From NCBI GenBank assembly GCA_964017235.1, contig OZ024935.1:33645596-33709595 (forward strand): a DNA stretch of 64,000 bases, written 5' to 3'. This DNA comes from Sabellastarte sp. h YS-2021 (Eukaryota > Annelida > Polychaeta > Sabellida > Sabellidae). Both the position numbers and the translations under genes were made by a program. The notes beneath the pieces were generated by a model. That model had not been told where the DNA came from. It saw nothing but the letters and a program-made list of their open reading frames with translations, and made no database searches. This document shows, piece by piece, positions 1 to 64,000 of the stretch (position 1 is the stretch's first letter; every line of letters begins with the position of its first letter).

Positions 1-551
1 AGTTCTTCTCTCAAACAGTGCATGCATTCAGTTAACTGACCAGTGTGTTTTAATTTCACTGAATTATCCAATGTTATCATCCAATGAAATGGCACTTGAT
101 TTAAGTTGCAACAAACCAAAACAATATTAATGATTCAAAATCTATAATGCACAGAAACAAAGTTGTTACCCAGAATGCATCATTAATGATGATCCCTAAC
201 AACTAACAAGTGAGTACATGCCTTTTTCACATCAGAGTAGATAACTTGATTAGTTTTTTGAAAGATTTCTGACCTGTCTGACAATGTTAATTAATGTTAT
301 GGAGACAATTAGTTGAAAAGAGTACATCTTGTATTATAAGAATCTTCAATGTCTATAGAATTTGATTCAAGTTAAGGCTTGCTTCCAACTGAACCAAATC
401 AATTTTTTTTAATTTTTGACCTGGACAACATTAATACTTCTACATTATTTCTATTTACCATATTTATCCATATTAATGCCCCCGTCCCCCCACATTTAAA
501 ATTCCAGGACTCCATCATAAAATTTTGACTTGACTGGTCCTTCTTAATAAT

Positions 552-740
552 TAAGCATCCCGCAAGGGACGCTTGTTTGTGTATGGGAGACCTTCAGGCT
601 CCGCATTTTGTTTTCCTTATAACTCTGTAACCGTTAGGCGGATTCTTTTCAAATTTGGCAGGTTTAGGCAGTAGCCTTGGGAAATTTTTTTGAATATGCT
701 GCAGTGACATTTCAACCAATCAGAGAGGTCACATGACCAA
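552..740 (+). repeat. Hairpin-capped repeat fragment
   Basis: Hairpin AAGCATCCCGCAAGGGACGCTT (arms 553-560 and 566-574), followed by CCTTATAACTCTGTAACC and CAAATTTGGCAGGTTTAGGC, a layout also seen after the hairpins at 31830 and 47344. Confidence 0.55.
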
Positions 741-890
741 AAATGTCTTTTTTCGATGGGGAAGCTTGTCCGGATGATAACTTGAAAGGAATTTTATCAA
801 TTCACCTGAAACTTGGCAAATACATTCATTCTATTAAAATCTGGAAATCATTAGATTTTGGCATTGATTGGTCAAGAAATGATAATTACC

Positions 891-1747
891 TTAATAATTT
901 ACATTACTTTTCAAAAACTATACTTAGACCACAATAGAATAACATCTAACAGAAAATAAAGAAAATCGAAACATGTGCAGTTTTTTGCCTCCGTACTCAA
1001 AATGCTTGAAAATCTACAAATATAGGATATAAAAGTGTGTAACATCGAAAGATTAAAGGCTAGTTGCAATATTTAAAGTTCTCCAATCATTATGTGGTGT
1101 AGAAGCAGGCTGTAAAGTGGCTAATTTTCACCGTCGCCACCAGACTCAAGACTCGTCTTGTTATCTGTAGTAGTCGCCCTCTTTCAAAAATGCATCTCCC
1201 CACCCCGCGGGGGGTTTTATGGATAAATACGGTAAGCCGATTCTATTTGTACAGTGTCCAATGTTGTATGATGATCAGGTAAAACTGTGGTACTACACAC
1301 TACTGATGTAGAGTATAACAACACAAATGCATTTGCACAAACTAGTGTAAAATTTAAAAAAAACACACTCAAGATTAGCAAGAATAGGAGAAAGTATGAA
1401 GACAGTGCAGCCTTGTTATTACAGACCGTGGCAAACCTGAGTTTCAAAATTAATGAACAAGAAATCAACTTAAAGCTGTTATTGTGTTAAATGTTACATA
1501 AAACCAACCTTAACAATTTTAGATCAAGTGTGAATCCTTATAAACATTATTTCCTCAAACCTAAGCAGCATTTAACGGGTTTGGTTCTTATTAAACCAGC
1601 AAATTGAAACTGGTTTCATTGTATTCACAGCCTATAACTCGTGTTCAAAAATAATTACTTTTTTCAATTAAACTGACAAATAAATGAAATCTGAAACAGT
1701 GTTAATAATTTACATTACTTTTCAAAAACTATACTTAGACCACAATA
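891..1747. repeat. Exact 46-bp direct repeat flanking 765 bp
   Basis: 891-936 and 1702-1747 are identical (TTAATAATTTACATTACTTT ... TTAGACCACAATA). The stretch between holds no convincing gene. Confidence 0.85.
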
Positions 1748-4700
1748 TTGTTTTTTGAAATTAATATTACATTCTTGATTCTTAATCAAAATATTTCAAT
1801 GGCAAATGTACACTTGGTATTCAATTGTACAGAGAGACACAATTTGCGCCGTGTATTTCACTGAAGTTTGCCCCAGATTCGCAGCAAGTCTGTTGAAGAA
1901 CACAGGAATGGTTAAAAAAAATATTGGAATTAAAAGATTTCAAAAAACAAACACACACAGACAAACTCTTGACTAGATTAGTTTTTATTAATATTAATCA
2001 ACTACTAAATAATATATATAAAACAAGATTAAATACACACCGAAATAAATTAATAAATACGAAGAACAAAAGAGAGACCATTCATTCAAGTAAAGCAATG
2101 GAGAAGAAAAGCAAATGACCTTGACAGAGGTCAACTGTCAATAATATGTTAGGAATCTCAAACTAATTTGAAATGACCTAAAGAAAATATATAGTAGAAA
2201 TAGGATGTAACTGAGGTCAATACCAAGCTTGATGACAATGTACCACTTTTAGTATGCTCCAACACACAGAGTTATATATCACTCAATTGTTACATTATTT
2301 AAAATATTAAAAGAACATAATGTAGTGTAATTTCTTTGTTTTTAATACGCCAACATCATGGTATTCATGAGTTATTTATAATCACTGCAAAGCCCTGTAA
2401 CTTTTCAGAAATCATTAGAAAATGAGATGTTCTCACTGAATTTGGAGAGGTTACTAGAACAAACTGATAACATCAAGGGTGTACACAGTATGATAGCACT
2501 GAGAGATTATACACTAGATATCAGGGTTATAGCATGTTGAGGGAATGCTTCACATACACAGCACACCAGTGCAGGAAGAGAAAATAAGGTTAGTTTTGTG
2601 GAAGTAACACATACAGACGGCAAAGCACTGAATATGGTAAAAAAACTAGTTAAACATGGTCAGAAAAATAATTAATGTTATAAGTGTAAACAGTCAAGTT
2701 AAAAGTACAAAAAAGGAGTAATTTTGTTGACATAAAGCAAAAACAAGGGCTGGTGAGTAAGTGAAAAAAATAATATGCTATTACCTTATTATATATTAGT
2801 CTGGGAATTATGTTATTACCCTGTACATATTAGTTTGAAAATTACAAAAGGGTTACAAATAGATTCAATTACCAAAACAGGATGTACAGCCAAACTATAA
2901 AAGTAATGGTTACTATGCACATTATGAAAAAGTATTAATTTTTTTTTAAACCAATAATTTCAGAATATCATAAAGTATTTGGTTAGCACAAAATGTCACT
3001 TAAAAACTTAAGCATTTACACAAAAATTTACTTATTAGTAACAAAAACACATATTTTATAAAGAAAAATGTACACCACCCAATGATTCCACTTTGTAATA
3101 TCATTATTTCACTCTTGCTTATATTATTTCTTCCTTTTTGTGCGTGTGAATTTTTAATGTTTTTTTTTCAAAATACTACATGAGTGTTCTCAATATCACA
3201 TTACTTCCATAAAGGCTTTGACAAAAGTGACAGAAGTGTACCCAGCCAAGCTAGCTTTGATAATTACACCAATCTTTACATTAAATGAATTTAGAAAAAT
3301 TCTCCAGAATTAATTCTTACAGAGTTTTATTCTATCAAGCACAAATAGTTCGAGGTACTTCTTTAAGCCTAACCTTGTTTTCAAAAATAGCACAAAATAC
3401 GTCACCTTACACATACAAGAAAACAAAAATACATGACACACTCGTTACACATAAATATACAAATATATATCTGACTAGAAATGAACTTTCTTTCAACATT
3501 TTTGATTTTATATATTTTACACTTTGCTTTTCCAGACATAAAATAGATTATACACAAACAGAGATATCTTGGAGAATAAGCAATATGTACTCTTTTGTGC
3601 ATAACATATCACCACACATATAACAACCTAAATACTGCACTGGACAATACGAGACCACCAACTTGTACAGCAGAATGCCAGTCAGCCAACATGGCTGCCT
3701 TCTTAATTACCTTCATCAATTCATTGCTCACTATGTTTCCTACTATCGGACCTTCTCTATTAGAAAAACTCAATGTAATGAAGTGATTTCAACTCTCCCT
3801 GGTTGATACTTCTAGAATGTTTTATGCTAATTAAAAATACCTGTTCTAATGTACAAACATTCTGTTATTCCAACACAATTTTACTCTTTCTGTTTGATCA
3901 GATAATAGGGTTTGTGCTGTGCTAACTTATTATTTAAGTATGTATGTGCTACAACTGGCATCAAGTGACATTGGTCAGCTTGTACTGAGGATGAATTTAC
4001 CAACTGCTAAACATTAGGATAGCAACATAGTTCTTACTGTACTTTGTTTCAAGAAGACACCACACCACAAATATTCTTATGATCTGAGAAGTCTAAGACA
4101 AGCCAATGCAAAATACAGATTACCAACTGCTTCTAGTTAGAATACATCTGGGAATATATGTTCATACTGTGTTATTTCACTGTTACTTGTATCTATTTTG
4201 AGCATGTATGAGGATCAAAGCACAAAAACTACAGAAAGCTGGATTGGGAGGGGGATGTACCAGTCTTCAAATTTTCAGCCTAATATGTCACTTTTGGTGT
4301 TAAAATAGATTTAAAATATTCCTTTTTAACAAATATCAATACATCCAATGACATAAATAATGTACACTACATCAAATAATAAATTTTCATTACCAAGAAT
4401 ACGCCTTTATACCAAACTACATGCTTATGTCTTTCTTATTTCACAGACTGAAAACATGAAAAGTCATAATGATAGAACTAGTCTACAGATCCCTCTCTTT
4501 CACCTGATGAGGCTGCAGGTGTGTTATATCTCTAAATGGAAGAGATACAAATTGAAAAATTAGGTTGGGGTGTTAAATTCCTTACTGACTTATTTCTTGA
4601 AATCTTTCCACTCACACAATGGAATGTACCAGAAACAAACGTGAAATTTGTCACAGAATGTGAAATTCACCCCCGAAAACCCACCAAACTGAAAGCAGAA

Positions 4701-4946
4701 TTCACAGAAACTGGACAAGTCAGACTAAAACGCACTACACTTCTCAACAAATATCAGACATTTAATAAAAAAATGTGTGATAATTCAACAATACAATTGG
4801 GGGGTTTTCATCAGGGAAGAAATCTGACATGTTATGACAAATTTGTAAACTCTCTCAATACATAACAGAACTAGACATGAGGCTACACATCCTTCTCAGA
4901 TGACTCTGTACACAGATGGGTGTTGTTATTGTTGCAATGTGTTGTT
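1748..4946. other. 3' flank of ZMYND19, AT-rich, no gene seen
   Basis: Likely includes the 3'UTR on the minus strand. Short ORFs here have no family signal. No element ends were recognised. Confidence 0.5.
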
Positions 4947-25946
<21,000 letters not shown>

Positions 25947-26420
25947 GTCCATCTATTAGTTTATGAGATTCAATAACAAATGTAAGGGTATAAATTTGGA
26001 ATAACTTCAAGAAACATTAATTATCACCAAAAGCTCCACTGTAAATATATCCTCTTTCTTGTTTCTCTGTGTATTTCCCTTTCTGGTCATACATGTGGGA
26101 CAAATCGAGTGGAATCGACCAATCAAATGCCTCGATCTAGAAGGAAGTGACCTCTGGCCCCGCCCACATTCAGTCACATGACGGGTACTTTCTGGGTTTG
26201 TACATCATAACAAACAAAACCACGTGTATGTCTAAAGCACATGGTGCGAAAGGCCATCTGGCGCGCCAAATATGAATATAAAAGGGCAGGTGGTCCATCA
26301 AAACACAGAACAAAGACGTCAAAGGGGTGGCTCTCTCCCGGCTCGTTTGTGACACCGGCCACCTTTCTCCTGAACTTTGCATAAATTGTATGAACGGTAA
26401 TAGCTATACTTGTACTTGGT
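25947..26420 (-). promoter_or_regulatory. Probable ZMYND19 5'UTR/promoter region
   Basis: Directly upstream of the start codon. More GC and CpG than the surroundings (GGCGCGCC at 26259, CCGGCTCG at 26338). A TATAAAAG on the plus strand at 26277 could belong to a divergent transcript, but no coding exon follows it. The promoter role is inferred from position. Confidence 0.4.
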
Positions 26421-26797
26421 TCAACCAGTAAAAACTAGAAATTTTTACTATTGATTACAGCAGCTCAAATTTCTCTTGTGTGATAAGTTCACTTTGGGCC
26501 AATATATAACTGTTTGAGGATTCCTGTTTATATATTGGTGATATGTTAAATGCACACATATTTTTGCATCAATATCCTTTAATAAATAAAAATTGTACAG
26601 CGTGACAATTTTTTTTTATAAATATATATACTATGCCATGAAAATGCACTTGTATCCCAGATTTAGTAGATTATGTTTTTTCTTGTTGAAGACTACATTT
26701 GGTAACCTTACATAATTATTCCAAGCAAAGACTGAATTGAGAGGGTTTTTTTTCTCATTTTGTATCTGGTGTGGCATCCAAGGTTTCATTAAAACAC

Positions 26798-26992
26798 TAG
26801 ACTTTCATCAAGTCCTTTTGTCTAAGGTATTATATGTGGACTGAATGACTTTTTTACCAGAATGTGGGGCTGACAAATATATTAGTGTATTTCTCTACAC
26901 AGAAGCTTTTTTTACTCATCATGTGGGTTCATAATGATTTCATGTATGTCAGATTTGCTGGAATAAGAAATACAAAGACTTGGAGCAAGTCT
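26798..26992. mobile_element. MITE with 10-bp target duplication, copy 2
   Basis: Same family as 23256-23448: ends TAGACTTTCATCAAGTCC and GACTTGGAGCAAGTCT, flanked by ATTAAAACAC at 26788-26797 and 26993-27002. 195 bp. Confidence 0.84.
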
Positions 26993-28062
26993 ATTAAAAC
27001 ACTGATGTATGAAAAAAAACTTAATTAAACCTGATCGAATTTGTGTTACCTAAATTGCATAAAATGAGGATTAAAAATTAAAATACAAATGACTAAAATG
27101 TATTTAATTTTTAATTGCAGATAATACCATATATGTGTTTCATTTTTCCCCGGGGAATATAACATTTCGAGACAAATGTTGTTCAAGTATATGCGTAAGA
27201 GAGAAAAATAAGACAATTTCTAACTTAGATTTTAAGTATTTCTCAGATTTCAAGAAAGAAATTATGAAACTGAATCTTCCTAACTTGTGTTTCGTGAGTA
27301 CAATGTCTAAGAAAAACTAAAGTTATGGTAAGTATTGTTGTGGAAAATGGCCCCAGATAAGAAGAAGAAAAACACCGTTTGTTTAAAATCTGCTGATATT
27401 TAATCCAAACTAAAACACAATCTGTATTTCCAACAAGATAAACACGATGAACGGATATAGATATACCCTATTACTTGTACCTTTTAAGACATAATACAAT
27501 TTCCTTTTTGTTATTTTTAAAAGGGAAGTAATCAAAAAGAGCTCGTTAAGTGTACCACGCACTTGTACGTATCCATTATGATAAATTGGCAAATACTGTC
27601 AGAAATCAGTAGTTTTGTGTACAGAGTACGGGTAGCACTATGCACAGTGCATTTTTGAGTGTTTGGATTTTTACAGGCAGCATAGGTATGTCTCATGTAC
27701 CATACTCACCCATATCTAACAACTGCCAAATTCAGTTTTCTATACTGTTGACAAATTACACTATGAAACGTTTTTGTGTGGAACACCATACTGTACTGAA
27801 ATGTGTACTGATACTTGTGATTTTATAGTTGTGTTCGTACTGTACACTACTGCAGTAGTGCTATATGATCTCAACGAAAACTGACTGTGCTTGTCACAAT
27901 TACTATACTACAGGGCATTTGTATTTCGAAATGTATCCATCTGTAAATAAGTACGCAAGCCATGGAATATTTTAATTACACAAGTGGTCACTGAGATAAA
28001 CGGTCATAGATAATAAACGGTCTTCAGAAATTATCACACCAAAATCGGTTAGAGGGTTTAAC

Positions 28063-29776
28063 AGCTAGACCAAGGACGCATCTGTGGCCAGGTACAAGAT
28101 GTATCCACCGATGCAAATTTGTATCCTCCAGGAAGACAACTCACCATAGCCAGTACGTGAACCATCATTTTGACCTTGAAGGAGGGGCCCAAGGTCAAAT
28201 CTGACCACATCAGAAGATTCGCAGCCCATGATTTCCTATACCCAGATAGCAAGACCTTAGTGGGCCACCGTTGGTTATGGGTGGCAAAATATAGCTAGTG
28301 GGCCACCACTGAGCCACTGCTGGACCACTAACTGCATTTTTTTTTTCAAAATATTTAAAGCATTATAAACAACTTCAAAAGGAACCTCAATTACTGTTTT
28401 CTGACATATTATTTAACAATATTCAATGTTAAAAACATATTATTTCAAAATATAAATATATTGCATGGCCCACTGTTGGCCCATCAACTACCAAAGTCAG
28501 TGGCTGTAGCTCAGGGACCAGCCTATGCCCACTGGTGTAAAATTCTGGGAAAAATTAGATAAAATGTGCATTTTCTTTCACTAAACGTAAGTGTCATTTA
28601 TATAAACAAACCTATTCTGTACTCCTTTATTTAGCTCAGTCAGTCTTTCCTCCACTTTATTACTTTATATATTGATTGCTTATATATTTGCCACATTGGT
28701 CCATCAATGGCCCACTCACTACATAAATGGGCCACTGGTGGCATATATTTTATTTTTAGTGAACGTTAAAGAAAGATATCTTCATTTTTTCCATTTGATA
28801 TAATTTTGTGTTTTAATGAAACCTAAATTTATCCCCAATTTTTTTATCTGACACATGCAACTATGATCTATAAGAACTATACTTAGTTGGTGGGCCAATG
28901 TCTGCTGATCATTTAGTTTTGACAGACATTGAAAAATAATGCCTTTGCTTAAACTCATTTGGTTTATGTGAAATACTTATTATGTGAGTTGCTGTTTTAA
29001 ATTTTATTACACCAAAAAATGTAAGATTTGCCACTGGTGGTCCATCAGTGGTCCACCGTCTGCCTGAATGGTGCACATACTGTTGGTCCACCGGTGGCCA
29101 ACAGATGGCAAAGTAATTGGATAGCCAAACTTAAAAGTGCTTATAACTCGCTTATTATTGGTGGTACAGGTTTGGGATGGTAAACCAACATATAGGAAAT
29201 CATGGGCTGGGAATCTTTTGATGTCAGATTTGCCCTTGGACCCCTCCTTCAAGGTCGAACGAGGATAGCCAAACATAAAAGTGCTTATAACTCGCTTATT
29301 ATTGATCCTAGAGGTTTGGGATGGTAAACCAACCTATAGGAAATCATGGGCTGGGAATCTTTTGGTGTGGTCAGATTTGACCTTTTACCCCTCCTTCAAG
29401 GTCAAGCGAGGATAGCCAAACTTAAAAGTGCTTATAACTCGCTTATTATTGGTCCTAGAGGTTTGGGATGGTAAACCAACTTCTAGGAAATCATGGGCTG
29501 AGAATCTTTTGGTGATCAGATTTGACCTTGTACCTCTCCTTCAAGGTTAAGCGAGGATAGCCAAACTTAAAAGTGCTTATAACTCGCTTATTATTGGTCC
29601 TAGAGGTTTGCAATTTGAAATCAACTTATAGGAGGTCATGGGCCGGGAATTTTCTGATGTTTTCAAATTTGACCTTGGGGCCCCTCCTTCAAGATCAAAC
29701 GATGGTTCACTGGCTTTGGTGAGTTGTCTTTTCGGTGGATACAAATTTGCATCGGCTCTCTGATGCGTAGGTCTAG
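28063..29776. mobile_element. Foldback element with about 160-bp inverted ends and internal tandem repeats
   Basis: Left end CTAGACCAAGGACGCATC and right end GATGCGTAGGTCTAG are inverted. Similarity runs inward through GATGCAAATTTGTATC, GACAACTCACCA, GTGAACCATC and CTTGAAGGAGGGGCCC. Inside on the right are four to five units of about 150 bp (AGGATAGCCAAACTTAAAAG ...). At 28245-29110 a different sequence rich in GTGGGCCACC/GGTCCACC motifs appears to be an insertion or core. No coding capacity. Confidence 0.75.
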
Positions 29777-30109
29777 TTTATTTTTGGGTTAAATATTTAG
29801 AATTTTACTCTGGAGACATCTCAATGTGGGACCAGCCAACTGGACATAGATCCCATAACCGACAAGCCGCAAGTCAGTGAAATAAAAACAGACCTGTCCT
29901 ATACATATTGCAGCTTGTCTGTTGCTGTAACCACATTGTCAGTTTCCACTTACATCTTGTCCTGGTATGTTCCCAGCTTGTCCAGACTCGGAGACTTCCC
30001 GTCTTGATGGGTAGTGACCAAGTCAGGTCTTGGTTGCTCATGACAGGTTTTTTTAAGTACAGTTGGTGTTGTTTTATGGCTTGTTGTGGAGTGAGGCTGG
30101 AAGGGTATA

Positions 30110-30893
30110 GTCCGCGGACTAGGTGTGACCCACACGCACCGCCCCCACAACTTGACTTCACTCCATTTTTCTGAACCCTTATCATGTATAGATAATGAAA
30201 TGGAGAGGTAACATGAAATAAACTGGGATACACACAGTGTTCTGGCCATATTTAGCAGTATACGCTATGACTTTGCTCATAAATATTAGCATTATTTTCT
30301 GAGGTACTGTGGTGGTTTTATCCGCTGTTGCACTCAATTAGTACATGCATGGGGACATCCAATATGCTTCTTTTGACACCAAAATTGTGAAAATATCTCA
30401 ACTGGCAGTTGAAATATTAGGTATTCAAGACATGAAGGGTACACATAATTTTGGCGATAAAACCACCACAGCACCTCAGAAAATAATGTTAATGTAAAAA
30501 CTATATTTTTCTGTAATTTTTTTAAATTGCTCAGAAGTTCGATGGTTGTTGCCACATGACACGCATTAGTCAAAATCATGTTGATACCAAATTCCAATTT
30601 TCACTTTTGTAGATAGCACTATGAAGGAGCTTTCCAATGATACCTTACTTGTCATGATTGGTCATATATAAGTAGGTGAAAATATAATTCGAAATATGCT
30701 AATATGTATGACCAACAGCAGTTGTGAATTGGCTTAAAATAGGGTACACTGCTAACTATGACCAGAACACCCTGTCTATTTCATGTTACCTCTCCATTTC
30801 ATTATCCATGCATGATAAGGGTTCAGAAAAATATAGTGAAGTCAAGTTGTGGGGGGGGGGGGGGGGGGGTCATACCTAGTCCGCGGACTAGTA
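30110..30893. mobile_element. Foldback/MITE, both ends carrying the palindrome AGTCCGCGGACT
   Basis: TAGTCCGCGGACTA at 30110-30123 and CTAGTCCGCGGACTAG at 30877-30892. Arms are inverted: ACTTGACTTCACTCC / TGAAGTCAAGTTGTG, TCATGTATAGATAATGAAAT / inverse, GTGTTCTGG / CCAGAACAC; an inner pair at 30288-30335 matches 30455-30492 (TTTTCTGAGGTACTGTGG and inverse). A 19-G run lies at 30851-30869. The overlapping ORFs read through the palindrome and are not genes. Confidence 0.8.
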
Positions 30894-31082
30894 CTTAAAT
30901 ACGACAGGCCGGCAAGTGTTTCCCGACAAGACTGTAACAGTATAGGATAGATCTGGAAGTGACTACAGCAGGATGTAGACAGACAAGACGGTAACCGGTT
31001 GTTTGATATTTTGACAACCCACTGCGACAAGCAAGGAAACTACAACCGACTCTGTAACTGACCCTCGAAAAATCCATAGTTA

Positions 31083-31829
31083 CCGAAAAGATGGTCCCAG
31101 TGGAACACCCCCATACGGTGTAAGATTTTGATACATGGTTGGGGCCTTGGTTGGGGGTGTAGGTGTGCAGTGTCCTGGTGACCTTGATTTGACCTTGTCA
31201 TAGTGACCTTGAATTTGAAAATCTTGTACGGGATATATTTTCAAAATCATATATGTTGTGGGATGTTGTTACTTTGCAGGAACATTGGTTTGGGGTGTAG
31301 GTGTGCAATGTGATGATGTGACTTTGATTTGACCTTGCAGTAGTGACCTTGACCTGTAAAACCGTAAAGTATGGGAAGTTGCTACTTGGTAGGGCCATTG
31401 ACTGGAGAGTGTAGGTGCCTGGGGAGTAGAGACCTGGTATGACCTTAGTGTGACTTTGACCTTGCCAAGTTGTTCTACAGCCATATTTGAGACATATTTT
31501 TCCTATCATAAACTTTTACCTACTAGTGCAACGGGCATTGACAGCTATGCTTCAATAAAAAGTTTTACAGATCAATAACCTTAAGTTTACTAGTAGTTAA
31601 TGTTGTTGTCTTGCTTTGGAATTGTCTTCTTTTATTGCTTTGCCTTTGCATTCATTTCCTCTCTATCAAGCATTATTTCTCTTGCACCTTTACATAACTT
31701 GCACCATTCTGAAATTCTGCTGATCTTTGTACTGTTTCACCTCTTCTATATCTCATGGTGTACCAAGACTTTTTTCAAAGCTGTGGGATATGGGATGATG
31801 TTCTATTTTTGTTTAATTTTCTATAATTG
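31083..31829 (+). repeat. Dispersed repeat: 150-bp tandem core plus about 330-bp tail, copy 1
   Basis: Units of GGTTGGGGGTGTAGGTGTGC ... GACCTTGATTTGACCTTG ... GTGACCTTGA. They are followed by a tail (TTGCTTTGGAATTGTCTTC ... TTTGTACTGTTTCACC ... ATGGTGTACC) that also follows the related array at 47440-48125, so the two loci are copies of one element. Confidence 0.75.
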
Positions 31830-32476
31830 TATCCCCGACGCGAAGCGGGGATAATATGGATTCATCATCGTTGTCGTCCGCGCCCTCGTCCGCGCCCGCA
31901 GAGATTTCTTGTTAGCGACCTACAGTCCACATTTCTTTCCGGATTTTTTTCATATTTGGCAGGTGGCTTGATATGGTAGAGGACTCGCCACCCTATCTTT
32001 TTGGTAGGCTTTATGTCTAAATTAGGCCTGTGGTAGACAAAAATGTCTAAAATGTGGAATATTGCTTGTTAGCGACCTACAGTCCACATTTCTTTCCAGA
32101 TTTCTTTCATATTTGGCAGGTGGCTTGGTATGCTAGAGGACTCACCACCCTATCTTTTTGGTAGGCTTTATGTCTAAATTAGGCCTTTGGTAGACAAAAA
32201 TGTCTAAAATGCATTAAAAGTCATGAAATCATGCACTAAATCACTTATAACTTGAAAAGTGTTGCATTTAGAGCATTTTGTTAAAATATGTTATTCAGCT
32301 ACTTTTTTCATAGCTACAACATGGTGAGTAACTTGGGTGTCTGTCTCAATAGCTAAGTGAGTAATAGCTACTTTTGGGCTTTTCAGTAACTTCCATCATG
32401 AGTAAAATCACTTGTAACTTGAAAACTGTTGCATTTACACAATTTTGTGTAAATATGTTATTCAGCTACTTTTGGG
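31830..32476 (+). repeat. Start of outer hairpin-capped tandem-repeat element (pearl/Helentron-associated type)
   Basis: Hairpin TATCCCCGACGCGAAGCGGGGATA (31830-31854 region, palindromic arms) followed by TCC-GCGCCC repeats. Then two copies of a roughly 135-bp unit (GTTAGCGACCTACAGTCCAC ... GGTAGGCTTTATGTC), then 158-bp units (ACTTGAAAA.TGTTGCATTTA...). The same units reappear right of the LINE and right of the CAC-ended transposon, so both inserted here. A hairpin plus tandem core is the plan of bivalve pearl elements. Confidence 0.7.
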
Positions 32477-33225
32477 TTTGTTTTTTTTTTACCCTTTTGT
32501 AACATGGTGCATCAGGTACTGGGCAGGCGAGGGTAGCAAACCTACCATCAGTACCTTTTTACAGTGCCACTCATACACAGTATGAAAGTTTTATGGTGTA
32601 CAAACCCTTAAAACACTTAGAATCCAAAACAAATTAAATGTCGCAATCACTTGTCACATAAATTAAGACATTGTAAAGCTGGCTGATCTACCAGAAGCCT
32701 CTCACCTGCAGGGGGGACAGCCTCAGGTGTAAGAGATGGCAGACCAGCCAGTATAGTATACAGCAGTAGTTATGAGACAATTTCGTACTTGAATTTTGAA
32801 GCTGATTTTAAAAGTCTTAGATAATCATGATTTGTTAATGTAACAGAGTTTAGTATATACACACATACCCTCCAGATCAGTTTTAGTGATAACATAATTT
32901 TTACCTAAAAACTATCTCACAGATGTTATAAGTACAGACACAGATAACGTCCACTAAAATTTAGCAATCATGTGAGTTTTCAGACATTCTTGTGTTAAGT
33001 TATCAATACAGATATATATAACCTCCACTGAAATATAGCAATCATTCTTAGATTTAGATAATTCTATTACAACCTCAAGAGTTCTATATAATACATGTCT
33101 ATTGATCTAGCTAAAAAACTGCATGAACTTGACTACGCATTGCTATACTCTATGTAACCATTAAACCATCTCTTAGAAATACAAAGTTTTGCACTAACAA
33201 GTAACATTATGAAATTTAGAACATG
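32477..33225 (-). other. LINE 3'UTR and poly(A) tail
   Basis: Non-coding stretch after the ORF2 stop. It ends in a T-run on the plus strand (about 32477-32490, TTTGTTTTTTTTTT), that is, a minus-strand poly(A). Beyond it the outer tandem repeat resumes (CTACTTTTGGGT), which fixes the LINE 3' end at about 32491. No obvious target-site duplication. Confidence 0.7.
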
Positions 33226-33810
33226 TTATTTCAAACAAATTAGTATGCAATTAATTAACCTACTCAAATTTTTCCATTGTTTTCTGCTTAATATATGTTC
33301 ATAAACTTCACAATAAAAAGACAACTGTTGATATATCATTTCTTTTATATTTACTGTGCTATAATTTCCTTTATTCATGCTGGTCTTGTACCAGTTGCTA
33401 TAAATAGTGTAGCTTACTATGACAATGCATATAAATTTATTCTCACATATATAGTTGTCACACTGGACTCCTAGTATTATATGTTTTAACATTATATTCA
33501 GATTCAGGCAGTTGCTTAAACTGTTCCATGTTAATTTAATTCTTGGACAATTGTACAGCATGTGACTGATATCTTCTTTTTCTTTACAAACTGAACAGAC
33601 TGATAAATGAGTTTTATTCCACCTACTCAGTTTGTCGTTACAAGCTAATATGTTATGTAGCATTTTGTATTTAAACTCTGAGAATTTTTTATATCTAAGT
33701 GTTTTGTAGTTATTGATATATATCTTTTTCCATTCACTTTCACAAATATCCAGATTTAATTTTCTTTGCCACATATTTTGTGTGTATGGTTTTTTTGCTT
33801 TTTTTTTCAA
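33226..33810 (-). CDS. LINE ORF2 3' part: zinc-knuckle C-terminus (zf-RVT)
   Basis: 194 codons in a shifted frame. LHNILACNDKLSRW followed by C72-x2-C75, H83, C88 is the CCHC knuckle found at the C-terminus of many plant and animal L1-like ORF2 proteins. Ends in LICLK-stop. Confidence 0.85.
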   Translation of the reverse strand: MKKKAKKPYTQNMWQRKLNLDICESEWKKIYINNYKTLRYKKFSEFKYKMLHNILACNDKLSRWNKTHLSVCSVCKEKEDISHMLYNCPRIKLTWNSLSNCLNLNIMLKHIILGVQCDNYICENKFICIVIVSYTIYSNWYKTSMNKGNYSTVNIKEMIYQQLSFYCEVYEHILSRKQWKNLSRLINCILICLK

Positions 33811-36697
33811 CTAGTATCTTGTACCACTCCTTTGTAGCTAACTGCCTTGGATCCATTCGACTACTTGCTGTGTAGAAAGAAAGATTCCTAATGCATGAAT
33901 ACTGAATATACGGACATATTGAGGTGTCAAAATGTTTCCTAATATTTTTATATACAACATTCTTTACCATAAAAAATTCACTTATCCAGTTGTGCTTATT
34001 ATTTAGTTTTTCTTGTAGAATTTCTTCAGTGATGAAATTTCCGTTTTCATCAAATAGATCTTTCACATGGATAAATCCACTGTTTAACCAATTTCTAAAG
34101 AAAAGGCATTTATTTTTTGATTTGAAGTATTCGTTCCCCCAAATTGGTTGAGAGAACATTTCAATTTCTTTCATTTTATTAACAGGTTTAATAAGTTTAC
34201 ATGAGTTATGTGATATAAAAACTTGTTGGTAAAATTTTGGTATTCTGCTCATCACATCAAAACTTTCAATTTTTCGGAAATTCATTTTAAGTAAAGTATT
34301 AAGCTCAATGCCAATTGCTTTTAAGTATATCTGTAATACCTCTGTTGTTTTCTCAGGTTTATTTATGTATCTCGTAACCCAAGAGGCCTTTAAAGCAGAA
34401 TGCTTTGATTCAATATCTGTTATGTTCAGCCCACCATTTTCAATTTTTGTAATCACAGCATTTTTACAAATTTTATGTGTTTTACCCCATAAAAAATTGA
34501 AGATCATGCTTTCCAGCTTATTGATAACATAAGGTGGAGTGAAGATTACTGTCATATTATGGATCAGTTTGGGTATAATTGCATTATTTATGATTGTTGC
34601 TTTGCCGTATAGTGAGAGATTCCTGTTTCCCCATACTGATATTATATTTTCAATGTCACTTAACTTTTGTTCCCAGTTCTTGATTTCACAGATGTCTTCA
34701 TCTTTGTCAATGTAGATACCTAGGCAGCGTATCGGACCATTGTTAAACAGTATCCCTTCAAAGGTGTCAGAGTTATTTTTTAATTGACCAAGCCACATAC
34801 CTTCACATTTGTCAATATTTAGTTCTAGGCCTGATACGGTTTCAAAATTCTTTACCATTTTAATTGAATTTTTAACAGACTGTTTATCACTCAGTGTAAG
34901 AGTTGTATCATCAGCATATTGAATTACATGCGATGATTTGCGAAAAAGTGTTATTCCATTTATGTTTTTTTCTCTTTTTATTTCAGTTGCCAGGAATTCT
35001 ACAGCAAGAATAAATAGAAGTGCTGATACTGCACACCCTTGTCTTACTCCTCTGTTCATTATTGCTTCTTTAGAGATCCATCCATTATTTTTAACACTAA
35101 AACTTGGTTTATTATACAAAATTCTAATCCATTTTATAAAGTTATCCCCAAAGTTGTACTTTCTTAAACATTCAAATAAGAATTTCCAATCCAAGGTATC
35201 AAAAGCCTTTTTAAAGTCCAGGCAAAGAATTGCTCCAGGTTTGTTAAAATCTTCACAGTACTTAATAATGTCCATAATATGTCTTGCGCTGATACCAATA
35301 TATCTATTTTTAACATAGCCAGTTTGATCATCTGAAATTAAATTTGGAATCACTTTCTGAAGACGTCTAGCTAAAACAAATGCCAGAATCTTATAATCAC
35401 AATTAGTCAGACTAATGGGCCTATAATTTTTCAACAATGTCTTATCTCCCTTTTTAAAAATAAGAGTAATTATTGACTTTTTCGTACTGTCTGGTAAGGA
35501 TCCTTTCTCAAATGTCTCATTTATCATTTCAAAATAAAGGGAATCTAGTTGATCCCAGAAAGTTTGAAAGAATTCCGACGTTAAACCATCTGTACCAGGG
35601 GACCTATTTAGCTTTAAATTTTTAACAACATCGTAAATCTCCTCCTTAGTAATCAAGTTTTCACAGAACTTTTGCTCATTTGATGATAATGTTTTTGTTC
35701 CAGTAAAATTATTTAAATATTTATTTATAGTATTTTGTGGTATGTTTCTCCTTTTATATAAACTTTCATAAAACCTTAAAGTTTCTTTTAATATTCCTCT
35801 GTTATCTTTTATCAATCTTCCATTCTGGTTTATTTTTATTAGTACATTGGATGCCTGTCTTTGTTTTTCCAGTGTTAAAAAGTATTTTGATGGAATATCA
35901 CCATATTTTATCCATTTTGCTCTGGCTCTAATTTGGTTACCTTTGTGTTTAAAATCAAAATAACGCTTCTGTTTGCTCAACAATTCACTATTTCTAATTT
36001 GTAGTGCTTCAAGTTCAGTTTTATCATCATTATCTAAATTAGGTTTTGTTTTAAATAACACTATTTTTTCATGCACTTGATCCAATTCTTTTTGTATGTT
36101 CTGTATTGAAATTGATCTTTCTAGAGATTTACTGGTACAATAAGAAATTGTGCATTCTTTAATGTTTATTTTGACCATCTCCCATGTAAGTTGTTTTGAG
36201 TTTAACGATTTACATTCATTTATAGTGTTTTTTATAGTATTGTTTATTACTTTAATATACTCTGGTTCGTTTAACACAGAATTGTTAATCTTCCAATAGC
36301 CAGGCCCTTTTTCGCCACAATCAGTTTTGAAATTTAATTTTAAAGCTGAATGGTCAACCACTCCTGGATTTTTAACTGGTTGAGTGATAGCTAAGTTTTT
36401 AATTTCAAACTGAAAATTACTTGAGAAGAATATATAGTCTAGCCTGCTGTGAGAATTAGATTTTTTGTCTTGATATGTATACCCCTGTTTTCCAGAGTTA
36501 AATGATTTCCAACTGTCAGTAAGTTTACATTTTTTTAAAAGGTTTTCAAGAGATTGCACACTTTTGTCAGCACGTATTGATATTGGGAACCTGTCAGACA
36601 AATTCATACAGCAATTGAAGTCACCAGCTATAACTACGTTTTCCATGTTTATTACATGTGTACACAGCAGTTGGTGTAATTCATCAAAGAATACCAC
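33740..36697 (-). CDS. LINE ORF2 central part: endonuclease C-terminus and reverse transcriptase
   Basis: 985 codons open. Residues about 20-110: the second half of the endonuclease (VVIAGDFNCCMN, SRLDYIFFS, DHSALKLNF). Residues about 360-640: reverse transcriptase with LDFKKAFD and the QYADDTT catalytic box. The remainder is the thumb and connection region (LSLYGKATIIN, WGKTHK). The frame is lost in an A-run near 33805; the zinc-knuckle end continues in another frame. Confidence 0.93.
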   Translation of the reverse strand: MVFFDELHQLLCTHVINMENVVIAGDFNCCMNLSDRFPISIRADKSVQSLENLLKKCKLTDSWKSFNSGKQGYTYQDKKSNSHSRLDYIFFSSNFQFEIKNLAITQPVKNPGVVDHSALKLNFKTDCGEKGPGYWKINNSVLNEPEYIKVINNTIKNTINECKSLNSKQLTWEMVKINIKECTISYCTSKSLERSISIQNIQKELDQVHEKIVLFKTKPNLDNDDKTELEALQIRNSELLSKQKRYFDFKHKGNQIRARAKWIKYGDIPSKYFLTLEKQRQASNVLIKINQNGRLIKDNRGILKETLRFYESLYKRRNIPQNTINKYLNNFTGTKTLSSNEQKFCENLITKEEIYDVVKNLKLNRSPGTDGLTSEFFQTFWDQLDSLYFEMINETFEKGSLPDSTKKSIITLIFKKGDKTLLKNYRPISLTNCDYKILAFVLARRLQKVIPNLISDDQTGYVKNRYIGISARHIMDIIKYCEDFNKPGAILCLDFKKAFDTLDWKFLFECLRKYNFGDNFIKWIRILYNKPSFSVKNNGWISKEAIMNRGVRQGCAVSALLFILAVEFLATEIKREKNINGITLFRKSSHVIQYADDTTLTLSDKQSVKNSIKMVKNFETVSGLELNIDKCEGMWLGQLKNNSDTFEGILFNNGPIRCLGIYIDKDEDICEIKNWEQKLSDIENIISVWGNRNLSLYGKATIINNAIIPKLIHNMTVIFTPPYVINKLESMIFNFLWGKTHKICKNAVITKIENGGLNITDIESKHSALKASWVTRYINKPEKTTEVLQIYLKAIGIELNTLLKMNFRKIESFDVMSRIPKFYQQVFISHNSCKLIKPVNKMKEIEMFSQPIWGNEYFKSKNKCLFFRNWLNSGFIHVKDLFDENGNFITEEILQEKLNNKHNWISEFFMVKNVVYKNIRKHFDTSICPYIQYSCIRNLSFYTASSRMDPRQLATKEWYKILVEKKSKKTIHTKYVAKKIKSGYL

Positions 36698-36738
36698 CCT
36701 ATCTGAATCAGAATTTGGAGCATATACTGAAACAAAAC

Positions 36739-37056
36739 TTAAGAAATAATTTTTTTTTCGGTATTAACTATAAGGATTCTACCATCTTTGCTTGCAAAAG
36801 TACTCATAATGTCACCTTCAAAACCTAACCTAAAAAGAATTGCTACACCTCTGCTGTGACTAGAATCAGAAGGAGCAATGAATGAATTTCCTTTCCAACC
36901 TACTTTAAAAAGTGGCTCAAAAGCTTTAGTGCAAAATGTTTCCTGCAATAATACAACATCAAATTTTTGTGAGTCAAACCATGAGTAGAGTTTATGTCTT
37001 TTACTTTGATCATTTAGACCACGGCAGTTATATGTGACTATGGATAAGTTACTCAT
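36739..37056 (-). CDS. LINE ORF2 5' part: APE endonuclease N-terminus
   Basis: Starts at ATG 37054-37056. MSNLSIVTYNCRGLND and DVVLLQETFC are the first two endonuclease blocks (catalytic N and E). The frame stops at IS after an A-run at about 36747-36755; the domain continues in the next frame from about 36730 (VSVYAPNSDSD... then VVFFDEL). Confidence 0.9.
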   Translation of the reverse strand: MSNLSIVTYNCRGLNDQSKRHKLYSWFDSQKFDVVLLQETFCTKAFEPLFKVGWKGNSFIAPSDSSHSRGVAILFRLGFEGDIMSTFASKDGRILIVNTEKKIIS

Positions 37057-37486
37057 TGTTGTTCTTTTCTATTATAGTTTCCTTCAATGCAGTCAGAATC
37101 TTGCCCATCTTGTTTTTCCCAGGCCATGCACTTTTCTTCACCACAAAACATTGCTCTTTTGTTAACCCTGTAGACCAGAATAGATCTCCTGGAACAGCTT
37201 CGGCTATCACTCCTTCTGACTCAATGAGCGACTTGCAGAAATCTGGACAACATTCTGCCTTTGCAGAGAGAATCTCCTCCATGGCTTTTTCTTTCTGGTC
37301 TGTCCAGTTGGGGTTGTATGGTAGGAAGCTAGCTTCAACTTTTGCCTGAAAGGCTGTCTTTGCTTCTAGGATCCTCTCTGCAACTTTATCGCTTCCTGTT
37401 TGTATAGCCTTTTTGTACTGATAGGCATGTTCTGCAGATTTATGTAGCATGCCATAGAGCTTAATATCACAAGGATAAAAATTGCT
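37049..37486 (-). CDS. LINE ORF1 fragment encoding a NADAR (YbiA-like) domain
   Basis: The frame opens upstream of the first ATG (37448-37450): the codons before it read SNFYPCDIKLYG, so the true start was lost with the 5' truncation near 37486. Visible NADAR hallmarks in order: SNFYP, SAEHAYQYKKA, AERILEA, NPNW...K, M..IL.AK, EAVPGDLFWSTGL, WPGKNKMGKILTALK. NADAR proteins cleave N-glycosidic bonds in riboflavin intermediates or ADP-ribosyl derivatives; what it would do in a LINE is unknown. The stop TAA lies inside the start of ORF2 (ATGAGTAA). Domain call by motif memory; a profile search would settle it. Confidence 0.75.
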   Translation of the reverse strand, partial: SNFYPCDIKLYGMLHKSAEHAYQYKKAIQTGSDKVAERILEAKTAFQAKVEASFLPYNPNWTDQKEKAMEEILSAKAECCPDFCKSLIESEGVIAEAVPGDLFWSTGLTKEQCFVVKKSAWPGKNKMGKILTALKETIIEKNNNE

Positions 37487-38142
37487 GTTATCACTGTTGA
37501 GTAAATTACTTTTAACTTCAAAAGTATTACATTTAGAGTATTTTGTTTCAATATATTATTCACCTATTTCGGAGTCAGCTATAACATAGTGAAGTTCCAG
37601 ACCTGTGGCTCATTGCATAGCTGAGTAATAGCTACTTTGAAGTTCACACTGTTGAGTAAATCAGTTGTAATTGGAAAACTATTGCATTTACAGAAATTTG
37701 TGTAAATATGTTATTCAGCTACTTTTGGGTCAGCTATAACATAGTGAAATTACAGACCTGTAGCTCATGCCACAACTGAGCAATAGCTATTTTCAGGTAC
37801 TGACTGTTGAGTAAATGACTTGTAACTTGAAAAATATTGCATTTGGAGTATTTTGTTAAAATATGTTGTTCACCTACTTTTGGGTCAGCTATAACATCGT
37901 GAAATTACAGACTTATAGCTCATGGCATAGCTGAGCAATAGCTATTTTCAGGTTCTCACTATTGAGTAAATCAGTTGTAACTTGAAAACTATTGCATTTA
38001 CAGTATTTTGCTTAAATATGTTGTTCACCTAATTTTGGGTCAGCTATAACATAGAACAAATTCAGACATGTAGCTCATTGCATAGCTGAGTAATAACTAC
38101 TTTGAGGTTATCACTGTTGAGTAAATCAGTTATAACGTGAAA
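37487..38142 (+). repeat. Outer tandem array, 158-bp units, between LINE and CAC-ended transposon
   Basis: About four units of TGAGTAAATCAGTTGTAACT... through GGGTCAGCTATAACATAG and ATAGCTGAGTAATAGC. It is interrupted exactly at GTGAAA by the transposon end at 38143. Confidence 0.88.
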
Positions 38143-38940
38143 CACAGTAGTTTTCTCCAAGTGTGTTTAGTTAACTTAGCAGAAAAATCTCTCACACACA
38201 GAACACTGATGTACACATCCCCCTCCCCAAAACCCACAGCATTACACACACTTCATTTTGTGTGGGGAGTGATGTCACAAAATATGCATTAAAATTAGAG
38301 TTTATATTGTCAAAGTAAAAATAGTTTTACCCAATTTTTTTTGAAAAAAATAGTCTTTATTAAAAGAATGATATCTTATTATTAAATTAATAAAAATACA
38401 TTAATAAAAACTACTTAATTTATACTGTAAAACGAGCACATTCCATTGTATCTGCATCCAGAAAACTATAACTCAAAGTGTCACAAAGTTATAAAAGTTA
38501 CCATTTTATTTTCAAAGATTTTAATATGAACCGAAGTTTTAATTGATATTAAAATTACACCACCACAAGCTACTAGATGTGTTGATTCTGATGGTGTAAC
38601 TATTATATGCTTTCCACTTTTTTGTTACAAGAAAAGCTAAAATGAAAAGTACTTACAATGGAGAAGTGGCTTACTTAAACAGGTGTTGGTTTCTAATACA
38701 TAGTGTACACAAAGTGATATATCCTGGTTAGAGTCTACAGAAGCAGAGTGATAAGAAAAATATTACTTTGTGGATAATTGATGCAAGCTTTCAATTTAAT
38801 TATCCTTTAAGACATGGTCATTTTTTTATTTATCACAATAGTTGTAGCAGCTGTTGATTACCACGTAATGATACACAAATAGAGTTGATTAAACAGCAGT
38901 TTTTGCAGTCTAATATTTAGAAATTATGCGCTATTCCAAT

Positions 38941-41900
38941 TTAATTCTTGTCTTTTGCCACTCTGGGCTTGATAATGTTTTTTTGTACAAATGGATGGGT
39001 TATTGTATGATGTTCCTGCATGATATAAAATAACCTTTTCTCTGCTTGTGGAACATGGCACATGGTGCGCTCTAATTTGTTGAATTCCCTGTGAATTGCT
39101 TCCCCACCTTGTTCTCCATGAAGTGCCATGCCAAACCCATATTTTGTCATCCACTGGGGAATGTGATCTTCTAAAAACTGCATCTTTGGTATCACACAGT
39201 TGGGGAAATGTTTCCTGTAAAAGAACATATATTTTGTGATGGTGATATCTATTTTGTCAAGATCTTCTTTGGTTGCTGGGTTCATATGACCAACCATTTC
39301 ATGGACAGCAGCAAACAAATAATTCAGCTTTCTAAATTTTGTAACTATTGTTGAAATTGTCTCATTTATATCTTCATTTCCCAGTAATTCACACATTTTT
39401 TCCTGCAAGCTTGACCACAAATCATCTTGGACATCTTGCTTGACATATTTTGAGCACTGGTTTCCAACAAAAGATCTAGAATGGTATGCTTGTTGAACAA
39501 TGTGATGGCGCTTCAAGACCTTTTGAACCTCAGAAACTAATGGACCACTAAAGATACTGAGAGTTGGGACTGGTTTCTTAAGTTTATTTTTTAAACTTGC
39601 TATAAATGACTCAAATTCTGAAGCTTCTTTTTTGGTCAATCCTGAATTAACATCTGTTGTCTCACGTAGATACCCAAGTTGGTTTCGGATTTGTCTTCGA
39701 TTTCTTAAATTTTGGATGTACACATGAAACACTGTGTTATCCAGTTTTGCCTTTGACATTTCTATTTCAGATGCAATCCGGAGATCTATTTCATGGAGTT
39801 CTTTTTCAAGTAGGTCATGGTGCTTTTTCACAATGCCGAGAAGTATGTGCAAATAAGGCGGGCAGACTTTAGATATGTTTATATCCCATAATGGCTCATG
39901 GATAGCATTATGAAAATGTGAGGCATGTTGTAATTTGGCCTTTCCCTTTTTGAGGAAGTTTTCATGATCACGTTTTGTCCCTATTAGTGTTCTGACACTG
40001 GAATGACCTCTTTGACATAATGAAGTCTGCATCTCTTCAGTTTTGGCTAGACACCACAGACAAAAGTATCTTCCTCTTGCACCTGACAGGCCATAAATCG
40101 CTGACAAAAATGCGTAGTCCACAAAGAGAAATAAGCGTATTCTCTTTCGCTTCCAGTGTTCTTTCTGTAGTTCCTGGATTTGATCTGTATAAATAGCTGT
40201 TAATTTTGCAAGATTTTCATGAAGGTCTTTTGCTGGCATACAAGCAATGACAATGGTATTCTGTTTCGCATTTGGTCTTTCCAAATTGCATACTTGGAGA
40301 CACAATTTGAATGACTTTCCACCATGATCACCACCGAGTTTCACCCATATCTCATTTTCAGGCATACTATCTTTCCACACTAACATATTTGCCTTTTTGT
40401 AGTTGTGTAGCAATTCTTTCAAAAATTGGGTTAGGTCTTTTATATATACTACAGGAACCTCAACTTCTGCAAGCCCACCAGAGCTTTTACATCCAACATC
40501 ATCCTTTACTTTAGCTTTTATCATTACAGTTGATAGGTGACCAGAAAGCAGAAACTTCCTTTCATCCCTTAATGATTTTTCACTTTCACACTGAACACCT
40601 AGACCTTGTGATAAAAAGCGCTTCTGCATGCGGTGCTGTGACCAAGTCAAATTCAATGATGTTTTCATTGCCAATGCGACACGCTTTGAGAGAAAACTCT
40701 TTTGCTTGACACCTGCTCTAGCACAAATGTCCAATCGACATTTCTTCGGTATTCTTCCAAGTTCAGAAGCTTGTTGCTTTTGGTGAGATTCAACATCTTG
40801 ACCTGCAATAAGTGAACGATATTGTGAAATTTCTTTTGCCCTTCTTCTTTTCAAAGGTGATTTTGTATGGCTAGATGTTTTTCTTGCTTTTATGAGCCTT
40901 TTCAATAGAATTGGTTGACCACCAGTTTTACATCGTATGGTGCTTTTGTCTTTGGCAAATGTTAACTTTCTCTTTGTAAGGTGAGTATGAATTCTTTCTT
41001 CTTCTTTAGATAGTGGGGATGAGATGGATCTTTGTAATGGGTTTACTATTGACGTTTCTTGAGTTGAAATTGATGTATCTGACATATTCTGAATTGGTGA
41101 AGTCTGTGTTTCTATTTCCATCTTGTGTTCCCCAGGGTTTTGACGGCCATGTGGAGTGCTGTGTAGTTGATATTCTGTTGCTAGATCTGAAACAGTACTA
41201 TCCAAACTGTCAGATATTGTTGCATGAGTTTGACAGCTATGTAATGGTAAATTTGAGAGTGAACCAATATAATTACATTTCGGACACTTTACTTCAAGAT
41301 TTTTCACTTGTTCAGTAAATCTGTCATCAGATTTTCTGACATCACATTGTTCAATAACAGTTTGACAGGTAGGGCAATCAGCAATATTGCTATCTTTATG
41401 TTTGAAGTGATCCGACAAACAATGTGAACAAAAGTAATGGTCACATATAGTTCTAAGAGACTGAAGAGAGTACACATCTTGGCAAATTTCACAAGTAAAT
41501 GTCTTACTTTGAGATGCTGGCATGTTTTGAATTTCAAATTCCATATCTGCAACTCCCTCATGTTCTTCAAAAAGACTGCTAAAAATGTTTTTCTCTTTTT
41601 TTTGCCTTTGTTTTGGTCTACCTTGTTTTTTAGATGCCTGAGGTCTGCCTCCTGTTTTCTTTGATGTGTATGCATTACATACAATACAATTGTATCTCTT
41701 GTGAGAAGTCCATATTTTATTAACTGTAGTAGCTTTCTCCTTCTCCCCTAGAAATGTTTCTTTATTCATCTTTGTATCATCAGACATAACCTTGGCTTTC
41801 TTCATTTTGTTATAGCATGGGCAACACATAATTTTTGGATGCAATTCAGTATCACAAGTAATATCCAAACCAAAGAAAATATAAATTTCATCTTTCACAT

Positions 41901-42012
41901 TTTCACAGACTCTTTGTGGAGTTTTTTTCCTAATCTGTTGTTCTGTAAGTGCTCTTTTACTGCATATTCTACACATATTTAACAAACATTTTTTGTGATA
42001 GTCAAAAGACAT
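38941..42012 (-). CDS. RAG1-N-like transposase: zinc region, RING finger, C2H2 finger, DDE-like core
   Basis: Intact 1023-codon ORF. Residues 9-66: cysteine-rich block C9, CRIC (14-17), VKDEIYIFFGLDI and HPKIMCCPC (58-66), matching the layout of the RAG1 N-terminal zinc region. Residues 122-133: two GRP AT-hook-like motifs. Residues 174-216: C3HC4 RING (C174, C177, C190, H192, C195, C198, C213, C216). Residues 243-263: C243-C246-H258-H263 finger directly after it, as in RAG1. Residues 555-660: KLGGDHGGKSFKLCLQV (D563) and FVDYAFLSAIYGLSGARG followed by CLWC (D633, C652, C655). Residues 960-985: MALHGEQGGEAIHREFNKL (E967 or E971). These are candidate catalytic residues. It resembles the N-RAG-TP protein described in Aplysia (Panchin and Moroz). 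Core homology to RAG1 is inferred, not computed. Confidence 0.85.
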   Translation of the reverse strand: MSFDYHKKCLLNMCRICSKRALTEQQIRKKTPQRVCENVKDEIYIFFGLDITCDTELHPKIMCCPCYNKMKKAKVMSDDTKMNKETFLGEKEKATTVNKIWTSHKRYNCIVCNAYTSKKTGGRPQASKKQGRPKQRQKKEKNIFSSLFEEHEGVADMEFEIQNMPASQSKTFTCEICQDVYSLQSLRTICDHYFCSHCLSDHFKHKDSNIADCPTCQTVIEQCDVRKSDDRFTEQVKNLEVKCPKCNYIGSLSNLPLHSCQTHATISDSLDSTVSDLATEYQLHSTPHGRQNPGEHKMEIETQTSPIQNMSDTSISTQETSIVNPLQRSISSPLSKEEERIHTHLTKRKLTFAKDKSTIRCKTGGQPILLKRLIKARKTSSHTKSPLKRRRAKEISQYRSLIAGQDVESHQKQQASELGRIPKKCRLDICARAGVKQKSFLSKRVALAMKTSLNLTWSQHRMQKRFLSQGLGVQCESEKSLRDERKFLLSGHLSTVMIKAKVKDDVGCKSSGGLAEVEVPVVYIKDLTQFLKELLHNYKKANMLVWKDSMPENEIWVKLGGDHGGKSFKLCLQVCNLERPNAKQNTIVIACMPAKDLHENLAKLTAIYTDQIQELQKEHWKRKRIRLFLFVDYAFLSAIYGLSGARGRYFCLWCLAKTEEMQTSLCQRGHSSVRTLIGTKRDHENFLKKGKAKLQHASHFHNAIHEPLWDINISKVCPPYLHILLGIVKKHHDLLEKELHEIDLRIASEIEMSKAKLDNTVFHVYIQNLRNRRQIRNQLGYLRETTDVNSGLTKKEASEFESFIASLKNKLKKPVPTLSIFSGPLVSEVQKVLKRHHIVQQAYHSRSFVGNQCSKYVKQDVQDDLWSSLQEKMCELLGNEDINETISTIVTKFRKLNYLFAAVHEMVGHMNPATKEDLDKIDITITKYMFFYRKHFPNCVIPKMQFLEDHIPQWMTKYGFGMALHGEQGGEAIHREFNKLERTMCHVPQAEKRLFYIMQEHHTITHPFVQKNIIKPRVAKDKN

Positions 42013-42375
42013 CTTTAAGACTTGTTTGTGTCAGATTTTAAAATAACACTTCAAAGAATTGAAAACAACATCTATTTTCTCAATATCTTCTCTTATATCA
42101 CTCACTGTACTTGCAGCATGTATTAAAACTGCACAGAAATAGATCAAGCTGCTTTGGCAATCCTTAGACACCAACACTTACACCACCCCAAACATGAAAC
42201 AAATAACCCATGGTACTACACATAACCAAAAAGGCCACATAAAAAAAATATTAAAAGTAACTCCCAATATGGCCATTAATCAGCCCATTTTTAGATTAAA
42301 ATCCATGGGATAGTTTAAAATCTGTAATTTAAAAGTCCAACACTTGCACCTTCCCTAGAGTTAAAAGGCATAATT

Positions 42376-42830
42376 ACATACTTACCAACCCACAAACAGA
42401 CAAACCCAATACCAAACATAACCCCCAAATAACAAACCCAGTACCAAACCTAATACCCAACTACCCCAAAAAAACCCAACCCCAGTAACCACCAACCAAC
42501 AAACACCCAAACCCAAAAGTAGATAGAACCCATGCCAACGAACTGACAAACTATTTAGCAAACACAATCCCCCATTATTGAAAGCAAAACTAGTTCCATG
42601 GTTATATTTTCCAAATTTTTGTGATTAGAAATGACTATTTAAAATTGAATATTTCCATAAAAAAATTTCTGCTACAAATAAGTTTCCCAGCCATGAAAAA
42701 AGAAAAATGTTTAAATTATGATGTGGATTTGAAAATATATAAAATAATTATTCAATTTAGGATATTATGTGTCACTTTGTGTTTCGCTTTTGTTTAACAG
42801 TGGGTTTGTCTGTTTGTTGGGTGAGTAAGT
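42376..42830. repeat. Imperfect inverted repeat around AT-rich DNA, related to the minisatellite
   Basis: The left arm (42376-42420, ACTTACCAACCCACAAACAG...) is the reverse complement, with a few mismatches, of 42796-42830 (GTGGGTTTGTCTGTTTGTTG...). Between them is about 370 bp of AT-rich unique sequence. The minisatellite seems to have grown from the right arm. Confidence 0.65.
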
Positions 42831-42858
42831 TGTGTTTGTCTGTTTGTCTGTCTGAACA

Positions 42859-43195
42859 AGTTATGTTTGGCATGGGGTTTGTCTGTTTGTCCGTCTCAAC
42901 AAGTTATGTTTGGCATGGGGTTTGTCTGTTTGTACGTCTCAACAAGTTATGTTTGGCATGGGGTTTGTCTGTTTGTACGTCTCGACAGGTTATGTTTGGC
43001 ATGGGGTTTGTCTGTCCGTCTCAACAAGTTATGTTTGGCATGGGGTTTGTCTGTTTGTACGTCTCAACAAGTTATGTTTGGCATGGGGTTTGTCTGTTTG
43101 TACGTCTTGACAGGTTATGTTTGGCATGGGGTTTGTCTGTTTGTCCGTCTCAACAAGTTATGTTTGGCATGGGGTTTGTCTGTTTGTCCACATAG
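42859..43195. repeat. 43-bp minisatellite, about eight copies
   Basis: The unit starts GTTATGTTTGGCATGGGG and continues TTTGTCTGTTTGTACGTCTC. Starts at 42859, 42902, 42945, 42988, 43024 (7-bp deletion in the unit before), 43067, 43110, 43153. Because 43 is not a multiple of three and the unit lacks stops, all plus-strand frames stay open; these ORFs are not genes. Confidence 0.9.
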
Positions 43196-43281
43196 CTGAT
43201 TAATTGTTTTTGGAATATTTGGTAGTCCTGAAAAGGACTGTTATAGTTAGTCCTGAAAAGGACTGTTTACTGCAACAGGAC

Positions 43282-44598
43282 TTATATTCTGCCATCTTGC
43301 CAGGCCACCGCTCCCTCATTATTGAAGTAGTCCTTCAGGTAATCCCTCTGTCTTTTGGCCTCTCTAGCAGGGTTTCTGTCTTGGCCACCACCAGCAGCAC
43401 CACCAATCAATCCACAATCACCAGGCACATCATCATCATCATCATCATCCCCCCCAGGCTGCTGACCAGCAGGTTGACCTTGATACTGGCTTCTGAGTAT
43501 ATTGTGCAGAACCACACAGGTCATGACCACTTCTCTAACTGTTTCTGGGGGTAGTTCAATGGTGGTCCTCATGACTCTAAATCTTGACACAAGGATGCCA
43601 AAAGCGTTCTCCACAACTCTCCTGCCCCTTGATATTCTGTAGTTGGCAATCCTTTCCTCCCTTGTTAACAGCCTTCTGCCATAGGGTTTCATGAGCCAGG
43701 TCTTCAGGGCAAAGGCATCATCTGCCAAAATGAAGTAGGGGACATCTCTACCACCCTGTGTTATAGGAGCTGGGTCAGGGAAGCCTATCCTGCCATCTTC
43801 AATCCTCCTCTTCAGCTGAGAGGCATTAAATATCTGGGCATCTGAGCAAGACCCTTCTGTACCCACATCCACCCATCTGAATTTGTACTGCCCATCTACC
43901 AAGGCCAACATGACAATGGAAAAGAACCCCTTGTAGTTGTGGTAGAGGGCTCCAGAGTTCTTGGGTTTCTTCAGGGCCACATGCTTTCCATCCAGGGCTC
44001 CTAGGGCATGTGGAACATTCCACCTGATCCTGAATTCCCTTTCCAGTTCTTTCCACTCATCTGGAGTAGTAGGACATTTGAGGTACTCTCTGGTGAACTC
44101 ATCCTGGATGGCCCTGCAGACCTCTGGTAGAAACTTGGAAATGGTGGATCTGCCAACCCTGAACTGACAGGATAATGATGTGTATGACTCTCCAGTGGCC
44201 AGATATCTGATGGTGAGGGCTAACTTCTCCCCAACACTGATAGGAGCTCTGTAGTTGGTGGCCTGCCTGGCTAGACGTGGTTCCAGTCTGGTCTTCATCA
44301 TTTCAAAGAATTCTGGGGTCATCCTCATGTAGTTGGTGAATCCTGGAATGTCTGTGGCATACAGATCAGCCATAATGTTGTGGTAGGCCCCCCTCTCCTC
44401 TCTCTGCAGAAGCCATGGCCTGACCCACATGTTGTGCCTTCTTCTAGGTCTCTGTATGGGTGCTGGTGGTGCTGGTGGTGGTGGTGGTGGTTGCTGTGCT
44501 TGACGTAAAAAATGGAAATACATGATTATTTGTAACTGAATAAAAACCAAGAAAGCCCTAAGTTGTTGTTGAATCTGTCTTCCATTAAAAGGTGGCAT
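43282..44598 (-). CDS. HARBI1-like PIF/Harbinger transposase (DDE_Tnp_4), intact
   Basis: 438 codons. Residues 110-175: helix-turn-helix region (SVGEKLALTIRYLATGESY, FRVGRSTIS). Catalytic domain: ALDGKHVALKKP (D203), DVGTEGSCSDAQIF (D253), YFILADDAFALKTW (D293), RRVVENAFGILVSRFRV (E330). HARBI1-type nucleases cut DNA at TIRs together with a Myb-like partner; no partner ORF is visible nearby. A GAT-rich trinucleotide run (43433-43448) encodes a run of seven D at about 384-390, and a GGT run near 44470 encodes a run of P. The ORF is uninterrupted, so the copy is young or conserved. Its own TIRs were not found; it lies inside the larger CAC-ended transposon, most simply as a nested insertion. 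Confidence 0.92.
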   Translation of the reverse strand: MPPFNGRQIQQQLRAFLVFIQLQIIMYFHFLRQAQQPPPPPPAPPAPIQRPRRRHNMWVRPWLLQREERGAYHNIMADLYATDIPGFTNYMRMTPEFFEMMKTRLEPRLARQATNYRAPISVGEKLALTIRYLATGESYTSLSCQFRVGRSTISKFLPEVCRAIQDEFTREYLKCPTTPDEWKELEREFRIRWNVPHALGALDGKHVALKKPKNSGALYHNYKGFFSIVMLALVDGQYKFRWVDVGTEGSCSDAQIFNASQLKRRIEDGRIGFPDPAPITQGGRDVPYFILADDAFALKTWLMKPYGRRLLTREERIANYRISRGRRVVENAFGILVSRFRVMRTTIELPPETVREVVMTCVVLHNILRSQYQGQPAGQQPGGDDDDDDDVPGDCGLIGGAAGGGQDRNPAREAKRQRDYLKDYFNNEGAVAWQDGRI

Positions 44599-44639
44599 CC
44601 TGGTGTGTTCCTAGAAAAGCAATGATGATTAGATCGCAA

Positions 44640-45070
44640 ATTTTATATATATATACCCAGAAAATCCAGCAACTTTGCAAAACAATAATCGGGGATCGTG
44701 GTCTGGGGAGGCCTGAGGAGGCCTGAGGACGCCTGAGGACGCCGGTAGTTAATCGTGTGTTAGTCGGCTCTTAGTCCCAGGAGGCCTGAGGCGTCCTGGG
44801 ACCCAGTCGGTTTGTGTCCGACAGGATCGTGGTTCAAACCAACCCGAAAACTGGCTTAGTCGGTTCTTAGTCCCAGACCAGTCGGGGACTGTCTGCGGCC
44901 GCCTGAGGCGTCCTGAGGTGTCCTGAGGCGTCCTGGGGACGATCTGTTCTTAATCCCAGACTTCAGTACCGACCCAGTATTCCCGCCCATTTTTGTCTTT
45001 TTTCAACCGACTGTGCACGATTAAGGGTCGCCGACAGGATCGGGGCTTAATCCTTTGGTGGAACAGGGGC
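44640..45070. repeat. GC-rich stretch of short direct repeats upstream of the Harbinger ORF
   Basis: Contrasts sharply with its AT-rich surroundings. Repeats of GGCCTGAGGAC and CCTGAGGCGTCCTG, and GATCGTGG, GGCTTAGTCGGTTCTTAG. It lies 5' of the Harbinger ORF on the minus strand and may be its promoter or subterminal region; the outer edge near 45070 is a candidate element boundary. Confidence 0.55.
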
Positions 45071-45945
45071 ATTAAAATGATATCTTTCTTAGATGGGAGG
45101 TGTATATAAACAGATCATCATAGTCAGTATATTTGATGGATGGAAGCACGGAGCAGGAATTAGATAACACACAGAATTGTCAGTAATCTTAAACACAGAA
45201 AATTGAGAATACTCCATTAAGTAGCATAAAGTTTATAAAAAATACAGTATTTAAAGTTATAAATTCTCCTTAACCTTTACTTTTCCTGAAATAATAAATT
45301 TTATTGAAGAACAGTGAATTTACAAGTTTATTAAAATAACTTATAAATTCCTATAAAGAAAGCAGAGCTATAAGGTCACAAGTTGAAATACACAATACAA
45401 GCAACATGCATCCTGTTTCCTAAGTCATAAGTTAAATTTTCAGTTATGTTTGAGGAGTCATTACTCAGTACAAAAAAGTGGAAAGCATATATTATTTATA
45501 CAGATTGTGAGATAAATGTCTTGGGAATAATGTGATGTAATTTTTTTGCTAATAAAAACTTCGTTTATTTTAAAATTACTTAAATAAAAATATGAGGTTT
45601 TAAGTAAAATTTAACTTTCAAGTACACTTGTTTAATGGATGGAAGAGATTGGAATGTTGGAAAGTTTTTCCTCAAAACTCATATATCCTTGAATAATATT
45701 TACACCATCTTGTAGAGAAAAGACTGATCTTTTAATACATATATTTTTTTTAAGAATACACAAAGCAAATGTTAAATGAGGAAACATTTATTTTGGTGTA
45801 CTGATTATTCTAATCCTGCTTGTCTGCATAAAGTGTGTTGAGTGGGATGTGTGTGTGTGATGAACAGTAAACAAACTGTTGCAGTTAGTGGACCAAAGAG
45901 CACAACACACAGCATTAAAACTAAAGTGAAGCAATTGGTGGCAAA
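45071..45945. other. AT-rich right part of the CAC-ended transposon
   Basis: No ORF or RNA signal seen. Ends in GT-rich subterminal DNA (45846-45860) mirrored by CA-rich DNA just inside the left end (38190-38245). Confidence 0.5.
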
Positions 45946-45957
45946 AAAACTACTGTG

Positions 45958-46990
45958 GAAAACTATTACATTTACAGTATTTTGTTTAAATATGTTATTC
46001 ACATAATTTTTGGTCAGCTATAACATAGTGAAATTGCAGACCTCTATGTCATGGCATAGCTTACCAATATCTACTTTCAGGTTCTCACTGCTGAGTAAAT
46101 CATTGTATCCACTGGATAGCCGCAATGTGTAGTGAGATTTCACCATTACCGCTCTAACGAAAAAAAATATTATAGCTAGCCTTCTCAAGTTTGCAAGGTA
46201 TATTAGAGGTGCACCACAGTATTCTATTGGTAGGCTTTATGTCTAAATTAGGCCTGTGGCTAAATTACTTGCCTACTAAAAATGAGTAATTCTGTATTTT
46301 CTCTAAAAGTATTGCAGATAGCAAATTTTTCTTAAATAACTCATTCACCTACTTTTGGGAGAGCTTTGACATGCTGAAGTTCCAGACCTGTAGGTAATTA
46401 CTCACCTACTCAAATTGAGTAAATGCAAATTATCTCTAAAAGTATTGCAGATAGCCAATTTTTCTCAAATAACTCATTCACCTACTTTTGGGAGAGCTTT
46501 CACTTGGTGAAGTTTCAGACCCGTAGGTAATTACTCACCTACTCAAAATGAGTAAATGCAAATTATCTCTAAAAGTATTCCCGATAGCCAATTTTTGTCA
46601 AATAACTCCTTCACCTACTTTTGGGAGACCTTTCACTTGGTGAAGTTTCAGACCTGTAGCTAATTATTCACCTCAAAATGAGTAAATGCTAATTATCTCT
46701 AAAAGTATTGCAGATATCCAATTCTTATCAAATAACTCATTCATCTACTTTTGGGAGAGCTTTCACATATTGAAGTTCCAGACCCGTAGGTAATTACTCG
46801 CCTACTGAAAATGAGTAAATTCGAATTATCTCTAAAAGTATTGTAGATAGCCAATTTTTCTCAAATAACTCATTTGCCTACTTTTCAGAGAGCTTTCACT
46901 TGGTGAAGTTTCAGACCCGTAGCTAATTATTCACCTACTCAAAATGAGTAAATGCGAATTATCTCTAGAAGTATTGCAGATAGCCAGTAT
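45958..46990 (+). repeat. Outer tandem array resumed, then 133-bp units
   Basis: 45958-46110 completes the 158-bp unit cut by the transposon. 46300-46990 holds about five units of 133 bp (GAGTAAATGCAAATTATCTC ... ACTTTTGGGAGAGCTTTCAC). A GGTAGGCTTTATGTCTAAAT segment at 46229 links it to the unit at 31980 and 32160. Confidence 0.85.
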
Positions 46991-47334
46991 TTCTCAAATA
47001 ACTCATTAATATGAAAACAACTTATAGGAAGTCATGGGCTGCAAATCTTTTCATGTGGTCAGATTTGACCTTGGGCCCCTCCTGCTTATTATTGGTCCTA
47101 GAGGTTTGCAATGTGAAAACGACTTATAGGAAATCATGGGCTGCGAATCTTTTGATGTGGTCAGACTTCACCTTGGGCCCCTGCTACAGGATCAAATAAG
47201 GGTAGCCAAACTTAAAAGTGCTTTCAGCTTGCTTATTAACGAAAAATGCTGTTTATCTTCTAAACTATGTTAGTTGGCCTTTGTCGGTGGATACATCCAA
47301 CATCTGGCCACAGATGCATCCTTAGTCTAGTTTG
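46991..47334. repeat. Truncated copy of the CTAGAC-ended repeat
   Basis: Two units of the TATAGGAAATCATGGGCTG / TCAGATTTGACCTTGG repeat, then GGTGGATACATCCAAC and a terminal GATGCATCCTTAGTCTAG. It shares these with the foldback element at 28063-29776. It also creates the short ORF at 47011, which is not a gene. Confidence 0.7.
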
Positions 47335-47340
47335 AATACA

Positions 47341-48455
47341 TTTTACCCCACAGCCCTGAAGGGCTGTCAGGGTATTGTTTTCACCCATGGTGTCTGGATG
47401 GATGGGTGAGCAGGCAGCCCGATGGGCAGTCGGTTGGTTGGGCAGGTGGCAGGAAAAAGTTTGTTCGGGCTGTGTCTCAGAAACAGTAAGGTGTAGGAAG
47501 TTGATACTTGGTAGGGGCATTGGTAAGGAGGTGTAAGTGTGCAATGTCATGGTCTGACCTTGATTTGACCTTGCCGTAGTGACCTTGACCTATAAAATCT
47601 TGTCCGGGCTATATCTCGGAAACCGTAAGGTGTAGGAAGTTAATACTTGGTAGGGACATTGGTTAGGGGGTGTAGTTGTGCAACATCATGGTGTGATGTT
47701 GATTTGACCTTTGACGTCACCATAGTGACCTTGACCTTTAAAATCTTGTCTGGGATATATCTCGGAAACTGTAAGGTATAGGAAGTTTATAATTAGTAAG
47801 AACATTAGTTAGGGGGTGTAGTTGTGCAACATCATGGTGTGACCTTGATTTGACCTTTGACCTTGCCATAGTGACCTTGACCTATAAAATCTTGTCCAGG
47901 CTATATCGTGGAAACTGTAAGGTGTAGGAAGTTGATACTTGGAAGGGACATTGGTTAGGGGGTGTAGGGGTATAACGCCATGGTGTGACCTTGATCGGAC
48001 CTTTGACCTTGCCATAGTGACCTTGACCTTTAAAATCTTGTCCGGGCTATGCGGAAACCGTAAGGTGTAGGAAGTTGTTACTTGGTAGGGACATTGGTTG
48101 GGGGTGTAGGTGTGCAACATCATAGTTTACATACTTGTGCTATTTCCATTGACGGCTATTCTATAATTAATAAACTTTACAGCTTCATATTTTTTAGTTT
48201 ACTGATTAATGCTGTCATCTTGCTATTGAATTGTCTCGTTTTAGTACTTTATCTTTACATACATTTTCTTTCTCTTAGATGTTATTTAAACTTATTTTCT
48301 CTACTTAAACATTATTTGGACCTTTATATAAGTGACACTGCGCAGAAAGTATTCCGGTCTTTGTACTGTTTCACTACTTCTATATGTCATGGTGTTGAAA
48401 ACTATTTCCCCAGGCTGTGGGGTACGGGCATCTCTAATGCTATTTTTCTAATAAT
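47341..48455 (+). repeat. Same dispersed repeat, copy 2, with hairpin cap
   Basis: Hairpin TACCCCACAGCCCTGAAGGGCTGT... (47344-47374), a stretch of GGGCAGTCGGTTGG-type repeats, then four to five units of about 155 bp (AAACCGTAAGGTGTAGGAAG ... TTGGTAGGGACATTGG ... GACCTTTGACCTTGCCATAG). The tail from 48126 to 48455 matches 31510-31829. The array makes the ORFs at 47260 and 47809. Confidence 0.78.
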
Positions 48456-48957
48456 TGGATTGTTGAACATTGACACATGATATTATTACCTGCATAGTGC
48501 ATTGTGACAACCCCTGTTCAAGCTCCATACTAACTCAGTATTGACAATGAATGTTTCGTGTTCACATTGAAGACTGTTGTAAGAATTCCGGTATATGATA
48601 AGAATCCATAATGCCCTCATATAGTGTAACAGTGTGTGGGGGTTTTCTCAGGAAGTTTTGTAATCACCATATTTGTTATCGTCCTTATGTGTCTAACATA
48701 TGCCAAAAACAATAAAGTGTTAGGAAATATTTACTATAGCAAGTTGAAATATGAAACGAGTATAAATCTTTTAATTAACGCTCAACGATAGGAGAGGGTT
48801 ATTGTGATCAGTTTGTTTCTTTCTGTCTGTCTGTCTGTGCACCATTTTACCCTTATAACTCAAAAACGATCACATCAATTGAGCTCATATATGGTGGGCA
48901 GATGCTTCCTGGGGTACAGATGAATTCTTCCAAATTTGGTGTAATTTGTCTGAAAAG

Positions 48958-49164
48958 TAGACTTTCATCAAGTCCTTTTGTCTTTTGTGTAATATATGGG
49001 TACTGTATGACTTTTGGAGAAACAACCATTTGTTTTTTTCAGAGACTATTCCTCATACTCCAGATTGCTTGTGGTATGATGAACTCCTGTAAGTTTCCAA
49101 TTTAAATTTAACTGTTCTGGTTACTGATGGATACAAATGCAAAGACTTGGAGCAATTCATTCTC
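48958..49164. mobile_element. Diverged third copy of the TAGACTTTCATCAAGTCC MITE
   Basis: The left end is identical to copy 2 for 23 bp; the right end AAAGACTTGGAGCAA is conserved, but the middle differs and no flanking duplication is visible. Confidence 0.65.
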
Positions 49165-49222
49165 CATTACAAAAAGTTATCCCTGAGTAATTTTTAGCAA
49201 GTGGCTTTAACCAATATTTTTA

Positions 49223-49600
49223 CCTCCACCAGGAGTTTATGTTTTTGTGTGTTCATTTGTCCATTTGTCTATCTGTCTGTTTTTGGTGTTTTGATTACTC
49301 CAAAACTAATGAGCACATATTTATATTTTTTTGTGGGTAGGATCTCTCCAAAGAAAGAAGTTACTAATTTTGGGGAAAGATCTGAATCATATTATAGATA
49401 CAAAAAAAATCATGAATTTTCAGAGGTCCTATTTTTAATGTATTTTTAATGACTTTAGCTTTCTACTTGATATTTCTTCAAAAGTAATGAACAAATTTTG
49501 ATGATAATTTTTCAGTACGAAGGAGCTAGCCGTGGGAAGAAGTGATTACATTTTAGGGAAGATCAAGTTAATATTCTGGGTACAAAAACACTTTCAAAAC
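49223..49600 (+). repeat. Hairpin-capped repeat fragment (CTCCACCAGGAG type)
   Basis: Small hairpin at 49223-49235, then TTTGTCCATTTGTCTATCTG, ATTACTCCAAAACTAATGAG and two related about 115-bp stretches (AAGAAAGAAGTTACTAATTT.. and GGAAGAAGTGATTACATTTT..). Non-coding. Confidence 0.5.
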
Positions 49601-50432
49601 TTTTGAAATGCCACCATGGTGGACGTGTGTGCTCAGTGGTTTCTAGTACACTTTGTGACCATTTTATCAGTTAACACTTATTATTATGGAAGCTAGAGGG
49701 TGAACCACCGTACTATTGTGAACTTACTAAATACCCACAAAATATTTATTCAGTGCCTGGATGTGTGTGTTCAAGTATGCATGTGTTCCTCAGTGGGGAG
49801 AAATCTACTGAAAATTAATTTACAGGTTTGGTTTCATTTTATAGTCTTCCTACGTAGCTTCAAATACAAACAACAGATGGTCTGTAAAACAATACTTTGT
49901 AACATTTATAAGGCTGGTCACACAGAGTCGAGCGTTTTGCTCTCTCCGAGTGCATCTTGTTATGAATGTATTGAATCAATGAAAATTACTGTGTGATGAA
50001 TAGTGTATTTTTATAATGTTCACATGTAATACTTGTTTTTGTAATTATCCTGATATTTTTGAAATAGTAATTGTATGTGCAGTCCATTTCCTTCACTTAT
50101 GATTGAAAGAATGCCCAATTTTCAGATTTGTTGCTACTTTAGTGCTGATGGTCAGGCTCATATAAATATATGGTGTCTCCAGAATTGCATCATTGTGAAA
50201 AACTTCAACGATATTTGAAATATACTTGCTATTAATAATGCAAGGAATGGATGTGGTATATGCTCCTATTCACGAAATATTGATGTATTTAAGATGCTGG
50301 AAATCCTTAATCCATACCCCTAACATACATAATATTGCTCACATACTTATCAAAATATTAATGGTTTTTCCCAATTTTTACTGTATCGTTTTGTTAGAGT
50401 ATACTGTTGTTACTTTTTGTAGATCTTCAACC

Positions 50433-51680
50433 ATGCCCAAAAAGAAGAAAAGGCAGCATAATATCCCACAGAAGAGTCCAAGACTGTTACCAACCTTAAA
50501 AACAACCAAGACAGACCAACACGTGGTTAAACAAGGTCAGGCCAGGGAGATATATTACTTTGCCCTTGAAAAACAAGTGGTTGACCTTGACTGTCTGCCA
50601 CACACTTGCTTTTTGGTAGACTATAAACCAAAGGAAGGAATTCTGGGAATAGACAAATACACATATTTACGTGAAGGTTTGTGCATCAGTTTAGTGGATC
50701 AGTATGCATTTCATTTCCCACAACCAGAAAATTCCAGGGTTATTGGAAAACCCAGAGTAATAGCCAGTCTCTCTGATATTTTGGTCTTACAGTATATATG
50801 TGAGTCTGAAAAATACATGAAATTCACAGTCGTCAACTGCTTGACAGGTGCTTTGAAACATTTCAATGATGGTACGAAATATTTCAAGAAAGATCTGATG
50901 TGTGCTGGTACCATTGACTGCCATGTCACTGCAAGTAAAGAAGGGGAATGCAAAATGTTTGCTCGGCTTCCTGAATCTCTTCTGTCAAAGCAGAAATCCT
51001 TGGTGCTTACCACTGAATGGAATATTTACTCTGAAAAGAGTATCACTGACTTGGTCAAGTATAATCTACAGGCTCACAGGTTTCAAGCCATTGCAGTTAA
51101 TCCTGGTGAGAATTTCCTTTTCATAGCAGAAGTGGATGTTTTCTGTGAAAAAATAACATTGCAAAAACTGAACTTAAACGGGGCAAGTTCAACCAAAGTG
51201 GGCCATATAAGGAAAAAGGTAGATGTACAACAGTTGGCAAGACCAGGTACTGGTGATAGTCTGACACTGACCCATGTTTCCATGGCTTTAAATCAGAGTA
51301 GAGACTTTCTGGTGATTTGCATGAAGTGTACACTTACACCTGCCTTCAATTCACAGACTTCAGACAAATGTTTTGTGGTCATCAAAATAATTGATCCTGA
51401 AACGTTAGACTCTCTGAATGAGTCTGTGAATGAAGTGAGGCTACATGAAACAGTAAATGCAATAATACCAGTATTTTCCCCTTGTGGTTCTGTGGTTAAG
51501 GTAATGGGTCACATGGCACATGGCAAATACTACATTTTATCAGAAAGAACCTTGCCAAAGCTACTGATGCTCCAAAACTTCTGTCGCACTGTGATATTGA
51601 ACTTGTGTACACAAGCTCAAGTTAACGCTTTAGGATTACCCCAAAAACTAGAGAAATATCTGTTGTTTCAACCACAGTAA
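50433..51680 (+). CDS. SOCS-box protein, 415 aa, otherwise unrecognised
   Basis: Start chosen at ATG 50433 (AACCATGCCC, good context). The frame is open 69 codons further up, but that part is hydrophobic non-conserved-looking sequence, and a likely splice acceptor TACTTTTTGTAG ends at 50422. N-terminal basic MPKKKKRQ. The C-terminus is a SOCS box: BC box LQNFCRTVI with the spaced L and C, then LPQKLEKYLLF. SOCS boxes bind elongin B/C and a cullin to form an E3 ubiquitin ligase; the 370-residue middle, presumably substrate-binding, has strand-rich repeats that could be a beta-propeller (inference). AATAAA signals follow at about 51750-51780. No gene symbol can be given. Confidence 0.85.
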   Translation: MPKKKKRQHNIPQKSPRLLPTLKTTKTDQHVVKQGQAREIYYFALEKQVVDLDCLPHTCFLVDYKPKEGILGIDKYTYLREGLCISLVDQYAFHFPQPENSRVIGKPRVIASLSDILVLQYICESEKYMKFTVVNCLTGALKHFNDGTKYFKKDLMCAGTIDCHVTASKEGECKMFARLPESLLSKQKSLVLTTEWNIYSEKSITDLVKYNLQAHRFQAIAVNPGENFLFIAEVDVFCEKITLQKLNLNGASSTKVGHIRKKVDVQQLARPGTGDSLTLTHVSMALNQSRDFLVICMKCTLTPAFNSQTSDKCFVVIKIIDPETLDSLNESVNEVRLHETVNAIIPVFSPCGSVVKVMGHMAHGKYYILSERTLPKLLMLQNFCRTVILNLCTQAQVNALGLPQKLEKYLLFQPQ

Positions 51681-51744
51681 TGCTTACATATGAGTAGTGT
51701 CATAGCTATGTATGTGCTGCACCGTGAGATATGATAATAACATA

Positions 51745-51785
51745 GATATAAAATAAATAATATAATAAATAGATATAATAAAGCA
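51745..51785 (+). terminator. Polyadenylation signals of the SOCS-box gene
   Basis: Several overlapping AATAAA/ATAATAAA motifs start about 75 bp after the stop codon. Confidence 0.5.
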
Positions 51786-52070
51786 TGTTTATAGTTCATA
51801 GCTGGTCCAGTCATTCGAAGGTGCCCAGGTCATGTCACCATTAACCAAGTCAGATTAGTCCCATTTATGTCATCCTTAGATGACAGTTTTGGGGCAAGAT
51901 ATGAATATATAATCTGTTTTTTTTTGTTCAAAAATAAATCTATACCAAGCATCGATTTTGACTGCTAGTGAAATCAAAATACAAATATAATGCTATAAGT
52001 AATATTTCAGTTTTTGCTGTAATTGATATTTATATTAATTGGTTAAACCTTGATAATATATTGTAACATA

Positions 52071-53626
52071 TGTTACAGGCAAACTGTGTAATCAGGCATT
52101 TTGCGAAATGCCTAAAGATTCCAGGTATTTCGCGAAATCCGTGATTCACTTAGGCATTTCACGAAATGCCTAAAATTTCGAGGCGTTTCATGAAATGCCT
52201 AAAATTTGACCATATTTATTACACAACTTGCCTGATGTATTGTAGGCAAATTGTGAAATATGATATTCTATGTCATGGATAGTTTTTAGTTTATCCAACT
52301 ATTTTCAGAGAACTGAGCCGAAACTGTTTAGATCATAATTGTTGGATGAGTTTATCTTGGTTGCCATATGTTACAAGATGGACTAGTATGAAAGAAATAT
52401 TTCAAATAAATAGTACATATATTTTAAGTTTTGCTCTGAAATAGTATAGAGAAATATGGAAAATTCTGGATCATTTCTTTAATTAAAGTAGGTGTTTTGA
52501 TTGAAATAATTCCTTGATTCAGACAAGGCATTTGAACCTTGATCTGAACTAGAAATAGGATGCACTATTACCAGGTAAGAGCAGCTTCAGAGCTTTTCAT
52601 GTTTATGAACCTTCACAAAATCAATTAGTCATGTCCCATTTGGAAAAACCTTTGGAATTTATTTGGATTTATTGAAGATGACTAAATATCTTTAAATATC
52701 TTGTAAGTGACACATAATAAGACACTTTAATGTCATTATGAGAAAAAGAAATAGGGTTATTTATGGTGGTTGTTATTGAAGGGATTCAAGTTAGCGTAGG
52801 TAGTACAGTATGTTTTTTAAATGGTTCCGATTATTATCATTAAAAAATCAGTCTGATGAAATCACAAGTCATTTCTCCACACAGTAAAATGCAAAGAATA
52901 TTATACAATTTTCAGAGTAAATGGGGGAGTTCTCATAGCGTTAAGTTTTGGAGATATCAGATTTTTTAAAAATTAGAATTTTGGGTCACATGACCCAAGG
53001 ATGACCCAGTGAGGAAAAAAGTTGATTTTTTTTCACATTTTACCGACTGTTGACCTGGCAAGGCCCTAGTGGGTAAAAAAAATCACTCAAAGTCACTCTA
53101 TCTCACTTTGTTTCAACGTATCGGCCATTTTCTGAAACATTGCTTTTTGGGTGGGTGTAACCCTACGACACTCGAATATGAAAAAGTGATTTTTCACATA
53201 TGATGCAAAGAAAATATTCCAAAGCCCAAAACTTCACTCGAAATCTTGGCATTTACTTTAATAACAATAAGTCTACCCCAGGCGATAATTGAACATCTTG
53301 AGACAGAACATCTTTGAAGATGCATCAGAACAACTATTCACTATATGAGCAATCTGTGACCAATAGGTCAGAGCCTGAAATAAATAACACGCCCTCTGAT
53401 ATGCCCACCCCACTTCCAATACAGGCTGCTTAAACACCTGTAGTAACAGAAGACAAACTAAAAATAATTGGAGCATCTGATTTAAGCATTTACACGAAAT
53501 GCCTGGAGCTCAAAACCAGGCATTACATGAAATGCCTGGGAATTTTAGGCATTTCAAGAAATGCCTAAGTGAATCAGGGATTTCACGAAATGCCTGGAAT
53601 CTTTAGGCATTTTGCAACCAGTGTTA
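52071..53626. mobile_element. Element with subterminal arrays of the palindrome GGCATTTC.CGAAATGCC
   Basis: Left array 52095-52200 and right array 53490-53615 are inverted to each other (shared: GCCTAAAGATTCCAGG, GTGATTCACTTAGGCATTTC, GAAATGCCTAAAATT). Each array is itself built of 18-24-bp palindromes such as TTAGGCATTTCACGAAATGCCTAA-type units. The left end begins TGTTACAGGC. The 1.2-kb middle has no ORF of note. The right terminus is unclear. Confidence 0.75.
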
Positions 53627-53889
53627 TATCCCAGAATGTCTTCTTTATTTTGCTCTTTGTATGTAGAGTCAGAAGTATGATATCGGACAAGGTATGTGAA
53701 ATTCATCATCAAGGGAAGTCCCTTGTATGGGGTGTCCCCAGTGGCAGCCTTCACATTCTCTGGCAAATCTTACATTTCTTTCTCTTAACTCTGTGACATA
53801 GCCTTTTAGCACATTAATATCAATATAGAGCATAGTATATATACATTTTATGTAGTGTTTTATGACATGGCTAGTACCTTTGTATTGAA

Positions 53890-53992
53890 TATATTGTGAC
53901 AGGTATGTAGAAGGGTGGAAGAAACCAGTACATATAGTTAGTCAAGGTTCTGTACCATACACTGCCAGCCATCAGCAATCAACTACCAACTC
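53890..53992 (-). repeat. SINE body fragment
   Basis: Minus strand GTTGGTAGTTGATTGCTGAT, GGTACAGAACCTTGACTAAC and CTTCTACATACCTGTCAC are diverged matches to 7910-8010. Confidence 0.6.
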
Positions 53993-53998
53993 TTTGTA

Positions 53999-55316
53999 TA
54001 TATGTTACAGTAAATATGCTGAATTTTTCAGTAAATACGCGTATTTACTGATTTGGTCAGTAAATACACGTATTCCCTGAAACTTTCAGTAAATACGTGT
54101 ATTTACTGGTTTTTTGGTCCAGTAAATACACGTATTTACTAAAATCATCATGAACATTTTATATCTTAAATAGTTGGCTGTTATCTGCTATGTCTTCATA
54201 TTAACAGTTATTTCAAACTTTATATGGCTTTGTCCTAGTCAAAGTTTGATACTTGTTTTCAATCTAGCAAACAGTATGTAACATCACTTTATAATTTCAA
54301 AAGCAGTTGCATGTGATATGTGATAACAACTTGTAAAATTTTTTAAAAATAAATTGTCATGTAAACAGACAAGTTTATAAATTTAAATATCCAAAAAAAT
54401 TATTAAATTGATGTTGTCCCTTCAATAGAGGAAGCTACACAATACCCATAGATGCCTTAAAAGAGATTAAGTCCCTCTGAAAGACTATGATGAAATCCAA
54501 TTAGGGGCTAGCTGGCCTTTTCATTGTTTCTAACAACAATTGTTTGATTAAGTAGCCAGTACCTACATTAAAGTCATAAATCTACCAGAAAATGGCCAAA
54601 TATTAAGCCTTGATTGAAATCAAATAAAGAAACCACTTACTAATAATCTCTGTTAAACAACAGATTCTTTGAGAATACATGCAGACCTGTTTGGGTGTAA
54701 ATCATATTGTGTTAAATAATAAGGTAAAATTTCTGCTGATTGAAAGTACAGTTAAAATAATATTATGCTAACCTTTAGAAATTTAAATTAATTTCTTAAA
54801 CTTTTATTTATTTTCAATAAAAACTCTTTTTATGTATCAGTCACATAAAATAGTGAAAAGTTAAATGATCTTTAATCATTTGTAGGGATGACATAGGTCC
54901 TTAGTAGCTGTGCTATTTTTTAAACATACATGTGTTTGCATTTAATGTACTGTAAAATGAAGTATGCTTAGTATGTTCTAATAGTCATCATAATAGAGTA
55001 AATGTTCCAGTATAATTCACAGTTTGGTTAATATTATACAGGGTAAAATGTTCCAATATAATGTACAGTTTGGTTTACCATTTAATATTATATAGTTACA
55101 ACCAGTAAACATCAAAGTTTCATTTCACATATTTACTGAAAGTCAAACCAGTAAACTTGTGAAATAACACAGGTCATAAATCAGTAAATACACGTATTTA
55201 CTGAAAATTTTAGGGAATACACGTATTTACTGACCAAATCAGTAAATACGCGTATTTACTGACCAAATCAGTAAATATGCGTATTTACTGATTTCACATA
55301 TTTACTGTAACATATA
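53999..55316. mobile_element. Element with subterminal arrays of the palindrome AGTAAATACG.GTATTTACT
   Basis: Inverted ends TATATGTTACAGTAAATATG (left, 53999-54018) and its reverse complement, ending at 55316. Arrays of 20-22-bp palindromes separated by TGATTTGGTC or TGAAACTTTC at 54027-54141 and 55181-55297. TATA or TA may be the duplicated target. It shares TGTTACAG ends and design with the element at 52071 but not its palindrome sequence. The interior lacks ORFs. Confidence 0.82.
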
Positions 55317-55380
55317 CACTAGTGACACTACCTTCAATAGATACCACACAATACATTACACCAGGGACACTTAATTCTAT

Positions 55381-56022
55381 AAGAGAGTTTGCAAACAACG
55401 TTTTTCATGCCCGTATCTACTTTCCGCTACGTTACACGTCATTGATTTCTCTGTGTGATGTCATTTCATAAGGTTTTAACTGCACAAGGTTACGTTTTTC
55501 ACGTGGCAAACGGCTTTGTCACGTAATCTGTTTCCCTTGTGGATTTATTAATTACTGGAGCAATAAAGTGTGTTATACATCTCAGTACAGAGTTCTTGAG
55601 AGACTGTAGATTATTTTTAGCAACTTTGGCAATTTTTGAAAAACCCAAGTGTACAACGACCAGCCTTTTTTCACCCCCTGTCATAAATTTTTTTGAAGTA
55701 ATGAACACAATCCTCCAAAGTTTTATCTACGTGTGATTTATTAGCTATTTAACTTGTGGGTTTATTGGCTATTGGGCCAATAAAGTTTGTAATATATATC
55801 AGTACCCAGTTCATTCAGTACTGTAGATGATTAAAACCAGTGTATTTATCTTTATTGACTTGTATAACTCCCGATATATTTAAAAGAAATACTTGTAAAA
55901 TTCATGGTTCAAACGCTGTTCGCAAACAAAACTCCCCCCCTAATGGCTCTCTCCCCCTATTGATTAATTATGTTGCGTATTTTTTGCAAGGGGCGTTTGT
56001 GAAACGTTGTTCGCAAACTCTC
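55381..56022. mobile_element. MITE with AGAGAGTTTGC.AACAACGTTT ends
   Basis: Left AGAGAGTTTGCAAACAACGT and right ACGTTGTTCGCAAACTCTCT are inverted with one mismatch. An internal pair at 55906 (ACGCTGTTCGCAAAC) repeats the terminal motif. It interrupts a run of about 65-bp imperfect repeats (ACATCCCATACATTACAG...) continuing at 56026-56160. Confidence 0.75.
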
Positions 56023-56324
56023 TAATATATCACATCCCATACATTACAGTCAAGACACTAAATTAAACATACAATGCATTACGTATTACCATAGTGACAC
56101 TACTAAATGCAATATATCACATCCTATACATGACAGTGGAGACAATAAATTCAATATACAGCACACTATGCAGTGCAAGACAACCGTTCAGAAAATGACT
56201 GGCACACCGAGGGTTTGCTGTGGTGCAATGGTATACAATTAAATGACAGGTTATTCCGAGCTACATCTGCGTTATCTATATAACCTTAAAATGTGTTCTT
56301 AATTGTTCTAAAATTTTGAATGGT

Positions 56325-56467
56325 TCAGTCCACTGTGAGTTTTCTGAAATATTGCTGTGTGTCCTGAACAGATGCAGACTCCTTGTCCACAACGGAAAAG
56401 GCTTTACTGGTTCTGTATAATAGTTCATCACGAAACTGACTGCTCAACACTTCATGCTTCAGGGAAT
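56325..56467 (-). CDS. CRAL-TRIO gene terminal exon
   Basis: Acceptor GTTTCAG. DSLKHEVLSSQFRDELL and a tail ending QYFRKLTVD, TGA at 56325-56327. Confidence 0.88.
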
Positions 56468-59400
56468 CTGAAACACAACAAAACTTTTTATGTGCAGATC
56501 ATTCTTGCAAAATTGAGGGTTCTCAGTTGCCAACTGGTTGACAAGCTTTGCACTTGATTTTCACTGATGTGGTCATGACTTCAAATCCAGGGCATGGCAA
56601 CATCACTTAGAGCTTCTCCTGATGTGACCTTAGTTATTGAAAGGGTCATAAATGTCAAAACTTTGAACCAGTTCAGCCTGGTCATCTCGGTGGCATAGAT
56701 GTACCAAGTTTTAGTAAATGATCACTTAAGTAATTGGTCCCATATCTATGTGATTACAGGTTCAGTTCTAACTTGGGACAACATGTGTGAAATGATGGCC
56801 TATTCCTGGACCCCTGCTCTTACAAAGACACGAATATCTAACCTTGAATTGAGCTAACAAAAATTTTTAAGCTGGAGGACCTCCTGAGGAAATTGTAGTT
56901 TGATTTTTACCTGTCAGTTGCGATAGTGTTCCAGCATGGGGACCTGTGTAGTCATCTGGTAGATATTCCTGTGGTAGGGACTGCATAGGGATATGTTTAT
57001 ACAGGCTCTCTGCAGTGTCATGGACATGTATCTGTTGAATACAATAGAAAAGTTGTGACCCATGTGACATTGTAAATTTTAACAAGAAAGTAGACACATG
57101 CATATAAATACAATTCTAACATGACACGCTTGTGTCTGTGATTTTGATTCATCAATCGCCATTGTAAAACCGAGCATAACCTCACGGCCAGTTTTTCATA
57201 TGTGGGCGATAATCCCACTTCACTTTTTAAAAGTCAAATTACAAAGAATATGCACTACAAATCTTCATAAAAACAGTAACAAACAAGGAATAAATGATAA
57301 ATGTCATGTTAGAATCGCAATAGCACTCCTAGCGTGGGGTTATGCATAGTTTTACAACTCATGTTATTGATATTACTATTTGTTGTAAAACCCTGGGGCC
57401 GATTTCACAAAGGGACTTAAGTCCAGATTTAGACTTAAATTTAAAACTTTGGTCTTAAATTTTGTCAACAGAATGTTAAGTCTGTGGTCTTAGCGGATTT
57501 CACAAAGCAGCTAAGTCAATGAAATTGCTAAGTCAGTGGACTTAACTTTAAGTCTGGGAGGTAGTGGGCTTAAATTTTGTAAAGAGGACTTAAATATGGC
57601 TGCCATAAACTTTTCTCCCCTTCAAAACTTGAAATGGCTGTAAACAAAGTATAATTACACAGAACACCTTACTGAAGTAGTCTTTCAGAAGTTAATATGA
57701 TGTAAAAAGGTTTTCTATTTCAAAGCAGCACTTATCCTTAGATAAAATGCATCAAATGAAGGATATAAAAGGTCATATGACACAGAAAACCACTGTGGTT
57801 ATTTGATAAGCTTGGAGCTAAGTCACCCTTTTGTGAAATCCATTGAAGTCCCAGACCTAGCTAAGACCAAAGTCTTAGATTTAAGTCCCTGACGAAGCCC
57901 CTTTGTGAAATCAGGACCTGTATAACCCCACACTAGTCGTGTTATTTCTATATTTGAGTAATATATATATTATTGAAAACATACACAAGGCCTAGTGGTT
58001 AGCACGTTTGGCATCTAATCACTGGTAGTCACCTCTGTGTGGGTTTAAACCCCACAAGTGACAATGCTGAGGACCTGTCCCAATATGACCGTGGCTGTTG
58101 AACAGGACATAAAGCACCAGCTTTGACCTTTGAAAACATCACTTGTATTATTTTTCATTTATTATTCACAATTTTGTAAGAATAATTAAAAAGTTAATAT
58201 TAACTGATAGTTATGTAAATAATGGAGAAAAAATCAGCTGTAAAACCTATTCATAGTAAGGGGCAGTGGAAAATAAAAAAATAGCACTACCTAGGTTGTA
58301 CATCTCAGTATTTAGGTTTGAGGCATTGTGCGATAGATAATGAATAACATAACACATTTTGTTTTTTAAAGTAGTAATGTGCACTAGAAGAGCATATATA
58401 TATTAATGGGTAAAATGTTTATATTTTTCACAAATGTAAATTTGGTAATTACACGGAAGTGTATAGAGTTCAGTTTCACTCACCCTTTCCACAAATTTTT
58501 TAGCCAGAAATGGTTTCAAGAATCCCATAATAGTGTCAAGCAGCAAACCAGCATTGTAAAAGTGGAATCCTTTGAACCGGACTGGGATATTTTTCTGAAA
58601 AATATAATTATCCTGATCTACAGTACAAAACTAATATGATAGAGACAATCATCTGGTCTATTTCACTTGGTGTGACCGAATCATTTAAGACTATAGCAAA
58701 TACAAATAGAGAACTCAAAAATATACATAAATATAGCAAACAAATTAGCATTGCATAGTCACTTTAAATAGCTTAACTTTTTATAAAATAAAAACAAACT
58801 TGATTGTTTATTTGTTAATGGGCAAAAACCACACATATATTATTGTATTTCTTGTCCGTTGTCACACAACACTTGCAGTTTTACAGAAATATTTTAAAAT
58901 AGATTCTTTGAGAATTTTGAGTTTATACCAATATTCTTTAGCTTTCATTGCCTGAAGGAAAAACTGGTGTCTTATTTGTGAAAATGATCAATCTTGTCAT
59001 GTGACTATGGTAATTAAATATTCCAACATTCTTGCAGCCAGCATAACATACTAGTCTCACCACACTACAGTACCTGCCATAATTTGTTCCACTTGGTGGT
59101 CTCTGCAGTGAGGAGTTTTGTGAGTACTTTCAGTGTAACACCTGTAAAATCCATGATGTACACAGCTCCATTCACCTGAGTGCACTCTGACTGAGTCAAA
59201 TACTGCACCATCACTGTGGCAAACTTACACCACAGAAAGGCTAGGTTGTTCTTCCTTGGGTCCAAACAATCTGTAATAAAAAATTAATGTTGTAAATGTT
59301 GATTGAATTTGTTAAGTGCAAGCTCTACTGAGGCTCGCACTTCCAGAGATCTTTTTTTTTCTAAGTGAGAAAGTGAGAATGCTAATGAGGCTTGCGTTTC

Positions 59401-62400
59401 TGGGAATCACTTTTTTTCTGTCTCTGGACTTTCATGAATTGTGGCATAGTGTGATGCATATCTGCCCCTTCACTTAAGTGGCAATGGGCTATGTTATTAC
59501 TGGGATGGGTGACTGTCTGGGTTCTGCACCAGCTATAGTATGGGTCGGAGTTGAAATTTCTCCTTGTCGCCTGGCTTTCATAATTTCTAGTGCAACATTT
59601 GTGTCTCTGATGTCTGTGCAGCTCGTACATGTAGACTAACTTTGTTTTTATTTGTCTCCAGACTTTCATAAATTGTGGTGTAGGGTGATGAGTATCTGTC
59701 TCTTCACTGAAGTTAAGCGGCAATGGGCAATGTTAGTACTGGGATGGATGTCCACTTCAGTGCACTACTTCTGTCTATGATGGCTTTGCCACTCATGCTG
59801 GTAGATCCCTTTTGGATTTATTTGGAAAGCTGTTACAATTTTGCAAAATGAATAAAGCTATCATGGAGTAAACCCAAAATAAGGCAGTTTTAAGGCTTAT
59901 AGTTTGTATGGGCCGAGTTTGCAGGGGGCCGACTTTGAAATGGGCCGAGTTGACCAGATTCCCACTGTTCCACCTTTGTGATTTATCATTAGACAGAGCA
60001 AATTACATTATTTAAACATATTTACTTGCAACTGGACAATAATAATAATAGTAGGATTTATATAGCGCAAAATTAATACAAATCGTCTAATGCGCTTGAG
60101 TCCAAGGGACAGGCATGGGTCGACATCTAAAAAGCGCCCGCCAGGGTATAACTAAGGTGGTGGGTATGCCAGCCTAAACAAGTAGGTCTTTAGCTGGCTT
60201 CTGAAACCATCTATTGTTTGCTGAGATCTGACAGTCTGTGGCAGTTTGTTCCATTCAGCTGGTGCAGCTACTGCAAAGCCACGCCTGCATAGGTGCTTCT
60301 TAGGACGGGTTGAGGAAATAGATAGCCTGTTGCTGCGAGTGAGACTGCTCGATCTTATTAAAGCTGAGAGATACGGGGGCTGTGAGAGATTAATAGCCTT
60401 GAATACCAAAAGATTATACTTAAAGAGGATGCGGTGTTGAATTGGGAGCCAGTGGAGTTTTTTCAAAAAGGGTGTAACATGACTCATTTTGTCAAGTCTG
60501 AAGATGATGCGGCAAAGAGCATTCTGGACTCTCTGTAGTTTGGCTATATTGGACTTGCTTACTCCATAGAGTAAAGAGTTACAGTAGTCTAGACGACTAC
60601 TGACCATAGCATTTGCTAGAAGTATTGCTCTCTCGACTCCAAGGAATTTGCGAATTCGTCGCAAATCACGAAGATGATAGTAACATGCTCTGCAAACCTT
60701 GGCAACATGATTGTCGAAGGAGTTGTCTGAGTCGAAAATAACACCCAAATTTTTTACTTCTACCGACGGAGAGATATTGTTTTGGAGGAGTGGAACAGGG
60801 AAATTTGGTGCAAGCGACTGTCTGATGGCTTTTTGACCTATAATGATAAACTCGGTTTTTTTCTGGGTTTAGTTTTAGTTTGACACCATCCATCCACTCC
60901 TGTACAGACTTGAGACTCTCGGTCAGCTCTTCCATGCTAGAGTCAAAATTCCTGGAGTCAACTGCTAGGTAGATCTGGGTGTCATCGACAACAATCGTAA
61001 AGGTATAACTAAGTCCTTTCACTGAAGGAATTATTTACAAATGTAACATTATACAATGAATGAGATAAAATGAATGAGCACAGCTGGTTAGCTGGTTGCA
61101 TTGATCATTCTAAAATATTAGATTTCTTGAGAATTAAATGGACTGCATCTATTATAGCATATGTATAAGCTATTCTACCAAATAACAACAAATTAGTTTT
61201 TTTGCATTTAATTTTCTACATATTATTTTCAAACAAGAATGAACACTGGTCTCTGCAAGATTCCTTTGACCAAATAACATCTGGCTAATTTTATGGGTTA
61301 AAAAGTCGGGGCAATATACTGTATATACCGGTTGTTCTCTCTTAAACGAGCCTATGGCTATGGTATTGTTCCACAGCTTTATGCAGATTGCTGGAAATAG
61401 ATTATCAAGAAGCTTGGGACATGTTCTTGTAGGGGAGTCGTCACCATTTGTCCTAAAATTGATATTCCGCCTTAACATATCTACTTATGCAAATTATTCC
61501 CTTATAATTGGAGAGACAATATTTGATAAATGTGAAGGACTTAAGTTCTTTGCATAACGAGCATTATCTTTAAAATCTGCATTTCTCTTCTTCTAGTAAG
61601 TGGAAGCCATCCAGTTTCAATACAGCAGATTTTAAACTCAGGAGGCCTTGCAATCTGTTCCCCACTGCTAGAATTCATAAAGATAAGTCCAAGTACCAAA
61701 CCCTCATCCCTTTAGCAGTAGAGAAGATTAACTGGTGGACTTGAGAATTGTAGCACTTCTCAAGGGACAAGATAACTTGTAAGTGAATACAGATAAGCTG
61801 TATGTGAATTTCAACTGAAAAGATTGGTCAAAAATTTCTGGACAAAAAGGCTCAATCACAAAAATTTGAACAGGGGTAATAATACTGTGGTAATACTTTG
61901 TATCTAACCTCCGATGGGTGTATTTTTTAACATTACACAAACCTTGAGAGAAACCACAGTTCTTGGAGCTATTTATATTAATGATATAAATACATTAGTT
62001 TATTATAATGTGAAAATATCCTTAATTTAAATAGGTTGCATTTATTCTTATATATATATATTCTCATGTATTGTTGCATGATGTAAAGTTATGTGTAGGC
62101 TTACATTGGGAATTGACTGGTCATGGGCCAATTTAGGATGTTGATTACAGGTATAAATTTGTTGTGGCTCCTTAGTACTCTAAAATTCTAACATTTATAC
62201 ACCTTCGTATGTATTTTGCATTGGAATTGATCCTGTTATCTGGGAGTCCCGGGTGAGTAGAAGTATTTGTGTCTGGTTCCTTGAGATTTCACTTTACAAA
62301 GTCCAAATCTATTATGTAATATAAAAATTTACTTGTTCAATCCTGTTGGACAAATAATTTGAATTATTTGACATCTTGTGTGTTATTGTGACACTCTGTC

Positions 62401-63194
62401 ACTGATATACATGTGAAAGTAAGTAAACAAATACTTACTGAATCTGTGAAGTACAATTTGGCAGCCATCTTTAGTTCTTTCTGGTAAAACAACAGTAAAT
62501 CTGCAATGATAGATGCATACAGTCTGTTTACAACAGAATTTATACCATATCACCAAGGGGTGATAAATACACTTGGGTAGCAAAGAAGATTATTTGAAAG
62601 ACTTGTATAATGAATCTTCTCTTGGGTACAGGATCACTCGGCTTCATTGTCATTGGAAGATAGGTAGTATGATGAAAAGAGTGGACAAGATAGGTTGAAT
62701 GACCAAAAAGACAAGTATTAACACATCTAAAATAAAAGAAGATCAGATGGAATTTGGTGAGAAGGGGAATATTTGCAAAGGTTTTCTGCAATCTTACAAG
62801 TGAAAGGTAAGGTTTTATGACAAACAAAGTTATGTTTGGGATTGCATTATTGGACAGTTTGGGAGACAAGCTTGTGACAGATAAATTGGGGCATCAAACA
62901 AATATGAGTGCTTTAGGTAGTGTGTAATATGTCCATTTCTATGATGTTGCAATTTACAATTTGTAAACAAGAACATGTATTAATATTATTACAAAATTAA
63001 ATGTGAGTCGTGACAGATATAACTGCCATCTTACCCAGAGTCAATGAGTGCTTTCATCTCCTTGTCATGTGTGTCGACATCCATGTACCAAGTGGGTGCT
63101 ATGTTCTTCAGGCGCAGATTTCCCTCCACAATCTCCCTGGCTCTCAGCTGGCTGAATTTGGACCATCTCAAGTACTTCAGTAATGTCACAGTGT
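56325..63194 (-). CDS. CRAL-TRIO (SEC14-like) lipid-transfer protein, 3' six coding exons
   Basis: Coding exons in transcript order: 63035-63194, 62439-62500, 59074-59270, 58484-58594, 56911-57031, 56325-56467; 794 nt, GT-AG introns, phases agree throughout. The N-terminal three-helix CRAL-TRIO_N is seen in TVTLLKYLRWSKFS, then the lipid-binding fold: FTVVLPERTKDGCQIVL, GAVYIMDFTG, IPVRFKGFHFYNAG, KPFLAKKFVERV, IHVHDTAESLYKHI, LPQEYLPDDYTG. The order and motifs fit the alpha-tocopherol transfer protein/clavesin/RLBP1 group, cytosolic carriers of hydrophobic ligands. The usual LPxEYGG is LPQEYLPDD here. The start codon and any earlier exon lie to the right and were not found. Confidence 0.93.
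56911..57031 (-). CDS. CRAL-TRIO gene exon
   Basis: 121 nt: IHVHDTAESLYKHI, LPQEYLPDDYTG. Acceptor TTCAACAG, donor GTAAAA. Confidence 0.92.
57395..57919. mobile_element. MITE with GGGGCCGATTTCACAAAGGG ends
   Basis: Left GGGGCCGATTTCACAAAGGG and right CCCCTTTGTGAAATCAGGACC are inverted; AGACTTTGGTCTTAG-type and GATTTCACAAA motifs repeat inside. It lies in an intron of the CRAL-TRIO gene and interrupts another repeat (GTAAAACCC ... TATAACCCC). Confidence 0.75.
57980..58135 (+). repeat. tRNA-derived SINE, second family
   Basis: A box TAGTGGTTAGCACG and B box GGGTTTAAACCCC with normal spacing, then a tail GGACATAAAGCACC. It lies in a CRAL-TRIO intron. A more degraded relative seems to lie at 56540-56665 (TGGTTGACAAGC, CTTCAAATCC, GGTCATAAATGTC). 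Confidence 0.65.
58484..58594 (-). CDS. CRAL-TRIO gene exon
   Basis: 37 full codons: KNIPVRFKGFHFYNAG to KPFLAKKFVER. Acceptor TTTTTCAG, donor GTGAGT. Confidence 0.93.
59074..59270 (-). CDS. CRAL-TRIO gene exon
   Basis: 197 nt. CLDPRKNNLAFLWCKF, QVNGAVYIMDFTGVTLK. Acceptor TTACAG, donor GTACTG. Confidence 0.93.
59425..59755 (+). repeat. Two 5S-rRNA-like segments (5S-derived SINE copies)
   Basis: GTTATTACTGGGATGGGTG followed by ACTGTCTGGGTTC (59491-59523), and AAGTTAAGCGGCAATGGG then GTTAGTACTGGGATGGATG (59711-59752), correspond to the 3' half of 5S rRNA (GAAGCTAAGCAG.., GTTAGTACTTGGATGGG, GACCGCCTGGGAA). Both are preceded by CTTTCATGAATTGTGG / CTTTCATAAATTGTGG. They are too diverged to be working 5S genes; a 5S-headed (SINE3-like) element is the best explanation. 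Confidence 0.65.
60040..61022 (-). pseudogene. 5'-truncated CR1/L2-like LINE, C-terminal RT fragment with frame breaks
   Basis: 60666-61022 carries the end of the RT core (IVVDDTQIY where YADDTQLY is usual, then LNPEK) and 60152-60748 carries the conserved tail (GVIFDS, VSSRLDYCNSLL, LQRVQNA, LHWLPIQHRILFK, AEWNKLPQTVR, LKTYLF). The two frames overlap, so at least one frameshift is present. The 3' end reads GCGCTATATAAATCC and then (ATT)n, typical of CR1/L2-like elements. It is intronic in the CRAL-TRIO gene. Confidence 0.88.
61023..62438. other. CRAL-TRIO intron, no element recognised
   Basis: AT-rich; the ORFs at 61170 and 61728 have no family signal. Confidence 0.5.
62439..62500 (-). CDS. 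CRAL-TRIO gene exon
   Basis: 62 nt. FTVVLPERTKDGCQIVLHRF; the lipid-binding domain starts here. Acceptor TTGCAG, donor GTAAGT. Confidence 0.92.
63035..63194 (-). CDS. CRAL-TRIO gene exon (CRAL-TRIO_N)
   Basis: Acceptor TTTCCAG, donor GTAAGA. TVTLLKYLRWSKFS then LRAREIVEGNLRLKN and a conserved W. Phase 2 in (two bases complete the first codon) and phase 2 out. Confidence 0.92.
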
Positions 63195-63829
63195 CTGGAA
63201 AGTAATGTCACATTATTTTGTATAGCTGTGTGGTCATCTGGGGTAACAGGAGACAAAGGAGACCCAAACAGGCTTGGAGAAGGGCAGTGGAAAGAGATAG
63301 AAAACAACGTGTTCGTCAAGTGGTTGTTTTCACTACACCAAATCTAGCCAGCCCACATATTTACGTTATTTCTAATGTCAATTTTTCAATGTCATTGCAT
63401 ACTTTTGAACCAATATTTCATGTAAATGGATCCACCATTGTCAACAGTAGCTATACTTTGAAACTTAAAGGGTTTATTGGAAAATTGGTGGTAGCAAAAT
63501 ACAGATATCCCTATTTGTATCCACCAGAGGAATCTGGGGGATACTTTGGTTTAGAGTTTGCTACACTGCCGCTGCGCGTAAAGAGAATTTTGGCGTTAAT
63601 GCTCGCATAGGAAAAGTACACCAGCTAGGTTCACCAAATTTGCAGGATATCTTCATTGGGGGTAAGCTTCTCTAGGACTGAAATTAGCCTCATTCTGAAA
63701 AACAAGATGGCCACCGCGGGCATTTCTTTGAAAATTATCTACATTTTTTTACGGGCTGTTTCTCATAGGTAGAAGGTTGAATCTCTTTATAGATGATATG
63801 TATGACAGATATATATGTCCTCTACAATC

Positions 63830-64000
63830 TTGCAGACATTTGACCTTGAAGCTCTCAATTCAAGGTCATCCACTGAGAGCCGAAGTAACCCACATAAAGG
63901 ACTTTAAAAGTGCCTATATCTCCCTTAGTATTGGTCCTAGGGATTTGCAATGTGATACCAATCTATAGGAAATCATGTGCTGCAAATCATCTGATGTGGT
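63830..64000 (+). repeat. Partial copy of the TATAGGAAATCATG repeat, cut by the window end
   Basis: AGTGCCTATATCTCCCTTAG, TATTGGTCCTAG and TATAGGAAATCATGTGCTGC match the units at 29110-29700 and 46995-47200. Confidence 0.7.

Follow-up and report, generated by a model that had tools for sequence, protein, structure and literature searches.

A probable Chapaev-type transposon of the annelid Sabellastarte with a RAG1-like transposase and bipartite ends of two spacings

Organization of the locus

The window analysed is a 64,000-nucleotide stretch of the genome of Sabellastarte sp. h YS-2021 (contig OZ024935.1, positions 33,645,596 to 33,709,595). An initial annotation, made from the sequence alone, placed a complete transposon with matching ends and a target duplication at 38143..45957. 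The borders were borne out, with the 12-bp sequence CACAGTAGTTTT starting at 38143, its reverse complement finishing at 45957, and GAAA on both sides, but 42167-45071 proved to be a nested insertion, leaving an element proper of ~4.9 kb. The features of the locus are as follows.

38139..38142, no strand: target site duplication GAAA, left copy; empty site from neighbouring satellite units
38143..38172, plus strand: short-spacer end, 3' of the gene; box 1 CACAGTAGTTTT at 38143-38154, 11-nt spacer, box 2 TTTAGTT at 38166-38172
38941..42012, minus strand: transposase ORF, 1023 aa; zinc region, RING and C2H2, RNase H-like core
42167..45071, minus strand: nested PIF/Harbinger-type insertion, outside the Chapaev-type element proper; missing in 7/7 sister copies; DDE_Tnp_4 match, E 2.4e-32
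45919..45957, minus strand: long-spacer end, 5' of the gene; box 1 at 45946-45957, 20-nt spacer, box 2 TTTAGTT at 45919-45925
45958..45961, no strand: target site duplication GAAA, right copy

The host sequence of the insertion is a 155-bp satellite, and adjacent units display the uninterrupted site, from which it follows that GAAA is a 4-bp duplication and that 5 bp does not fit. Two more tandem arrays, with 133-bp and 146-bp units, adjoin this satellite at 46263-48123. A 32-nt inverted repeat, 91% complementary (38594-38625 and 45470-45501), lies ~450 bp inward of each element end.

The nested part contains an intact HARBI1-like ORF (43282-44598, 438 aa), the source of the DDE_Tnp_4 match. 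A single composite transposon with both RAG1-like and Harbinger-type transposases, as the presence of both ORFs between the same ends might suggest, has practically no chance of being correct, being already contradicted by the absence of the Harbinger-type part from all seven other copies in the genome that span the junction. The borders of the nested element were taken from these sister copies, and a scan for its terminal repeats gave nothing convincing. A candidate TTA duplication is present at 42164-42166 and 45072-45074, a reading that presumes one T fewer than in the sister copies. Also within the nested element are an array of 43-bp repeats (42834-43189) and, at around 44700-45000, a GC-rich stretch.

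Transposase homologous to RAG1

The transposase ORF runs for 1023 codons with no internal stop, and comprises a Chapa-type zinc region (residues ~1-120), RING and C2H2 domains (~170-262) and an RNase H-like core (430-1023). The motifs that the initial annotation had listed in RAG1 order were all located in it: CRIC (at 14), HPxxxCCxC (HPKIMCCPC at 58), a C3HC4 RING (C174-C216), a C2H2 finger (beginning with CPKC at 243, HSC at 258), and, in the core, CLWC (at 651) and a late motif (HGEQGGE at 965-971). The acidic residues given there as D563 and D633 exist too, with numbering off by one; D562 and D632 are the true positions, and together with E971 form a proposed catalytic triad. The core zinc motif consists of C651, C654, position 945 and H950.

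By sequence, the transposase matches PF06918/DUF1280 (E 1.4e-21), and PF12940 is not its sequence family. Comparison of the N-terminal part with RAG1 by profile, which the annotation had proposed, gave a colinear match to RAG1 98-366; the Chapa domain was assigned via this match and not by a Chapa model. The core, which the annotation had aligned to RAG1 by inference, has a RAG1-type fold that, like the N-terminus, finds its matches in RAG1 and Transib. Detection of the RAG1 similarity needed an alignment profile: a single-sequence search of the PDB returned mainly RING proteins, RAG1 not among them. Residues 1-280 as a lone query found one protein. We conclude that homology to RAG1 extends over the full length of the transposase, from the zinc-rich Chapa region through RING and C2H2 to the RNase H-like core with its zinc motif. 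A search of residues 335-470 for a nonamer-binding domain like that of RAG1 found none; a GGQP motif in this region resembles the GGRP of RAG1, and serves as a lead only. In IMG/VR viral contigs, 24 stretches fitted a pattern and none was confirmed.

A midpoint-rooted tree of the core was constructed from 17 rows, with P0014-P0016, which have no core, excluded. In it, the RING-bearing P0003 branches outside P0002, a protein without a RING (supports 90/89 to 96/94), hinting at loss of the RING; the RING label is taken from the C3HC4 pattern, and is thus silent on ligand conservation.

Copies in the genome and state of the window copy

The annotation had also called for a genome-wide search for copies. 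In the 1.79-Gb genome, the transposase has at least 53 protein matches. A search with the 798-bp left end gave 19 matches, 7 of which (including the window) are full-length with 96-100% identity. Eight loci beyond the window lie in or near its subfamily (84-99% DNA identity), and further families are ~47-51% identical in protein. Full-length open frames are present in three other families (L005/L010, L009, L015/L017), in which copy pairs are 97.2-99.2% identical in DNA. One sister copy (L032; C2, 3.5 Mb) has an interruption of its own close to window position 41922, several kb long and with the 155-bp satellite in it.

The window copy carries 17 private substitutions in 3974 columns, the lowest of five copies (22-44 in the four sister copies), and is thus relatively young; split by codon position, the numbers were too small to use. 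Two residues of its protein depart from conserved positions. Position 631 is V in the window and G in 41 of 43 locus rows (gap in 2), and position 945 is Q in the window and H in 37 of 40 readable rows (F in two, which are cuts of one copy, and D in one), with overlapping cuts of one copy counted separately at both positions. Among the aligned proteins, 11/11 relatives retain G631, and H945 is present in 9/9 relatives reaching it. The first histidine of the zinc motif common to CMC, Transib and RAG1, as described in PMC12730594, is the equivalent of H945. Because G631V and H945Q are private changes at conserved sites, the window copy is probably inactive. The earlier picture of a RAG1-like transposon with an intact ORF and a recent insertion therefore holds as to the element's kind, its open frame and its relative youth, but it overlooked the nested insertion and the two altered residues, and the sequence suggests that this copy, though young and open, has probably ceased to encode an active enzyme.

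Classification of the element

Chapaev (CMC) elements have target duplications of 4 bp, and a 4-bp duplication was found in nine of nine two-ended copies (window, L031, L033, L036, L039, L040, L041, L042, L044). The end finder required a duplication of 3, 4 or 5 bp for L039-L042 and L044, so that for these copies only the length is a result; for L043 it found no left end with a duplication of 3, 4 or 5 bp. The PF06918/DUF1280 family, which the transposase matches, is assigned to Chapaev (PMC3985635). Between their second D and last E, CMC transposases have a C(2)C and an H(3-4)H motif (PMC12730594), and these are present in the lineage (C651/C654, and H945/H950 in relatives), the window copy having them only in part, with Q at 945. 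A Chapa domain, followed by a RING in two subgroups, is described for Chapaev (PMC4411706), and the colinear match to RAG1 98-366 places the same domains here.

It is very unlikely that the element is a Transib or RAGL (RAG1L with RAG2L). The match of N-terminus and core fold to RAG1 and Transib would fit such an assignment, but the duplications are of 4 bp and not of the 5 bp of Transib/RAGL (PMC7204232), the sequence family is PF06918 and not PF12940, and no RAG2L candidate is found among the ORFs of at least 100 aa within the element, which comprise the transposase and HARBI1-like ORFs together with others that overlap or lie in repeat arrays. The window's element is thus, with high confidence, a Chapaev-type (CMC) cut-and-paste DNA transposon of ~4.9 kb, with a RAG1-homologous transposase and bipartite ends, that later received a 2.9-kb Harbinger-type insertion. 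Its protein architecture is already known, and by its protein the element is a new member of a known, uncommon group.

Bipartite ends with two spacings

In the window's element, TTTAGTT begins at position 24 from the left end and 33 from the right, with no other occurrence within the first 400 bp of either end. The same layout was observed in four families of the genome, one end consisting of CACAGTRGTTTT, 11 nt and TTTAGTT, and the opposite end of the same boxes 20 nt apart. When the ends were oriented by the gene, TTTAGTT was found at 24 in 11/11 on the 3' side and at 33 in 10/11 on the 5' side, the remaining one (L033) having it at 34 (21-nt spacer). The short end of L020 has a TTTAGCT variant of box 2. 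Across the four families, conservation is confined to the two boxes and three scattered single positions in the first 39; the spacers average 36% (11-nt) and 30% (20-nt) identity, with both lengths kept. The first seven bases are CACAGTG in two families, and CACAGTA in the window's and one other.

A count over the whole genome gave 175 occurrences of the two-box pattern at gaps of 5-35, versus 14 for the reversed pattern. Among the matches listed (100 of 175), the gap is 20 in 44 and 11 in 37; in the complete list of G-type ends (n = 81), it is 11 in 29 and 20 in 28, while gaps of 15-17 belong mostly to another repeat sharing the 12-bp box. Facing pairs, defined as neighbours within 35 kb, were collected from 64 A-type and all 81 G-type ends (145 of 175); the list of 100 matches yielded 30 pairs and the G-type list 25, with 11 common to both, which gave 44 distinct pairs among the matches listed (19 A-type, 25 G-type). 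Of these, 39 are 11/20, two are 11/18, and one each is 11/19, 12/20 and 6/14; pairs of two short or two long ends number 0/44 among these listed matches (145 of 175). The paired ends lie 4.5-5.4 kb apart in 25 cases, 1.7-2.8 kb apart in 10, which are probably non-autonomous copies, and 3.1-30 kb apart in the other 9. As a sequence layout, the ends are therefore RSS-like, with a heptamer and a distal box at two fixed spacings and unlike ends paired.

A third box, CACAGTGGTTTT, is present in the window at 57797 (minus), followed by CTGTGTCATATGAC and without TTTAGTT. Sequences similar to it recur in the genome, so that the 12-bp box seems to belong to a further family of repeats as well.

Possible meaning of the two spacings

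For catalysis and DNA binding, we infer a scheme from the homology to RAG1 and Transib. A transposase dimer would hold both element ends, cleavage before CAC would excise the element, and the excised element would be joined to target DNA at positions 4 bp apart. We propose that the transposase would read both boxes of each end, the 12-bp terminal box and TTTAGTT.

The two spacings may be a frozen accident, a reading to which we give a little under an even chance: a longer inverted repeat whose two copies have long differed in length by 9 bp, or a box 2 serving transcription or another purpose, would produce them with no pairing rule. The two ends are always passed on together and indel variants are present in the genome, as this reading would have it, but the spacer sequences have decayed to near-random identity while their lengths are unchanged in four families, and box 2 is present at both ends, not on the promoter side alone. 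Tentatively, the spacings may instead be functional, the transposase preferring one short and one long end in a 12/23-like rule with its own lengths and without RAG2. The pairing of unlike ends in the 44 listed pairs is consistent with this, but the two ends of an element are inherited jointly, so that such pairing would be expected by descent and by itself proves little. The case for function rests on lengths kept while spacer sequence decayed. The related ProtoRAG requires its asymmetric ends (PMC8289069), which also argues for function; the 21-nt spacer of L033 and the 11/19, 11/18, 12/20 and 6/14 pairs argue against it, and the data are sequences from one genome.

On the functional reading, it may be, again tentatively, that Chapaev-RING elements have a spacer rule of their own, by which a RAG1-like transposase without RAG2 synapses a short-spacer with a long-spacer end. 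If so, asymmetric ends with RSS-like heptamers would be ancient in the RAG1/Transib/Chapaev enzyme group and not an invention of RAG1-RAG2.

Comparison with known systems

Chapaev subgroups with Chapa and RING domains (PMC4411706) resemble the element in domain order, PF06918 transposase and animal hosts; the two-box, two-spacing ends are not part of the description drawn on there, and the likeness is judged by that description and not by Repbase sequences. No account of such ends in Chapaev was found in the open-licence papers searched, Repbase Reports lying outside this scope, and this silence is weak evidence of novelty.

Jawed-vertebrate RAG1 and its RSSs share with the element the N-terminal zinc/RING/C2H2 region, the core fold, two boxes at two spacings, and the heptamer, the RSS consensus CACAGTG (PMC8289069) occurring in two of the four families and CACAGTA in the window. 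They differ in the distal box (an A-rich nonamer, here TTTAGTT) and in the spacers (12 and 23, here 16 and 25 from heptamer to box, or 11 and 20 from the 12-bp box); the element, for its part, has a 4-bp duplication and no RAG2-type gene. Amphioxus ProtoRAG likewise has a terminal and a distal box separated by spacers of two fixed lengths (27/31), but encodes RAG1L and RAG2L, has the distal box GCCATCTTG, and makes 5-bp duplications (PMC8289069). Transib differs in its 5-bp duplications and in missing a RAG1-like N-terminus (PMC8355894).

Earlier reports speak against asymmetric ends being new in themselves (PMC8355894, PMC8289069). Other RAG-like transposons appear to have them (PMC8289069); the text of PMC8355894 names the 27/31 ends of amphioxus ProtoRAG as the only asymmetric invertebrate ends, and 12/23 asymmetry outside RAG only in some Transibs, while a figure legend in the same paper also terms eastern oyster RAGL ends asymmetric.

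The origins of the RAG1 N-terminus and of the 12/23 rule are still debated. Aplysia N-RAG-TP is described as a transposon encoding a RAG1-N-terminus-like protein (PMC8355894, PMC2996935, PMC13337447); compared by description, it is like the present element in that protein, and set apart in that it is described as N-terminal-like only, whereas the core is RAG1-like here too. The presence of this N-terminus on a RAG1-like core weakens the idea of its having been taken from another transposon. Elements that combine the complete RAG1 architecture with near-identical copies and clear ends of two lengths make both questions of origin testable in a non-vertebrate and RAG2-free system. It is the end layout that merits further study, as it opens to direct test the question whether two spacings can be read by RAG1-like transposases in the absence of RAG2.

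Neighbouring features

A non-LTR retrotransposon occupies 33226-37056 (minus); its endonuclease, reverse transcriptase and zf-RVT parts are distributed among several ORFs. It is adjoined by a 133-aa ORF (37049-37450) with a NADAR domain (E 4.4e-19). At 50226-51680, a 484-aa ORF shows a weak SOCS-box match (E 0.00049, below the Pfam cut-off).
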